The position numbers and the translations under genes are program-made. From Agarivorans aestuarii (GTDB lineage: Bacteria; Pseudomonadota; Gammaproteobacteria; Enterobacterales; Celerinatantimonadaceae), in assembly GCF_019670125.1 (NCBI RefSeq), contig NZ_AP023033.1:3089001-3153000 (forward strand): a DNA stretch of 64,000 bases, read 5' to 3'. Position 1 is the stretch's first letter. Each line of letters begins with the position of its first letter. Positions 1-64,000 of this stretch are shown here, one piece after another. Below the pieces are notes generated by a model. It made no database searches, was not told the DNA's origin, and saw nothing but the letters and a program-made list of their open reading frames with translations.

Positions 1-1244
1 GCTAACATGTCGCCAATACCGATCCACTTGTAAGAGGTTAACTCTTCTAAGCCCATTGGGCCGCGAGCATGCAGCTTTTGGGTAGATACTGCCACTTCGG
101 CACCTAAACCAAATTGCGCACCGTCGGTGAAGCGGGTTGAAGCATTTACATAAACCGCGGCAGATCCAGCAGCATTCACAAAACGCTCTACAGCATTTAA
201 GTTATTCGACAAAATTGCGTCTGAATGGCTAGCGTTGTGCGTACGCATGTGAGCGATTGCTTCTTCTACATCGGCAACAACTTTTACACCCAAGGTGTAG
301 CTTAGCCATTCTGTATCAAAATCACCTTCGCCAGCCGCTTGTAAGTCTTGCGCATTTGCCAAGCCAGCCATGGCGTTTTCGGTAGCCACTAACTTAACCG
401 AGGCTTTGTCCATGCGCTCAGCTAGCATTGGCAGTAACTCAGCTGCTACGTTCTGGTCAACTAACAGGCTGTCTAAGGCGTTACACGCCGAAGGACGCTG
501 CACCTTAGAGTTTTCAATTACATCTAGTGCTGCTGCTAAATCTACCGAGTTATCAACGTAAATATGGCTAATGCCAAAGCCGCCGATAATCACTGGAATA
601 GTGCTATTCTCCTGACACATCTTGTGCAGGCCAGCGCCGCCACGAGGAATAATCATATCCACGTATTCATCTAAACGAAGCAGCTCTGCCACCAGCTCAC
701 GATCAGGCTTTTCGATGTATTGAACCGCAGCCGCTGGTAATCCACTTTGCTCTAAAGCAGATTGAATAACTGCTACCAAGGCCATGTTTGAGTGGAAGGT
801 CTCTTTACCGCCACGCAAAATACTGGCATTGCCGGTTTTTAAACATAGCGCTGCGATATCAATAGTTACGTTAGGGCGGGCTTCATAAATAACCCCTACT
901 ACGCCAAGCGGTACACGGCGGCGCGATAGGCGCAGGCCATTTTCTAATACGCGGCAATCCATTTCGCTACCAATAGGATCGTTAAGCGAAATAACGTTGC
1001 GAACATCGCTAGCAATACCTGCTAGTCGCTCACTGTTTAGCATTAAGCGATCGAGTAATGCTTCAGATAAACCCGATTGGCGAGCGGCGTCTAAATCTAT
1101 TTTATTAGCCGCTAAAATGCTTTCTTGCTGAGCTTCAAGCTGATCAGCAATTGCCGCCAAGGCTGCGTTTTTTTGGCTAGTACTTAAGGTGGCCAAATCA
1201 AAGCTGGCTTGTTTAGCCTGTTGACCAAGTGTTTGTAAGCTCAT
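1..1244 (-). CDS. proA: Gamma-glutamyl phosphate reductase (partial, 3' end off window)
   Basis: Second step of proline synthesis: NADPH-dependent reduction of gamma-glutamyl phosphate to glutamate semialdehyde in the cytoplasm. The frame stays open from the ATG at 1244 to the window edge, giving 414 residues, so only the last few residues are missing compared with the roughly 417-residue E. coli enzyme. The aldehyde-dehydrogenase-like fold is recognisable from the segments reading [13 protein letters not shown] and IIPRGG, and the catalytic cysteine region reads [13 protein letters not shown]. The start lies 10 bases after the proB stop, so proB and proA form one transcription unit in the usual order. 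Identification is secure; only the C-terminus cannot be checked. Confidence 0.97.
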
Positions 1245-1254
1245 CTAACAATTC

Positions 1255-2364
1255 CTATTTTAAAACTAAATCGTCACGGTGCACCGCAACTGATCCGTAG
1301 CCATAACCCAGAGTCTTATCAATTTGCTCTGAATGTAGCCCTTTAATTAAATTCATATCTTTGGCCGGATAGCGGCAAATACCACGGGCAATTTCACCAC
1401 CTTGCGGATTTACAATGCGTACCACATCGCCGCGGTTAAACTCGCCGTTTATCGCGGTAATCCCTTTGGGCAGCAAACTAGAACCACGCTCTACTACTGC
1501 TTTACATGCGCCGTCATCCAATACTAACTCGCCATGTGGAGGAGGCCCAGCCAAAATCCATTGTTTGCGATTTTCCAGCGGGCTATTGGTTGGCGGGAAA
1601 CGAGTGCCAACACTTTTTCCTTCACTTAAGCGGGTAATTACGTTCTCACTGTGGCCTGCGGCTATTACTACTTCAATGCCTGCTCTACCGGCTATTTCGG
1701 CGGCTTGCAGTTTAGTTGCCATACCACCAGTACCCAAACCGCTTACACTATCGCCAGCTAAAGAGCGAATAGAGGCATCAATCTCGGCCACTTCTTCAAT
1801 GAGTTTAGCATCCGGGTTATTACGCGGATCGGCAGTAAACAGACCAGGTTGGTCGGTTAGTAATAATAGTTTGTCTGCTTCGCCTAAAATAGCCGCTAGC
1901 GCCGACAAGTTGTCGTTATCACCCACTTTAATTTCTGCAGTGGCTACCGCGTCATTTTCGTTGATGATAGGTACAATGCCATGATTGAGTAGCGCTTTAA
2001 GCATGTCTTTAGCGTTAAGGAAACGCTCGCGGTCCTCTAAATCGGCGCGAGTTAACAGCATTTGGCCTACATGAATATCGTAGATGCTAAATAGGCTTTC
2101 CCATACTTGAATGAGTCGGCTTTGCCCCACTGCAGCGAGCATTTGCTTATTAGCAATGGTGGGCGCGATATTGCCATGGGTTAGCGATAAGTGCTCGCGA
2201 CCGGCGGCAATGGCTCCAGAAGTAACCACAATAAGTTGATGACCCGCCTTTCGTAGCAGCGCGCATTGGCGTACCAGCTCTATCATATGGGCGCGGTCAA
2301 GTTTAGACGTGCCGCTGGTTAACACACTGGTGCCTAACTTAACGACGATGGTTTGCTTCGACAT
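1255..2364 (-). CDS. proB: Glutamate 5-kinase
   Basis: First and feedback-controlled step of proline synthesis: ATP-dependent phosphorylation of L-glutamate. The 369 residues comprise an amino-acid-kinase domain (about 1-255) followed by a PUA domain (about 275-365), the full E. coli-type arrangement. Visible motifs are KLGTS near residue 9, VVTSGA at 46-51, INEND at 135-139, GDNDNLSA at 148-155 and GTGGMATK at 211-218. The product is the labile gamma-glutamyl phosphate, consistent with tight coupling to proA ten bases downstream. A plausible minus 10 element (TAGAAT) lies upstream at about 2400-2410. Length and start match the family. Confidence 0.97.
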
Positions 2365-2425
2365 GCTATTTTACTATTCCAACTCGGCTAAAATGCAAAG
2401 CGAGTATTCTACCTGATATTAAACC

Positions 2426-2454
2426 GACGCACAGAGCCTGTGCGCCATTTTTTT
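2426..2454 (+). terminator. Terminator-like hairpin between crl and proB
   Basis: A short GC-rich hairpin (arms about 2426-2434 and 2438-2446, loop AGC) is followed on the plus strand by seven T residues. Both flanking genes run on the minus strand, so in the plus orientation it would stop antisense transcription coming out of proB. On the minus strand the hairpin follows crl but is trailed only by a weak GGTTTAAT tract. It may work poorly in both directions. Confidence 0.4.
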
Positions 2455-2469
2455 GCGGAACTCTTCGGC

Positions 2470-2865
2470 TTACGCTGCCGGGAGAGCTAAATTGGGGGAC
2501 AAAGAGGGGGCAGCGCTTAGGTCTAACTCCAACTTTTGCAGTGTATCCAGCAGCTTTTGATAAAACACCTCTAGTGACTGTTGCACTTCTGTTTGGTGTT
2601 TACTCGGAATGGTACCTTCCTGCCATTCGCCTTGCTTGTCGTATAAACCAAACCAGTAGTGGTATTCAAAACTGTCTTCGTTTACCCGTAATTCAAACCA
2701 CCAGCCATAAAACTCGCGTTCATCAGCTGCAGGTTTAGAGCTTACACAAGAGGCAAGGCAATCAAAAAAGTACATTTCTTTGCTGCTGTGTTCTTTACGA
2801 AAATACGGACCCATGGCCGTAAATCTCGATGTTAACTTTCCATGGCTTGGCCAAGTCACTTCCAT
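2470..2865 (-). CDS. crl: Sigma factor-binding protein Crl
   Basis: Crl is a small cytoplasmic protein that binds the stationary-phase sigma factor RpoS and favours assembly of the RpoS holoenzyme. The 131 residues from the ATG at 2865 match the E. coli protein (133) in length and share signature stretches: FTAMGPY near the N-terminus, FFDCLA..CV.SKPA in the middle, then REFYGWWFEL and the aromatic run FEYHYWFGLYDK. The frame extends 22 codons further upstream, but the ATG at 2865 is preceded by a GGAGAG ribosome site nine bases away, and the extension has no family counterpart. It lies 76 bases after frsA, the neighbour it has in enterics and vibrios. RpoS is encoded at 57 kb in this same window. 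Confidence 0.93.
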   Translation of the reverse strand: MEVTWPSHGKLTSRFTAMGPYFRKEHSSKEMYFFDCLASCVSSKPAADEREFYGWWFELRVNEDSFEYHYWFGLYDKQGEWQEGTIPSKHQTEVQQSLEVFYQKLLDTLQKLELDLSAAPSLSPNLALPAA

Positions 2866-2941
2866 GCGCTTAATCTCTCCACAGTAGGACAATAGTTTGT
2901 ATAACGTACCGTATGTCCATAATGACCACAATTAAGCTAAA

Positions 2942-4171
2942 TCACAATTGCTTTTGTAGCCAATGCGTGACCTTAGTGAAGATCTGATTGTAATTTTGTA
3001 GTGAATCAAGCTCTTTCAGCACTTCAACCTTGCAATTTGGCGAAGCCATACTAAGTAAAGAAACATCGGTTTCTGGGCATATTGCGTCATTTTTACGGCC
3101 AACCACAAACATTGGCAACTTTGTTCTTGGCCCGCCAAGTATGCCCTGAGTTTTCAAGGACAAAGGCATACAGCGATAATAGAGTCCTTCAGTATTTGAG
3201 GCATTAACCCCACTGCGATTAGCTAAACAATCTTGATACATTTGCGGTAAGTTATTAAATCGCTGTATATCGCTAAATAATCGGTCTACTGGCGCACCAA
3301 TAGTAACCACTGCGCGCAGACGCTCTGCGGCAACAAAGGCCAAGCGAGCGGCTACATTACCGGCAAAGCGATAACCCAACATGGCAACACGGGCATGATC
3401 CACCCAGGGCACTTGAGGTAAGTGATCGAGAATGGCTAAGTGAATACGGCTGCTATCTTGTTGCAGCTTCCAGTTAAGGCAATGCCCCGCTCCTGGCATG
3501 TCTACGGTTAACATGGCAATACCTGCAGGCGCTAAGAAGCGTTCAAAAAACGGGTAAAGCTCAGTTTGAATGGTGTCTAAGCCGCCACTCACCATCACCA
3601 CTGGTTTTACCGAGTCGGTATCTGGAAGATGCAAATAACAAGCAACTTGTTTACCGTCTATCGGTACGTTTATGGTTTTACACTCATATTTACTTTGCTC
3701 TGTAGCAGCCATTAAATTGCTGTGAGCTAAAGCATGAGCTGAAGCAACTAAATCATCACCCTTAAAATGTGGGTAGGCAGCAATAGTGGCGCTATAACTG
3801 GCTAGCAAAAACTCTTGGTAGGCTTTATCTCGCTGACCATTTTGCTCGGCATCTTTAGCTGAAATTTGGTGTTTAACTGCACGTTGCATCCATTCGTAGT
3901 TCCAGTTGCCCGGCTGGTAACCGCCAATGGTATCGAGCAACTCGCTAGTGCGCGGTTTATCGCACATTGCGATGTCGGCAAACAGGCTTTCTGTTTCAAT
4001 AGGATCCAAACCTAGCCAAGCCCAGTACTCTCTGCGCAGGATACGATACCAATTGCGACCTTCTTCTTGGCCTACCGCGGTTAATTGAGCCGCGCTCGAG
4101 TTAGACACGGTGGATGTTTCCACCACATTAATACGTGGTTTAAACAATACTTCTGACAGATTTTCTTTCAA
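2942..4171 (-). CDS. frsA: FrsA-type alpha/beta-hydrolase (esterase / fermentation-respiration switch protein)
   Basis: FrsA of enterics and vibrios binds the glucose-specific phosphotransferase protein EIIA-Glc and influences the balance of fermentation and respiration; its enzymatic activity (esterase or pyruvate decarboxylase) has been disputed. The 409 residues match the family length (about 414). The middle contains the family stretch VSGGLDTIQTELYP, then MLTVDMPGAG and the nucleophile-elbow-like segment GYRFAGNVAARLAF; a canonical G-x-S-x-G serine is not present there. No signal peptide is seen, consistent with a cytosolic protein. The downstream neighbour is crl, the conserved pairing. 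The gene usually found upstream (gpt) is replaced here by a purine permease. Confidence 0.88.
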   Translation of the reverse strand: MKENLSEVLFKPRINVVETSTVSNSSAAQLTAVGQEEGRNWYRILRREYWAWLGLDPIETESLFADIAMCDKPRTSELLDTIGGYQPGNWNYEWMQRAVKHQISAKDAEQNGQRDKAYQEFLLASYSATIAAYPHFKGDDLVASAHALAHSNLMAATEQSKYECKTINVPIDGKQVACYLHLPDTDSVKPVVMVSGGLDTIQTELYPFFERFLAPAGIAMLTVDMPGAGHCLNWKLQQDSSRIHLAILDHLPQVPWVDHARVAMLGYRFAGNVAARLAFVAAERLRAVVTIGAPVDRLFSDIQRFNNLPQMYQDCLANRSGVNASNTEGLYYRCMPLSLKTQGILGGPRTKLPMFVVGRKNDAICPETDVSLLSMASPNCKVEVLKELDSLQNYNQIFTKVTHWLQKQL

Positions 4172-4212
4172 AACAACCTACTCACTTGCTTATCAATTTA
4201 TAAAATATATCA

Positions 4213-4242
4213 CAAAAAAAAGCCGCCACGATGTGACGGCTT
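4213..4242 (-). terminator. Rho-independent terminator of the purine permease gene
   Basis: On the minus strand a ten-base-pair stem (one G-U pair) with loop ATC, centred at about 4231, is followed by eight T residues (4221 down to 4214). It lies 26 bases after the stop of the permease gene and upstream of frsA. Confidence 0.88.
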
Positions 4243-4267
4243 AGCATGTATTCTGAATTTGTCAGCT

Positions 4268-5557
4268 TTAGAAGAAAGCGAACTTAAGCACAAATACAGC
4301 AGCTAGTACCCAAACACTTAATGGTACTTCTTTATAACGACCCGCGAGTAGCTTAATTACCGCGTAAGAGATAAAGCCCAAAGCGATACCGTCTGCGATA
4401 GAGAACGACAGTGGCATTAAAATAGCTACAATCGCTGCTGGAGCAGCTTCAGTAAGGTCTGTCCAATCTACATTAATTAAGCCCGATAGCATTAAGGTAC
4501 ATACGTAGAACAGTGCGCCAGCTGTTGCATAAGCTGGAATCATACCCGCCAACGGCGAGAACAATAGAGCAAGAATAAACAGAATGCCCACAACCACAGC
4601 AGTTAAACCAGTACGGCCACCGGCTTCTACACCAGCACCACTTTCAATGTAAGAAGTAGTGCTTGAAGTACCTAATAATGAACCGGCAATAGTAGCACTA
4701 GAGTCTGCCATCAACGCTTTTTTAAGATTAGGTAAACGGCCTTTCTCGTCAAGCAAGTTACCGCGTTGGGCAACTGCCGTTAAGGTACCTGCAGTGTCGA
4801 ATAAATCTACAAACAAGAAGGCAAAAATAACGCTAATCATGGTGACATCTAAGGCACCCATAATATCTAGCTGTAAGAAGGTCGGCGCTGGATTTGGTGG
4901 CATAGATACAATGCCGCCATATTGGGTGTATCCCAATATAATAGACAGTACCGTAATTGCTAGGATAGAGATTAATACGCCGCCTTTTACCTTGCGGTAT
5001 TCAAGGCCAATAATTAAGAAGAAACCTAAAGCAGCCAGAATCATCTGGTGCGGGTTTTCGCTGCCTAAACTTACTAAAGTAGCTGGGTTATCAACCACAA
5101 TACCTGCGTTTTTAAGCGCAATAAAACCAAGGAATAAACCGATACCTGCAGCAATACCTACACGTAAAGTTTGCGGAATCGAGTTAATAATCCACTCACG
5201 CACTTTAAATAGGCTTAGCAAAATGAAGATAACACCCGACAAGAACACTGCACCTAAAGCAACCTGCCAAGTATGGCCCATGCCTAGTACAACGCCGTAG
5301 GTGAAAAAGGCATTTAAGCCCATGCCAGGCGCTTGAGCAATTGGGTAGTTAGCGTACAGGCCCATAATGAAACAGCCAATGGCCGCAGCCAAACAGGTTG
5401 CAACAAATACTGCACCTTGATCCATCTCTGTAGCAGCAAGCATGCTAGGGTTAACAAAGATAATGTAGGCCATAGTTAAGAAGGTGGTTAAACCTGCAAT
5501 GACCTCTGTGCGCACATTGGTTCCGTGCTCTTTTAGCTTAAATAATTTCTCTAACAT
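4268..5557 (-). CDS. NCS2-family purine (adenine/guanine/hypoxanthine) permease, AzgA-like
   Basis: Inner-membrane transporter for purine bases, driven by proton symport in characterised relatives. From the ATG at 5557 it has 429 residues with about 13 hydrophobic segments. Family signatures are TEVIAGLTTFLTMAYIIFVNP at the N-terminus (split: TEVIAGLTTFL, then TMAYIIFVNP), the APGMGLNAFF motif of the first inverted repeat, and FVDLFDTAGTL followed by GTSSTTSYIESGAG in the second half. An in-frame GTG at 5611 would add 18 non-conserved residues and lacks a good ribosome site, so the internal ATG is preferred. The exact base specificity cannot be read from sequence. A strong terminator follows. 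Confidence 0.92.
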   Translation of the reverse strand: MLEKLFKLKEHGTNVRTEVIAGLTTFLTMAYIIFVNPSMLAATEMDQGAVFVATCLAAAIGCFIMGLYANYPIAQAPGMGLNAFFTYGVVLGMGHTWQVALGAVFLSGVIFILLSLFKVREWIINSIPQTLRVGIAAGIGLFLGFIALKNAGIVVDNPATLVSLGSENPHQMILAALGFFLIIGLEYRKVKGGVLISILAITVLSIILGYTQYGGIVSMPPNPAPTFLQLDIMGALDVTMISVIFAFLFVDLFDTAGTLTAVAQRGNLLDEKGRLPNLKKALMADSSATIAGSLLGTSSTTSYIESGAGVEAGGRTGLTAVVVGILFILALLFSPLAGMIPAYATAGALFYVCTLMLSGLINVDWTDLTEAAPAAIVAILMPLSFSIADGIALGFISYAVIKLLAGRYKEVPLSVWVLAAVFVLKFAFF

Positions 5558-5960
5558 AGCGGCGTATGTTCCTTGGACAGACAGTTGGTTATTTGGACCA
5601 CTAACAGGCACTCCGTTATGCTGCTAGCAGAAATCGCGTGGCATTATATTCATCCCAAATCTAAGAAGCTAGCCGATGATGCAACCAACCTGCGCTAGAT
5701 CAGCAAAAAAAGCTAAAATCACCAACTCATAGCGTTAATATGCGTCGAGTTGCTGAGATTATTTAGTTTATATGGGAATTTTGATACTTTCTTGATAGTG
5801 ATTATCATGCTAGCCACTATTAAGAAAACAATCAGTTGAACAGTAGCTTTATTGCTCACAAACAATTATTCCAACGAAAAGCACATAAACAGACTTATAT
5901 TCAAGGTTTCTAGCTGATAAAGTCCTATTCATACTAGTAATACAATTAAAAGGTGGCTTT
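5558..5960. other. Divergent promoter region between purine permease and pepD
   Basis: About 400 bases without a gene, AT-rich, expected to hold the divergent promoters. I looked for a purine riboswitch ahead of the permease and saw none of its conserved core. A partial Fur-box-like palindrome lies at 5794-5808. The ribosome site for pepD (AAAGGTGG) is at about 5949-5956. Nothing else is recognisable. Confidence 0.6.
5794..5808. promoter_or_regulatory. Fur-box-like sequence upstream of pepD
   Basis: The 15 bases GATAGTGATTATCAT differ at two positions from the first 15 bases of the 19-base Fur consensus (GATAATGATAATCATTATC); the remaining four positions match poorly. The site lies about 150 bases before the pepD start and 240 bases from the permease start. 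Neither gene is a typical iron-regulated target, so this may be chance. Confidence 0.25.
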
Positions 5961-7424
5961 GTGTCTACACTATCTTCACTTCACCCTCAGGGCTTATGGC
6001 AACACTTCGAAACCATGTGTTCTATTCCCCACCCCTCTAAACATGAACAAGCAATGATTGACTGGGTAATGGGTTTGGCCGCTGAGCACCAACTTGAGCA
6101 TTTTCAAGACGAAGTTGGCAATGTAATCATCAAAAAGCCAGCCACCGCTGGCATGGAAGATCGCCAAGGGGTAATCTTGCAAGCCCACTTAGACATGGTG
6201 CCGCAAGCTAATAACGACACTCAGCACGACTTTACCAAAGATCCCATCCGCCCTTACATAGATGGCGAGTGGGTAACCGCAGAAGGCACCACCCTAGGTG
6301 CAGACAACGGCATTGGTGGCGCATCAATACTGGCCATTTTAACCAGTAACGAGATTGCTCATGGCCCTATAGAAGCCTTGTTCACTATTGACGAAGAAGC
6401 AGGAATGACCGGCGCTTTTGGCTTACAAGCTGGTGTATTAGAAGGCAAACTGCTGATTAACACCGACTCAGAGCAAGAAGGTGAAGTGTATATGGGTTGT
6501 GCTGGCGGCGGCGATACTAACGTAAGCTTCCCCCTAGAACAGCAAGCTACTAACGCAGAGCAACTAGCCGTAGAGTTAACAGTTAAAGGCTTAAAAGGCG
6601 GTCACTCAGGTTGTGACATTGATACCGGCCGAGCCAACGCTAATAAACTGTTAGTGCGTTTATTAGCAGCTCTGCAGCAGCAAGGCATTGAACCAGTAAT
6701 TTGCCAGATTCAAGGTGGAAGCCTGCGCAATGCCATTCCTCGCGAAGCAAGCTGTACCTTGGTATTTAATGCAGCCAAGCAAGCCGAACTTGAGCAAGTT
6801 ATCGAACAGCAGCGCAGCCAGTTCATCGATGAATTTGGCTTAGTTGAAACAGGCTTAAGCATTAGCAATGAGCAGCTTACTACTCCAGAGCAAAGCTTGA
6901 GCACAAACTTATCTCAACAACTTATCGCCAGTTTAAATGCCTGCACCAATGGCGTGGTGAGCATGAGCCAAACGGTAACAGGTGTTGTAGAAACTTCGCT
7001 AAACCTGGGCGTAATTAGCCAAACAGAATCCACTATCGACGCTAAAATTTTAGTCCGCTCGCTTATTGATTCAAGCCGCTTACAAGTAGAGGCAAGCCTA
7101 GCTTCACTATTCAGCTTAACCGATGCAGAAGTAAGCCATACTGGCGCTTACCCTGGTTGGAAGCCTGAAGCAGACTCGGTAATGAAAAGCGTAGTTCAAC
7201 AAAGCTACCAAGAGCTATTTGGCAAGTGCCCAAATGTAATGGTTATTCACGCCGGCCTAGAATGCGGTTTATTTAAAAGCGCTTACCCAGAGTGGGATAT
7301 GGCATCGTTTGGACCAACCATTAAGTTTCCACATAGCCCAGACGAAAAGGTAGAAATTGCCGCGGTAGAAAAATACTGGCAACTACTAGTTAGTGTACTT
7401 AACAACATTCCAGCTAAAGCCTAA
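5961..7424 (+). CDS. pepD: Aminoacyl-histidine dipeptidase / cytosol non-specific dipeptidase
   Basis: M20-family zinc dipeptidase that cleaves a wide range of dipeptides, including Xaa-His, in the cytoplasm. The 487 residues match E. coli PepD (485). Family features include the metal-site segments LQAHLDMVPQ (His and Asp ligands), GTTLGADNGIGGA (bridging Asp), LFTIDEEAGMTGA (catalytic and ligand Glu) and NTDSEQEGE, with a lid/dimerisation domain in the middle reading GGHSGCDI and a final FGPTIKFPHSPDE carrying the last His. The start codon is GTG, preceded by AAAGGTGG at proper distance. It stands alone between a divergent permease and the convergent dinB gene. Confidence 0.96.
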   Translation: MSTLSSLHPQGLWQHFETMCSIPHPSKHEQAMIDWVMGLAAEHQLEHFQDEVGNVIIKKPATAGMEDRQGVILQAHLDMVPQANNDTQHDFTKDPIRPYIDGEWVTAEGTTLGADNGIGGASILAILTSNEIAHGPIEALFTIDEEAGMTGAFGLQAGVLEGKLLINTDSEQEGEVYMGCAGGGDTNVSFPLEQQATNAEQLAVELTVKGLKGGHSGCDIDTGRANANKLLVRLLAALQQQGIEPVICQIQGGSLRNAIPREASCTLVFNAAKQAELEQVIEQQRSQFIDEFGLVETGLSISNEQLTTPEQSLSTNLSQQLIASLNACTNGVVSMSQTVTGVVETSLNLGVISQTESTIDAKILVRSLIDSSRLQVEASLASLFSLTDAEVSHTGAYPGWKPEADSVMKSVVQQSYQELFGKCPNVMVIHAGLECGLFKSAYPEWDMASFGPTIKFPHSPDEKVEIAAVEKYWQLLVSVLNNIPAKA

Positions 7425-7570
7425 TTAGTTAAGCGAAAAGCAAACTGGTTTATTAGCCTGTTTGCCTATCATCCTTAACATGAAGATAAGCAAAGATCTT
7501 ATCGCTACGTTTTGAGTCTTTGGCTTAAATGTAAGTACAGCTAAGCGACTTAGCTACGACCGAGACCTCA

Positions 7571-8665
7571 CTAAGTAGTTAAGGGCTCGAAGGGCAAAAC
7601 CAGTTGTGGTGACTGGTTTTGCTGCTCATAGGCCAAACCAATATGTAAACCTATCAGTCGAACGGCCTTACCTTTTCCTCTAGCGAACGCTTCTTCAAAC
7701 AATTCTAATAATGCCGACTCATCAATACGCTGACACTGTTGCTCTTTAGTGGTTTGTTGAAAGTCAGCAAACTTAATCTTCACCCCAAGTTTATTCATTT
7801 TGGCTTGCTTTAAATGCTTTTCACTACGCCGCTTTAACTCTGGCAGCAAAGCTAACAAACGCTCAATCAAAATAGCAGGATTGCCTTCATCTTTGGCAAA
7901 GGTGCGCTCTACAGCCACGGATTTTCGCTTACGATCGTTACTTACCGCCCGCTCATCCACCCCTTGGCAGCGCAACCATAACATCTCGCCAAACTTCCCA
8001 AATAGTTGCTTTAACTTATCTTTATCGGCTCGGCGAATATCACCGCCAGTATATAAGCCTTGATGGTGCAACTTTTCAATACTCACCTTGCCCACCCCAG
8101 AGATTTTTTCCAACGCCAGCGTCTCGATAAATTCGCTCACTTGCTCAGGCTTAATTACATACAGGCCATTGGGCTTGTTTAAGTCTGAAGCAATTTTGGC
8201 TAAGAACTTAACTGGTGCTACACCAGCAGAAGCTGTTAGACCTGTTTTAGCAAAGATATCTTGGCGGATTTGCTCTGCAATAAGAGTGGCTGAGCCTTTG
8301 CAGGCCTCACTATTGCTCACATCCAAAAAGGCTTCATCTAAAGATAATGGCTCAATGGCGTCGGCGTAATCATGAAAAACACTTTGTACCTCTCGGCTCA
8401 CTTCCTGATAAACCTGCATGCGCGGAGGCACCAATACCAAATGTGGGCAAAGTTGCAGTGCTTTATGGGTTGGCATGGCTGAGCGAACACCATATTCACG
8501 CGCAAGGTAGTTACAAGTCGTCAACACCCCGCGACCGCTGCGCATGCCGCCTACAGCCAAGGGAACGTTGGCTAGCTCTGGCTGGTCTCGCATTTCTACA
8601 GCTGCATAAAAACAGTCCATATCTACATGGATTATTTTACGTTGTATTGGCTGTAAATCTGCCAC
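7571..8665 (-). CDS. dinB: DNA polymerase IV (Y-family translesion polymerase)
   Basis: Error-prone translesion DNA polymerase induced by DNA damage. From the GTG at 8665 it has 364 residues (E. coli 351). The catalytic acidic residues are in IHVDMDCFYAAVEMR (Asp15, with Tyr20 at the steric-gate position) and in LSLDEAFLDVS (Asp110, Glu111). The helix-hairpin-helix segment ISGVGKVSIEKL and the C-terminal little-finger domain follow. The frame extends upstream to 8740, but this extension runs through a LexA operator at 8682-8697, and the GTG at 8665 has a GAGG ribosome site eight bases before it, so the shorter start is preferred. The C-terminus ends SPQLVLPFE, resembling a beta-clamp-binding motif of the QxxLxLF type. 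Confidence 0.95.
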   Translation of the reverse strand: MADLQPIQRKIIHVDMDCFYAAVEMRDQPELANVPLAVGGMRSGRGVLTTCNYLAREYGVRSAMPTHKALQLCPHLVLVPPRMQVYQEVSREVQSVFHDYADAIEPLSLDEAFLDVSNSEACKGSATLIAEQIRQDIFAKTGLTASAGVAPVKFLAKIASDLNKPNGLYVIKPEQVSEFIETLALEKISGVGKVSIEKLHHQGLYTGGDIRRADKDKLKQLFGKFGEMLWLRCQGVDERAVSNDRKRKSVAVERTFAKDEGNPAILIERLLALLPELKRRSEKHLKQAKMNKLGVKIKFADFQQTTKEQQCQRIDESALLELFEEAFARGKGKAVRLIGLHIGLAYEQQNQSPQLVLPFEPLTT

Positions 8666-8681
8666 AGCTATCGCCTCAAAA

Positions 8682-8697
8682 CTGTATATAAAAACAG
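8682..8697 (-). promoter_or_regulatory. LexA (SOS) box of dinB
   Basis: CTGTATATAAAAACAG, a CTG-N10-CAG palindrome with an AT-rich core very close to the gammaproteobacterial LexA consensus. It lies 17 bases upstream of the chosen dinB GTG, where it would cover the promoter or early transcript. This supports SOS induction of dinB and rules against the longer reading frame start. Confidence 0.9.
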
Positions 8698-8831
8698 TAT
8701 AAATATTAGTATTCAATTTGCCAAGTGAACAATTTAGCAAATAGCATGAGGAAACCAGCTGTTAGCTATAGCTTGATGAAATCACCTTGAGTACTATTGC
8801 TAGATTAAATAGGCAAAAGGAAGCTCAAGCA

Positions 8832-10706
8832 GTGAATGATGCTCGTGTTAGTCAATTAAGTGTTTATCCGATCAAATCAACCGCAGGTATTCATCTAAAT
8901 CATGCCTTTGTTGAAGAACATGGCTTAGCCTTTGACCGACGCTTTGTGGTTTGCCAACCGGATGGCAAACAAATTACCGCACGTACTCACCCAAAGTTGG
9001 CTCAAGTTCATGCTGCGCTTACCCAAACAGGTTTGCAGCTAAGAGCCGAGAACATGCCAAACTTAGCGATACAATATGCCGAGTTCTCTAGTCACTATAA
9101 AGAGATAATGATTTGGAAGGATACAGTGCAAGCCCAGCATTGCAGTGAATCTTACGACCAATGGTTTAGTCGCTATTTGGGGGAAAAATGCCACTTAGTA
9201 TTTTTTGGTGAACATTCATCTCGTTTGGTAAAACAGCGTGAAAGCCAAGTCGCCTTTGCCGATGGTTACCCACTGTTACTGATCTCAGAAGCATCACTTG
9301 AAGACTTGAACCTACGCTCTACCACCAAACACAGCATGGAACAATTTCGCCCCAACTTAGTGGTTAAAAATACCGATGCTTTTGCCGAGGACGGCTGGAA
9401 GCGCTTTAAGATTGGTGAAGTAGAATTTGAAGTGCAAAACCCTTGCTCACGTTGTGTATTTACCACCCTTGACCAGCGCACTGGTGAGTTTGATGCCAAC
9501 AAAGAACCACTTAGTACTCTAGCTAAGTATCGCCAAGGTGAAGACGGCAATCTTTATTTTGGGCAAAATGTCGTTGCGCTTAACAGCGGAAATATTAGCT
9601 TATACGACCCAGTAGAAGTGCTTGAAACTCGCACACCAGAGCGTTACCCAGAAAACGTAAATAAACGAAGCCAAGCTTCCCCAGACAAACAACAGTGGCA
9701 ACAAGGTGAGGCACTTGAGTTACGTTGTTTAGCAGTAAAACAAGAAACTCACGATGTAAAAACCTTTATCTTTGAGGCCCCCGAGCAAACCTTGAGCGAA
9801 TATTTGCCAGGCCAATATATAGGCTTCGAGTTTGAAGTTGACGGAAAGCCACTGCGCCGCAACTACACGCTTTCTAGCTCCCCTACTCGCCCACAACGCT
9901 TAGCCATTACCGTTAAACGGGTGCTTAATGGCCAAGTGTCTAACTGGCTTCATGATACCCTCAAGCCAGGCATGAGCTTAAAAGCCCATGCCCCTGATGG
10001 CGATTTTCATGTTAAGCAAAGTAGCAATGCCAAATTACTTTTACTCTCCGCCGGTAGTGGTATTACCCCTATGTTGTCGATGCTACGCTATTTAAGTGAT
10101 TTGAATATCGACAGAGATATTGTGTTTTTGCATAGTGCTCATAGTGAAAATGACCTCATTGCCGAGCAAGAGCTAGCGCTACTTAGCCAAAGCTTTAGTC
10201 ACTGCAGTATCCGCTATACACTCACCCAACAAGCCCCTGAAAACTGGCAAGGCTATCAAGGTCGCCTAAACCGAGGCATGTTAATGGATGTAGCAGATTT
10301 AGAACAACGCGCTGTGTATGTATGTGGCCCGCAAACCTTTATGCAAAGCGCTAAAGAACAACTGTTAGCCTTAGGTTTACATGAAGACGATTATTACGAA
10401 GAGAGCTTTGGTCATCACGCTACCACGAGTTCAGAGACTAAAGCGCTGAATATTTTATTCGACAGTTGGGATACCTACCTTCAAGGCAACAATCAGCAAA
10501 ACTTATTAGAGCAAGCAGAACAAGCAGGCCTAAACTTACCTTACTCTTGCCGTGGCGGCTTTTGTGGCAGCTGCAAAGTTAAGCTGCAAAGTGGTGAAGT
10601 TGAAGTACTAGAAGATAGCGGATTAACCGACGATGAAAAACAACAAGGCTATATCTTGAGTTGTAGCTGCATTCCCAAAGAAGATGTCTGCGTTACTCAG
10701 GATTAG
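8832..10706 (+). CDS. MOSC-domain / ferredoxin-NAD(P)H reductase / [2Fe-2S] ferredoxin fusion protein
   Basis: A 624-residue redox fusion. The N-terminal part (about 1-270) is a YcbX-like MOSC_N plus MOSC module (opening SQLSVYPIKSTAGI, later NPCSRCVFTT), a fold that binds molybdenum cofactor in sulfurases and mARC-like enzymes. A flavin-reductase module follows (about 290-400, RRNYTLSSSP flavin motif), then an NAD(P)-binding module (LLSAGSGITPMLSMLR, VYVCGPQTFM), and finally a plant-type [2Fe-2S] ferredoxin with Cys573, Cys578, Cys581 and Cys611. E. coli YcbX has only the MOSC and ferredoxin parts, and Hcr only the reductase and ferredoxin parts. The GTG at 8832 has an AAGGA ribosome site ten bases upstream; a TTG at 8787 lacks one. 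A likely role is reduction of N-hydroxylated compounds with electrons from NAD(P)H, which is inferred. Confidence 0.85.
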   Translation: MNDARVSQLSVYPIKSTAGIHLNHAFVEEHGLAFDRRFVVCQPDGKQITARTHPKLAQVHAALTQTGLQLRAENMPNLAIQYAEFSSHYKEIMIWKDTVQAQHCSESYDQWFSRYLGEKCHLVFFGEHSSRLVKQRESQVAFADGYPLLLISEASLEDLNLRSTTKHSMEQFRPNLVVKNTDAFAEDGWKRFKIGEVEFEVQNPCSRCVFTTLDQRTGEFDANKEPLSTLAKYRQGEDGNLYFGQNVVALNSGNISLYDPVEVLETRTPERYPENVNKRSQASPDKQQWQQGEALELRCLAVKQETHDVKTFIFEAPEQTLSEYLPGQYIGFEFEVDGKPLRRNYTLSSSPTRPQRLAITVKRVLNGQVSNWLHDTLKPGMSLKAHAPDGDFHVKQSSNAKLLLLSAGSGITPMLSMLRYLSDLNIDRDIVFLHSAHSENDLIAEQELALLSQSFSHCSIRYTLTQQAPENWQGYQGRLNRGMLMDVADLEQRAVYVCGPQTFMQSAKEQLLALGLHEDDYYEESFGHHATTSSETKALNILFDSWDTYLQGNNQQNLLEQAEQAGLNLPYSCRGGFCGSCKVKLQSGEVEVLEDSGLTDDEKQQGYILSCSCIPKEDVCVTQD

Positions 10707-10744
10707 CAAAAACCTAATCATTATTAAACTAACAGGAAGACAAT

Positions 10745-11200
10745 ATGAAGTTTCTTCACACCATGGTTCGAGTTAAAGATCTCGACGAGTCCATGCGTTT
10801 CTACTGCGATTTACTTGGCATGAGCGAAGTGCGTCGTTACGAAAGCGAACAAGGGCGTTTCTCTCTCATCTATTTGGCTGCCGATGAAGACATTGAGCGA
10901 GTAAAAGCCGAAAACGCGCCTTGCTTAGAATTAACTTACAACTGGCCAGATGAAAATGGCCAACAGGAAAGCTACACCGGCGGTCGTAACTTTGGTCACA
11001 TTGCTGTGTCAGTAAAAGACATTTATGGCTTGTGCCAAAAACTGCAAGATGCCGGTATAACTATTAACCGCCCACCAAGAGACGGCCATATGGCATTTAT
11101 CGTTTCTCCAGATGGGATCTCTGTAGAACTCTTGCAACAAGGAGAATCTCTACCTCCACAAGAGCCTTGGGCATCTATGCCAAGCACTGGTTCTTGGTAA
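10745..11200 (+). CDS. Glyoxalase I-like VOC-family protein (probable lactoylglutathione lyase)
   Basis: A 151-residue vicinal-oxygen-chelate protein. Glyoxalase I converts the hemithioacetal of methylglyoxal and glutathione to S-lactoylglutathione. The four metal ligands expected from E. coli GloA appear in place: His5 (FLHTMVRV), Glu62 (LELTYNW), His85 (FGHIAVSV) and Glu128 (ISVELL). Length is slightly above E. coli GloA (135), with a short insertion around residues 45-58 and a Pro-rich tail. It follows the MOSC fusion gene by 38 bases with an AGGAAG ribosome site, so the two are probably cotranscribed. A hairpin follows 33 bases after the stop. Glyoxalase activity is likely but a related VOC function is possible. 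Confidence 0.85.
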   Translation: MKFLHTMVRVKDLDESMRFYCDLLGMSEVRRYESEQGRFSLIYLAADEDIERVKAENAPCLELTYNWPDENGQQESYTGGRNFGHIAVSVKDIYGLCQKLQDAGITINRPPRDGHMAFIVSPDGISVELLQQGESLPPQEPWASMPSTGSW

Positions 11201-11233
11201 GAATTAAGGCCTTAAATAACAGCTTGTAAACTT

Positions 11234-11262
11234 GGCGATACGGAATAAAAAACTGTATCGCC
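11234..11262 (+). terminator. Hairpin terminator after the glyoxalase gene
   Basis: A ten-base-pair stem (arms at 11234-11243 and 11253-11262, one G-U pair) with an A-rich loop, followed by a weak CTTTAGATTT tract. It lies between the glyoxalase gene and the diguanylate cyclase on the same strand, so it probably separates their transcripts. Confidence 0.6.
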
Positions 11263-11358
11263 CTTTAGATTTGACCAGGGAGTCAAATAATTATAGGAAA
11301 GCGAGAGTAAAATTTGATAAACTGCTTACAATTGTAAACACATTGTGAAGCCGCATTA

Positions 11359-12324
11359 ATGGATGAAAGCGACAAGATTATCGCCGAACTGCGCGAGCAA
11401 AATCGGCATCTACAATCCCAACTCGATGACACTAAAAACCTTCTTAATATTGCCCTAAACGACAGCGGACTTGTGCTTTGGGAGCAGGATATTCCTAGTG
11501 GTAGGCTTAGTCTTTACAATTGTGAATACGGAAAAATTTGTGGCATTTCAGCTTCTGAGCAAGAAGCACTCTACGAAAATTGGAAATCTAACCTTCACCC
11601 CGAAGACAAAGAACTAGCTATTGATGCTTTTGAATCGATGATTCGTGGGCATAGCAATGAATACAATATTGAATATCGCATGGTACATCAAGATGGCAGT
11701 ACTCGCTGGATTAAAGACCGCGGTACCATTCAAGAGTATGATCGCGACAATAACCCACTTCGAGTGATTGGCACGCATATCGATGTCACGCAACTACGCG
11801 TAGACCAACACCGCTTATCTAAGTTGGCTCACCATGACACCTTAACGGGTTTACTAAACCGCCATGCATTTGAAACGGAGTTCAACCGATTTTGCCAAAC
11901 CATAGATGCCAACGGCGGCACCTTAATGTTTGTCGATTTAGATCAATTCAAACCAATTAACGACCAGTATGGCCATACTGCGGGCGATCAAATACTAAAA
12001 GCTTGTGCTAAACGTATCCAAGATTGCTGTCCTGAAAACGCAAAGGCAGGGCGCATTGGCGGTGATGAGTTTGCCATACTGCTGCCCTTTAGTGATACCG
12101 AGCAGCTAGAGCAACAGGCTAAAACATTGCTCGATAGTTTCAACCAAACTCATAGTTTTAATCATATTGAAGTTTCGGTGAGCCTAAGCATTGGTATATG
12201 CAGTTTTCACCGCCACAACGAAGAATTTAACCAAATTCTCCATCGCGCAGACCAAGCCATGTACCAAGTTAAACATAATGGCAAAAACAACTACGCACTG
12301 TGGAAGGCCCCTACTCCGAAGTAG
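11359..12324 (+). CDS. PAS-domain diguanylate cyclase
   Basis: Predicted to synthesise the second messenger cyclic di-GMP from two GTP. The 321 residues contain a short N-terminal coiled region (1-30), a PAS_3 fold domain with its PAC motif (about 35-145; NIEYRMVHQDGSTRWIKDRG), and a GGDEF domain (about 160-315) whose signature GGDEF is at 234-238. The substrate-binding Asp-containing segment reads FVDLDQFKPIND. The allosteric inhibitory RxxD motif that normally precedes GGDEF is absent (PENA at that place), so product feedback through this site is unlikely. No membrane segment or signal peptide is present, so it is probably cytoplasmic. The PAS ligand is unknown. Confidence 0.9.
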   Translation: MDESDKIIAELREQNRHLQSQLDDTKNLLNIALNDSGLVLWEQDIPSGRLSLYNCEYGKICGISASEQEALYENWKSNLHPEDKELAIDAFESMIRGHSNEYNIEYRMVHQDGSTRWIKDRGTIQEYDRDNNPLRVIGTHIDVTQLRVDQHRLSKLAHHDTLTGLLNRHAFETEFNRFCQTIDANGGTLMFVDLDQFKPINDQYGHTAGDQILKACAKRIQDCCPENAKAGRIGGDEFAILLPFSDTEQLEQQAKTLLDSFNQTHSFNHIEVSVSLSIGICSFHRHNEEFNQILHRADQAMYQVKHNGKNNYALWKAPTPK

Positions 12325-12330
12325 CTATTT

Positions 12331-12492
12331 ATACCAATCGAACTAAGTATCTGTTCATTCTGTCTGGTCAAAATACTCGATAATTGCGTTAGAATTTTTG
12401 ATTGTAGAATAACTACTTATCGAAAAATCCTGCCTTATTCTCGAGCATTTTTCCTGCGTTATTTCTGATCACTTACTTAGTGTGATTGGTAT
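12331..12492. repeat. 162-bp inverted-repeat element, copy 1 (MITE-like)
   Basis: The segment begins ATACCAATC and ends GATTGGTAT; its outer 28 bases form an imperfect terminal inverted repeat that includes ACTAAGTA on each side. A second copy of the same length lies at 43195-43356; by hand alignment the two differ at 11 of 162 positions with no gaps. There is no open reading frame of note in it. Copy 1 lies between the convergent diguanylate cyclase and msrQ and runs into the 3' end of msrQ, supplying its last codons and stop. Confidence 0.88.
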
Positions 12493-13111
12493 TATTAAAA
12501 CTACCCAACCAACGCTGAATTTGCAGCTTTCGCAGTGAAAACAAGCCAGCAACCACTACTAAGTAAAGCACCGGTTCTAACCACCCAGACTTTAATGACC
12601 ACCAAAAATGAACCAGAACAAGCAAGGTTATAGGATAAACAAAGCCATGCAATTGCAGCCAACGACGCCCTAGTTTTTGTTGTAAGGCTTTAAGCGAAGT
12701 AATGCTCATTGCTAGCAAAACCACAAAGGCAATCATGCCTAACCAAATGTAAGGTCGTTGGATATTCTCCTGCCAAAATAGCTGCCAATCTAAACCTAAG
12801 TCAATCACCAAGTAAGCCGCTAAATGCAACAGTGCATAAACGAAAACATAAAGGCCAATTAAGCGCCGATAAGCTAGTAAGCTGGGTAATTTAAACTTGC
12901 GTGACACAGGCGCTAAACACAGCGCAATAACTAAAATGTTTAATGCACTGTTCGCTAGGTAATGAATAATAGCCTGAACGGGGTCTCCTCCCCACCAGCC
13001 ATTAACGACCGCTAAAACACAATAAAACAACGGGCATAATAACAGCAGATGCAACAGGCCTTTTAGTTGCCAACGATAGCTGGCAAGCGTTTTGTTTATA
13101 GCTTTACTCAC
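12473..13111 (-). CDS. msrQ: MsrQ, heme-binding membrane subunit of the periplasmic methionine sulfoxide reductase
   Basis: MsrQ (formerly YedZ) is a b-heme inner-membrane protein that passes electrons to MsrP, which repairs oxidised methionine in periplasmic proteins. The 212 residues hold about six hydrophobic helices typical of the ferric-reductase-like transmembrane fold, with heme-ligand candidates in YALLHLAAYLV and QLHGFVYPITLLVLVHFWW. It starts 10 bases after the msrP stop. The last codons (reading NTNHTK) and the stop lie inside the 162-bp repeat element at 12331-12492, so the C-terminal tail has probably been replaced or trimmed by the repeat; the membrane core looks intact. Confidence 0.93.
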   Translation of the reverse strand: MSKAINKTLASYRWQLKGLLHLLLLCPLFYCVLAVVNGWWGGDPVQAIIHYLANSALNILVIALCLAPVSRKFKLPSLLAYRRLIGLYVFVYALLHLAAYLVIDLGLDWQLFWQENIQRPYIWLGMIAFVVLLAMSITSLKALQQKLGRRWLQLHGFVYPITLLVLVHFWWSLKSGWLEPVLYLVVVAGLFSLRKLQIQRWLGSFNNTNHTK

Positions 13112-13121
13112 CTAAGCACCA

Positions 13122-14129
13122 TTAGAAGTAGCGGGTTAAATCCATGTTTTTGTATAAGTGGGCAACCTGCTCACCATAACCATTGAACATTTCGGTATCG
13201 ATACGCTTGCGTCCCAATAAACCCGCGTCATCAATTCTACGTTCAGAAGCTTGGCTCCATCGAGGATGGTCGACCTTGGGATTAACATTGGCATAAAAGC
13301 CATACTCATGGGGTGAAAGGATATTCCAAGTGGTGGGCGGCTCTACATCGGTAAAGCGAATTCGCACTATCGACTTAATGCTCTTAAACCCGTACTTCCA
13401 AGGCAGAACTAAGCGCAGTGGCGCACCGTTTTGCGCAGGTAAGGTTTTGCCATACATGCCCACTGCCATAAAGCTTAAAGGGTTCATCGCTTCATCTAAG
13501 CGCAAGCCTTCTACATAGGGATAATTAATGCCGCCACCTACAAACCGGCTTTTCTGCCCTGGCATTTGTTCTGGATCGTACAGCGTTTCAAAAGCAACAT
13601 AACGCGCCGATGACAAAGGTTTAACCTGCTTGAGCAAATCACTCAAAGAAAAGCCAACCCAAGGAATAACCATCGACCAAGCTTCTACACAACGTAAACG
13701 GTAAATACGTTGCTCTAGAGCCATTTTAGCCATTACGTCATCTAAATCTAAGGTCAGTGGTTTTTCCACTAAACCATCGATGGTGAAAGACCAAGGGTTA
13801 GGATTAAACTGGCGGCTGTTCTTAACGGGGTCATCTTTAGCGGTGCCAAACTCATAAAAATTATTATGGCTAATGGCTTTTGCCTCTGGCGTTAAAGCAT
13901 CGTTATGCAAAGGGGGAATATCGGTTTTATTGAGAGCGCGTCGCACTATTGCTGCAGGCTCTTCGTCGTCACCACCAAACCAAGAGGCAGCGTGCCCCGT
14001 AGCAGGAAGCAAACTGGCAGCTCCTGCAACGCCAAAGCCTTTGATAATATTGCGGCGCTGCTTAAACAGCGCTTCAGGGGTAACAGCCGACTCGGGCTCT
14101 TCCCAATCACGTTTAAATTTCAACCACAT
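13122..14129 (-). CDS. msrP: MsrP, molybdopterin-dependent periplasmic protein-methionine-sulfoxide reductase
   Basis: MsrP (YedY) is the soluble catalytic subunit that reduces methionine sulfoxide in envelope proteins. The 335 residues start with a twin-arginine signal ([24 protein letters not shown], split here: QRRNIIKGF then [15 protein letters not shown]; Arg25-Arg26), so the folded cofactor-containing protein would be exported by Tat. The sulfite-oxidase-type molybdopterin domain follows, with the molybdenum-ligand Cys147 in [15 protein letters not shown]. Length matches E. coli MsrP (334). An AAGGAG ribosome site precedes the ATG. It forms an operon with msrQ. Confidence 0.96.
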
Positions 14130-14205
14130 AGCATCTCCTTTTTATAACAGACCACACTAGTGCCAAATAAATTTCGTGAAACTAACCGCAGTTAAACTAA
14201 TTCAG

Positions 14206-15486
14206 CTACAGGATTCTATCGGCGCTATGAATGCGTTTTAAGTGCTGGTAATAACCCAATACTGGCGAGCCGGTTAAGTATCGGCGTAACATATCCATAG
14301 CAACGGCGGTAGACATAATACGTACTACCGAGCGGCTTCGATTACTGAGTAATAGCTGCTGGCTAATACATTTATCGCCTTCTGCTAAGGTAAAACAAAC
14401 AGTACCTACCGGCTTATCCTCACGACCACCACTTGGCCCTGCGATGCCAGTGACCGACAAAGCAATATCTGCCTCACTATGTTTAAGTGCGCCTAGAGCC
14501 ATTGCTTGGCTAGTTTCTATTGATACTGCGCCATATTGCTCAATTGTGGCTAAGGGCACCCCTATGCTTTGCTGCTTTGCCTGATTACTGTAAGTAACAA
14601 AGCCGCGATCCAAGTAGGCAGAACTTCCCGCAACCGCAATCAGTTCTGCAGCTAACATCCCGCCAGTGCAAGATTCAGCTAAGGCCAGCTTTTTGCCCTG
14701 CGCGATCATCAACTGTTGCAGGTGCAAGGCCCAATTGCCTTGGTCTTCGGTAAATACATGGTCGGCTAACTCGTTGCGAACAACTTGGCTTAGTTGCTCA
14801 TACTGAGGCGCGTCTTGCGGATAAAACAGCTTAACTTCAATACTTGGACGCGCCGAGCGATACCCCAGATGAACACCTTCAGGTAGCGCTAAATGGTTAA
14901 AGCGATCACTAAGTGATGACTCAGACAAGCCAAAGGTATAAAAGCGCTTAACCTTGGCTTGCGCATTGGGTGCAGCGGCGATTAGCTGTGGAAACCACTG
15001 CTCTTTGAGCATTCGCTTAAACTCACTAGGCACGCCCGGGGTAAAGATAAGTTTTGCCCCAGCATGTTCCACTATAAAGCCACATGCAGTGCCTATAGGA
15101 TTATCCACTAACACTGCGCCCTTGGGTAACATAGCTTGCTTGATATTACTCTCAGGCATTTTAGTGTTTTGTGCCACATACCAAGCTTCAAGCTTCTTTA
15201 GCCAATCTTGGTTAAGCTCTAGCTCACAAGCGGTTAACCGCGCTGCGGCTTCAGCGCTCAAGTCATCGCTGGTTGGGCCTAAGCCACCATTAACTAATAC
15301 CCAATCACTGCGCTCAGCCGCTTGTTGCAGCGCATCAACAATATCACCCATATTATCTGCCACCGTTTGGCGACGACTAAAGCTTAAACCCAGCTCATTT
15401 AACTCTTGACCACACCAAGCAGCATTGGTATCGGCGATATCACCTTGTAACACTTCATCACCGGTACTCAGCATTTCAATTTTCAT
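14206..15486 (-). CDS. cinA: CinA-family protein (NMN/ADP-ribose pyrophosphatase-like domain plus NMN amidohydrolase domain)
   Basis: A full-length CinA of 426 residues. The N-terminal half (about 1-170) is the molybdopterin-binding-like COG1058 domain, with the conserved ISTGDE-type start (here MLSTGDEVLQG), VNGGLGPTSDD and FTPGVPSEFK. The C-terminal half (about 255-415) is the PncC-type nicotinamide-mononucleotide deamidase domain, with ALAESCTGGMLA carrying the catalytic serine, GFVTYSNQAK and SVTGIAGPSGG. In characterised relatives it recycles NMN in the pyridine nucleotide cycle. Unlike E. coli pncC, it is not next to recA (53 kb here). The ltaE-like gene ends 12 bases upstream, suggesting a short operon. 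Confidence 0.92.
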   Translation of the reverse strand: MKIEMLSTGDEVLQGDIADTNAAWCGQELNELGLSFSRRQTVADNMGDIVDALQQAAERSDWVLVNGGLGPTSDDLSAEAAARLTACELELNQDWLKKLEAWYVAQNTKMPESNIKQAMLPKGAVLVDNPIGTACGFIVEHAGAKLIFTPGVPSEFKRMLKEQWFPQLIAAAPNAQAKVKRFYTFGLSESSLSDRFNHLALPEGVHLGYRSARPSIEVKLFYPQDAPQYEQLSQVVRNELADHVFTEDQGNWALHLQQLMIAQGKKLALAESCTGGMLAAELIAVAGSSAYLDRGFVTYSNQAKQQSIGVPLATIEQYGAVSIETSQAMALGALKHSEADIALSVTGIAGPSGGREDKPVGTVCFTLAEGDKCISQQLLLSNRSRSVVRIMSTAVAMDMLRRYLTGSPVLGYYQHLKRIHSADRIL

Positions 15487-15498
15487 GATTTAAAGTCC

Positions 15499-16512
15499 TT
15501 ACAGTCCGAGGTAAAACTGCTTAATTGCTGCAATCAAGCGATCTATATCTTGTTGGTTTACATTCAAGTGAGTAACAAAACGCATTGGCGTGCCCGCCGT
15601 CATCAAAATTCCTTGCTCAGCTAGTGCAGCGGCCAGTGCGCTAGATTGCTGCTTTAAACAAGTGGCATATACAATATTAGTTTGTACCGTACTTGGTTCA
15701 CTGCTCAGCTCTTCTATAGAAGCCAGTTGCTCAGCTAAATACATGGCATTGGCATGATCGTCTGCCAAACGCTGAACATTGTTCTCCAATACGTATTGGC
15801 CAGCAGCAGCGATAATACCAGCTTGACGCATTCCGCCACCGAGCATTTTTCTTATCCGAGTCGCACGTGAGATCAGCTCTTCACTGCCCAATAACAAAGA
15901 TCCAATCGGTGCACCAAGTCCTTTGGATAAACAAATTGTAAAGCTGTCGAAAGGGTCAACAAGTTTTCGTTCATCTTCGCCGCTTTTAACTATCGCATTA
16001 AAGATGCGTGCGCCATCCAAATGCAAAGCCAAGTTATTTTGCTCAACAAAAGGGCGTAGCGTAGCTAAATAATCCATTGGCAATACTTTTCCGCCGATGG
16101 TGTTTTCTAAAGATAACAAGCGGCTTCTGGCAAAGTGAAAATCATCGGATTTAATAGCAGCTTTTACTTTATCTAAGTTAAGGCTGCCATCGGCTTCATT
16201 TTCAATAGGCTGTGGCTGCACACTGCCAAGCACAGCAGCTCCCCCGCCCTCGTATTTATAGTTGTGAGCGCTTTGTCCACACAAATATTCATCGCCACGT
16301 TGGCAGTGAGCCATAATCGCTAATAAGTTGGCTTGCGTGCCCGAGCAGCAAAACAAAGCAGCTTGTTTGCCCATGCGCTCGGCAGCATAGTGTTGTAGGC
16401 GATTTACCGTTGGGTCGTCCCCATAAACGTCATCACCCACTGGTGCTTTACTCATTAAATCGCGCATGGCCTGGTTAGGTTGAGTAACCGTATCACTTCT
16501 AAAATCGCTCAT
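15499..16512 (-). CDS. ltaE: Low-specificity L-threonine aldolase
   Basis: PLP enzyme cleaving L-threonine and L-allo-threonine to glycine and acetaldehyde. From the ATG at 16512 it has 337 residues (E. coli LtaE 333). It opens SDFRSDTVTQPNQAM, has the PLP-binding segments CSGTQANLLA and HLDGARIFNA, and the Schiff-base lysine falls at Lys197 in CLSKGLGAPIGS, the same number as in E. coli. A longer frame start at 16545 overlaps the upstream yeeZ-like gene and is not conserved; the chosen ATG has an AGAGG ribosome site and lies only two bases after the upstream stop, indicating translational coupling. Confidence 0.94.
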   Translation of the reverse strand: MSDFRSDTVTQPNQAMRDLMSKAPVGDDVYGDDPTVNRLQHYAAERMGKQAALFCCSGTQANLLAIMAHCQRGDEYLCGQSAHNYKYEGGGAAVLGSVQPQPIENEADGSLNLDKVKAAIKSDDFHFARSRLLSLENTIGGKVLPMDYLATLRPFVEQNNLALHLDGARIFNAIVKSGEDERKLVDPFDSFTICLSKGLGAPIGSLLLGSEELISRATRIRKMLGGGMRQAGIIAAAGQYVLENNVQRLADDHANAMYLAEQLASIEELSSEPSTVQTNIVYATCLKQQSSALAAALAEQGILMTAGTPMRFVTHLNVNQQDIDRLIAAIKQFYLGL

Positions 16513-16514
16513 TA

Positions 16515-17345
16515 TTATGCCTCTTGAATATTGTCCCGTAACCATGCCATGGGATCAGGATAAGTAAATTGAAAATTTAAGCTGGCTTTAAGTTTGTTAT
16601 TAGCAATAACCTTGTTACTTGCTGTTCCATCAACAAAATAGGGAGCAGGTAAACCTAGCTGCTCTGCGGCTAGTTGGTAAAAGGTTTGCTTAGTGGGATG
16701 AAGATCTGCGCTGGCATTAAAGGTTTCTCCCCAGCAATCGCGCTTAATGATTTGGCTGATAATTTCAATACAGTCGCTGCGATGGATAATATTAATTGGG
16801 CTGCTAGGGCCACTCACCGTTTTCCCCGAGAGAAAACGTCCAGGTTTACGCTGCCCACCCACTAAGCCGGAAAAACGTAGTACCGAAGCTTGTATATCAG
16901 CATCGTTAAGTAAGTTATCTTCTATCTGCTTTAAGGCTTTGCCAGAGGTGGCCTCTGGTAGCCTTGGGCTTGATTCATCCACCACGCCTTGCATTGGACC
17001 ATAAACAGAAGTAGACGAAACAAACAGCACCTTTTTCAGCCCTTGCTGTTTGGCTGCTGCCAATAAGTTAGCTATTTGCGCGATATGAAATTCGGCGGTG
17101 TTGGTTTTTCGCCCCGGTGGAATGTTGACGATCAACAAGTCGCTATTAAGTAATGCTTCAATGTTGTTTGAATCAAGCTGCGGGTTTAGCTCTAGACGGT
17201 AAGCTTCTACACCTGCGGCACTTAAATCTGCCAGCTCTTCACTGTGTCGCTTAGAGCCAAGCACATGATAGCCTTGCTCTAGCAATGACTTTGCCAAAGG
17301 CATCCCTAGCCAACCACAACCTACAATACTAATTCGCTTAATCAC
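16515..17345 (-). CDS. yeeZ: YeeZ-like NAD(P)-dependent epimerase/oxidoreductase
   Basis: A 276-residue member of the extended short-chain dehydrogenase superfamily closest in appearance to E. coli YeeZ (274 residues). The N-terminal Rossmann motif reads ISIVGCGWLGMPLAKSL. Further family segments are VLFVSSTSVYGPMQG (catalytic Ser/Tyr region with altered spacing), VLRFSGLVGGQRKPGRFL and NIIHRSDCIEII. No substrate is established for YeeZ. It overlaps nothing and is followed after two bases by ltaE, so the two are cotranscribed; why these two should go together is not clear. Confidence 0.85.
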   Translation of the reverse strand: MIKRISIVGCGWLGMPLAKSLLEQGYHVLGSKRHSEELADLSAAGVEAYRLELNPQLDSNNIEALLNSDLLIVNIPPGRKTNTAEFHIAQIANLLAAAKQQGLKKVLFVSSTSVYGPMQGVVDESSPRLPEATSGKALKQIEDNLLNDADIQASVLRFSGLVGGQRKPGRFLSGKTVSGPSSPINIIHRSDCIEIISQIIKRDCWGETFNASADLHPTKQTFYQLAAEQLGLPAPYFVDGTASNKVIANNKLKASLNFQFTYPDPMAWLRDNIQEA

Positions 17346-17553
17346 TGGGCTTCCTTCTGTGCCTTAGGTTTGCCTAGTATACCTATCTAGCTATGTGGCT
17401 GATCACTATTAACAATAAAAATATGGGTGGAAGCCAAGTGGCTTTAAAGACAAGTAAGTTCAGCAGCATTTTTCTTCATCTTCAAATAGAACCGAGCTTT
17501 GATTAACGGCTTGCATGGGGCAGTTGGTAAATCAGCTTCGCTAAAACGCAGAC

Positions 17554-17582
17554 AAAAAAAACGACCTAATAAATTAGGTCGT
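17554..17582 (-). terminator. Strong terminator with no annotated gene upstream
   Basis: On the minus strand a perfect ten-base-pair stem (ACGACCTAAT / ATTAGGTCGT, arms 17561-17570 and 17573-17582) is followed by a run of eight T. It lies 170 bases downstream of the repressor's own terminator and about 215 bases upstream of yeeZ. Confidence 0.8.
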
Positions 17583-17751
17583 AACAGCAAGTTTTTTAGA
17601 ATTGTTGATACCTAGAAAAGGCTAAGTAATTCAAACAACCCTATACAGCGGGAAAGTTTCAATTAAGTCATCTCAAACTCAATCTTCAAATGCGGCTAAC
17701 AGTTGCACTCGATGTGAAAACGATACCAGAAAACGATTTCAAGACAAGTCA
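17583..17751 (-). ncRNA. Candidate small RNA locus
   Basis: The segment lies between two good minus-strand terminators, so a transcript ending at 17554 must start inside it or read through from the repressor gene. I see no convincing long reading frame; an 18-codon frame near 17751-17695 begins right at the terminator T tract without a ribosome site. No clear sigma-70 promoter could be fixed by eye. It does not resemble any small RNA I can recall. Proposed from context only. Confidence 0.3.
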
Positions 17752-17774
17752 TAAAAAAGGCTGCAAGCAGCCTT
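17752..17774 (-). terminator. Terminator of the LacI-family repressor gene
   Basis: On the minus strand AAGGCTG-CTTG-CAGCCTT is followed directly by a T run (17757 down to 17753). It lies 22 bases after the repressor stop codon. Confidence 0.88.
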
Positions 17775-17796
17775 ATTGATTATTCTTTGAATTAGA

Positions 17797-18816
17797 TCAC
17801 GATTTATCGCTAGCGGAGTCTCGAACGATCAATTCTGGGTGGAATTTTAGATCCATTACATTCGGTCCCATTTCGTCATCTTTCGACTCTAAGATGTCGA
17901 TAGCTAACTGTGCAGCACGTTTACCCATGTCTTCAATTGGGTAGCGAACCGTAGTTAGTTTAGGGTGAACAAAACGCGCATAGTGGTTATCGTCGTAACC
18001 CACTACAGAAATTTGACCCGGGATATCGTAGCCCTTATCACGCAGTGCTGATAACGCGCCTGCCACCATAGAGTCGTTGTAACCAACAATGGCACTAAAC
18101 TCTACACCACGCTCTAGCAGTTTATCTACAGCTTGGCTGCCACCCACTTCGTCGGGATAAGCTCGCGCAATTAATTGCTCATTAAGCGGACCAGAGCTTT
18201 CTTCCATCGCTTGGCGATAACCCGATAAACGCTCTACACCATCAGTAAATGACAAGTCATCGGTGGTGATAAACGCAATATCTTTATGGCCTTTTTCAAG
18301 TAGGAATGAAGTCGCTTTATAACAGCCTTCATGGTTGTCTAAATACACACAACGATTTTCAAAACCCGGTACTAAGCGGTTAATAAAAATAAATGGAGTA
18401 TCACAATCCGCCACTTCGCGTAGCTCTTCATCACTTAAAGCCATTGAGTGAACAATTACTGCATCACATTGGCGCTGCAATAAAATATCAATGGCGTGGC
18501 GTTCTTTTTCTGCACTATGGTGACCAGACATCACAATGGTGTATTTATCAGACTCATCAACAACTTCTTCAATGCCTTTCATCATCTGCACGAAGAATGG
18601 ACCACCGCCTAAGTCACCCACGATTAAGCCTATGCAATCTGAGCGCTTGCTCACTAAAGCTTGGGCAAAGCTATTAGGGCGATAATGCAGTTCTTCCATC
18701 GCTCTGAGTACGGCCTCTCGTTTCTCCGGGGCTACCTGGGCAGTATTGTTAATAACACGAGATACTGTTGAAATAGATACATTCGCCAACTGAGAAACGT
18801 CTTTAATTGTGGCCAA
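17797..18816 (-). CDS. LacI-family transcriptional regulator, GalR/GalS-like
   Basis: A 339-residue repressor with an N-terminal helix-turn-helix and hinge (residues 2-60; TIKDVSQLANVSISTVSRVI, then YRPNSFAQALVSKR) and a periplasmic-binding-protein-type effector domain (about 62-325). Stretches such as GFENRC, GGSQAVDKLLERG, YNDSMVAGALSAL and LTTVRYPIEDM are shared with E. coli GalR and GalS, so a sugar effector of the galactose type is the best guess. No sugar genes adjoin it; upstream lies divergent pdxH. A half-site like GalR operators occurs at 18906-18920, too weak to call. A strong terminator follows the gene. Confidence 0.88.
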   Translation of the reverse strand: MATIKDVSQLANVSISTVSRVINNTAQVAPEKREAVLRAMEELHYRPNSFAQALVSKRSDCIGLIVGDLGGGPFFVQMMKGIEEVVDESDKYTIVMSGHHSAEKERHAIDILLQRQCDAVIVHSMALSDEELREVADCDTPFIFINRLVPGFENRCVYLDNHEGCYKATSFLLEKGHKDIAFITTDDLSFTDGVERLSGYRQAMEESSGPLNEQLIARAYPDEVGGSQAVDKLLERGVEFSAIVGYNDSMVAGALSALRDKGYDIPGQISVVGYDDNHYARFVHPKLTTVRYPIEDMGKRAAQLAIDILESKDDEMGPNVMDLKFHPELIVRDSASDKS

Positions 18817-19012
18817 ATTACTTACCCTCTTTTCGTCTGCTAAGCAGAATTAAACCTGAAACTCAAACTAGGCAAAACTATATCAAGCCAAAGCAAAACT
18901 TGATAGTGAAACCGTGCTACAGAGTGTAAACTATGATCTTTAGTCAGGTTCGCTATTTTTATCCTTTTATGCAAATTTTGTTTGTTGCATCAACTAATTA
19001 AGCAAGTCAATT

Positions 19013-19666
19013 ATGTCACTCTTAAGTAAAATACGCTGCGCGCTAACCTTAGGCCAAGGGGTGCTGCTTTCTCCGCCAGAACCAAAAGGAAACGAAGATC
19101 CTTTTGAGCTATTTGGTGATTGGTTTAAACAAGCAGAGAAATCGGGCATTGTTCTGCCAGAGTCAATGACCATTTCTTCGGTTGGCCCAGACGGCCGTCC
19201 CTCGGCACGGGTGGTATTACTCAAAGACTTTGATCAACAAGGTTTCGTTTTTTATACCAATTATGGCAGTAGAAAGGGCCAAGAGTTAGAAGCTCATCCT
19301 CTTGCTTGCCTTACTTTTCATTGGAATATATTACAGCGCCAAGTTCGAATTGAAGGCCGTGTAGAGCGAGTAAGTAAAGAGGAATCAGAAGCTTACTTCC
19401 ATAGTCGAGGCCGGGGTAGTCAAATTGGTGCCTGGGCGAGCCACCAAAGCCAAGTTATCTCAAACCGCGAAGTGCTCGAACAACAAGTGGAACACTACAA
19501 ACAGAAGTTCCCTAACAAAACCATCCCATTACCTGAGTTTTGGGGTGGCTACCGGGTGATCCCAGATACCATTGAGTTCTGGCAAGGCAAAGCAGATCGA
19601 TTACACGATCGCTTTCGCTATACCAGTGATGCCAAAGGTTGGAAGATAGACCGCCTTAGCCCTTAG
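19013..19666 (+). CDS. pdxH: Pyridoxamine 5'-phosphate oxidase
   Basis: FMN-dependent oxidase making pyridoxal 5'-phosphate from pyridoxine or pyridoxamine phosphate, the last step of vitamin B6 synthesis and salvage. The 217 residues match E. coli PdxH (218). Characteristic segments are RPSARVVLLKDFDQQGFVFYTNY (split: RPSARVVLLKDFD, GFVFYTNYGSRKG), HWNILQRQVRIEG, SRGRGSQIGAWAS and the C-terminal EFWQGKADRLHDRFRY with the FMN- and PLP-contacting Arg and His. It is transcribed away from the repressor gene and converges on slt; the two coding ends overlap by 11 bases. Confidence 0.97.
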   Translation: MSLLSKIRCALTLGQGVLLSPPEPKGNEDPFELFGDWFKQAEKSGIVLPESMTISSVGPDGRPSARVVLLKDFDQQGFVFYTNYGSRKGQELEAHPLACLTFHWNILQRQVRIEGRVERVSKEESEAYFHSRGRGSQIGAWASHQSQVISNREVLEQQVEHYKQKFPNKTIPLPEFWGGYRVIPDTIEFWQGKADRLHDRFRYTSDAKGWKIDRLSP

Positions 19667-21596
19667 AACCACCGTATTGGTAACCCAATTCATTGAGCGT
19701 TAAAAACGGCGTAAGTTGCTGCTTACGCCGATACTGGTATACCACCTGGTAAGCCAGCACACTTTGCACATAATGGCGGGTTTCCTTAAAGGGAATAGAC
19801 TCTACCCACACATCAGCAGGCACATCACCACGCTCCTTCAACCAGCGATTTACTCGATGTGGCCCTGCGTTGTAGGCGGCTGCAGCAAGTATTCGATTTC
19901 CTTGATAGCGATTAAGTAAACCATCAAAGTAAGCACTGCCCAAACGTATATTGTCTTCAGGTTCGAACAATTGGCTTCGCGAGCGATAACGGAAACCTAT
20001 TTTTCTTGCGGTTTCTTTGGCTGTAGCTGGCATTAGTTGCATTAAACCACGCGCGCCTACCGAGCTTTGAGCCAATGGGTACATGGCGCTTTCTTGACGA
20101 GCCACTGCATACAGTAAACTGGCTTCCACCTGCCGTTTATTAGCAAAATACTCAAACTCTTTAGAGAAGCTAAGAGGAAAACGCATTTCTAACTGATCCC
20201 ACTGCTTTGCAACAATCGATGCTTGAACCGCTAAATCTTGCCAATCATTATTAAGCGCCAACACACCTAGATCGAGCTGGCGCAATAAACTTGAACGGCG
20301 CAACAAGGTGTCCCACTCGGTTCGGGCAGAATAATACTCACCCAAAGCAAGTAGCTCAGTGACTTTAAGCACCACGGGGTGTTGATTGAGCTGCTTCAGC
20401 GTATCGCCAGTAGTGATATGACGCTGCTCGCCCAGTTGATAGGGTTGCTGCAAAAACTGCGCAGACAAAAAGCCGTGATAACTGCGCTCTTTAGCCAGTA
20501 GTTCGAGTGTGGGCTGAGCTCGCTCTTTTTGCCCTAAAGCAACCAGTGAGCGGGCTTGCCAGTAAGTCCAACGTTCTTGTTTTTGCTTAGCTTCTGGAAG
20601 GCGAGCAATCCACAAGCCTATTTGATCCCATTGCTGCTCCGCTATCGCTAGACGAATTCGACGTTCAATTGTCGCCGAATCGGGGTTAAGGCGTAATTGT
20701 CGGTCGGCCCATTTCAATAATTCCGGGCTTTTATCGCTAATCACCTTGCGGATCAAATAGCGTTCAACACTAAAGTACAAGGTATCTGATTTAGCCAATA
20801 CTTTCGACCAACGCTCAATATGTTCGACCGCCGACTCTAAGTCTGAGCGGGCTAGCCGCTTAATGGCGAGTAAAGCGACTTCTTGATGGCGGCTAGATTG
20901 GTTTATCTCTAACTTACTGGAGCTTAATACTGCCATAGGCTTAACATAAGCGTCGGTTAATAACTTAGCATCGGCTTTCTTAGAATCAGATAATGACTTC
21001 GCTAGATACTTCATTAAGCCGGGCTTGCTGGCTTGAAAACTCAATAGCATTCTTTGCCAACGTAACTGATCGCTGATGTTGCCAGCTTTTTCCCAGCTAT
21101 CGAATAAGGGATCGCAGGATTTAGGCCGGGAGCGCCCATGCAGCCACAGATTCTCGGCGCCTTGCCAGGCTTGGCTAGCGTCCCCCACTTTAAGTTGCGC
21201 GTAATAATGGTGGCACTGCAAATCGATACTATTGGGTAATTTGGGGTAAAACTCTAAGTAACTTTGCCACTGCTTGCGTCTGGCCAGCTCCAGCATAAAG
21301 CTGCGCTGCAGGGCATTGCTTAAATAAGATTGAGGATAGTCTACAATAAACTGCTCAACTTGCTGGCGAGAAGCCTTACGCAATTGGCCACGCAATTGAT
21401 AATACTGAAGGTGATCAACCAGAGGGTAAGCCGCTAGTTTCTCAATAGACTTTTCTGCCTGCGCCCATTTGTCGGCGCGTTGCAGTTTTCTTATATCTTT
21501 ATAAGACTGCTGTTGGGGGCTTAACTCTATAGCATGAGCCATGCCCAAGCTGCCACAAACCAAACAAACCAGTACTCGCCAAAACCGCTTGAGCAT
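19656..21596 (-). CDS. slt: Soluble lytic murein transglycosylase (Slt70 type)
   Basis: Periplasmic enzyme that cleaves peptidoglycan glycan strands with formation of 1,6-anhydromuramic acid. The 646 residues match Slt70 (645 precursor). A signal peptide (residues 1-22, ending GMAHA) leads to a long superhelical alpha-repeat domain (about 25-450), a linker domain, then the lysozyme-like catalytic domain (about 490-620). The catalytic glutamate is Glu502 in YAVARQESAMYP, followed by GARGLMQLMPATA and AAYNAGPHRV. It converges on pdxH with an 11-base overlap of coding ends, and lies 36 bases downstream of yejF. Confidence 0.96.
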   Translation of the reverse strand: MLKRFWRVLVCLVCGSLGMAHAIELSPQQQSYKDIRKLQRADKWAQAEKSIEKLAAYPLVDHLQYYQLRGQLRKASRQQVEQFIVDYPQSYLSNALQRSFMLELARRKQWQSYLEFYPKLPNSIDLQCHHYYAQLKVGDASQAWQGAENLWLHGRSRPKSCDPLFDSWEKAGNISDQLRWQRMLLSFQASKPGLMKYLAKSLSDSKKADAKLLTDAYVKPMAVLSSSKLEINQSSRHQEVALLAIKRLARSDLESAVEHIERWSKVLAKSDTLYFSVERYLIRKVISDKSPELLKWADRQLRLNPDSATIERRIRLAIAEQQWDQIGLWIARLPEAKQKQERWTYWQARSLVALGQKERAQPTLELLAKERSYHGFLSAQFLQQPYQLGEQRHITTGDTLKQLNQHPVVLKVTELLALGEYYSARTEWDTLLRRSSLLRQLDLGVLALNNDWQDLAVQASIVAKQWDQLEMRFPLSFSKEFEYFANKRQVEASLLYAVARQESAMYPLAQSSVGARGLMQLMPATAKETARKIGFRYRSRSQLFEPEDNIRLGSAYFDGLLNRYQGNRILAAAAYNAGPHRVNRWLKERGDVPADVWVESIPFKETRHYVQSVLAYQVVYQYRRKQQLTPFLTLNELGYQYGGSKG

Positions 21597-21632
21597 TACT
21601 CGTGGCGCCCTATCAAAAGAAACTACTGATAT

Positions 21633-23204
21633 TTAGATTAACGCAGCATTGATCAATCGGCGAGTATAATCTTGCTTCGCATCAGAAAAAATTTGCTCGG
21701 TTTCGCCTTGCTCTACCAGTTGGCCATGTTGCATCACCATCACTCGATGACATAAGGCGCGAATAACCGCCAAATCATGGCTAATGAACAAATAGCTAAG
21801 GTTATATTTTACCTGAAGTTTTTTTAGTAGTTCTAAGAGTTGCTTTTGTACCGTGCTATCTAAAGCCGAAGTGGGCTCATCCAAAATAAGTACTTCTGGC
21901 TTTAATACCAAGGCTCGCGCTAAAGAGATGCGCTGACGTTGACCACCAGAGAACTCGTGTGGATAACGATGCATGGTATCGGGCTCTAGACCAACATCTT
22001 GCAAGGCTTCAGAGACTCGTTGCTCAAGTTGCTGCTGGTTAAGATCGAAGTGTAGGTTTAAGCCTTCACCTATAATTTGTAGTACCGACATGCGGGGGCT
22101 TAAACTAGAAAACGGGTCTTGAAAGACAATTTGCATAAAACGCCGCAAAGGCCGCATCTGCTTTACCCCATAGTCATGAATAAATTCACGCTTAAAAGCA
22201 ATTTCACCTTCGCTATCAATCAACCTAAGCACCGCTTGAGCTAAGGTACTTTTGCCCGAACCACTTTCGCCCACAATGCCCAAAGTCTCACCACGCTTTA
22301 AGTGAAAGTCGATGCTATTGACTGCTTTAATGTGATCAACAGTGCGTTGCAAAAAGCCTCGCTTAATCGGGAACCATACCTTTAACTTGCTCGCCTCTAA
22401 CAATAGCTCTTGCTTAGCGGCTGGCAGTTGTTCGCGCACGGGCTCAGAATCGAGCAATATTTTGGTGTAGCTGTGCTGAGGAGAAGAAAACAGATCCTTA
22501 CAGGTATTTAGCTCCACCAACTCTCCTGCTTTCATCACCGCCACGCGGTCTGCGTAGTTGCGCACCACATTTAAGTCGTGAGTAATCAGCAAAATGGCCA
22601 TACCTAGCTTTTGCTGTAACTCTTTTAGCAACTCCAATATTTGCAGTTGAATGGTTACATCCAAGGCAGTGGTTGGCTCATCGGCAATCAGTAACCGAGG
22701 CTCGGTGGCCAAGGCCATGGCTATCATTACCCGCTGGCGCTGACCACCAGATAATTGATGAGGAAAACTATTTAAACGTTTTTCTGGCTCTACAATGCCA
22801 ACCAAGTTAAGCAGTTCCAGCACTCGGTCGCGAGCTTGTTGCTTGTGCATGCCTCGATGAACACAAAGCACTTCGCTGATTTGCTTTTCAACACTATGTA
22901 AGGGGTTGAGCGAGGTGAGTGGCTCTTGAAATATCATCGCGATTTGATCGCCACGCAGCGCTTGCAGCAACTTCTTCGGTTGATTAAGTACCGACTTTTG
23001 CTGCAATAGAATCTCGCCCTTAACCTCGGCTTTATCGCCCAACAAAGACAATACCGATAAAGCTGTGACCGACTTACCCGAGCCGCTCTCCCCCACCAGG
23101 GCGAGAATTTCTCCAGCGTGTACATCAAAACTCACTTGCTTAACAACGGGCTCTGGCAGACCAAAACACACCGATAGCTGTTTTACTTCTAATAACTTTT
23201 TCAT
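21633..23204 (-). CDS. yejF: Peptide ABC transporter ATPase, double-domain (YejF)
   Basis: ATPase of the YejABEF importer, which in enterics takes up peptides and microcin C. The 523 residues contain two complete ABC domains in tandem: the first with Walker [11 protein letters not shown], signature LSGGQRQRV and Walker [13 protein letters not shown], the second with [19 protein letters not shown] and [12 protein letters not shown]. Each is followed by an oligopeptide-transporter C-terminal stretch, and both ATP sites look functional. It is the last gene of the yejA-B-E-F operon, 10 bases after yejE. Confidence 0.95.
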
Positions 23205-23214
23205 GCTCAGCTAC

Positions 23215-24267
23215 CTACACACGTTTTCTAGGGTCAAAGGCATCACGGGCAGCTTCGCCAATAAATACCAGCAAAATGAGAATAATCGACATTGAGAAGA
23301 ACGCGGTGATGCCTAGCCACGGCGCTTGCAGGTTATTTTTGCCTTGGGCGACCATTTCACCTAAAGATGGAGAGCCAGGTGGCAAACCAAAACCTAGGTA
23401 ATCTAAACCGGTTAAAGCAGTTAAGCCGCCGATAAAAATAAACGGCATAAAAGTTAATGTAGCTATCATCGCATTAGGCAGTATATGTCGTGCCATTATC
23501 GCTCTGTCGCCGACACCTAAGGCACGGGCCGCTTTTACATACTCTAAATTACGGCCTCGTAAAAACTCTGCACGTACTACATCAACCAAACTCATCCAGC
23601 TAAATAGCAGCAATATGCCTAATAACCACCAAAAGTTTGGCTGCACTAAGCTAGAAAGAATGATTAGCAAGAACATTTGCGGCATGCCTGACCAAATCTC
23701 AATAAAGCGCTGGCCAAACAAATCCACACGGCCACCAAAGTAGCCTTGCATGGCTCCCACCGCTACGCCAATAACTGAACTGCTTATGGCTAGCACTAAG
23801 GCAAACAATACCGACAAACGAAAACCATATAACAAGCGAGCAAATACATCTCTAGCTTGGTCGTCGGTACCTAACCAATTGACCGAAGTAGGTGGTGAAG
23901 GCGATGGAATATTTAAGTTGTAATTGATTGTGCCATAGGAAAAACGCACCGGCGGCCAAAGCATCCAACCGCCTTGTTCCTCAATTAACTCTTGAATATA
24001 AGGCTCGGAATAATCAGCCGCTAAATCAAAGTTTCCACCAAAGTCGAGCTCGGTATAGTCACTGACTACCGGCATCATCCATTGCTGTTGATAGCGGATA
24101 AGCACCGGTTTGTCGTTAGCAATAAACTCGGCAAACAAGCTGGTGAAAAACAATAATATGAATAACCAAAAACTCCAATAACCGCGTCGGTTAGCTTTAA
24201 ACTGCAACCAACGACGCTGGTTTAAAGGGCTAGCTTTAACGCGCTTCCATTGAGCGACAACTCCCAT
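23215..24267 (-). CDS. yejE: Peptide ABC transporter permease (YejE)
   Basis: Inner-membrane permease subunit of the YejABEF importer. From the ATG at 24267 it has 350 residues. It opens with a basic segment (NQRRWLQFKANRRGYWSFW) that matches E. coli YejE, one N-terminal helix, a periplasmic loop containing ANDKPVLIRY, then the five-helix BPD permease domain with the EAA loop (EYVKAARALGVGDRAIMARHI, split as EYVKAARALGV and GDRAIMARHI) that contacts the ATPase. The chosen start has a GGGAGG ribosome site seven bases before it and lies one base after the yejB stop; the longer frame overlapping yejB is not conserved. Confidence 0.95.
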   Translation of the reverse strand: MGVVAQWKRVKASPLNQRRWLQFKANRRGYWSFWLFILLFFTSLFAEFIANDKPVLIRYQQQWMMPVVSDYTELDFGGNFDLAADYSEPYIQELIEEQGGWMLWPPVRFSYGTINYNLNIPSPSPPTSVNWLGTDDQARDVFARLLYGFRLSVLFALVLAISSSVIGVAVGAMQGYFGGRVDLFGQRFIEIWSGMPQMFLLIILSSLVQPNFWWLLGILLLFSWMSLVDVVRAEFLRGRNLEYVKAARALGVGDRAIMARHILPNAMIATLTFMPFIFIGGLTALTGLDYLGFGLPPGSPSLGEMVAQGKNNLQAPWLGITAFFSMSIILILLVFIGEAARDAFDPRKRV

Positions 24268-24268
24268 G

Positions 24269-25360
24269 CTACTGCCTCCCTTCAAAGTTAATTCGAGGGT
24301 CAATCATGGTATAGGTAATGTCACTAATCAGTTTAAGCACCAAGCCAATTAAGGTAGACATGTACAAGGTACCAAACACAACTGGGTAATCACGGTTAAC
24401 CACCGCTTCAAAACCCAGTAAACCTAAGCCATCTAGGGAGAAGATAACTTCAATCATGAATGAGCCGGTTAAGAAAATACTGATTAAGGTAGCTGGCAAA
24501 CTAGAGATAACCAATAACATGGCATTACGAAAAACGTGGCCATACAGTACGCGGTTTTCGCTTAAGCCCTTAGCGCGCGCAGTAAGCACATATTGCTTGT
24601 TAATCTCATCTAGGAAGGAGTTTTTGGTCAGCATAGTTAGGGTGGCAAAACTGCTAATTACCATTGCCGTTACCGGTAAGGCGAGGTGCCAAAAGTAATC
24701 ACCCACTTTGCCTAGTAAACTCAGTTCATCCCAGTTGCTAGAGGTTAAACCACGCAGAGGGAACCAATCCCAATAACTACCACCAGCAAAAAGTACAATC
24801 AGCATAATCGCGAATAAGAAATTGGGAATAGCAAAACCAATCGTAACCGCTGTTGAACTCCAAACATCAAAGCGGCTGCCGTGTTGTACCGCTTTGCGGA
24901 TCCCCAAAGGGATAGAGATACCGTAGACCAACAAGGTGGTCCATAAACCCAGAGATATCGACACCGGCATTTTTTCGAGAATGAGGTCCACCACCGAGCT
25001 ATCTCGATAAAAACTATCGCCAAAATCGAAACGCAGGTAGTTGCCTAGCATTTCAAAGTAACGTTCATGTAAGGGTTTATCAAAACCATAGAGCTGTTCT
25101 AACTCTTCTACCAGCTCTGGCGGTAAACCTTGAGCACCTCGATACTGGCTAGAATTACCCCCGTTATTGCTTTGAATAATCTCGGTATCTACACCGGAAT
25201 CAACGCGGCGGGTAGCGGAGGTATCAATGCCCTGTATCTTGGCAATGGCTTGTTCAACCGGACCACCGGGCGCCGATTGAATAATAAGAAAGTTGAGAGT
25301 CATGATCCCCAACAAGGTGGGGATCATCAATAATAAACGACGAAGAATGTAGCTAGTCAT
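24269..25360 (-). CDS. yejB: Peptide ABC transporter permease (YejB)
   Basis: Inner-membrane permease partner of YejE. The 363 residues from the ATG at 25360 begin [19 protein letters not shown], the DppB-type N-terminal helix, followed by the conserved [11 protein letters not shown] loop, a long periplasmic insertion and the five-helix permease core with the EAA loop [24 protein letters not shown] at 25375 would overlap the end of yejA by eight bases and add five residues; it is nearer a GGTGGG sequence, so the exact start is not certain. Confidence 0.93.
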
Positions 25361-25367
25361 TGGGTAA

Positions 25368-27140
25368 CTATTCAACCCACCAGCTATCTAAACCAAGCGC
25401 ATACTTAGGATTACGCTGTGGGCGTTTAAGCTTGTCCCAGTAGGCAACCCGCCAAGCATTTAAATGCCATTGCGGCACCACATAATATGACCACAACAAT
25501 ACCCGATCTAAGGCACGGGTAGCATCGATAAGTGCTTGTCGGTCATCGGCAGCAATAATCGCTTCGATAAGGCTATCAATCACTGGGCTGTTTACACCAA
25601 TGATATTGCGCGAACCAACATGCTCAGCCGCTTTACTTCCCCAAAAATCGCGCTGTTCATTACCCGGTGAAGAAGACTGACCAAAGCTGCCCACCACCAT
25701 GTCAAAATCAAAGTTCTGAACACGATTCACATACTGAGAGACATCTACCACGCGAACTTCGGTGCTAATGCCAATTTTTTGCAGGTTACGGGTATATGGC
25801 AGCACAATGCGCTCGAAGGTTTTTTGATACAACAAAAACTCGATATGCATTTGTTTGCCATTTGTATCCACTAGCTTGCCTTTATCTAAGCTCCAGCCAG
25901 CACCTTTTAACAAAGCCAATGCTTCACGCATTTGCGGACGAATATTTCCGTCACCGCGGGTTTTGTCTAAAGTGAATTCTTTAGTGAATACCTCTTCCGG
26001 TAGCTGCTTTTTAAAGGGCTCGAGTAAAGCCAACTCGCCGCCTTCAGGTAAACCGGTTGATGCCAGTTCCGATGCAGCAAAATAACTATTGGTACGTTTG
26101 TAGGCACCGTAAAACAATTGCTCGTTAGTCCATTCAAAATCAAACAGCAAACCAATCGCTTTGCGCACATCGCTTTGTTTAAACAAATCACGACGGGTAT
26201 TAAATACAAAGCCTTGCATGCCTTGAGGATTTTCATTTTGCAGGGTGTCGGTGTGTACTTTTCCACTGTCGAACATTGGGCCCGTGTAGGCGGTTGCCCA
26301 ATCTTTAGCGCTAGTTTCAATACGGTAATCGATGCGACCCGACTTAAATGCTTCTAATGCAACCGACGAGTCTCGGTAATACTCATACTTTATTTCTGCA
26401 AAGTTATAACGTCCGCGATTAATCGGTAAGTCTTTTGCCCAATAGTCTGTGACTCGTTGGTAGCTAATCGAACGGCCGGTATCAAACTCGCCCAATTTAT
26501 AGGGGCCAGAACCTAGAGGAACAGTTAAATCCGCCTTGGAGAAATCATGATTTTGCCAAAAGTGCTTAGGCAATATCGGCAGCTGTCCCAAGATAAGTGG
26601 TAACTCGCGGTTGGTACCATCGGCAAATGTAAAACGCACACTCGATGCAGACTCGGCTTTTACTTCTTTAATGCTGCCATAATAAGCGCGGTAAAATGGC
26701 GCGCCTTTTTCTATCAATAAGTTAAAGGTGAACACCACATCTTCTGCAGTTACTGGCTTGCCATCGTGAAAGCGCGCTTCGGGGCGAAGGTTAAAACGAA
26801 CCCAAGAGCGATCTGCTGGTAAATCAATGCTCTCGGCCAATAAGCCATATTGAGCGAACGCTTCATCATCGTTGCTGGTTAATAGGGTATCGTAGATTTG
26901 GCCAACACCAGCAGCGGCGTTGCCTTTCACAATGAAGGGGTTAAAAGTATCAAAGGTGCCTTGCGCTTCATGAGTCACACTACCCTTCTTGGGCGCATCA
27001 ACATTCACATAAGGTAGGTGGCTAAAATCTGCGGCTAAGGCAGGTTCACCGTGCATCACTAGGGCGTGGGAGCGAACAAAATCTTCGGCATGAGCTACGT
27101 TTAAAACCAAAAGTGCAAAAGCCGATAACAGCCATTTCAT
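25368..27140 (-). CDS. yejA: Periplasmic peptide-binding protein of the YejABEF importer
   Basis: Extracytoplasmic solute-binding protein (SBP_bac_5 family) that delivers peptides to YejB/YejE. The 590 residues (E. coli YejA about 604) begin with a Sec signal peptide ([18 protein letters not shown], cleavage after about residue 18). Typical segments are [22 protein letters not shown] near the start (split: [21 protein letters not shown]), [22 protein letters not shown] and [19 protein letters not shown]. It is the first gene of the yej operon, with its promoter expected in the 94 bases before it. The order A-B-E-F is the same as in enterics. Confidence 0.94.
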
Positions 27141-27234
27141 GATACGCGGATCCTTATTGAGTGAGTCGAATCATCGACTTAACTAATATCTAGTTCTAGT
27201 TATAACCGACTCGAAAGCAAAAGATAAAGGCCTA

Positions 27235-29442
27235 TTAGCCAAATTTGCCCTGAAAACGCTGAATATATCTCTCCAAGGCTTCGGCAGTAATCGCTTTGCT
27301 GGATAAATAACCTTGATAAAAGGTACACCCTTGTTGTTTAAGAAATGCTAATTGCTGGCGCGTTTCTACACCTTCGGCAGTTACCGTGAACCCCAAATGG
27401 TTGGCCATCGCCAATACTGCATCTACAATCGCCATATCTCGGCTATCACGGGGAATGTCGCGAATAAAAGAACGATCAATTTTTAGCTCATCCACCGGCA
27501 ATCGTTTCAAGTAACTTAGCGAGGAATAACCCGCGCCAAAATCGTCTATTGAAAAGCGAAGCCCGATTTCTTTGAGCTGAGCCATTTTTCGAATGGTATC
27601 TTCGGCGTGGCCTAACACCACAGATTCGGTTATTTCAAGGTTCAGCATAGCGCCATCGATTTGATAACGGGCCATTAGCTCTTCGACTTTGTCGACAAAT
27701 TCAGGGTGATGAAATTGCTTGGCACTGACATTCACCGAAAGTTCTGGCAACAACAAGCCCTTTTGTTGCCAACTAGCCATGTGTTTACAGCTTTGCTCTA
27801 ATACCCACATACCGATATCAATGATTAAGTCTGACTCTTCGGCAATGGGAATAAACTCGGTGGGAGAAACTAAACCTTTACCTTCTGGCTGCCAGCGAAC
27901 CAAAGCCTCTGCGCCCACTAACTCTCCGGTAGAGACCATGTGCTGCGGTTGGTAGTAAAGCAGTAACTCGTCGTTAGCCAACGCTCCCCGTAAAGCGTTA
28001 TGCAGCTTTAATCGCTTATCGGCTTGCTTTTGCATACCATCATCAAAAAAGATAACGGTACGTCGACCGGCTGACTTTGCTTGATACATCGCTGTATCAG
28101 CCTGTTTCAATAAGTCTTCAGCAGTTTGCCCCTTACCGGGAAACAAGGTAATGCCTACGCTGGCACCAATATGCAGCGACTGGCCATCAAAGGGATAAGG
28201 AGAGGAAATAGTTTGAATTAAGCGTTTACCCACAATATTGGCTTGCTGCTCTGCATGTGGTGGACTCTCTCCTAAATCTGCCAGCAACAATACAAACTCA
28301 TCACCACCTAAGCGGGCCAGTACATCGCCCTCGCGAATCAAGCCTTGCAAGCGAGTCGCCACTTGCTGCAAAACCCAATCACCGGCAGCATGACCTAAAG
28401 AGTCGTTAATATTCTTGAAATGATCGAGATCGATAAACAACAAGGCGCCAATGGCATGTTGCTTCTTAGCTCGCGCAAAACACTGGCTTAGCTCTTCACG
28501 CAACTTACGCCGATTAGGTAAACCGGTAAGCTCATCAAAATAGGCCAAGTGTTGAATTTGCTGCTGAGTCGCTTTATTTGCTGATATATCCTGAATGCAC
28601 ACTACATAGTGTGTTAAGGAATCCACCTCATTACAAACCGCAGTTATGGTTTCTTGCTGGGTATAAGGCTGGCCGTTTTTACGCTGCCGTTCCACTTCGC
28701 CTTTACGCCTAACCGTCCCATCAACCGCTTCCATAAAAACCGGACTTGGGTTGCCAAACACCTCGCTAAGCTCGTGTCCTAATAATTCATTCTGTTGATA
28801 ACCAGTAATTTGGCTAAAGGCTTTATTAACCTTCACGATGCGATAATTTGCATCGGTGATAATTAGCCCCTCATTACTTTCAAAGGCTATTGCCGACAAG
28901 CTTAAGGCTTCGCGTTGTTGTTGCAGCTCAAATTCGGAGCTTAAGCGCGCTACAAATGGTGCTAATAGCTGCTCGAGAATAGCGTGGTCAAACTTCGCTT
29001 GCGTAAAGCTAAAGGCAATATAGCCAATCACTCGCTGCTGTTTAACAATCTGATGAGCCCAAAAGCCTTGTAGCGCTTGCGAAATTTCAGGCTGAGTACA
29101 GGCATAATCAGGATGGGCTTGTGACAGCTCTGTGATATGTACCACTCGCCTTGCGCGTATTTCAGCCAGTAAGTTAGCGGATGCAGGGCTCAGCTTTCCA
29201 CTAATAAACTGGCCTTCTCGCCAGTAACGGATACAAGGCAGACTAGGCGTTCGAGAATCAAAATGGGCAATATAACTTTCGTAGGCACCAACTTGTTGAG
29301 ACAAACGGCTAATCAGCTCATCAAAAAAACCTTCGCTAGGCTTAGCTGCTAAGGCGAGCGCTAGCTCGGCAAGTGCCGTGGTAATGTCGGAAGAAGACGC
29401 TGGGGAATTCAAAACGGTGGCTGTGGGTTGAGAACTGTCCAT
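27235..29442 (-). CDS. PAS-GGDEF-EAL cyclic di-GMP signalling protein
   Basis: A 735-residue protein with an N-terminal GAF-like region (about 20-175), a PAS domain with PAC (about 180-290), a GGDEF diguanylate cyclase domain (about 300-465) and an EAL phosphodiesterase domain (about 480-730). The GGDEF signature is intact at 379-383 and is preceded by an inhibitory RxxD site (REGD, 370-373). The EAL motif is intact at 512-514 (GAEALVRW), with later NITES-like (LEITES), DDFGAGYSSL and K-I-D segments (ELKIDRSFI), so both activities are possible. No transmembrane segment is seen. The ATG at 29442 is chosen; a TTG four codons upstream cannot be excluded, and neither has a strong ribosome site. 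Confidence 0.9.
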   Translation of the reverse strand: MDSSQPTATVLNSPASSSDITTALAELALALAAKPSEGFFDELISRLSQQVGAYESYIAHFDSRTPSLPCIRYWREGQFISGKLSPASANLLAEIRARRVVHITELSQAHPDYACTQPEISQALQGFWAHQIVKQQRVIGYIAFSFTQAKFDHAILEQLLAPFVARLSSEFELQQQREALSLSAIAFESNEGLIITDANYRIVKVNKAFSQITGYQQNELLGHELSEVFGNPSPVFMEAVDGTVRRKGEVERQRKNGQPYTQQETITAVCNEVDSLTHYVVCIQDISANKATQQQIQHLAYFDELTGLPNRRKLREELSQCFARAKKQHAIGALLFIDLDHFKNINDSLGHAAGDWVLQQVATRLQGLIREGDVLARLGGDEFVLLLADLGESPPHAEQQANIVGKRLIQTISSPYPFDGQSLHIGASVGITLFPGKGQTAEDLLKQADTAMYQAKSAGRRTVIFFDDGMQKQADKRLKLHNALRGALANDELLLYYQPQHMVSTGELVGAEALVRWQPEGKGLVSPTEFIPIAEESDLIIDIGMWVLEQSCKHMASWQQKGLLLPELSVNVSAKQFHHPEFVDKVEELMARYQIDGAMLNLEITESVVLGHAEDTIRKMAQLKEIGLRFSIDDFGAGYSSLSYLKRLPVDELKIDRSFIRDIPRDSRDMAIVDAVLAMANHLGFTVTAEGVETRQQLAFLKQQGCTFYQGYLSSKAITAEALERYIQRFQGKFG

Positions 29443-29714
29443 AGTGGTCAACAATGAAGCAAGGCATCCTTTGGCTTATGACTAATTAATAAACTAATTG
29501 CTAACACCAAGCGCTTGTTATTCACTCCAATGTGCCCAAGTTCGCTATAACATTCAAGCGATTTTAAGTAATAAATAGTACTTTTCGCTAAGTAATCACA
29601 TTCACAGACTAAGCCAAACTAACCCTTAAGAAATAGTGATCTAGATCTGGTTTTTTATTTATGAAAGTCGTATTCTGAACTTGAAATAATTACTAAATAG
29701 TCTTTGGGAGGCTT

Positions 29715-30089
29715 ATGATTATTGATATTACCAGCAAGACAATTTCTATTACCCCAACCATTCGTGAGCACATTGCCGCGCGCTTTGAGAAACTGGAAAA
29801 AAACCAAATTCCGCTCATATCACCAAAAGTGATTATCACCACCGACAATAAAAAGGTAAAAGTAGAAGCGAAGATCAATCTGCCAAACGGACAACTGTTT
29901 GCCAGCGATGAACATCAAGACCTGAGCGTTGCCATTAACAATTTAGGGCAAAAACTTGAACGCCAGTTACACCGCTTCCAAGATAAGCCTAATGCGCACC
30001 GCGCTAGCCGCTCTGGAAAAGATTTCTTACGTTCGCCGAGTGAAGTAGACGACGGCGAGCCTAGCTCCGAGGATGAACAAGCCGCATAA
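29715..30089 (+). CDS. raiA: Ribosome-associated inhibitor / hibernation factor (RaiA/HPF family)
   Basis: Short form of the ribosome hibernation family, which binds the 30S decoding region in stationary phase or cold shock and blocks initiation. The 124 residues show ITSKTISITPTIREHIAARFEKLEK at the start (split: ITSKTISITPTI, REHIAARFEKLEK), LPNGQLFASDEHQDLSVAIN and the basic region KLERQLHRFQDK. An acidic tail (SSEDEQAA) follows, as in E. coli RaiA. A GGGAGG ribosome site precedes the ATG. The position directly upstream of pheL-pheA is the same as in E. coli, which supports RaiA rather than the other HPF paralogue. Confidence 0.93.
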   Translation: MIIDITSKTISITPTIREHIAARFEKLEKNQIPLISPKVIITTDNKKVKVEAKINLPNGQLFASDEHQDLSVAINNLGQKLERQLHRFQDKPNAHRASRSGKDFLRSPSEVDDGEPSSEDEQAA

Positions 30090-30102
30090 AGGCTAAATAA
30101 AG

Positions 30103-30136
30103 AGTAATACCAAGCAACTAATCGCTTGGTATTACT
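30103..30136. repeat. Perfect 13-bp hairpin downstream of raiA
   Basis: AGTAATACCAAGC and GCTTGGTATTACT form a perfect 13-base-pair stem around the loop AACTAATC. It lies 13 bases after the raiA stop. It lacks a T tract on the plus strand (TGACTTTCCCC follows), so it is not a classical terminator but could protect the raiA mRNA 3' end. Its outer bases recall the ends of the 162-bp repeat family without matching them. Confidence 0.7.
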
Positions 30137-30164
30137 TGACTTTCCCCTGATTGCTTTTTAGTCT
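30136..30164 (+). promoter_or_regulatory. Candidate pheL-pheA promoter
   Basis: TTGACT at 30136-30141 and TAGTCT at 30159-30164 are separated by 17 bases, a reasonable sigma-70 promoter by eye. Taken literally it would start transcription almost at the pheL ATG, leaving little or no leader before it, and no ribosome site is visible before that ATG. The true promoter may therefore lie further upstream. Confidence 0.35.
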
Positions 30165-30170
30165 GACGTC

Positions 30171-30227
30171 ATGAAAATATTCAACACCCGATTTTTGTTT
30201 GGTTTCTTTTTTACTCCACCCTTTTAG
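30171..30227 (+). CDS. pheL: pheA operon leader peptide
   Basis: An 18-codon frame encoding MKIFNTRFLFGFFFTPPF with seven phenylalanine codons, closely resembling E. coli PheL (a run of Phe with Thr and Pro at the end). Ribosome stalling on the Phe codons when charged tRNA-Phe is scarce would free the downstream sequence to form an antiterminator. The stop TAG lies inside the first alternative hairpin. Its place, 93 bases before pheA and just ahead of a strong terminator, fits the classical arrangement. No clear ribosome site is visible. Confidence 0.9.
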   Translation: MKIFNTRFLFGFFFTPPF

Positions 30228-30300
30228 GGAGGCGGACGGAATTGGTGTAAAAACGAAAACACACAGAATCCATAAAGCCTCCTTCTTAGGAGGCTTTTTT
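30218..30300 (+). promoter_or_regulatory. pheA attenuator (alternative hairpins and intrinsic terminator)
   Basis: Three mutually exclusive structures can be drawn. A pause-type hairpin pairs CCACCC (about 30217-30221) with GGGAGG overlapping the pheL stop. The terminator pairs AAAGCCTCC (30274-30282) with GGAGGCTTT (30289-30297) around loop TTCTTA and ends in six T. An antiterminator pairs the GGAGGC of the first hairpin with the GCCTCC of the terminator's left arm. Stalling at the Phe codons would favour the antiterminator and so pheA expression. The terminator is 21 bases upstream of the pheA ATG. Confidence 0.88.
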
Positions 30301-30320
30301 GTTAACAGGGAATACAACAG

Positions 30321-32324
30321 ATGGCAGACTTAGAGCAGATCCGAACAAAAATAACAGCGCTCGACCAATCATTATTAACACTGCTGACTGAGCGTCGCCA
30401 ACTCAGTGTTGAAGTAGCAAAAAGTAAAATAGAAAACCCCAAAGCGATTCGCGACCAAGAACGTGAACAGTTATTACTGGTTAAGCTAATTAATAAAGGC
30501 AGAGAGTTAGGCTTAGACGCCCACTATGTCACCCAGCTTTATCACACAATTATTGAAGATTCGGTGCTATCGCAACAGGCATTTTTGCAAGGTATTACTA
30601 ACCCTGATATTCATGCTCAAGCAGTGCGAGTGGCATTTTTAGGCAACAAAGGTTCTTACAGCAATATTGCCACCCACCAATACTTCTCGCGCTACAAAAA
30701 GCAAATTGTTGAGTTTGGGTGCAGCGCTTTCCAGGACATTGTTGATACTGTGGAATCTGGCCAAGCTGACTACGGCATGCTGCCAATTGAGAACACTAGC
30801 TCTGGCAGCATCAATGAAGTATACGATGTTTTGCAACACACGAGTTTGTCGATTGTAGGTGAACTATCTATACCTATTGATCATTGTATTCTGGCTCACC
30901 CCAAGGCCAAGCTCGAACAAATCACCACCTTATACGCACACCCGCAGCCTTATGCTCAGTGCAGCCTTTACTTGCGCACCTTAGCCAATACCCGAGTAGA
31001 TTTTGTAGATAGCTCATCTAAAGCCATGGAAGTGGTTGCTGGAGGCGATGATTTAACCGTTGGTGCTATTGGCAGCAAAGTGGGCGGCGAAATGTATGGT
31101 TTGCAAGCCTTAAAAACCGATATCGCTAATCAACAACAAAACTACACTCGCTTTATTGTTGTTTCTCGTAAACCGGTGGAAGTTGCTGAGCAAGTGCCAG
31201 CGAGAACGACTTTTATTATGTCAACGGCACAGCAAGCAGGTTCGTTGGTAGAAGCGCTGTTGGTTCTGCGCGAGCACGACATTAACATGAGCAAACTCGA
31301 GTCTCGTCCAGTACAAGGCAACCCTTGGGAAGAGATGTTTTATGTAGATGTTTCGGCCAATGTTAAATCCAGCCAAATGCAATCAGCACTGGCAGAATTA
31401 ACCCGTCTCACCCGTTACATTAAAGTGCTTGGTTGCTACCCAAGTGAGAATGTTGACCCAACTCTAATCCCTCTCGAAGCTCTGGCCAATAAAGATGTAA
31501 ACAAAGCCGGGGCACCGAGTTTAATTAGCACCGTACAAGAAGATGGCGCCTTATCGAGCCGCTCACACAAAACCACCGCCACAGTAGTTCGTGTTGGCGA
31601 TGTGAAAATTGGCGACGGCGGCTTTATTACCTTCGCCGGTCCTAGTGCAGTTGAATCAGAACAACAGATTGTAGCTTGTGCTGGCGCAGCCAAAGAAAGC
31701 GGCGCAGCAGTTTTAGCCGCCGGTTGTTTTAAACCTCGCAGCTCGCCATACAGCTTCCAAGGCTTAGGTGAAGAAGGCTTAAATTACTTAAATGCTGCTG
31801 GCAAAAAGTACAAACTGCCAACCATGACCGAAGTAAGCGCGGTGGATCAGGTTGTCACTCTAGCAGCGAAAGCTGACATACTGCATGTTCGCTCACGCCA
31901 TATGAAAAACTTTAATCTGTTAAAAGAACTCGGTAAGTCTACCCGCCCTATCCTTTTAGAGCGCAATAACATGGCGTCTATAGATGAATGGTTACACGCT
32001 GCGGATTATATACTAGCCCAAGGAAATCAACAGGTTATTTTGTGTGAAGCAGGGGTGAGGACCCTAGAGGGTAAAAACAAAATCACTCTAGATTTGGGCG
32101 CAATTAGCCTACTTCGCCAACGCACTCACCTGCCAATCGTAGTAAACCCTGGCGAAGCAGTAGAAGAACTAAGTGCTGTAGCGCCAATGGTCAAAGCAGC
32201 TAAGCTGCTAGGCGCCGACGGTATTGTGCTTTGTGCTCACCCCTCACCTAGCGATGCCAGTGTAGATGCTGATAAGTCGCTCGATTTTAAACAGCTACAA
32301 AGTTTGATGAGCGACCTTTACTAA
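30321..32324 (+). CDS. pheA: P-protein (chorismate mutase / prephenate dehydratase / ACT) fused to a DAHP-synthase-like domain
   Basis: A 667-residue fusion. Residues 1-90 are an AroQ-type chorismate mutase with all E. coli active-site counterparts (Arg8, Arg25, Lys36, Asp45, Glu49, Gln85). Residues 104-285 are prephenate dehydratase (ENTSSGSINEVYD; TRF at 276-278). Residues 295-375 are the Phe-binding ACT domain (GSLVEALLVL, ESRP at 327-330). E. coli PheA ends there at 386 residues; here a linker and a domain like type I-beta DAHP synthase (about 425-665) follow, with KPRSSPYSFQGLGEEGL and DKSLDF. Compared with Thermotoga DAHP synthase, the metal-ligand Cys, His and Glu are replaced by Ser442, Glu612 and Cys638 (only Asp649 remains), and PEP-binding Lys and Arg by Glu547 and Ala577. 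The first three activities are expected; the added domain is probably catalytically dead. Confidence 0.93.
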   Translation: MADLEQIRTKITALDQSLLTLLTERRQLSVEVAKSKIENPKAIRDQEREQLLLVKLINKGRELGLDAHYVTQLYHTIIEDSVLSQQAFLQGITNPDIHAQAVRVAFLGNKGSYSNIATHQYFSRYKKQIVEFGCSAFQDIVDTVESGQADYGMLPIENTSSGSINEVYDVLQHTSLSIVGELSIPIDHCILAHPKAKLEQITTLYAHPQPYAQCSLYLRTLANTRVDFVDSSSKAMEVVAGGDDLTVGAIGSKVGGEMYGLQALKTDIANQQQNYTRFIVVSRKPVEVAEQVPARTTFIMSTAQQAGSLVEALLVLREHDINMSKLESRPVQGNPWEEMFYVDVSANVKSSQMQSALAELTRLTRYIKVLGCYPSENVDPTLIPLEALANKDVNKAGAPSLISTVQEDGALSSRSHKTTATVVRVGDVKIGDGGFITFAGPSAVESEQQIVACAGAAKESGAAVLAAGCFKPRSSPYSFQGLGEEGLNYLNAAGKKYKLPTMTEVSAVDQVVTLAAKADILHVRSRHMKNFNLLKELGKSTRPILLERNNMASIDEWLHAADYILAQGNQQVILCEAGVRTLEGKNKITLDLGAISLLRQRTHLPIVVNPGEAVEELSAVAPMVKAAKLLGADGIVLCAHPSPSDASVDADKSLDFKQLQSLMSDLY

Positions 32325-32341
32325 AAGCCACTCTATAAGTG

Positions 32342-32373
32342 AAAAGCCCAGCCAATTGTTGACTGGGCTTTTT
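32342..32373 (+). terminator. Terminator of pheA
   Basis: AAAGCCCAG (32343-32351) pairs with CTGGGCTTT (32363-32371) around an 11-base loop, followed by T residues. It lies 18 bases after the pheA stop. Confidence 0.9.
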
Positions 32374-32447
32374 AATATGCGACTTGCTGTTACCAGTGTT
32401 TTCCCGCAATCTGAGGAAAATTCTAAAAAACGCCAAATATAAAAATA

Positions 32448-32476
32448 AGAAAGCCCAGCTAGATGCTGGGCTTTCT
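32448..32476 (-). terminator. Terminator of ffh
   Basis: A perfect 12-base-pair stem (AGAAAGCCCAGC / GCTGGGCTTTCT) with a five-base loop; on the minus strand it is followed by TATTTTTATATTT. It lies 20 bases after the ffh stop and could also act on read-through from pheA. Confidence 0.85.
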
Positions 32477-32496
32477 GTAAGAGTTCTTCACTTAGC

Positions 32497-33894
32497 TTAG
32501 AAGCGACCTGGACCACGGCCACCGCCGCCAAATCCGCCCATACCACCTGGAGGCATCATGCCTTTCATTTGGCTCATCATTTTGCGCATGCCGCCTTTAC
32601 CAGACATCTTCTTCATCATTTTTTGCATTTGAGTGAACTGCTTAAGCAACTTGTTCACATCTTGGATCTGGGTACCAGAACCAGCAGCAATTCGGCGTTT
32701 ACGCGAGCCTTTAATAATGTCTGGACGTTGGCGCTCGCCTGGAGTCATAGAGTTGATAATCGCTTCCATTTGGTTAGTAAGCTTATCATTCATCTGATCT
32801 TTAACATTGTCGGGTACTTGCCCCATGCCAGGCAGTTTATCCATCATGCCCATCATACCGCCCATGCTTTTCATCTGGACTAATTGCTCACGAAAGTCTT
32901 CTAAATCGAAGCCTTTACCTTTTTGAACTTTCTTAGCCAGCTTTTGCGCTTGGTCTTTATCAACTTTGCGCTCTACTTCTTCAATAAGAGAAAGCACATC
33001 GCCCATGCCTAAAATACGCGAAGCGATACGATCAGGATGGAACGGTTCTAAGGCGTCAGTTTTCTCACCCACACCCATAAATTTAATTGGCTTACCGGTA
33101 ATATGACGAATCGATAAAGCCGCACCACCACGCGCATCACCATCGGTTTTAGTTAAGATTACACCGGTAAGCGGTAAGGCTTCATTAAAGGCCTGAGCAG
33201 TATTAGCGGCATCTTGACCGGTCATGGCATCTACCACAAACAAGGTTTCTACAGGTTCAACTGCCTGATGAAGGGCTTTAATTTCGTCCATCATGTCTTC
33301 ATCAACATGTAAACGACCAGCGGTATCAACTAACAATACATCGGCAAACTGGGTTCTGGCTTCGGCTATTGCGCCATTTACAATATCAACCGGGTTTTGC
33401 TTTTCATTACTTGGAAAGAAAATAGCGTCAACTTCAGTGGCTAGCGTCTCAAGCTGTTTAATCGCAGCGGGGCGATAAACATCGGCGCTCACAACCATTA
33501 CTTTTTTCTTTTCGCGCTCTTTTAGGTACTTGGCTAACTTAGCTACAGAGGTGGTTTTACCGGCACCTTGTAAACCAGCCATCATAACTACTGCTGGAGG
33601 TTGAGCTGCGAGATTTAGGATTTCGTTAGATTCGCCCATGGCAGATTCGAGTTCTTGCTGAACAATCTTAACGAATACTTGGCCTGGGCTTAGGCTTTTA
33701 TTAACTTCTTGGCCTAAAGCACGTTCTTTTACTTTTTTAACAAACTCGCGAACTACGGGTAAGGCTACATCCGCTTCCAACAAGGCCATACGCACTTCGC
33801 GTAGCGTATCTTTAATGTTGTCTTCGGTCAGTCGGCCGCGGCCGCTGATATTCTTTAAGGATTTCGAGAGTCGATCAGATAAGTTTTCAAACAT
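32497..33894 (-). CDS. ffh: Signal recognition particle protein Ffh
   Basis: GTPase component of the bacterial signal recognition particle; binds 4.5S RNA and the signal sequences of nascent membrane proteins and docks with FtsY. The 465 residues comprise the N domain (1-90), the G domain (about 95-295; G1 GLQGAGKTTS at 107-116, DTAGRL, TKTDGDARGG) and the methionine-rich M domain (about 325-450) ending in a Gly/Met/Phe-rich tail. It diverges from ypjD, whose neighbourhood to ffh is conserved in many gammaproteobacteria. Confidence 0.97.
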   Translation of the reverse strand: MFENLSDRLSKSLKNISGRGRLTEDNIKDTLREVRMALLEADVALPVVREFVKKVKERALGQEVNKSLSPGQVFVKIVQQELESAMGESNEILNLAAQPPAVVMMAGLQGAGKTTSVAKLAKYLKEREKKKVMVVSADVYRPAAIKQLETLATEVDAIFFPSNEKQNPVDIVNGAIAEARTQFADVLLVDTAGRLHVDEDMMDEIKALHQAVEPVETLFVVDAMTGQDAANTAQAFNEALPLTGVILTKTDGDARGGAALSIRHITGKPIKFMGVGEKTDALEPFHPDRIASRILGMGDVLSLIEEVERKVDKDQAQKLAKKVQKGKGFDLEDFREQLVQMKSMGGMMGMMDKLPGMGQVPDNVKDQMNDKLTNQMEAIINSMTPGERQRPDIIKGSRKRRIAAGSGTQIQDVNKLLKQFTQMQKMMKKMSGKGGMRKMMSQMKGMMPPGGMGGFGGGGRGPGRF

Positions 33895-34036
33895 GCTTTT
33901 TCCTGTTGATCATATAGCGAGCACTGTTTAGCCGCCACATTATACCGAAGCGCTGATATTCTAAAAGCTAATTCTAGCCCTGACTGTGTAGGGCGAGTAT
34001 ACTGAACCCAAACAATCAGATAGTTAGCTTCAAATC

Positions 34037-34828
34037 ATGAATCTATTGGTACTTCCTACCACCGTGTTTTATCTGCTGGCCGCCTACGTATGTATTACTG
34101 GCTTGCTGAATAAACAAAGCGGTGCCAACAAATGGCTATGGCTAAGCGCAGGCTGCGCGATGTTGCTGCATGGCATTTGGGAAGTGGAGCATTTATTTTT
34201 GGCTCAAGGCCAAGATTTAAGCCTATTTAACGTTGCTGGCTTAGTTAGTTTGTTAATTGCACTTACCGTTACAGCCTTAGCGAAGCCCTTCAAACTATGG
34301 TTTGTATTGCCTGTTGTTTACCTATTTTCCATTGTTAGCATGCTGCTAGCGGTAATGATACCTAGTGACTACATCATTCATTTAGAGCTAAAACCTCAAG
34401 TTCTGATTCATATTAGCGTTGCCCTGGCTGCGTTTACAATATTAATGATTGCCAGCTTATACTCCCTGCAGATGGCCTACTTGGACTGGACGTTAAAACG
34501 GCATAAACCCGGCGCGATTCACCCTGCTATGCCTTCACTGATGAGCATTGAAAAACAGCTATTTACCTTAATTCGAGTGGGCTTAATTTTACTCAGCATC
34601 TCTTTATTAAGTGGCTTTGTTTTTTTAACCGACTTTTTTGCCAACGGTCGCGGCCATAAAGCAATATTCAGCCTAATCGCTTGGTTTATCTACGCTAGCC
34701 TACTTTGGGGCCACCACTATCGTGGTTGGCGAGGCAAATTAGTGGTGATCTTGACGGTAATTGGTTCTATCTTGCTGAGTTTGGCCTATTTTGGCTCACG
34801 CTTTGTTAAGGAAATCATCCTCAACTAA
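34037..34828 (+). CDS. ypjD: YpjD-family integral membrane protein (CcsA-like fold)
   Basis: A 263-residue inner-membrane protein with about eight hydrophobic helices and resemblance to the cytochrome c assembly protein CcsA/ResC family. Family hallmarks here are HGIWEVEHL in the first half, HISVALAAFTILMIASLYSLQMAYLD, the GFVFLTDFF segment, and LWGHHYRGWRGK near the C-terminus with conserved His residues. In E. coli YpjD has been linked to Mg transport with CorB/CorC-type proteins, and here it is directly followed on the same strand by a corB-like gene 71 bases away. No cytochrome c maturation genes are nearby. Function beyond this is not established from sequence. Confidence 0.88.
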   Translation: MNLLVLPTTVFYLLAAYVCITGLLNKQSGANKWLWLSAGCAMLLHGIWEVEHLFLAQGQDLSLFNVAGLVSLLIALTVTALAKPFKLWFVLPVVYLFSIVSMLLAVMIPSDYIIHLELKPQVLIHISVALAAFTILMIASLYSLQMAYLDWTLKRHKPGAIHPAMPSLMSIEKQLFTLIRVGLILLSISLLSGFVFLTDFFANGRGHKAIFSLIAWFIYASLLWGHHYRGWRGKLVVILTVIGSILLSLAYFGSRFVKEIILN

Positions 34829-34899
34829 AATGATACCTTGACAGTCCTTTGGGGCTGCATATAAATTAGCCCTGTTATATTAATCAAGGATTCTCCTGT

Positions 34900-36177
34900 T
34901 TGGACGACATATCTACAAGTAGCTTACTGCTACTTCTCGTGTTCCTCATAATTTGCTCTGCTTTCTTTTCTAGCTCCGAAACTGGCATGATGTCGCTTAA
35001 CCGCTATCGCCTGCGCCATCTAGTTAATACTAAGCACAAGGCTGCTAGTCGAGTTGATAAACTTCTGGATCGCCCCGACCGGTTGATAGGTTTAATTCTT
35101 ATCGGCAATAATTTAGTGAACATTTTTGCCTCGGCAATTGCCACTATTATTGGCTTACGTTTATTTGGTGATGTAGGAGTGGCGATTGCTACGCTTGCGC
35201 TTACATTTGTGATTTTAATTTTTGCTGAAGTCACGCCAAAAACCATGGCTGCGCTCTACCCTGAAAAAATTGCCTTTCCAGCGTCTATTTTGCTAAGACC
35301 ATTGATGAAGCTATTGTTCCCATTTATTTGGGCCACCAATGGCGTCACTAATGGTCTACTGCGCTTATTGGGGGTAAACCCTACCAATAAAGAGGACGAA
35401 GCGCTGAATCCTGAAGAGTTACGCACCGTTGTTGACCAAGCGGGCACGCTAATACCCAAACGTCACCAAGACATGTTGCTAAGCATTTTGGACTTAGAAA
35501 AGGTTACGGTTGACGACATAATGATCCCGCGCAACGAAATTGCTGCCATCGACATTAACGATGATTGGGACAGTATTTTGCGCCAGCTCACGCAAAGCAC
35601 TCATACTAAGATTTTGCTGTTTCGCGATACCATTGATGACTCGGTAGGCTTTGTACACTCACGTGACTCCCTGCGACTATTGTCCCGAGAGCAGTTTGAT
35701 AAAACCTCTATGCTGCGTGCCGCCAAGGAGATTTACTTTATCCCAGAAGGCACACCGCTAAATGTTCAGTTATTAAAGTTCCAGCGCCGTAAAGAGCGTA
35801 TTGGGCTTATTGTGGATGAATACGGCGACATTCAAGGCTTGGTGACTTTAGAAGACATTCTTGAAGAAATTGTTGGTGACTTTACCACTAGCATTGCCCC
35901 TGACCCTAGTGAAGAAATCCATCCACAAATTGATGGCAGTTACTTAATCGACGGCACAGTGAACATTCGAGACTTGAATAAGGAAATGAGCTGGAGCTTA
36001 CCTATCGATGGTCCAAAAACACTCAATGGCTTGATTGTGGAGCACTTAGAAGACATTCCCGAAGCTAACTTGTGTTTACGTTTAGCAGGCTACCCTATCG
36101 AAATTGTCGAAATAGAAAATAATACCGTGAGCCTAGCGCGTGTGATACCGGCGTTTTACAAACAGCCAAAAAAATAA
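34900..36177 (+). CDS. corB: CNNM/CorB-family magnesium/cobalt transport protein
   Basis: A 425-residue protein of the CorB (YfjD) family, membrane transporters or efflux regulators of Mg2+ related to eukaryotic CNNM. An N-terminal DUF21 transmembrane domain (about 5-190; SSSETGMMSLNRYRLRHLV, IGNNLVNIFASA, FAEVTPKTMAALYPEK) is followed by a CBS pair (about 200-330; DIMIPRNEIAAIDI, IVDEYGDIQGLVTLEDILEEIVGDF split as IVDEYGDIQGLV and TLEDILEEIVGDF) and a CorC_HlyC domain (about 345-420). The start codon is TTG with AAGGA ten bases upstream. It follows ypjD, the usual partner, and ends at a bidirectional terminator shared with luxS. Confidence 0.93.
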   Translation: MDDISTSSLLLLLVFLIICSAFFSSSETGMMSLNRYRLRHLVNTKHKAASRVDKLLDRPDRLIGLILIGNNLVNIFASAIATIIGLRLFGDVGVAIATLALTFVILIFAEVTPKTMAALYPEKIAFPASILLRPLMKLLFPFIWATNGVTNGLLRLLGVNPTNKEDEALNPEELRTVVDQAGTLIPKRHQDMLLSILDLEKVTVDDIMIPRNEIAAIDINDDWDSILRQLTQSTHTKILLFRDTIDDSVGFVHSRDSLRLLSREQFDKTSMLRAAKEIYFIPEGTPLNVQLLKFQRRKERIGLIVDEYGDIQGLVTLEDILEEIVGDFTTSIAPDPSEEIHPQIDGSYLIDGTVNIRDLNKEMSWSLPIDGPKTLNGLIVEHLEDIPEANLCLRLAGYPIEIVEIENNTVSLARVIPAFYKQPKK

Positions 36178-36196
36178 GTTCGCGAATTGAAGATAT

Positions 36197-36225
36197 AAAA
36201 AAGCCAGCTTAACGCTGGCTTTTTT
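36197..36225. terminator. Bidirectional terminator between corB and luxS
   Basis: A 12-base-pair stem (AAAAAAGCCAGC / GCTGGCTTTTTT) with loop TTAAC, flanked by A and T tracts so that it can stop corB on the plus strand and luxS on the minus strand. Confidence 0.93.
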
Positions 36226-36241
36226 ATTGGCTAAATGCGGC

Positions 36242-36751
36242 TTAAAGCTTACCTAGGATCTCGTCAGATAATCCCAGTTCATCATTTTTGTTCACGCTAA
36301 TACCACGTTCGATGATGTTTTTAGCAATGCTCTTAGCTTCATCTAAAGAGTGCATAGCGTAAGTACCACATTGGTATTCATTAAGCTCTGGAATGTCATT
36401 TTGATTAGCAACGCCAAGTACATCGTTCATAGAAGCTAACCAAGCATCAGCAACTTGCTGCTCGTTAGGGCTACCAATTAAGCTCATGTAAAAACCGGTA
36501 CGACAACCCATTGGTGAAATGTCGATAATTTCTACATCGGCGGAGTTTAAATGCTCACGCATAAAGCCGGCATAAAGGTGCTCTAAGGTATGAATACCTT
36601 TCTCAGACAAAATCTCTTCGTTAGGCACACAGTAACGTAGATCAAATACAGTAATAGTGTCTTTGCTTGGGGTAGACATGGTTTTGGCTACGCGCACTGC
36701 TGGTGCGTGCATGCGAGTATGGTCTACGGTAAAACTATCTAATAAAGGCAT
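36242..36751 (-). CDS. luxS: S-ribosylhomocysteine lyase (autoinducer-2 synthase)
   Basis: Cleaves S-ribosylhomocysteine to homocysteine and DPD, the precursor of autoinducer-2, in the activated methyl cycle. The 169 residues match the family (about 170). Metal ligands are His54 and His58 in HTLEH and Cys128 in YQCGTY; the catalytic cysteine is Cys83 in PMGCRTGF. The N-terminal [19 protein letters not shown] is nearly the same as in E. coli. It lies 52 bases downstream of a small lipoprotein gene and near gshA, the conserved gshA-luxS neighbourhood, and ends at the terminator shared with corB. Confidence 0.97.
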
Positions 36752-36803
36752 GATTTTCTCTCTTCATATCCCAGCTTAGCTGAGACTCATTATTTGGGTG
36801 TAT

Positions 36804-37448
36804 TTAAGCAAAGAATAGTCGCCATAGCCAGCTACTATCTAGATCCTCTTTACACTTATTATACTGGGCCGCATAGCGTTTCGATCGCTGGTCTACTGTA
36901 CCCGCGACTTTCACCAACCATTGTTTCTGATGGTAAGTACCACGCTTATAGCCGCCCCAGCCTTCGTGATAGTTTAAATACTGATTGCGCGCATCCCATT
37001 TGGATACGCCGTTAATCTTGTGGGTTTTATTGGTAAACCAACCCATAAAATCGATGGCATCATCAAAATTAGTTCGTGACGACCAGGAATTCCCAGTTTC
37101 GCGCACGTAATCGTCCCAAGTCATGGTTTTAGCTTGGCTATAACCATAAGCACTACTAGCACGCCCCACCGGAATAAAACCAAACCAGTATTGCATTGGT
37201 GGGCGGGCATTATGCTTGAAGCTAGATTCTTGGTACATCATAGCCATAGGAACATGCACCGGCGTGCCCCACTTCTTGTTCATTTTTTTGGCGGATTTAT
37301 ACCAATCGCGCTTTTCTTCAAAAATGCTACATAGGTTCTCAGGATCCTTTGGCGGCGCGCTGCTACACCCCGCTAATACACCCAAACCCAAAACTACCAC
37401 GGCTACTTTAGCCCACTGAACAAGCGATACATCCCTACTTATTGGCAT
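36804..37448 (-). CDS. Lipoprotein with lysozyme/SLT-like domain
   Basis: A 214-residue predicted outer-membrane or periplasmic lipoprotein. The signal peptide ends in a lipobox (VLGLGVLAGCSSAPP). The mature part resembles a divergent lytic transglycosylase: MAMMYQESSF gives a candidate catalytic glutamate, SAYGYSQAKTMTWDDY takes the place of the usual GLMQLMP region, and YLNYHEGWGGY resembles the AYNAG loop. It has no SLT or LysM repeats beyond this. The start is taken at the ATG at 37448, which overlaps the end of gshA by 14 bases, so the genes are probably cotranscribed; a TTG six bases earlier is possible. Similar proteins occur in this place in other marine gammaproteobacteria as I recall, but I know no assigned role. 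Confidence 0.75.
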   Translation of the reverse strand: MPISRDVSLVQWAKVAVVVLGLGVLAGCSSAPPKDPENLCSIFEEKRDWYKSAKKMNKKWGTPVHVPMAMMYQESSFKHNARPPMQYWFGFIPVGRASSAYGYSQAKTMTWDDYVRETGNSWSSRTNFDDAIDFMGWFTNKTHKINGVSKWDARNQYLNYHEGWGGYKRGTYHQKQWLVKVAGTVDQRSKRYAAQYNKCKEDLDSSWLWRLFFA

Positions 37449-39012
37449 TCTCAAAATACTTAGTTAAAAAGTGGTCAAAATCGAGGTCATCACTAGCTTC
37501 TATTGCTTGTTGCTCAGCAAAGCTTTGTTCAGCCATCGCGCTAAAGTCTTGATCTTGCCAGTTATTAGCCTTATGACCAAGCATCTCTTCGCGATATTGT
37601 GCAGCCCATTGCAAGCCCAAGTTGCTGTTATCTACTGATTGTGATTTTAACAAACGCAGAAAACGTGAAGAGTAGGTATTGTCATTTGCTACATCGGCAA
37701 TCGCCTGCACTAGTGATGCGCTAAAATCCGGTTCAGGGCGCTGAGTATCAAGCAGTTGAGCGGCCTGTTGCATCTTAGCCAGCAAGCTTTCGATATGCAC
37801 CGGCAAGCTTTGTTGTTCCCCGGCGATAGTCAGTGACAATTCAGGGTTACGTCCTTCAATGGCCACGGCGTTAAAGTTGTCGCGACAGGATTGCAACTCG
37901 GCTTTACACATTTCGGGAGAGTCCATCAGTACACAGGCAAGTAACAAACTATCTATCACTCTCACCTGCGCCTCGGTTACACCTACCGCATCAAAGGGGT
38001 TAACATCTAATGCTCTAATCTCGATGTATTCAATACCATCTTCAGCTAAGGCTTGAGAAGGTGTTTGCCCTGACTTAGCAACACGCTTAGCGCGAATCGG
38101 CGCATACAACTCATTTTCAATCTGCAGTATATTGGCATTTAGCTGGCGATACTCGCCATCAACTTTAACCCCAATATTGGCAAACTCTTCAGAATGAGAA
38201 CTCACCGCTTTACGCACGCTTTGAACGTACTCGCTCACGCTGTTGTAGTTGATATCTAAGTCGTGCTGGGCCGAACTGGTGTAACCCAAATCACTCAAAC
38301 GCAATGAAGTGGCATAAGGCAAATAAAGAGTACCTTTACCCATTTTTTGGAAGGCCAGTTGGCTCTCGCCAGCGTTCATGAACGAACCACACAGAGCCGG
38401 CGAAGCGCCATAAAGATAAGCCACCATCCAACCATAACGATAAAAGTTACGAATTAAGCCCATATAGCGCTGCGAAATATAATCTGATAAAGGCTGTTGG
38501 TCGCCATCTACTTGCTGTAATTGTTGCCAAAAGCTTTGCGGCAAAGAGAAGTTATAGTGCACACCCGAGATCACCTGCATGGCGCTGCCATAGCGATGAC
38601 GAAGCCCCTGACGGTAAGCGTGTTTCATCTTACCGATATTCGATTGGCCATAATCAGCCAATACAATGTCTTGCTCGTCACCAATGTAACAAGGCATGCT
38701 TAAAGGCCATAAACGTTGTCCATCAAGCTGCTTTAGCGTCTCATGGTGGATATCGGTAAGACGCGATAATACCTGCTCAACACTGTCAGAAACCGGAGTA
38801 ATAAACTCCAATAAAGTTTCCGCATAATCGGTAGTGATGAGGGGGTGAGTTAGCGCTGCGCCTAGTGCTTTAGGGTGGCCATTGGTCGCAAGATTTCCTT
38901 GCTCGCAAATACGTAAAGCTTCACGTTCAATACCGCGTTTAATGCCAAGCACACCGGTATTCGCCATTGCTGCGCTCAATTGCGTCAGCCGAGTAGTAAA
39001 CTGTTGAGTCAA
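37435..39012 (-). CDS. gshA: Glutamate-cysteine ligase
   Basis: First step of glutathione synthesis: ATP-dependent joining of L-glutamate and L-cysteine through the gamma-carboxyl. The 525 residues fit the enterobacterial GshA type (518). Characteristic segments are GIKRGIEREALRI near the start, TTDYAETLLEFITP, VISGVHYNFSLP, SFMNAGESQLAF, YIEIRALDVNPFDAVGV and the C-terminal SRFLRLLKSQS. Its end overlaps the start of a lipoprotein gene, with luxS following; glutathione made here would also feed the glyoxalase at 10.7 kb. Confidence 0.96.
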   Translation of the reverse strand: MTQQFTTRLTQLSAAMANTGVLGIKRGIEREALRICEQGNLATNGHPKALGAALTHPLITTDYAETLLEFITPVSDSVEQVLSRLTDIHHETLKQLDGQRLWPLSMPCYIGDEQDIVLADYGQSNIGKMKHAYRQGLRHRYGSAMQVISGVHYNFSLPQSFWQQLQQVDGDQQPLSDYISQRYMGLIRNFYRYGWMVAYLYGASPALCGSFMNAGESQLAFQKMGKGTLYLPYATSLRLSDLGYTSSAQHDLDINYNSVSEYVQSVRKAVSSHSEEFANIGVKVDGEYRQLNANILQIENELYAPIRAKRVAKSGQTPSQALAEDGIEYIEIRALDVNPFDAVGVTEAQVRVIDSLLLACVLMDSPEMCKAELQSCRDNFNAVAIEGRNPELSLTIAGEQQSLPVHIESLLAKMQQAAQLLDTQRPEPDFSASLVQAIADVANDNTYSSRFLRLLKSQSVDNSNLGLQWAAQYREEMLGHKANNWQDQDFSAMAEQSFAEQQAIEASDDLDFDHFLTKYFENANK

Positions 39013-39098
39013 GTTGAACTCACTATCTTGTTAAAACGCGTAATGTGGCAAAGCATAGCGAGAACGCCCATGTTTTGCCACCACTGTGCGTTGCTACG

Positions 39099-41945
39099 TT
39101 ACAATGCAAGTTCTTGAACTGGCATACCTATTTTCTTTAGCTCTGGTAATAGTTGCTGTTTATCGCCCACTACCACCACGATCATTTCTTTGGGTGAAAA
39201 ATACTTCGCCGCCAATTGCTGTAATTCAGCTTGGCTAATATTGGCAGTAATTTGATTCTGAGTGGCGACAAATTCTGGCCCCAAATCAAAGGCCAACATT
39301 TGCATCAAAAATGAGGCTTTCTGCGATGGTGTTGCGTAGGCCAAAGCCTCTTGCTGGGATACTGCACTGCGCATATAAGACAACTCTTCATCGCTTGGAC
39401 CACTTTTTGAGTAAGCTTCTAGCTCGGCCAACAGCTCTTGAATCGCTGATGCGGTGGCGTCTTGTCGCACATCGGTTGAGATAACAAAACTACCGCTATC
39501 TTTAAAACCACCAAATCCACTACTTACGCCATAGGTATAACCTTTGTCTTCGCGTAAGTTCATGTTAATTCGACTATTGAAGTTACCGCCAAAGTTAAAG
39601 TTCATTAAGTTGGCTTTGAAATACTCACCAGTAGCATCGTAAGGCATCGCTAAACGACCAATACGAATCACCGACTGTACAGCACCTGGTTTATCTAGCA
39701 GATAAATGGTGTTGTTCTTTGCAGAAGGTTTCGCCGTTAAATGAGCAGCCTTGCTGGCCTCGCCTTGCCATTGTTGCTGTAAAGGTTGCAATGCCTGTTC
39801 AATCTCAGTTTGATTGAGGTTGCTTACAGCAACCAACTGGCTGCCCTTGGGTTGGTAATGCTGATGCCAAAAATGCTTCACATCTTCAAGAGAAAGCGCA
39901 GCTATGCTATCGCGACTCCCCCAACTCGAGGTTGCTAGGCGACTGCCCTCACCAAAGAACAAGCTTTGACTAGCAATACTGGCTAGCCAATTTGGCTGAT
40001 TAAACTTCTGCTCAATACTTTGCAAGTGACGGGCTTTTTCACGCTCAAACTCTGCACTATCAAAAGCGGGAGTTAATAAACGCTGCTGCAAAATTTCCAG
40101 CACCTGTGGCAAGTTCTCGGTTAATGAAGACAGACTAATATTTTGACTATACAGCCCGCCACTAAAGCTGACCGACGCGCCCAACTCGGTAAGTTGATCA
40201 GATAACTCAGCGGCAGCAGTTTGCTGGGTGCTTTGCATCAACATTTGCGCCGTTAGCTTAGCCAGACCTTCTTTGCCTTTGGGTTCCGAAATACTACCGC
40301 CGGGCATCCTAAACTGCAGGGTAACCGTGGGGGTGGGCTGCTCAGATGTCCCTAATACTTGTAAGCCGTTAGTTAACTCTGCATGCCATAATTTAGGTAA
40401 TTTAACTGCTACAGCGGGGCCGGAAGGAGGCTCAATGCTGCGGTCAAAGTCATCTTTTACTTCACGCAGTGCTAGTTCGCTGTCTTCAATGTGCTGCTGC
40501 TCAGGTAGGGTGCGCGGCGCAGGGGTAAAGTTGTCTTCAGCTGCAATTAACTGGCTTTGCCCTCTTGGTACAACACTCATCACCACTCGAGGTTTGTTTA
40601 ATATGTAGTGCTGGTAAGCTTGCTGTACCTGCTGGTCATTAACGTTTTGAAACTGTTGTAATACTTCACTGATATACAAGGGCTGCTCAAAGAAAGTTTC
40701 GCCAAAGGCAAGCTGAGTCACCACATCTGAAACACTCTCTAAACTGTAGATAGTAGAAGCTTTAAGCGATGAGCGAACGCGCTGCAAGTCTTCAGCATTC
40801 ACTCCACGCTCTGCAAAGTCATTAATGGCTTGGTCAACATCTTGTTCTAGCTGAGCCAAGGTTAAACCGGCCTGCGGATTAGCGCGTACGTATATAGACA
40901 AGGTACACGCCATTTCACGACAATAATGGGAGCTGCCAGCAGATAAGGCTTTACCTGATTCAACCAATGATTGATGCAGTAACGAGCTTTTGCCACCACC
41001 TAAGATCTCGGCAAACATATCTAGAGCAACTTCGTCTTCAGCGCCGGCATACACAGTTGGATAGCTGATATAGAGCAGAGGGATATGAACACGATCTTCT
41101 AAAGAGATATAACGTGTTTCGCTTAACTTCGCTGGGCTTGGGGTAATTTTGGGGATCTCAGGGCCGCTTGGAATGTCACCAAAGTACTGGCTAATCCATT
41201 CTAAGCTTTGAGTCTCATCTATATCGCCTCCAATGCTTAGCACTGCATTATTGGGCCCGTACCAACGTAGGAAAAACGCCTTAAGGTCGTTTACGTCTAC
41301 CCGATTTAGATCTTCAATATAGCCAATTGGCTGCCACGAATAGGGATGTTCTCGAGGATAAAGGGCTTCGTCTACGCGTTCAGACAACAGACCATAGGGC
41401 GCGTTATCTACGCGCTGAGCGCGCTCATTTTTCACCGTATCACGCTGGATTTCGAACTTCTTCTGGCTTACAGCCTCAAGCAAAAAGCCCATTCGATCAG
41501 CTTCTAACCACAGCACTTTTTCTAGCTGGTTAGCGGGTACGGTTTGATAGTAATTTGTGCGATCTTTGGTTGTGGAGCCATTCATGGTTCCACCCGCTTC
41601 GTTAATAATGCGGAAATGCTCTTGGTCGCCTACGTGTTTTGAGCCTTGAAACATCATATGTTCAAAGAAGTGGGCAAAGCCAGACTTGCCCGGCTCTTCG
41701 CGATTGGAACCAACGTGATAAGTAATATCTACATGCGCCAAGGGCGCGTTATCATCTTGGTAGAGCAATACCGTTAAGCCATTGGCTAAACGATACTTTT
41801 TGTAAGCTATCTGGATGTCGCTATTATTGGCCTGCGAGGTTTCAATTAACTCCACACCCTTGGGTAGCTCAAGCGAAGATTTAGGGTCTATCTGAGTACA
41901 AGCAGCTAACCACAGAATGCTAAGCACACTTAACCATCTAAGCAC
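39099..41945 (-). CDS. M16-family zinc metalloprotease lipoprotein
   Basis: A 948-residue insulinase-type protease with two tandem M16 repeats. The first half carries the inverted zinc motif HxxEH (His92, Glu95, His96 in HFFEHMMF) and the distal glutamate ligand Glu174 (NERAQR); the second half lacks it, as usual for M16 enzymes. A short signal peptide ends in a lipobox (LSILWLAAC, Cys16), so it is likely anchored in the envelope. The GTG at 41945 is preceded by AGAGAGG eight bases away; an ATG seven codons upstream has no ribosome site, and in that reading the ribosome site would be inside the gene. The substrate is unknown; it probably degrades short peptides in the periplasm. Confidence 0.9.
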   Translation of the reverse strand: MLRWLSVLSILWLAACTQIDPKSSLELPKGVELIETSQANNSDIQIAYKKYRLANGLTVLLYQDDNAPLAHVDITYHVGSNREEPGKSGFAHFFEHMMFQGSKHVGDQEHFRIINEAGGTMNGSTTKDRTNYYQTVPANQLEKVLWLEADRMGFLLEAVSQKKFEIQRDTVKNERAQRVDNAPYGLLSERVDEALYPREHPYSWQPIGYIEDLNRVDVNDLKAFFLRWYGPNNAVLSIGGDIDETQSLEWISQYFGDIPSGPEIPKITPSPAKLSETRYISLEDRVHIPLLYISYPTVYAGAEDEVALDMFAEILGGGKSSLLHQSLVESGKALSAGSSHYCREMACTLSIYVRANPQAGLTLAQLEQDVDQAINDFAERGVNAEDLQRVRSSLKASTIYSLESVSDVVTQLAFGETFFEQPLYISEVLQQFQNVNDQQVQQAYQHYILNKPRVVMSVVPRGQSQLIAAEDNFTPAPRTLPEQQHIEDSELALREVKDDFDRSIEPPSGPAVAVKLPKLWHAELTNGLQVLGTSEQPTPTVTLQFRMPGGSISEPKGKEGLAKLTAQMLMQSTQQTAAAELSDQLTELGASVSFSGGLYSQNISLSSLTENLPQVLEILQQRLLTPAFDSAEFEREKARHLQSIEQKFNQPNWLASIASQSLFFGEGSRLATSSWGSRDSIAALSLEDVKHFWHQHYQPKGSQLVAVSNLNQTEIEQALQPLQQQWQGEASKAAHLTAKPSAKNNTIYLLDKPGAVQSVIRIGRLAMPYDATGEYFKANLMNFNFGGNFNSRINMNLREDKGYTYGVSSGFGGFKDSGSFVISTDVRQDATASAIQELLAELEAYSKSGPSDEELSYMRSAVSQQEALAYATPSQKASFLMQMLAFDLGPEFVATQNQITANISQAELQQLAAKYFSPKEMIVVVVGDKQQLLPELKKIGMPVQELAL

Positions 41946-41969
41946 TATATTGACCTCTCTAATCATTAT

Positions 41970-42401
41970 CTAAAAACTCACAACTGCATTACCTAATGCT
42001 AATAGCAAAGCGTAACGGATCGCTTTGCCAATAAGCATGGCAACGGTGCTTTGCCAAACTGGAAGTTTAGCTGCGCCCGCTACAAAACAAAGCGCATCGC
42101 CAATTACTGGTGCCCAACTCATCAATAAGCTCCAGGCGCCGTATTTGACCAACCAAGGCTTCGCCTCGGCTTGTTCATTCAAGTTAGGTAACCAACTGAA
42201 ATGTCTGTTACCAAAGTAAAAAGCCCCCCACCCCATGGCAAAGGTTACTAAGCCACCTAGGGTATTACCTAAGGTAGCCACAACTAACAAGCTAAGCCAC
42301 TGCTCCGGAACTTGGCTGGCCAAACCCAGCAATACGACTTCTGAGCTGCCAGGTAATAAGGTGGCTGATACAAAGGCGCTAAAAAACAATAGGACTAACA
42401 A
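41970..42401 (-). CDS. yqaA: YqaA-family DedA/SNARE-associated membrane protein
   Basis: A 143-residue inner-membrane protein resembling E. coli YqaA, of the small VTT/DedA-like class implicated in lipid translocation. Recognisable segments are SATLLPGSSEVVLLGL near the start, TLGNTLGGLVTF, the amphipathic segment with LVKYGAWSLLMSWAPVIGDALCFVAGA (split: LVKYGAWSLLMSW, APVIGDALCFVAGA) and a final helix GKAIRYALLLAL. The start is TTG, with AGGCGG a few bases before it and lying only nine bases after the yqaB stop. In E. coli yqaA and yqaB are also neighbours on the gshA side of the tRNA-csrA region. Confidence 0.88.
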   Translation of the reverse strand: MLVLLFFSAFVSATLLPGSSEVVLLGLASQVPEQWLSLLVVATLGNTLGGLVTFAMGWGAFYFGNRHFSWLPNLNEQAEAKPWLVKYGAWSLLMSWAPVIGDALCFVAGAAKLPVWQSTVAMLIGKAIRYALLLALGNAVVSF

Positions 42402-42410
42402 TAGAACCGC

Positions 42411-43016
42411 CTAATCAACAAAATAGTTCGCTGGCCACAAGTTTCTTACATCAACCACCGCCATTCCGGCGGCCTTTGCAGCCTCTATGCCAGCATCAGC
42501 GTCTTCAAATACCAGGCATGCTTGCGGTTCTGCTTGCATCAATTCTGCACACTTTAAGAAGGTGTCAGGAGCTGGCTTATGCTTTGCCACTAAATCGGCC
42601 CCAACAATCGCTTGCAGTTTATCGGCTATACCCAGTTTGCTTAGTATCATCTCAGCTTGTTGCTGGCTAGCACCAGTGCCCACAGCCATTAGCTTTTCAC
42701 CTAAAAAATGCTCATAGACTTTAATTAAAGGTGTTGGCTGTATTTCACTATTCACTAGTTGGTGATAACGCAGCTCTTTAGCATCAACCACTTGCTGAAC
42801 ATCTATCCCCTTTATATGGGTATCGGCAAGCAAGTTTTCAACTGTTTGTAAGGTTGGCCATCCACTCATTGCCAGCATTTGTTCTGAGCTAAAAGGAATG
42901 GAAAACTGATCCAGAGCAGACTGCCACGCGTTTTGATGATGCTGCATGGAATCAATCAAGGTTCCATCCATATCAAAAATAAAAGCGGCATAGTTTTGGT
43001 AATCTTGGAAGTTCAT
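42411..43016 (-). CDS. yqaB: HAD-family phosphatase, YqaB-like (fructose-1-phosphate / 6-phosphogluconate phosphatase)
   Basis: A 201-residue haloacid-dehalogenase phosphatase with the catalytic motif I FDMDGTLIDS (nucleophile Asp at about residue 15), a four-helix cap, motif II in AVGTGAS, motif III Lys in KHKPAPDTFLKCAE and motif IV VFEDADAGIEAA. The closest E. coli match in sequence feel and position is YqaB, which dephosphorylates fructose-1-phosphate and related sugar phosphates. It leads the yqaB-yqaA pair. Substrate range cannot be fixed from sequence. Confidence 0.9.
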   Translation of the reverse strand: MNFQDYQNYAAFIFDMDGTLIDSMQHHQNAWQSALDQFSIPFSSEQMLAMSGWPTLQTVENLLADTHIKGIDVQQVVDAKELRYHQLVNSEIQPTPLIKVYEHFLGEKLMAVGTGASQQQAEMILSKLGIADKLQAIVGADLVAKHKPAPDTFLKCAELMQAEPQACLVFEDADAGIEAAKAAGMAVVDVRNLWPANYFVD

Positions 43017-43428
43017 AATCTACTCTGTATGCGGTCGGACTGAACTGCAGCCGATGTAGCCTGCATCATACCAATTAGCGGCAATTTAACTAGAATATTT
43101 TGTAAAGCGTGTTAATGCGTAAAGCGAGCAACAGTAGTGAATTGGGTGAAACCGAGTAATCATTGTGAAGCGTAGCGAAGTTAGTGATTAGCTTATACCA
43201 ATCGTACTAAGTAGCTGTTCATTCTATCTGGTTAAAATGCTCGATAACTACGTTAGGTTTTTTGATTGTAGAATAACTACTTATCGAAAAACCCTGCCTT
43301 ATTCTCGAGTATTTTTCCTGCGTTATTTCTGATCACTTACTTAGTGTGATTGGTATTACTTCAATTTGTAAGTAATGAAGGTAAACTAAAAGTTCTTCAA
43401 TTACTTAAGTGACCCAGTAGGTAGAATT
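43017..43428. other. 412-bp intergenic region with repeat element
   Basis: Apart from the second 162-bp repeat (43195-43356) the region has no gene. The left part (43072-43194) begins ATACCAATTAGCGG, echoing the ends of that repeat, and contains TAATCA...AGTGATTA as an imperfect inverted pair; it may be another, different or decayed repeat. Promoters for yqaB (minus) and the small membrane protein (plus) are expected here. Confidence 0.55.
43195..43356. repeat. 162-bp inverted-repeat element, copy 2 (MITE-like)
   Basis: Same length and termini (ATACCAATC ... GATTGGTAT) as the copy at 12331-12492, in the same orientation, with 11 substitutions and no gaps by hand alignment. It lies between divergently transcribed yqaB and the 55-residue membrane protein gene, whose ATG is 72 bases beyond it. 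No coding capacity is seen. Confidence 0.88.
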
Positions 43429-43596
43429 ATGGTGCGATTTTTCTTGTTGCCCTTGTTATTAACCATTTTATGGACACTGTTTCTATTCCATTATGGCTTA
43501 AGCTTCAAACAAGGTTTAAAAGGTTACTATTGGATTATTGGGATTAGCACCGCATTGATTGGATTCTTCTCATTAATGATTTGGCTAACCCATTAG
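43429..43596 (+). CDS. Small hypothetical membrane protein (55 residues)
   Basis: Not recognised. The frame runs ATG to TAG and encodes 55 residues with two hydrophobic helices (about 4-20, LLPLLLTILWTLFLF, and about 34-52, YWIIGISTALIGFFSLMIW) joined by a basic loop HYGLSFKQGLKGYY; this is a hairpin with both ends on the same side of the inner membrane. AGGTAG lies shortly before the ATG, and a strong bidirectional terminator follows ten bases after the stop, so a separate transcript is likely. It converges on oadB. Codon use looks like neighbouring genes. It might serve as a subunit or regulator of a larger membrane complex, which is speculation. Confidence 0.72.
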   Translation: MVRFFLLPLLLTILWTLFLFHYGLSFKQGLKGYYWIIGISTALIGFFSLMIWLTH

Positions 43597-43604
43597 CTAC
43601 ACAT

Positions 43605-43632
43605 AAAAAAAGCTTGCCGAGGCAAGCTTTTT
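43605..43632. terminator. Bidirectional terminator between the small membrane protein gene and oadB
   Basis: AAAAAGCTTGC and GCAAGCTTTTT form an 11-base-pair stem around loop CGAG with A and T tracts on both sides. It can end the plus-strand small gene and the minus-strand oadGAB operon (stop at 43649). Confidence 0.92.
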
Positions 43633-43648
43633 GTTTCGCTGTTAGGTA

Positions 43649-44779
43649 TTAACCAACTAAAGACAGCAGTACACCCGCAGCTACGGCACTACCTAGTACC
43701 CCAGCAACGTTTGGTCCCATAGCATGCATTAACAAGAAGTTATGAGGGTTTGACTCTAAACCTACTTTATTTACAACACGTGCAGCCATTGGCACCGCAG
43801 ATACACCGGCAGCACCAATCAATGGATTAATTTTACCGCCACTTAAACGGCTCATTAACTTAGCCATAAGTACTCCAGAAGCAGTACCAATACCAAATGC
43901 CACAGCACCTAAGCCAAGAATACCTAGCGTTTCTACAGTTAAGAATTTGTCAGCAGATAACTTAGAACCTACCGCTAAACCTAAGAAGATGGTCACAACG
44001 TTGATAAGTTCGTTTTGTGCAGTTTTGCTTAAACGATCAACCACGCCGCTTTCACGCATTAGGTTACCTAAACAGAACATACCCACTAGAGGTGTTGCCG
44101 CTGGTAAGAACAAAATGGTTAAGCCAAGTACAGCGATAGGGAAAATAATCTTTTCTCGCACGCTAACCGGACGCAATTGCTCCATTTGAATTTCGCGTTC
44201 TTCTTTAGAGGTTAAGGCCTTCATAATCGGCGGCTGAATAATTGGAACCAGTGCCATGTATGAATAAGCAGCTACCGCAATCGCACCTAATAAATCAGGT
44301 GCAAGTTTAGAGGCAAGGAAGATAGCCGTAGGGCCATCTGCTCCACCAATAATTGCAATCGCAGAAGCATCAGCCAGGGTAAAATCAAAGCCTGGGATCA
44401 TGTTTAATAGAATTGCGCCAAATAGCGTCGCAAAAATACCAAACTGAGCCGCTGCACCAAGCAATAACATTCTTGGGTTTGCGATAAGCGCACCAAAGTC
44501 TGTTAACGCGCCAACACCCATAAAGATAAGTAGTGGGAAAACACCGGTCTCGATTCCTACATGGTAAACGTAGTAAAGCAAACCGCCTTCATCGTTAAAC
44601 CCAGCATTTGGAATGTTGGCCAGCACAGCACCAAAACCAATCGGTAGCAGCAATAAGGGCTCAAATTTACGCACAATTGCCAAATATAGCAGCAGTAAAC
44701 CTACTGCCATCATCACTAATTGTGCTGGTTCGAAGTTAGCTAGGCCGGTCTCCAGCCATAGCTTAGTAATTCCTTCCAC
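43649..44779 (-). CDS. oadB: Sodium-pumping oxaloacetate decarboxylase, beta subunit
   Basis: Integral membrane subunit that decarboxylates carboxybiotin and couples this to export of Na+. The 376 residues have about 10-11 hydrophobic segments and a loop with the family-defining [19 protein letters not shown] (split: [22 protein letters not shown]), which contains the Asp essential for sodium coupling in Klebsiella OadB. Other family stretches are [18 protein letters not shown] and [17 protein letters not shown] at the C-terminus. It is the last gene of the oadG-A-B operon, 12 bases after oadA. Confidence 0.95.
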
Positions 44780-44791
44780 GTTCTCGCTCCC

Positions 44792-46573
44792 TTATGCGAT
44801 GCTAAGCAGGACTTCGCCCACAGCAACCGCATCACCTTCTCTAACTAATACCTCGTCAACAACCCCGGTTTTAGCGGAACGGATTTCGGTTTCCATTTTC
44901 ATTGCTTCCATAATCAGCAATACATCGCCTTCTTGCACATTAGCGCCAGGCTTAGCGAGAACTTTAAAGATGTTACCCGCTAAAGGAGCTGGTAAGGCTT
45001 CTCCTTTGCCACTGGCAGCTGGTGCTGCTGGAGTGGCCGCAGCTGGCGCTGAGCTGGCTACTGGTGTTACGCCATCAATAGAACCCTCTGGGCCTACATC
45101 TACGGTGTACAGCTGACCGTCCACTCGTACCGAGTAAGTTTCTACTGCGCCAGGTTTAGCAGGAGCCGCTACTTTAACGTCATCAGCGCTTGGTACTGGC
45201 TCAAATGCATCTGGGTTGCCGCGATTCTCTAAGAACTTAAGGCCAATTTGTGGGAACAATGCATAAGTTAAAGCATCATCAATCTTGTCTTCAGCTAGAG
45301 CAAAACCTTTTTCTTTGGCTAGTTGCTCTACTTCAGTTTTAAGGCGCTCCATCTCCGCTTGCAGTAAATCTGCTGGGCGGCAGGTAATAGCTTCTGCACC
45401 ATCAAGAACACGCGCTTGTAACTCTGCATTCAGCTCGCCAGGCGCTTTACCGTATTGACCGCTTAAGATACCTGCGGTCTCTTTGGTAATCGTTTTGTAA
45501 CGCTCACCAGTTAAAACGTTAAGCACTGCTTGGCTACCTACAATTTGCGAAGTAGGTGTTACCAGTGGGATGTAACCTAAGTCCTTACGTACTTTAGGGA
45601 TCTCTAGTAATACTTCATCAAGTTTGTCTGCAGCGCCCTGCTCTTTAAGCTGGCCTTCCATGTTGGTTAACATGCCACCAGGTACTTGCGCGATAAGAAT
45701 GCGTGAATCAACACCTTTAAGGCTGCCTTCGAACTTAGCGTACTTTTTACGTACTTCGCGGAAGTAAGCTGCAATAGATTCCAGTTTAGTTAGGTCTAAG
45801 CCTGTATCGCGCTCAGTACCTTCTAGCATCGCTACAATGGTCTCTGTTGGGCTGTGACCATAAGTACAGCTCATTGATGAGATTGCTGTGTCGATGATGT
45901 CTACGCCGGCTTCAATGGCTTTAATGTGGGTAGGTAAGCTTAAGCCGGTCGTTGCATGACAGTGCAATGCAATTTCTACATCAGTTTCAGCTTTAAGACG
46001 CTTAATCAGTGTTTCAGCTTCATAAGGTTTTAATAAACCCGACATATCCTTAATGGCAATAGAGTGACAACCAATGTCCTCTAAGCTCTTTGCAAGGTCT
46101 ACCCAATTATCCAAAGTGTGAATTGGGCTAGTGGTGTAAGAAATCGTCCCCTGCGCATGTGCGCCGCAATCTAGGGCTGCTTTTACTGCAGTTTGAAAGT
46201 TACGCGGATCATTCATCGCGTCAAAGATACGGAATACATCCATACCATTTTTAACCGCACGTTCTACAAAGCGCTCTACAACGTCGTCAGCATAGTGGCG
46301 GTAACCTAGTAAGTTTTGGCCACGCAATAGCATTTGCTGCTTAGTATTAGGCATTGCCTTCTTAAGCGCGCGTAAACGCTCCCATGGGTCTTCGCCAAGA
46401 TAACGAATACAGGCGTCAAAGGTTGCGCCACCCCATGTTTCTAGAGACCAATAACCAATTTGGTCGAGTTGCTCAGCAATAGGCAACATATCTTCAAGGC
46501 GAAGACGGGTTGCTAATAATGATTGATGCGCGTCGCGCAATACAACATCGGTTAATGCAAGTGGTTTAGACAT
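44792..46573 (-). CDS. oadA: Oxaloacetate decarboxylase, alpha subunit (carboxyltransferase plus biotin domain)
   Basis: Transfers the carboxyl group from oxaloacetate to biotin. The 593 residues contain an N-terminal TIM-barrel carboxyltransferase domain (about 1-300; [35 protein letters not shown], metal site in ALHCHATTG), the PYC_OADA conserved domain (about 320-460), an Ala/Pro-rich hinge (about 505-525) and a C-terminal biotinyl domain with the attachment Lys559 in EAMKMETE. All parts are present. Oxaloacetate decarboxylase is used in citrate fermentation and more generally to generate a sodium gradient, which suits a marine bacterium. No citrate lyase genes adjoin it. Confidence 0.96.
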
Positions 46574-46593
46574 TGCGTTAAATCCTCTTTTAG

Positions 46594-46836
46594 TTATTGG
46601 GCCTTCCGGTACTGTTGAACAGCAGCTGATATAGCGGCTACTACAGTGGCGTTATTGGCAGGTTGGGGAGCTGGAGACGAGGTTTGCTTTGGTTCCGCTA
46701 CTTCGGCTAGCGGTGGCGCCAGCTTAGCTAAGCCATTTACCGCAACAATAAGTAGCGATAAAAAAGCGAATACGGCGATCATCCCGACCCCCATTAACGT
46801 TGCTGCTTCCACTAACAGCTCAGTCAAATCCATCAT
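46594..46836 (-). CDS. oadG: Oxaloacetate decarboxylase, gamma subunit
   Basis: Small membrane-anchored subunit that holds the alpha and beta subunits together and carries a zinc site in relatives. From the ATG at 46836 it has 80 residues: one transmembrane helix (about 14-32, [22 protein letters not shown] region), a Pro/Ala-rich linker and a conserved C-terminal [14 protein letters not shown]. An upstream ATG at 46851 sits directly against its AAAGG and so has no workable spacing; alignment with Vibrio OadG supports the start at 46836 or the next codon. It leads the operon, 20 bases before oadA, about 70 bases downstream of an ARG-box-like palindrome. Confidence 0.88.
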
Positions 46837-47187
46837 ATTATTAATCCACATCCTTTGAGATTGGCGTAAGAATTACATGCTAAACAACAAAAATCAAACT
46901 TGATTTTTGAATAATTATTCAAAACCTTGGTATTGTTAACTTTATTTTACCAATGACAAAATTCGCAATTATACGCCACATCGCTCGTTACACAGTTTAA
47001 ACCGCCAAACGATAACATTTAGTTAACAACTGATTTACAGCTTCACGACAGCATAATTCATTAACTAATCTAGCAGCTTAGCTACCTCAAAAGTAGTAAT
47101 GGCGATCACAAGAGATGCAATTTTAAGATGAATAAGAGGTGAATAGTGATCTAGGGCGTGAAAGGGAATAAATAGAAACAGAGAAAA
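46837..47187. other. 351-bp region between oadG and the tRNA array
   Basis: AT-rich, no gene. It should contain the oadGAB promoter: TTGATT and TAATTC spaced by 16 bases can be seen on the minus strand (about 46903-46876), just downstream of an ARG-box-like palindrome. It also receives the 3' end of the tRNA transcript, but I see no convincing terminator hairpin for it. Confidence 0.5.
46908..46921. promoter_or_regulatory. ARG-box-like palindrome upstream of oadGAB
   Basis: TGAATAATTATTCA is a perfect match to the 14-base core of the ArgR operator (TGAAT-WWWW-ATTCA) and extends to a 16-base perfect palindrome with flanking T and A. It is centred about 78 bases upstream of the oadG start, next to a possible minus 35 element. 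ArgR usually binds pairs of such boxes three bases apart; the neighbouring AAATCAAACTTGATTT is palindromic but does not fit the ARG consensus, so only one good box is visible. Confidence 0.5.
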
Positions 47188-47264
47188 TGGCGCGCGTGGA
47201 AGGATTCGAACCTCCGACCGCCTGGTTCGTAGCCAGGTACTCTATCCAGCTGAGCTACACGCGC
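47188..47264 (-). tRNA. tRNA-Arg (anticodon ACG), copy A
   Basis: 77 bases including encoded CCA. Acceptor GCGCGTG pairs with CACGCGC, discriminator G. The D arm (TAGCTCAGCTGGATAGAG), anticodon stem-loop CCTGG-CTACGAA-CCAGG and T arm (TTCGAAT) are standard. The ACG anticodon is read as inosine-CG after editing and decodes CGU, CGC and CGA. Confidence 0.97.
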
Positions 47265-47323
47265 GTGGGTTATGAAACAAAGCCTAGAAGAGAATGGGCA
47301 ATGCATCAAATAAAAACAGAAAA

Positions 47324-47400
47324 TGGCGCGCGTGGAAGGATTCGAACCTCCGACCGCCTGGTTCGTAGCCAGGTACTCTATCCAGCTGAGCTACACGCGC
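47324..47400 (-). tRNA. tRNA-Arg (anticodon ACG), copy B
   Basis: 77 bases with encoded CCA; same sequence as copy A by eye, including acceptor, D, anticodon and T arms. It is separated by 11 bases from the adjacent tRNA-Ser, the same spacer that occurs at copy F and the second tRNA-Ser. Confidence 0.97.
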
Positions 47401-47411
47401 GTTGAAATCGA

Positions 47412-47504
47412 TGGCGGTGAGGGAGGGATTCGAACCCTCGATAGGGCTACAAACCCTATACTCCCTTAGCAGGGGAGCGCCTTCGGCCACTCGGCCACCT
47501 CACC
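47412..47504 (-). tRNA. tRNA-Ser (anticodon GCU), copy 1
   Basis: 93 bases with encoded CCA and the long variable arm of type II tRNAs. Acceptor GGTGAGG pairs with CCTCACC, discriminator G; the anticodon loop reads CTGCTAA, giving GCU for AGC/AGU codons. Equivalent in place to E. coli serV, which also sits beside the argVYZQ cluster and csrA. Confidence 0.97.
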
Positions 47505-47549
47505 TCGATTTCCTTCAGCAAGCTCGCCCAAGGGCAAACTTAAGAAGAA

Positions 47550-47626
47550 TGGCGCGCGTGGAAGGATTCGAACCTCCGACCGCCTGGTTCGTAGCCAGGT
47601 ACTCTATCCAGCTGAGCTACACGCGC
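47550..47626 (-). tRNA. tRNA-Arg (anticodon ACG), copy C
   Basis: 77 bases with encoded CCA, same sequence as the other Arg copies. The spacer on its 5' side (47627-47674) begins GCAGAAAACACTTTGTAA on the plus strand, the same as the spacer next to copy E, a sign of segmental duplication. Confidence 0.97.
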
Positions 47627-47674
47627 GCAGAAAACACTTTGTAAACAAGAACGACAAGTCATTCTTTTAAAATA

Positions 47675-47751
47675 TGGCGCGCGTGGAAGGATTCGAACCT
47701 CCGACCGCCTGGTTCGTAGCCAGGTACTCTATCCAGCTGAGCTACACGCGC
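47675..47751 (-). tRNA. tRNA-Arg (anticodon ACG), copy D
   Basis: 77 bases with encoded CCA, same sequence as the other Arg copies. A terminator-like hairpin (47771-47798) lies just upstream in the direction of transcription, between this copy and copy E. Confidence 0.97.
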
Positions 47752-47770
47752 ACAGATAACACTTCAATAA

Positions 47771-47798
47771 AAAAAGCTCACATAACTATGAGCTTTTT
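47771..47798. terminator. Terminator-like hairpin inside the tRNA array
   Basis: AAAAAGCTCA (47771-47780) pairs with TGAGCTTTTT (47789-47798), loop CATAACTA. On the minus strand it is followed by further T residues (TTTTTTTATTG), so it should stop transcription between tRNA-Arg copies E and D, dividing the array into an upstream unit (Ser, Arg F, Arg E) and a downstream unit (Arg D, Arg C, Ser, Arg B, Arg A). Confidence 0.78.
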
Positions 47799-47804
47799 AA
47801 ATAA

Positions 47805-47881
47805 TGGCGCGCGTGGAAGGATTCGAACCTCCGACCGCCTGGTTCGTAGCCAGGTACTCTATCCAGCTGAGCTACACGCGC
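47805..47881 (-). tRNA. tRNA-Arg (anticodon ACG), copy E
   Basis: 77 bases with encoded CCA, same sequence as the other Arg copies. It is the last tRNA before the internal hairpin in the direction of transcription. Confidence 0.97.
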
Positions 47882-47928
47882 GCAGAAAACACTTTGTAAT
47901 TAAAACTACTAATCTTTCTTTTAAAATA

Positions 47929-48005
47929 TGGCGCGCGTGGAAGGATTCGAACCTCCGACCGCCTGGTTCGTAGCCAGGTACTCTATCCAGCTGAGCTACA
48001 CGCGC
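47929..48005 (-). tRNA. tRNA-Arg (anticodon ACG), copy F
   Basis: 77 bases with encoded CCA. Together with the 11-base spacer and the second tRNA-Ser it forms a 181-base unit (47929-48109) that repeats 47324-47504 without a difference that I can see. Confidence 0.97.
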
Positions 48006-48016
48006 GTTGAAATCGA

Positions 48017-48109
48017 TGGCGGTGAGGGAGGGATTCGAACCCTCGATAGGGCTACAAACCCTATACTCCCTTAGCAGGGGAGCGCCTTCGGCCACTCGGC
48101 CACCTCACC
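48017..48109 (-). tRNA. tRNA-Ser (anticodon GCU), copy 2
   Basis: 93 bases with encoded CCA, the same sequence as tRNA-Ser copy 1. It is the first gene of the array in the direction of transcription, right behind a strong promoter (48126-48153). Confidence 0.97.
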
Positions 48110-48125
48110 GCGATTTCGGATGCAG

Positions 48126-48153
48126 ATATTACTGCTTCCAAAAATATAGTCAA
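48126..48153 (-). promoter_or_regulatory. Promoter of the tRNA array
   Basis: On the minus strand TTGACT (48153-48148) and TAATAT (48131-48126) are separated by 16 bases and preceded by an A-rich stretch that could act as an UP element. Transcription would start near 48119, about ten bases before the first tRNA-Ser. This fits a strong stable-RNA promoter. Confidence 0.75.
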
Positions 48154-48292
48154 ACCTTTTTTGTCACTTTTCTTTTGTTCGTTCAGCTTTCGAACAGTTG
48201 GCTATGTATTTGTTTAGCAACTGACTACAAAGCAAACGTTCTGGTGATTAAGCGGTGGATTTGTAGCCGCAGCTCATAAGCCGCAAAACCCT

Positions 48293-48321
48293 AAAAAACA
48301 AAAGGAAGCCAGAGGCTTCCT
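48293..48321 (-). terminator. Terminator of csrA
   Basis: AGGAAGCC-TCT-GGCTTCCT on the minus strand (48321-48303) is followed by TTTGTTTTTT. It lies 30 bases after the csrA stop and separates it from the tRNA array. Confidence 0.9.
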
Positions 48322-48351
48322 AAAGATAAATCTTGGCAATGTAAGGCTTGC

Positions 48352-48531
48352 TTAGGCGCCTGCACTTTTCTCTGCTTGAATGCGCATGTAGATCTCTTCA
48401 CGGTGCACAGATACTTCTTTTGGTGCATTTACACCGATACGTACTTGGTTACCTTTAACACCCAATACAGTTACGGTTACTTCATCCCCAATCATCAACG
48501 TTTCGCCTACACGGCGCGTCAAAATTAGCAT
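48352..48531 (-). CDS. csrA: Carbon storage regulator CsrA
   Basis: Homodimeric RNA-binding protein that binds GGA motifs in mRNA leaders and controls translation of carbon metabolism, motility and biofilm genes. The 59 residues begin [20 protein letters not shown] and continue [29 protein letters not shown], which is the canonical protein, including Arg44 needed for RNA binding; the C-terminal tail AEKSAGA is variable in the family. An AAGGAG ribosome site precedes the ATG. It lies between lysC and the Ser/Arg tRNA array, the conserved setting (alaS side upstream, tRNAs downstream). Confidence 0.98.
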
Positions 48532-48638
48532 TCATTATCTCCTTAAATTCATATTCTTGTTCTTTAGCGACTTATCTAAGCTGTTATTTTTCTGCTATTA
48601 AGCGTATAGACTAGCTTGTTTAAGCCAAAGAGTCATTA

Positions 48639-49853
48639 TTATTGCTCTAGGTTATATGCACTATGCAAAGCACGTACAGCCAACTCTAAATACTTTTCGT
48701 CTACTACTACCGACACTTTGATTTCAGAAGTCGAGATAAGTTGCATATTAATGCCCTCGTTTCCTAAGGTTTCAAACATGGTTTTAGCAACGCCAGGGTG
48801 ATTCATCATCCCCACCCCAACAATAGAAATTTTTGCCAAGGAGTCTTTACCTTGAACTTCGCGCGCCCCCAGTTTGCTAGAGGTTTCTTCTAACAGCTCT
48901 TTGGCACGCTTATAATCATTACGGTGAACCGTAAAAGTAAAGTCTGCGGTGTTATCACCCATCGAGTTTTGAATAATCATATCTACGTCGATGTTAGCAT
49001 CGCCAATAGGCGCCAATATTGATGCGGCAACGGAAGGTTTATCTGGTACACCCAAAATCGTTAAGCTTGCTTCATCACGATTAAATGCGATGCCTGATAT
49101 TACGGGTGACTCCATTTTATTTCCCTCATAACTAATTAAGGTTCCATTACCTTCAGTAAAACTTGATAGAACACGCAACGGCACATTATATTTGCCGGCA
49201 AACTCTACAGCGCGGATCTGTAAAACTTTTGCGCCTAAACTGGCCATTTCTAGCATTTCTTCAAAAGTAATGCTCTCTAAACGGCGGGCTTTAGGCTCTA
49301 CTCGTGGGTCAGTAGTGTATACACCATCAACATCGGTATATATCTGACACTCATCAGCTTTAAGCGCCGCTGCAATAGCCACTGCCGTAGTGTCTGAACC
49401 ACCACGGCCTAAAGTAGTAATGTAGTTGTCTGGGCTCCTACCTTGGAATCCAGCAATCACCACTACTTTATTCTCTTTTAAGTGAGCTTGAATATTATGA
49501 TCGTCAATATCGGTGATACGTGCTTTACCGTGAGCCTTATCGGTATGCATACGGATCTGATCGCCAGTCATAGAAATCGCATCACAGCCTTTCTTCTGTA
49601 AAGCAATACTCAGCAAAGCAATAGTCACTTGCTCACCAGTAGATACCAATACGTCTTTTTCACGCTCACTGGCGTTTTCGTCTATCTCATTGGCTAGACC
49701 TAACAAGCGATTGGTTTCACCAGACATCGCTGAAAGAACAACCACGATATCGTCGCCCGCTTCTTTACAGCGAATAACGCGATCGGCTACGGCTTGGATA
49801 CGCTCTAAGGTACCCACCGAAGTGCCGCCATATTTTTGAACAATTAGTGCCAC
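48639..49853 (-). CDS. lysC: Aspartokinase (monofunctional, two ACT domains)
   Basis: Phosphorylates L-aspartate at the head of the Lys, Met and Thr pathway. The 404 residues contain the amino-acid-kinase domain (about 1-240; VQKYGGTSVGTLERI, TLGRGGSDTTAVA, YTDVDGVYTTDPR) and a tandem ACT regulatory region (about 260-400; DKPSVAASIL, VGVGMMNHPGVA). This is the shorter aspartokinase class found in Vibrio, Shewanella and Pseudomonas next to alaS, not the 449-residue E. coli LysC. It lies 38 bases after alaS and about 100 bases before csrA. Feedback by Lys and Thr is typical of the class but not readable here. Confidence 0.95.
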   Translation of the reverse strand: MALIVQKYGGTSVGTLERIQAVADRVIRCKEAGDDIVVVLSAMSGETNRLLGLANEIDENASEREKDVLVSTGEQVTIALLSIALQKKGCDAISMTGDQIRMHTDKAHGKARITDIDDHNIQAHLKENKVVVIAGFQGRSPDNYITTLGRGGSDTTAVAIAAALKADECQIYTDVDGVYTTDPRVEPKARRLESITFEEMLEMASLGAKVLQIRAVEFAGKYNVPLRVLSSFTEGNGTLISYEGNKMESPVISGIAFNRDEASLTILGVPDKPSVAASILAPIGDANIDVDMIIQNSMGDNTADFTFTVHRNDYKRAKELLEETSSKLGAREVQGKDSLAKISIVGVGMMNHPGVAKTMFETLGNEGINMQLISTSEIKVSVVVDEKYLELAVRALHSAYNLEQ

Positions 49854-49891
49854 TTGCTTTCCTTTTTCTCTAACACTTAATGCATAACTAT

Positions 49892-52516
49892 TTAAAGCTT
49901 TTCAATAAGCCACTCTTTCACATCGGCTAGAGCTTTTGGCAAACCATCTGGATTAGACCCGCCCGCTTGAGCCATATCGGGTCGGCCACCGCCTTTACCA
50001 CCAACACATTGAGCAGCGATGTTCACCATCTCACCGGCTTTAACGCGACCAGTAAGATCTTTAGTAACACCTGCAACCAGGCTAACTTTGCCATCGTTTA
50101 CTGTACCAAGCAAAATTACGCCGCTTTCAAGCTTAACCTTGAGTTCATCAACGCTACTGCGAAGGGCTTTACCCTCAGCACCATCAATTAAGGCAATCAA
50201 TACTTTCACACCATTAATGGTTTGTATTTGATCTGCAGCATCATTACTGGCAGCACTAGCTAACTTAGCTTTTAGCTGAGTCACTTCTTTCTCGAGCATT
50301 TTGTTGCGATCAACTAACTGAATCACTTTATCGCCAATATTGAATTGGTCACCTTTAACCAAGTTAGCCGCTTTTTCTGTTTCTTCGGCTAGGCGGTGAA
50401 TCAAGTCGATAGCAAATTGACCGGTTACCGCTTCAATACGACGAACCCCAGCAGCAATACCTGCTTCGCTGGTGATTTTAAAGAAACCGATGTCACCAGT
50501 GTGGTTTACGTGAGTCCCCCCACATAGCTCAGTTGAGAAATCACCCATACTTACAACACGCACGTCGTCGTCATATTTCTCACCAAATAAGGCCATCGCA
50601 CCAGCCTGCTTAGCTTCATCAAGGTTCATTACCTTGGTCTCAACAGGCAGGTTGCGACGAATTTGTTGGTTTACTAGGTGTTCAACTTGGCGTAACGAGC
50701 GCATAGACACACCTTCAAAGTGTGAAAAATCGAAACGTAAACGCGCCGCTTCTACCAAAGAACCTTTTTGAGTAACGTGCTCACCTAAAGTTTGACGCAA
50801 TGCAGCGTGCAATAGGTGCGTTACCGAGTGATTTAGCGCAGTATTCCAGCGACGGCGTGAATCAACCTTAGCTTGAACTAACTGCTGAACATTTAAATCA
50901 CCACCTTGCACATAACCTTTATGTACAAAAGCTTTACCCACTTTTAGGGTGTCTTGCACAACAAAGCTTCCGCCTTCATACATCAACTCGCCAGCATCGC
51001 CAGCTTGACCACCTGACTCGGCGTAAAACGGTGTTTTATCTAACACGATAATAGCTTGGTCACCGCCGGTAAGAGACGATTGAGGCTCGCCATCTTTATA
51101 CATTTCAACAATCTTAACGTCTGCTTCTAAGTGTTGGTAACCAAGGAACTCAGTCGCGCTGTCAATAATTAGATTGTCGTTATAATCCGTTCCAAAGTTA
51201 CTGGCTTGCTTCGCTCGCTCACGTTGTGCTTGCATGGCCGCTTCAAACTCGGCCTCATCTACACTTAACTCTCGCTCACGGGCGATATCAGCGGTTAAGT
51301 CTGCAGGAAAGCCATAAGTGTCATAAAGCTTAAATACTAAGTCACCAGGAATAACCGAACCATCTAACTCGCTAAGTGCTTCGTCCAAAATTAACAAACC
51401 ACGATCAAGGGTTTTGGCAAACTGCTCTTCTTCTAGCTTAAGCACACGCTCAATAACCGGTAATTGAGTTTGCAGCTCTGGGTAGGCTTCACCCATTTCT
51501 GCGATTAGCGCCGGCAATAACTTATAAAAGAATGCATCAGTAGCACCCAGCTTATTACCATGGCGTACTGCACGGCGAATAATGCGTCGCAAAACGTAAC
51601 CGCGGCCTTCATTGGCCGGCATTACGCCATCTGCGATTAAGAAACCGCATGAACGAATGTGGTCTGCAATTACCCGCAACGATTTGTTTTCCAAATCATT
51701 GGTGCTAATGATTTTTGCGGCTGCAGCAATCAAGTTTTGGAAAATATCGATTTCGTAGTTAGAGTGCACGCCTTGTAATATTGCTGCAATACGCTCTAAG
51801 CCCATACCGGTATCAACTGAAGGATTTGGTAAAGGATCCATGGTTCCGTCGGCTTGACGGTTGAACTGCATGAATACTACATTCCAAATTTCAATGAAAC
51901 GGTCACCATCTTCTTCAGGGCTGCCTGGAGGACCGCCCCAGATATGCTCGCCATGGTCATAAAAGATTTCGGTACAGGGGCCACAAGGACCGGTGTCACC
52001 CATTTGCCAGAAGTTATCAGACTCGAACTTCTTCTCAGGAGACTTGTCGCCAATACGAATGATGCGCTCTTTAGGTACACCAATTTTATTAGCCCACAAA
52101 TCAAACGCTTCATCATCGGTTTGGTAAACGGTAACTAATAGCTTTTCTTTAGGTAACTTAACAACTTCAGTTAAGAACTCCCACGCATAGCCAATGGCTT
52201 CTTCTTTGAAGTAATCACCAAAGCTGAAGTTACCTAGCATTTCAAAGAAAGTGTGGTGGCGTGCCGTGTAGCCTACGTTTTCTAGATCGTTGTGCTTACC
52301 GCCAGCTCGTACACAGCGTTGCGATGTAGTGGCTCGGCTGTAATTACGCTTATCAATGCCAAGAAATACGTCTTTGAACTGATTCATACCCGCATTGGTA
52401 AATAGTAAGGTAGGATCGTCGTGAGGGACTAATGAACTACTGGCAACTACTTGGTGATTTTTGCTGTTAAAGAAGCTTAAAAATGCATTTCTTACTTCAG
52501 CTGAAGTCATCTTCAT
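49892..52516 (-). CDS. alaS: Alanyl-tRNA synthetase
   Basis: Charges tRNA-Ala and hydrolyses mischarged Ser/Gly. From the ATG at 52516 it has 874 residues (E. coli 876). The class II catalytic domain (about 1-450) begins [21 protein letters not shown] and has [15 protein letters not shown]; the editing domain has the zinc motif [12 protein letters not shown] and [10 protein letters not shown]; the C-terminal C-Ala domain ends with [15 protein letters not shown]. An AGGAAAG ribosome site precedes the chosen start; a reading frame extension upstream is not conserved. Gene order recA-recX-alaS is the widespread gammaproteobacterial one. Confidence 0.97.
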
Positions 52517-52658
52517 GAAACTCTTTCCTGGGGGTTTGTAGCAACTCGACATAGCGGTGAAACCTAAAGTTTCCCGTCGATAAGCGCTAAAAAAGGTGAA
52601 ACCGTTATTAATCGCGACAATATATCACGCAGACCTTTGCAGGCAAAGTGTTCGAGGC

Positions 52659-53108
52659 TTATTGCTGTTGTAGTTCGCTATACAAGATATTGATTAGTTC
52701 GAAATCAAAGCCACGTCGAAACAAATAGGCAGTACATTTTTGCTTTTGCATTCGGTCGCCGGGTAAACCTTGTTTAAATTTTTTGTTAAAACAAAGCTCG
52801 ATGGCTTGGTACCAATCCCAGTCATCCTGTTCCAGTACCTCACTGGCTAAATCGCCACTAATCCCCTTAGTTTGCAAGTACTGTTTGATGTAGTTTTTGC
52901 CGTAACCTTTGCTAACCCGAGCGCGGGTTAGCGATGCTGCGTAACTTTTGTCATCTAACCAAGCGTTTTGCTGAGCATATTCGAGGGCATCGCTAACCTC
53001 TTCATCTTGATAGCCTTTTTGCCGTAGCTTTTGCGCTAGCTGCTGTTGGCTATAAGAGCGTCTTGATAGCAAATCGATGGTGGTATGTAGGGCGCTGCGG
53101 TTAGTCAT
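52659..53108 (-). CDS. recX: RecA regulatory protein RecX
   Basis: Small inhibitor that binds RecA filaments and limits their extension and coprotease activity. The 149 residues are all-helical, built of three-helix repeats: ALHTTIDLLSRRSYSQQQLAQKLRQKG (split: TIDLLSRRSYS, QQLAQKLRQKGY), then WLDDKSYAASLTRARVSKGYGKNYIKQYL region and RKFKQGL-like third repeat ending YLFRRGFDFELI. It lies 34 bases after recA, with a terminator in between that would reduce its expression relative to recA. Confidence 0.94.
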   Translation of the reverse strand: MTNRSALHTTIDLLSRRSYSQQQLAQKLRQKGYQDEEVSDALEYAQQNAWLDDKSYAASLTRARVSKGYGKNYIKQYLQTKGISGDLASEVLEQDDWDWYQAIELCFNKKFKQGLPGDRMQKQKCTAYLFRRGFDFELINILYSELQQQ

Positions 53109-53111
53109 AAC

Positions 53112-53135
53112 AAAAAGGAGCCCTTAGGCTCCTTT
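53112..53135 (-). terminator. recA-recX intergenic terminator
   Basis: On the minus strand AAAGGAGCC-TAAG-GGCTCCTTT is followed by TTG and then, four bases later, the recX ATG. It should end most recA transcripts while some read through into recX; folding would also hide the AGG-rich stretch just before recX. Confidence 0.85.
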
Positions 53136-53142
53136 ATCTCGC

Positions 53143-54186
53143 TTATGCTTCTTGATCTGCTGGAGCTTCAGCGGCAGGTTCTTGCTCTTCGAGCTCAACC
53201 TTGTTTAGAAGGTTATTACGAATAGTCATCTCAATTTCTTGAGCAACTTCCGGATGCTCTTTTAAGTAGGTAGAAGCGTTGGCTTTACCTTGGCCGATTT
53301 TACTGCCTTTATAAGAGAACCAAGCACCGGCTTTATCTACGAGTTTTTCTTTAACACCTAAATCAACTAGCTCACCGTAGCGGTTAAAGCCTTCACCATA
53401 CATAATCTGGAATTCAGCTTGCTTAAATGGCGCAGCAATTTTATTTTTAACCACTTTAACGCGAGTTTCGTTACCAACTACTTCATCGCCCGCTTTTACC
53501 GCACCGATGCGGCGAATATCAAGGCGTACAGATGCATAAAACTTAAGCGCATTACCACCGGAGGTAGTTTCTGGGTTACCAAACATTACACCAATCTTCA
53601 TGCGGATTTGGTTAATAAAGATACACATGCAGTTAGTTTGTTTTAGGGTACCCGTTAGCTTGCGTAAAGCTTGCGACATTAAACGTGCCTGCAAACCAAC
53701 ATGGCTATCGCCCATGTCACCTTCGATTTCTGCTTTTGGTGTTAATGCTGCTACCGAGTCAATTACGATCATATCTACAGCGCCAGAGCGCGCTAACATA
53801 TCAGTAATTTCTAGAGCTTGCTCACCAGTGTCAGGCTGAGACACTAATAAGTTATCTACATCTACACCCAGTTTTTTAGCGTAAATAGGGTCTAGGGCAT
53901 GCTCTGCATCCACAAAGGCACATACCTTGCCCACTTTCTGCGCTTGTGCAATCGCTTCAAGAGTAAGAGTGGTTTTACCAGAACTTTCAGGACCATAGAT
54001 TTCAATCACTCGACCCATTGGTAAGCCGCCAGCACCCAAGGCAATATCAATTGATAAAGAACCAGTAGAAATGGTTTCGATATCCATGGTACGGTTATCA
54101 CCAAGCTTCATGATTGAGCCTTTACCAAATTGCTTCTCAATTTGGCCTAGGGCCGCAGCTAATGCCTTTTGTTTGTTCTGATCCAT
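53143..54186 (-). CDS. recA: Recombinase RecA
   Basis: ATP-dependent strand-exchange protein and SOS coprotease. The 347 residues match the family. Walker A is GPESSGKT at 65-72; further signatures are [32 protein letters not shown] (split: [33 protein letters not shown]) with the loop-1 region, and the loop-2 region [26 protein letters not shown]. The acidic C-terminus ([13 protein letters not shown]) is typical. A LexA box sits in the promoter. A terminator and recX follow. Confidence 0.98.
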
Positions 54187-54227
54187 ATCGCCCTCGTTAG
54201 GTGCTTTTAACTATCTTGTTGACCAGT

Positions 54228-54255
54228 AGTATACTGGATGTTCATACAGTATCAA
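54228..54255 (-). promoter_or_regulatory. recA promoter
   Basis: On the minus strand TTGATA (54255-54250), a 16-base spacer and TATACT (54233-54228). The spacer is exactly the LexA box. This is the same arrangement as the E. coli recA promoter. Confidence 0.9.
54234..54249 (-). promoter_or_regulatory. LexA (SOS) box of recA
   Basis: On the minus strand CTGTATGAACATCCAG, a CTG-N10-CAG site one substitution per half from the E. coli recA operator. Filling the spacer between minus 35 and minus 10, it would block polymerase directly. Confidence 0.93.
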
Positions 54256-54355
54256 GTTTATTCCATAAAATTCCTAAAAGAGTTTTGCCTAATTTGCTGG
54301 CAGCTTTTATCCTTGCAGCTTCGTTTAACTAAATAGCAATTATTCGATTACGCCG

Positions 54356-56920
54356 ATGACTGAAACAAACCTAGAAAAACATACGCCGATGATGCGCCAA
54401 TACCTCAACCTAAAGGCGCAACACCCCGATATTTTACTGTTTTATCGAATGGGCGATTTCTATGAATTGTTTTACGATGACGCTAAACGCGCTTCAGAGT
54501 TAATGGATATTTCACTCACCAAACGTGGGCAATCCGCTGGCACACCTATTCCCATGGCGGGCATTCCTTATCATGCTGCTGAAAACTACCTATCACGATT
54601 AGTGCAGCTGGGTGAGTCGGTGGCTATTTGTGAACAGATAGGCGACCCTGCTACCAGCAAAGGTCCAGTTGAGCGTAAAGTTGTTAGGATTATTACCCCA
54701 GGCACGGTTAGTGATGAAGCACTACTAGAAGAAAAGCACGACAACCTATTGGTTAGCGTTGTGAACCAACAGCAGCAAATTGGTCTCGCTTATCTGGATA
54801 TTGCCAGTGGTCGCTTCGTTATCAATCAGTTTAATGGTGAAGATCAGCTACAAGCAGAATTGCAAAGATTAAACCCTGCCGAACTGCTCTACCCCGACGA
54901 TTTTGAATACTACTCAAGCCTGCAAAACTATAAGGGTTTACGCCGACGAGGTGAGTGGGAATTTGATTTAGCCACAGCAGAAAAAGTGCTAAACCAGCAG
55001 TTTGGTACTCGTCATCTAGATGGTTTTGGCGTAAGTGAATATCCACTCGCCTTATCGGCAGCGGGTTGCTTATTGCAATATGTACAGGATACACAACGCA
55101 CCGCATTGCCACATATCAATGCCATTATTATTGAAAGCCAAAGTCAGTTTATTCAGTTAGATGCTGCTAGTCGCAAGAACTTAGAACTTACTCGAAACTT
55201 ATCTGGCACTTACGACAATACACTTAGCACTATACTAGATCGTAGCGCAACAGCCATGGGCAGCCGCTTACTCAATCGCTGGATTCATCAACCGCTAAGT
55301 AATCAGCAAGAAGTTGTCGCTCGCCAAGATTGCATTGCTGAGATGCTAAGTTCAGACCTCTACCCACAGCTACAAAGCATTCTTAAATCCATTGGTGACA
55401 TTGAGCGTATTTTGGCGCGTTTAGCACTGCGCTCAGCTCGTCCCCGCGATTTAGCTCGCTTACGCAATGCCTTTGAGCAACTCCCAGAGCTACAAAGTTA
55501 CTTGCACAATAGTCAGGCCTTGGCACCCTTAGCTAAGACCATTGGAGAATTTCCAGATACACTGGGTTTGCTGCAAAGTGCCATAATCGATAATCCTCCA
55601 GTACTTATTCGCGATGGAGGGGTAATTGCTCCAGGCTACAATCAAGAACTCGATGAGTGGCGAAACTTAAGTGAAGGCGCAACTCAGTTTTTAAGAGATA
55701 TTGAGCAACGCGAACGAGAACAAACCGGTATCGCTAACCTCAAAATTGGCTATAACAAAGTACACGGTTTTTATATTGAAGTTAGCCGAGCACAAGCAGA
55801 GCAAGTTCCTGATCATTATATTCGCCGCCAAACTTTAAAGAATATGGAACGCTACATCATTGCCGAGCTGAAAGAACACGAAGAAAAAGTGCTTTCTAGC
55901 CAGGGTAAAGCGCTCGCTCTAGAGAAACAGCTATACGAACAACTTCTCGACCTGTTAATGCCTGCGCTAAGCAAAATGCAACAAAGCGCCCAAGCCGTTG
56001 CTCAGCTAGATGTTCTCGCTTGTCTGGCGGAAAGAGCCGAAAGCTTAAACTACTCTCGCCCAAGCTTTAGTAAAAGCTCGGGTATTAATATCCAAGGTGG
56101 CCGTCACCCAGTAGTCGAACAGGTACATGACACACCTTTTATCGCCAACCCAGTTCAGCTTAACAAACAACGACAGTTGTTGATTGTAACTGGCCCTAAC
56201 ATGGGGGGGAAGTCAACCTACATGCGCCAAACCGCGCTTATATGCTTAATGGCTTATATGGGCAGTTTTGTTCCAGCTGATGGCGCGGAACTAGGTCCGA
56301 TTGATAAGATCTTCACGCGTATTGGCGCGTCAGATGACCTGGCAAGTGGTCGTTCAACCTTTATGGTTGAGATGACTGAAACAGCAAATATTTTGCATAA
56401 CGCCACTGCCAATAGCCTAGTGCTAATGGATGAAATCGGCAGAGGAACAAGCACTTATGATGGCATGTCGCTGGCCTGGGCAGTAGCGCAAGCCCTTGCA
56501 AAACTTAAATCACAAACGCTATTTGCCACCCATTACTTTGAGTTAACCCAACTTCCAGAGCTATTGGAAGGGGTAGCCAATGTACATTTAGACGCGGTTG
56601 AACATCAGGACACCATCGCATTTATGCATCAAGTTCAAGATGGAGCAGCTAGTAAAAGCTATGGTTTGCAAGTGGCCGCTCTTGCCGGCATTCCAAAAAC
56701 AGTCATCAACCAAGCTAAACGAAAGCTCAAACAACTTGAAGCCACTGAGTCTACTGGTTCTAATGCGATAAATGGAGACTTAGCTGGTCAATTAAATATG
56801 GACTTAGGCGAGCCTGACCCTCATCCGGTTTTAATACAGCTCAATAAGCTAGATCCTAATGAATTATCGCCTAAAGCGGCTTTAGATTTTCTGTTCAAAC
56901 TTAAACAACAAAGCCAATAA
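54356..56920 (+). CDS. mutS: DNA mismatch repair protein MutS
   Basis: Recognises mismatches and small loops and starts methyl-directed repair with MutL. The 854 residues (E. coli 853) show the mismatch-reading Phe-x-Glu (Phe35, Glu37 in MGDFYELF), connector and lever/clamp domains, and a C-terminal ABC-type ATPase with Walker [10 protein letters not shown] (Gly613-Ser620), the [10 protein letters not shown] signature, Walker [17 protein letters not shown] and [11 protein letters not shown]. The tail contains the helix-turn-helix and ends [10 protein letters not shown]. It is divergent from recA and convergent with rpoS, as in E. coli where mutS and rpoS are near each other. Confidence 0.98.
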
Positions 56921-56939
56921 GCCTTTAATTTAAATAACA

Positions 56940-56967
56940 AAAAAAGGAAGCCTAAGCTTCCTTTTTT
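56940..56967. terminator. Bidirectional terminator between mutS and rpoS
   Basis: AAAAAGGAAGC and GCTTCCTTTTTT form a stem around loop CTAA, with A and T tracts on both sides. It serves mutS (plus) and rpoS (minus, stop at 56989). Confidence 0.93.
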
Positions 56968-56988
56968 ACTATTTTGAGGATTGTTTTT

Positions 56989-57939
56989 CTACACTTTAAA
57001 TAGCGAGTCTATCGATAAGTTTTGTAGAGAAAGAATATCCCGTAAACGACGCAGTGCTTCGACTTGAATTTGTCTTACTCGTTCCCGCGTTAAACCAATT
57101 TCTCTACCAACATCTTCCAAGGTAGAGGCTTCGTAACCTAACAATCCAAAACGGCGTGCTAACACTTCGCGCTGTTTACTGTTGAGTTCGCCTAACCAAC
57201 CAACAATGCTATTTTTCATATCATCATCTTGGGTTTTATGCTCTGGACCGTGATCGTTTTCGTCAGAAATGATATCAAGCAAAGCCTTATCGTTATCACC
57301 GCCGATAGGGGTATCAACTGAGCTGATACGCTCGTTTAAACGCAGCATTTTGGTTACGTCTTCAACTGGGCGGTCTAAGGTTTCGGCAATTTCTTCAGCG
57401 GTAGGTTCATGGTCTAAACGATGCGCTAGTTCACGAGCGGTACGTAAATACACGTTGAGTTCTTTAACCACATGAATAGGTAAACGAATAGTTCGTGTTT
57501 GATTCATAATCGCACGTTCAATGGTTTGACGAATCCACCAAGTCGCATAGGTTGAGAAGCGGAAACCGCGTTCTGGGTCAAACTTTTCCACAGCACGAAT
57601 CAACCCGAGGTTCCCTTCCTCGATTAAATCTAACAGTGCTAAACCTCGATTATTATAGCGGCGAGCGATTTTCACTACTAAGCGAAGGTTACTTTCAATC
57701 ATTCGTTTACGCGCAGCTTCATCACCTCTTAAGGCACGCCGAGCGTATAGAACTTCTTCTTCTGCGGTGAGTAGTGGAGAGAAACCAATTTCACCAAGAT
57801 AGAGCTGAGTAGCATCTAAACTCTTGGACACATCGGCTTGCATGATGTCATCTTTGTCTGATTTTTTGCTAACAGATTGATTCTTAGAACCTTCTGTTGA
57901 AACGCTTTTAAGTTTTACAGCAGTTTTTACTTGGGTCAT
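56989..57939 (-). CDS. rpoS: RNA polymerase sigma factor RpoS
   Basis: Stationary-phase and general stress sigma factor. The 316 residues contain region 1.2 ([21 protein letters not shown]), region 2 ([57 protein letters not shown]; quoted parts of longer runs), region 3 and region 4 ([29 protein letters not shown]). The N-terminal 45 residues are longer and more charged than core E. coli sequence. GGGAGG precedes the ATG. The gene follows nlpD, whose interior carries the main rpoS promoter in E. coli. Crl, its assembly factor, is encoded at 2.5 kb. Confidence 0.97.
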
Positions 57940-57994
57940 AGCATAACCTCCCTGAACAAGACCTGATTGCGATTATTGTTATGTGCAATCTAGG

Positions 57995-58798
57995 CTAGAG
58001 TGCCGGTAGATACTTAGCTGGATCTACTGACTTTCCTTTGAAACGGATCTCAAAATGTAATCGCGTATCGGTTGTTCCTGTATCGCCCATATCGGCGATA
58101 TGTTGCCCTACTACTACTTGCTGTTTTTCTTTTACACGTAAACGACTGTTGTGTGCGTAAGCACTTAAATAATCGTCGTTGTGTTTTATTATTATTAGTT
58201 TTCCGTAACCTCTTAATGCGCTGCCCGCATACACCACTCGACCCGGTGCTGAAGCTACTATTTTCTGGCCTTGTTTACCACGAATATCTAGGCCTTTATT
58301 ACCGTTCTCTTTGTTAGAGAACCCCTTGATAACATTGCCTTTTGTTGGCCAAATCCAGCCTTTAACAGGGCCAGTTTTAGCTTTCGCAGTAACTTTCGGC
58401 GAGTTTTTAGCGTATGCCTTTGTTGACGTCGGTTCAAGTTCTTTTGACGATTTATTAACATCTTTAACTTGCGACTTCACAGTTTTATGCTTATTAGTTT
58501 TGGCATTACCGGACTTAACACCGCTACCTTTCAGTTTGATGGTTTGTCCAACATAAATTGTGTAAGGAGCCGGAATATTATTTCTTTTTGCCAATTGTTC
58601 GGGGTCTATCCCAGCTCGCCAAGCAATAGAGTAAAGAGTCTCGCCTTTTTTCACTTTATAGCTAGAACTGTTTAGTACCCCACGCGTCTCTGCGTTGTAG
58701 GTTCCTGCATTGGTAACTGGTGCAGGGCCTCCCTCTCGACTACAAGCTTGTAGTAAGCATAAGAGCAATAAAAAACCTAAATAACGCAGGTAATTCAT
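57995..58798 (-). CDS. nlpD: Murein hydrolase activator NlpD (LysM / degenerate LytM lipoprotein)
   Basis: Outer-membrane lipoprotein that activates the amidase AmiC at the division site. The 267 residues start with a lipoprotein signal (LLLCLLQACS, Cys19), a LysM peptidoglycan-binding motif (about 47-90; YKVKKGETLYSIAWRAG), a Lys/Ser/Thr-rich linker, and a C-terminal M23/LytM domain (about 150-265). In that domain the metal-binding residues of active peptidases are missing (NKGLDIRG in place of an H-x-x-x-D site and TRLHFEIR in place of H-x-H), as in E. coli NlpD, so it is a regulator and not an enzyme. It lies 55 bases before rpoS. Confidence 0.96.
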   Translation of the reverse strand: MNYLRYLGFLLLLCLLQACSREGGPAPVTNAGTYNAETRGVLNSSSYKVKKGETLYSIAWRAGIDPEQLAKRNNIPAPYTIYVGQTIKLKGSGVKSGNAKTNKHKTVKSQVKDVNKSSKELEPTSTKAYAKNSPKVTAKAKTGPVKGWIWPTKGNVIKGFSNKENGNKGLDIRGKQGQKIVASAPGRVVYAGSALRGYGKLIIIKHNDDYLSAYAHNSRLRVKEKQQVVVGQHIADMGDTGTTDTRLHFEIRFKGKSVDPAKYLPAL

Positions 58799-58802
58799 TT
58801 AT

Positions 58803-59381
58803 TTAGCGAAGCAATAAGTACGCAACCACTGCCAAAGCCACTACCAACCAGCCCAAAATTTCTACATATTTACGAAGTTGTGCTTCCATTTTCTCCCCGC
58901 CCCACATCATCAAGCCAGCAACCAAGTAGAAGCGCATACCACGGCCAACCAAGGAAATAAGCAAAAATGGAATAAATGCCATATTTAAAATACCGGCTGT
59001 GAGGGTGAAGACTTTATAAGGCACAGGGGTAAAGCTAGCGACAAAGATGACCAATACTCCCCATTTCTCAAACCACTCAAAAGCCACATCCATTTTATGC
59101 TGATAGCCCACGGATTTAATAAATGGCTCTACCAGAGGCTCATAAAAAAACTGACCTAAGGCGTAACCTAAGGCCGCTCCTAAAACAGAAAAAATAGTTG
59201 CTAACATAGCAAAGCGTAGAGCTTTGTTGGGACGAGAAAGCGCCATTGGCGCGAGCATAACGTCTACCGGAATAGGCCAAAAGATAGATTCTATAAAACT
59301 CATCCCTGAAAGATAACGTACAGCGTGGCGGTGCTCAGACCACGTCATCACTCTATCGTATAAGGCACTAAATATTTTCAC
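58803..59381 (-). CDS. DedA/VTT-family inner-membrane protein (YqaA-like)
   Basis: A 192-residue membrane protein of the SNARE-associated/VTT family, whose members move lipids or undecaprenyl phosphate across the membrane. Features are [21 protein letters not shown] near the start, a re-entrant region with [16 protein letters not shown], and the conserved [19 protein letters not shown] with its basic and Pro residues, then [17 protein letters not shown]. It overlaps the end of pcm by four bases and is followed four bases later by nlpD, so all are cotranscribed. Genes of this kind sit between pcm and nlpD in several marine gammaproteobacteria. The transported substrate is not known. Confidence 0.88.
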
Positions 59382-60019
59382 GCTAATTCACCATTAATTA
59401 AAGGAACAAAACGAACGGGTTCAAGATTATGCTGGGTAAAACCTTGGGGGTGTTTTTCTATCAAGATTAGAGCCTGTTGTTGCTGTTGCTCTCCGACAGG
59501 AATAATCATTCTGCCGCCAACGCTAAGCTGCCCGACCAAAGCCTGAGGAATAGCGGCGGCAGCTGCGGTAACAATAATGGCATCAAACGGCCCTTTGCTT
59601 GCCCAACCTTGCCAACCATCGCCATGTTTTGTTGCAACATTATGTAAGTCGAGCATCTTTAAACGACGCTTGGCTTGAAATTGCAAAGTTTTAATTCGCT
59701 CAACAGAGTAAACTTGGTCCACCAAAGAGGCCAAAACTGCTGTTTGGTAGCCTGAACCAGTACCAATTTCGAGAACTTTTTTCGGCTTAGTTTGTAGTAA
59801 AATTTCGGTCATTTTTGCCACAATATAAGGCTGAGATAAAGTTTGCCCTTGGCCAATTGGCAAAGCGGTATTATCCCAAGCTTGATGTGCAAGCGCTTCG
59901 TCAATGAAATACTGTCTCGGTAATTTCGCGATAGCATTCAGAACGGCTTGGTTTTGTATACCGTGTTGACGCAGTTGATTCACCAATTTCACACTATTTG
60001 GGCTTTCGCCAAATTGCAT
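59378..60019 (-). CDS. pcm: Protein-L-isoaspartate O-methyltransferase
   Basis: Repairs proteins by methylating isoaspartyl residues with S-adenosylmethionine. From the ATG at 60019 it has 213 residues (E. coli 208). Typical segments are [36 protein letters not shown] (quoted in part: [27 protein letters not shown]), the SAM-binding motif [16 protein letters not shown] and the C-terminal GGRMIIPVG. The start overlaps the surE stop (TAATG) and has GGGAGG upstream; a much longer upstream frame lies entirely within surE and is a shadow. surE-pcm pairing is conserved. Confidence 0.96.
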
Positions 60020-60774
60020 TACCTTGCCTCCCAATCCTTGATCCATGTGTCTAGTTTGCCAATAAAGCTGTGGGCTGTCATATCTATTGTTAAAGGTGTT
60101 ATTGATACATAGCCCTGAGCAACTGCGTGAAAGTCGGTGCCTTCTCCTGCATCTTGCTTTTCTCCAGGTGGACCAAGCCAATAAATGTCGTGGCCACGTG
60201 GATCTTGTTGTTTAACCATCACTTCTGCACGATGCCGGCTGCCAGCCCGAGTTACCTTTACGCCCTTAATCTGCTCCATTGGCAAATCAGGAACGTTCAC
60301 ATTAAGAATTTGATTACTCGGTAAGGCATGCTCGCGCAGTTGCTTAATCAACTTTAAAGTTACTTCTGCAGCGGTTTGATAGTGCTTCCCTTCACTGCCT
60401 ACTAACGATACAGCAATTGCAGGTAAACCCAAGTTTCTTCCTTCCATTGCTGCAGCAACGGTACCAGAATATAGTACGTCATCACCAAGGTTGGCACCTG
60501 CGTTAATACCCGCCACCACGAGTTCTGGTAGCTCATCCACTAACTCGTTAATCGCTAGATGCACGCAGTCTGTGGGCGTCCCCTTAACAGAGATAGTTTG
60601 TTCATCTAAGTGCACAATGCGTAAGGGGTTTTCTAGAGTTAAAGAGTTGCTGGCACCGCTACAATTGCGGTCTGGGGCAACCGTTAACACCGGCGCTAGT
60701 TGCTTTAAACACTGTGCTAAACACTGAATGCCAGGTGCATGAATACCATCATCATTACTCACTAATATGGTCAT
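60019..60774 (-). CDS. surE: 5'/3'-nucleotidase SurE
   Basis: Metal-dependent phosphatase acting on nucleoside monophosphates, survival factor in stationary phase. From the ATG at 60774 it has 251 residues (E. coli 253). The metal site is in [13 protein letters not shown] (Asp-Asp pair), with further ligands in [11 protein letters not shown] and [25 protein letters not shown] (quoted in part: [22 protein letters not shown]). A GTG nine bases upstream lacks a ribosome site, whereas the chosen ATG has AAGGTGAAGG. The start overlaps the end of truD by 20 bases and its stop overlaps pcm by one base, a tightly packed operon. Confidence 0.96.
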
Positions 60775-61810
60775 GACCTTCACCTTGACAGTTTACAATT
60801 TCACGCAAAATACTGGTGGCATAGTTACCAGCACTCAGATAAAAGCTCAGCACAAGATCATTCCCATCCGCCTTGGCACTAAACTGCTGGGGTTTAAGCG
60901 CTAAAGCTCTACGTTCCATCTTTAAGCCTGCTTCACTTAAGCCTGAAATTATCTCTGGGGAAGTCCCAAGAACACTAGTCTCAAATTTTAAAGCATCACC
61001 TAAGCTAGCTAGCTCGCCCTTGCCCACCATTGGCGCAGAAAGCTCAATCTCACCTTGTTGAAAACGCGCTAAGATATCGGCATCCACTTGTTCAGCAACA
61101 AAGTATGCATTGCTGCTAGCAAACTTCATCACATCGCCAGTTAAGACCTCTGAGAAATGTTGCTGAGCAATACGTTCACTCACTGCGCGGTTAAACACCA
61201 AACTACGCGCAGCAGAAAGGTAGATACTGCGTTTATCTCGATTCTTTACTCGCTGACCAGTAAACATCGCTAAGGCGCTGTCAATATTACTGGCGCCTCG
61301 TCCAAAACGCTGGGCCCCAAAATAGTTTGGTACCCCAGCTTGGGCGACTGACTCGGCGCGCGCGATGGCATCTTGCATGTCTGAAACGTCACGCAGACGG
61401 ATCCGAAAATTATTTCCTGATAGCGCGCCGCGTTTTAATTTTCGATTGTGGCGTTTAATAGCGAGAACTTTAACACCCTCGCCCAACTGCTCTGGCAGCT
61501 CTATATTGGGTTTACCTGGCAATTGAATACTAAACCACTGAGTGGTTACTGCATGCCTGTCTTTTAAGCCCGCGTAGCTAATCACCTTAGGGCTTACTTG
61601 GCAGGCTTCGGCCAACATTTTAACCACCCATGAGGTATTTTCACCGGTTTTTTCTACCTTCACCATCATGTGCTCGCCGTCGCCACTAAACTCAAAGGGC
61701 AATACTTCGTCCACACAAAAGTCATCAGCTTGCTGTTTCAGTATTCCACTGCTCTGCGGTTTACCATGTAAGTAATTGAGCTGGTTGATCTCTTGTAAAT
61801 AGTTGCTCAC
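60755..61810 (-). CDS. truD: tRNA pseudouridine(13) synthase TruD
   Basis: Makes pseudouridine at position 13 of tRNA-Glu. The 351 residues (E. coli 349) carry the family motif [14 protein letters not shown] with the catalytic Asp, [13 protein letters not shown]-type substrate segment ([12 protein letters not shown]) and the TRUD insertion domain. The start is GTG, directly after the ispF stop codon, with GGAG nine bases before it. It overlaps surE downstream. Order ispD-ispF-truD-surE-pcm is the widespread gammaproteobacterial one. Confidence 0.95.
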
Positions 61811-62290
61811 CTAGCATTTCTCCAATAACACAACTGCATGGCTAGAAATGCCTTCTTTACGCCCTTCAAAGCCGAGCTTTTCAGTTGTTGTGGCTTTTAC
61901 ATTAATCTGGCTTACATCGGCTTGTAAATCTTCTGCAATATTTAGCCGCATGGCTTCTATGTGCGGCGCCATCTTAGGTGCTTGGGCCACAATGGTTAAA
62001 TCAAGATTTGCCAGTTTAAAGCCACGTTCAAATATCTGCGCAACCACTTGGCGTAATAAGATTCGCGAGTCGATGCCGGCATATGCCTGATCATTGTCGG
62101 GAAAATGGTGACCGATATCGCCTAAGGCTAGTGCGCCCAACAAAGCGTCACATAAAGCATGAAGGGCAACATCGCCATCAGAGTGAGCAACAAACCCTTG
62201 CTCATAAGGAATGGCAACTCCAGCAACCATTAATGGGCCATCTCCACCAAACTTGTGAACGTCAAAACCGTGGCCAATGCGAATACTCAC
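61811..62290 (-). CDS. ispF: 2-C-methyl-D-erythritol 2,4-cyclodiphosphate synthase
   Basis: MEP-pathway enzyme forming MEcPP from CDP-methylerythritol phosphate, trimeric with zinc. The 159 residues show [12 protein letters not shown] with the Asp and His zinc ligands, [22 protein letters not shown] (quoted in part: [12 protein letters not shown]) and the C-terminal [22 protein letters not shown] region. The start is GTG immediately after the ispD stop, with AGAGGA upstream, so translation is coupled to ispD. Confidence 0.97.
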
Positions 62291-62995
62291 TTATAAATCC
62301 TCTTCAGTCTGTTGCTGGCTGATAAACCATTTTGCTAAGGCCAAATCTTCTGGGCAAGTCACTTTAATGTTATCGCTACGCCCTGTCACTAAGCTCACCG
62401 GGCAGTTCGCCCACTCCATAGCAGACGCTTCATCGGTAATCACAGCGCCAGTTAACAAGGCATTTTGTATATTGTCTTTAAGCTGCTTAACCTTAAACAT
62501 TTGCGGGGTTAATGCATGCCAAAGCTGTTCTCTCGACACCGTTTGGGCAATTTTGCCATCTGCCCCGCGTTTCATCGTATCGCGAACTTGAGTGGCTAAA
62601 ATACCACCATATTGCTGTAGCTCTACGGCGCTAATTAATTTGCTAATGTCACTTTGGGTAATACAAGGCCTAGCCGCATCATGCACTAAAACCCATTCAT
62701 CTTGCTTAGCCGCCTTGAGCCCAGCTAACACAGAGTCAGCCCGTTCATCGCCACCAATCACTGTATTAATGCGTACGTCTTTGGCTAAGGGTAATTGGTT
62801 AAACCAAGTGTCGTTGGGGTGCAATACAATGATTAAGTTTTTAATAGCAGGGTGGGATAAAAAGACCTTGGCGGTAGTTTCTAAAATGGTCTGCTCACCT
62901 AAACGCAAATATTGTTTAGGAAGAGAGGCTTGCATACGACTACCAATACCTGCGGCAGGTAACAGCGCAGTATATTGCTTACATTCAGGTTTCAT
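62291..62995 (-). CDS. ispD: 2-C-methyl-D-erythritol 4-phosphate cytidylyltransferase
   Basis: MEP-pathway enzyme that attaches CMP to methylerythritol phosphate. The 234 residues (E. coli 236) open with the nucleotidyltransferase motif LLPAAGIGSRMQASLPKQYL, followed by GGDERADSVLAGL, VLVHDAARPCI and the C-terminal DEASAMEWANCPVSLVTG and NIKVTCPEDLALA. It follows ftsB by 23 bases and is coupled to ispF, as in many gammaproteobacteria. Confidence 0.97.
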   Translation of the reverse strand: MKPECKQYTALLPAAGIGSRMQASLPKQYLRLGEQTILETTAKVFLSHPAIKNLIIVLHPNDTWFNQLPLAKDVRINTVIGGDERADSVLAGLKAAKQDEWVLVHDAARPCITQSDISKLISAVELQQYGGILATQVRDTMKRGADGKIAQTVSREQLWHALTPQMFKVKQLKDNIQNALLTGAVITDEASAMEWANCPVSLVTGRSDNIKVTCPEDLALAKWFISQQQTEEDL

Positions 62996-63018
62996 GAAAT
63001 GTTGATACTCGGAGCCAC

Positions 63019-63306
63019 TTATTGTTCTATTTCGGAGGACGGAATTATGCGATAAAAGGTTTCACCCTGCTTAATCATGCCAAGTTCATTACGCGCATGC
63101 TCTTCTACCGCGTCTAAACCGCTGCGTAGATCAGCAATTTCGGCAACCAACACCGAGTTTCTCTGCGCTAATTCTTGATTTGCTAAGTCATGCTTGGTGA
63201 CCTCTTCACGCAGCGCGAAATAGTCATTAAGCGAGTTTTTGCCAAACCACAGTTGATACTGCAACAGCAAAACAATCAATATCAGTAAAATCTTAAACGA
63301 ACGCAT
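63019..63306 (-). CDS. ftsB: Cell division protein FtsB
   Basis: Bitopic inner-membrane protein of the FtsQLB complex of the divisome. The 95 residues have a short cytoplasmic start, one transmembrane helix (about 4-20, FKILLILIVLLLQYQLWFG), a leucine-zipper-like coiled coil (about 28-70) and the conserved GMIKQGETFYRII near the end. GGAGG precedes the ATG. It lies between eno and ispD, its standard position. Confidence 0.95.
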   Translation of the reverse strand: MRSFKILLILIVLLLQYQLWFGKNSLNDYFALREEVTKHDLANQELAQRNSVLVAEIADLRSGLDAVEEHARNELGMIKQGETFYRIIPSSEIEQ

Positions 63307-63388
63307 GGTTCCTCCCTAACAGAGATAATCCCATAAAGCCGTTTGTTACTCCATAAGTAGCGTGTTATTTATCTAAATCCTAGGCAAA

Positions 63389-63416
63389 AAAAATCCCCGC
63401 TAGTGCGAGGATTTTT
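63389..63416 (-). terminator. Terminator of eno
   Basis: On the minus strand AAAATCCTCGC-ACTA-GCGGGGATTTT (one T-G pair) is followed by TTTTGCC. It lies about 27 bases after the eno stop and separates it from ftsB. Confidence 0.9.
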
Positions 63417-63442
63417 AAAGCTATCGGCTTAATTCAAAAGAA

Positions 63443-64000
<558 letters not shown>

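Follow-up and report, generated by a model that had tools for sequence, protein, structure and literature searches.

The window analysed here is a 64,000-nucleotide stretch of the Agarivorans aestuarii genome, and all features described in it lie on the plus strand unless noted. Its pheA reading frame (30321-32324, 667 aa, zero internal stops) encodes, in order, chorismate mutase (CM), prephenate dehydratase (PDT), an ACT region, a linker and a DAHP-synthase-like domain. The CM domain (residues 7-86; 30339-30578) matches PF01817 at 65.8 bits and the PDT domain (residues 104-284; 30630-31172) matches PF00800 at 189.2 bits, the two being those of bifunctional PheA (P-protein). The ACT region (residues 305-359; 31233-31397) scores 13.9 bits against PF01842, under the cut-off of 27, and lies inside the alignment of the PheA-wide equivalog model NF007910, which spans residues 3-380 at 549.6 bits, below its own cut-off of 577. 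A Phe attenuator (Rfam RF01859) precedes the frame at 30175-30303 (cmscan 72.8 bits, gathering 55, E 1.2e-11); at its start we read by eye a leader peptide of 18 codons, 7 of them Phe (30171-30227), and it contains a terminator-like stem at 30274-30297, of a kind no more frequent here than in shuffled sequence. Because attenuator and leader peptide stand upstream of a frame with these domains, the gene is a true pheA bearing an extra tail. A sub-threshold Phe_leader match on the minus strand (30268-30321, 30.4 of 55 bits) overlaps the terminator of the real leader and is probably a shadow of its palindromic stem. The frame upstream of pheA encodes a 124-aa product that we named hpf/raiA-like; adjoining it on the minus strand is a 739-aa frame with a TTG start (27235-29454), GGDEF/EAL-like by eye, and one genome of the same family (G150) has a neighbour 64.5 percent identical to it.

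The tail is a DAHP-synthase-like (beta/alpha)8 barrel (residues 421-667; 31581-32321), with a DAHP_synth_1 match over residues 427-662, so that the full-length domain described behind CM-PDT-ACT in an earlier, sequence-only reading of this DNA is confirmed. The linker before it (residues 384-412; 31470-31556) is variable and partly disordered in the structure model (pLDDT under 50 at 390-407), and since it is so short the tail probably lacks the N-terminal regulatory domain of DAHP synthases. The domain has the barrel fold and sequence model of a type I-beta DAHP synthase and aligns with these enzymes in ungapped register. Among the metal ligands Cys, His, Glu and Asp, one of four is kept: Ser442 (31644-31646) replaces Cys102, Glu612 (32154-32156) replaces His272, Cys638 (32232-32234) replaces Glu298, and Asp649 (32265-32267) is the retained Asp309. 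Of the PEP residues, which we take to be R126, K131, R186, K207 and R237, K131 and R186 are kept and the other three are lost to Ala466 (31716-31718), Glu547 (31959-31961) and Ala577 (32049-32051), respectively. Asn609 (32145-32147) replaces the Asp of DPSH, an invariant residue. The KPR[ST] loop, which presumably has a role in binding erythrose 4-phosphate (E4P), is retained as KPRS (KPRSSPYSFQGLG, residues 471-483; 31731-31769).

In total the window protein keeps 3 of 9 catalytic residues as against 47 of 60 other near-invariant sites. Alignment, residue counts and structure model thus bear out the earlier proposal that catalysis was lost while the fold was kept, and on this predictive evidence we class the tail as a pseudoenzyme whose catalytic residues were lost preferentially. 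The structure models are of monomers only, and both were built from alignments that included intact domains; a pTM of 0.53 leaves the placement of the barrel relative to the rest of PheA loose. The dead domain nevertheless exceeds the TIGR01361 equivalog-domain cut-off (274.5 of 267.75 bits), and automated annotation can therefore mislabel 31581-32321 as a DAHP synthase.

The full-length protein used as query gave a match past residue 560, with no internal stop, in at least 46 of 295 genomes of the order; in a 47th (G263) the fusion ends at a contig end, and five further fused proteins came from a family search, bringing the set to at least 52 distinct fused proteins. Within the window's own family (f1), all 12 genomes carry the full-length fused domain. 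Long open frames outside the order, in a class sample of 369 genomes, included no PheA fusions among the matches listed. Five candidates from this sample (L067, L069, L122, L123 and L124) were rejected for want of a PheA joined to a synthase; in L123 the two are separate frames. In family f11 (genus g14), 13 genomes gave no PheA at E up to 1e-40 among the matches listed, unlike most of the order, and the PheA of this family may be of another type or missing.

The fused domains form a graded series. All nine catalytic residues are intact in 6 of the 52 proteins (L014 of f15, L015 and L016 of f14, and L036, L037 and L038 of f8), and in the remaining 46 the losses range from some to nearly all of the nine and follow many different patterns. 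By comparison, every one of 69 standalone type I-beta enzymes (at least 35 percent identity to the window domain, with lower-identity rows and duplicates dropped) keeps eight of the nine, and 68 also keep R126. Bit scores against Pfam DAHP_synth_1 fall from 262-267 in the intact fusions (3 tested) through 187 in L020 (f20), 173 in the window, 81 in L112 (f6) and 59 in L113 (f10) to no match in L109 (f25), which NCBIfam PRK12595 still matches at 77.8 of 279 bits. The f25 domains and those of L089 and L090 (f8) are strongly decayed, and in f6 the catalytic loops are shortened and the KPRS loop is absent. Preferential loss of catalytic residues did not reach significance in L019, L020, L090 and L113 (p 0.06-0.35).

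The dead barrel is under strong purifying selection in the window's genus (g1), a point that the sequence-only reading had marked for checking. By the Nei-Gojobori method, domain dN/dS in the three usable pairs was 0.032, 0.016 and 0.032, and that of PDT was 0-0.023 in the same pairs; two of the three values are rough, dS exceeding 1 in those pairs, and the other three own-genus pairs were saturated. Linker values were 0.14 (L001/L006), 0.11 (L001/L009) and zero (L001/L004), and were not computable in the other own-genus pairs. Elsewhere, domain dN/dS was 0.005 in a g2 pair, 0.06 in two f6 pairs, and 0.20 as against 0.12 for PDT in an f25 pair. Relative to the PheA core, domains with an intact site evolve at 0.45-0.51, and those with a dead site at 2.4 in the window's genus, 1.4 in its family, 1.9 in f8, 4.5 in f6 and 3.9 in f25. 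The dead domain is thus less constrained than the live one, yet far from free.

To place these domains in a history, trees were built from 17 of the 52 fused domains and 25 of the 52 fused cores, L013 (which ends at a contig end) being left out of the core trees. The 17 fused domains form one clade in the careful tree of 49 domains (100/99), as do those in a quick tree of 86 (support 99), and a single clade of dead domains is not rejected (AU p 0.305). The careful core tree, with 25 fused cores and three outgroup rows, does not unite the fused cores, and forcing them into one clade is rejected (AU p 0.0004); its earliest branches are the f8 and f14 fusions (forks 84/70 and 89/96), with short PheAs nested among the fused forms. 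Dollo parsimony counts 7 losses of the tail (6-8 over 200 bootstrap trees), which suggests that it is dispensable in some lineages. Losses of catalysis number 6 by Dollo (5-8 over 200 bootstrap trees) and 4 by unordered parsimony with L014, a long branch, included, and three by inspection of the core tree with it set aside.

From these results we propose a single event in which PheA gained a type I-beta DAHP synthase at its C-terminus; the short linker makes it probable that this synthase already lacked its N-terminal regulatory domain. The trees and the intact relatives would date this event early in the order, with gene transfer possible. On parsimony, catalytic residues would later have gone from the fused synthase some three or more times, in different lineages, and other lineages would have discarded the tail altogether. 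The Phe attenuator, to judge by the Rfam match, appears to have been retained as in ordinary pheA. The sequence-only reading foresaw neither fused relatives with an intact site nor a single old fusion nor the recurrent loss of the tail.

Several independent fusions, or one fused gene spread by transfer, would make an alternative history, and we consider it unlikely relative to one old fusion with vertical descent and losses. This alternative draws on the modest support of the basal forks in the core tree, on the odd place of the long-branched L014 (f15) there, and on gene neighbourhoods, in that no raiA match was found in the fetched flanks of the intact fusions of f14, f15 and f8 or of the dead f8 fusion in G254, so some transfer or relocation is likely. 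Against it, the single clade of fused domains argues against independent captures among those tested, the core tree groups most families, and the raiA-pheA arrangement recurs in two genomes of f1 (that of the window and G150) and in a single genome of each of f20 (G020), f6 (G005), f25 (G268) and f10 (G010). We take raiA-pheA to be the order in E. coli as well. A type I-alpha DAHP synthase gene lies near raiA-pheA in G005, G268 and G010, as in the enteric-like G266. A plausible precursor route to the fusion is offered by L079, L086 and L088, which lie outside the order but within the class: directly behind pheA they have a distinct, intact type I-beta gene and after it a TyrA-like frame, an operon-like arrangement from which a fusion would arise easily; as candidates for the sister group of the fused clade these synthases were rejected, since they are not its closest relatives in the domain trees.

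What the dead barrel does is best considered with the pattern of its conservation. The stretch best kept in dead domains runs from alpha4 to beta7 (residues 528-606; 31902-32138), except for a variable loop at 582-590, and conservation spreads beyond one face, helix alpha1 keeping 0.70 and the loop only 0.25. Gln571 (32031-32033) is Gln in 52 of 52 fused proteins and in 12 percent of the 69 standalone enzymes. Some replacements in the former active site are themselves conserved: position 547 is Glu in 12 of 12 f1 and 20 of 20 f6 proteins, position 609 is Asn in 12 of 12 and 19 of 20, and position 612, not acidic in f6, is acidic in all 12 of f1. Our preferred reading, which on the sequence evidence we regard as probable, gives the tail, an old working enzyme repurposed, a scaffolding or allosteric role within PheA. 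The conserved stretch around beta6 would be the contact by which the barrel packs on itself or on the body formed by mutase, dehydratase and ACT, and this packing may set the oligomeric state of PheA and the response of mutase and dehydratase to phenylalanine.

We judge the chief rival to a scaffold or allosteric role to be a slowly decaying remnant, a view akin to that of Song et al. (2005), with the tail carried along like a pseudogene, tolerable since it folds, and heading for loss. The 6-8 losses of the tail, an evolution faster than that of the core in every dead group compared, the strong decay in f25 and in L089 and L090, and the shortened catalytic loops of f6 are what such a remnant would leave. 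The low dN/dS of the usable own-genus pairs and of the two f6 pairs speaks otherwise, as does the full-length domain in 12 of 12 own-family genomes. Nor would mere decay be expected to fall chiefly on the catalytic residues of own-family proteins and spare their other near-invariant sites, to turn K207 into Glu in 32 of 32 f1 and f6 proteins or to keep Q571 throughout, and we think the remnant reading improbable on balance. We place next, as slightly more doubtful, a repurposed ligand pocket, in which the old active site might bind another metabolite, for example erythrose 4-phosphate via the KPRS loop, and feed the control of PheA. The conserved replacements (E547 in 32 of 32 and N609 in 31 of 32 f1 and f6 proteins, with acidic 612 throughout f1) suit a pocket with a new ligand, as does KPRSSPYSF in 9 of 9 proteins of g1 and g2. 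An E4P site is excluded as the function common to all, because g3 and g4 have lost this loop and f6 is without it; f6 likewise has no acidic residue at 612.

A third possibility, raised by the sequence-only reading, is recruitment: functional DAHP synthases would associate with the dead barrel, and the Phe branch would thereby be coupled to the first step of the pathway. Type I-beta enzymes are tetrameric, which makes such pairing conceivable. The same reading could accommodate the single type I-alpha copy in 6 of 6 own-family genomes tested, as against 3-4 copies in four enteric-like genomes (G087, G047, G016 and G266), in which type II DAHP synthase is absent; a tie between type I-alpha copy number and the state of the tail, seen in 30 hand-picked genomes, is suggestive only. 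In its favour too, an actinobacterial mutase is under the control of a bound DAHP synthase, according to the available part of one report (PMC10520331). In the window's own genome, DAHP synthases of type I-alpha and type II occur once each (C1:1104951-1105964 and C1:4215652-4216965), and the tail is therefore probably not needed for the first step. These enzymes are of other classes, and in each of the 12 own-family genomes the only type I-beta match (E up to 1e-20) is the fused one, which leaves the tail without a same-class partner to recruit. Two further type I-beta-like hits in the own genome were considered as spare enzymes and rejected, one being KdsA (468.7 of 457 bits) and the other matching PseI/NeuB over an 86-aa stretch, under the cut-offs of those models. 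Recruitment through same-class assembly thus becomes less likely than the sequence-only reading supposed, and we give recruitment in general little credence. It is hardly credible that the tail still functions as a DAHP synthase through shifted ligands: in g1 a metal might yet be held by E612, C638 and D649, and the KPRS loop and mostly R526 are kept, but the register is ungapped and C102, R126, K207, R237, H272 and E298, retained in six fused relatives and in standalone enzymes, have all changed.

A bolder form of the scaffold or allosteric reading can be offered only tentatively. An ancient trifunctional enzyme, with mutase, dehydratase and DAHP synthase under one ACT, may have arisen a single time, at the root of the order; its synthase would then have become a regulatory pseudoenzyme repeatedly, the old active site acquiring conserved chemistry of its own (Glu547 for Lys, Asn609 for Asp). 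The short enteric PheA would then be what remained after the tail was discarded, that is, a secondarily shortened protein. In any event, one protein family offers a graded natural series of intact site, dead conserved barrel, shortened catalytic loops, faint remnant and no tail, along which the transition from enzyme to regulatory part is directly testable. Where a dead domain passes the annotation cut-off, automatic pathway models may score a non-functional DAHP synthase as a working one.

The fusion and its degeneracy are already known. The available part of Song et al. (2005; PMC1173090) describes in Shewanella oneidensis an aroQ-pheA fused to an aroAI-beta "pseudogene" and calls it "bizarre"; both the architecture and the verdict of a degenerate synthase part are like ours. 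The mention of longer PheA proteins in Shewanella-like bacteria in the sequence-only reading was therefore sound, and its guess that the degeneracy was less noted was only partly right, the degeneracy itself having been in print since 2005. A full-text literature search, with most subscription journals outside its coverage, made evident no other paper on this fusion, and the evolutionary series and the selection evidence were not found in the papers that it gave. Where Song et al., in the part available, treat S. oneidensis only and a pseudogene of unknown origin, we find many families, intact relatives, evidence for one fusion, and purifying selection. Compared with type I-beta DAHP synthases (Thermotoga 1rzm, Pyrococcus 1zco and Aeropyrum 1vs1), the window tail lacks six of nine catalytic residues and the N-terminal regulatory domain and is fused behind PheA. 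With the enteric P-protein PheA (NF007910, about 390 aa) it shares the CM-PDT core, the Phe leader attenuator and the raiA-pheA neighbourhood; the enteric protein is without the tail, and short forms nest among fused ones on the core tree. The DAHPS-CM fusions of Listeria (3nvt) and Geobacillus (5j6f) and the non-covalent Mycobacterium CM-DAHPS complex all presumably have an active synthase, whereas that of the window has lost its site. As in the window protein, the two fusions physically link the first step to chorismate mutase, there with allosteric control, and in the Mycobacterium complex, as described in the available part of its report (PMC10520331), the physical link likewise gives allosteric control.
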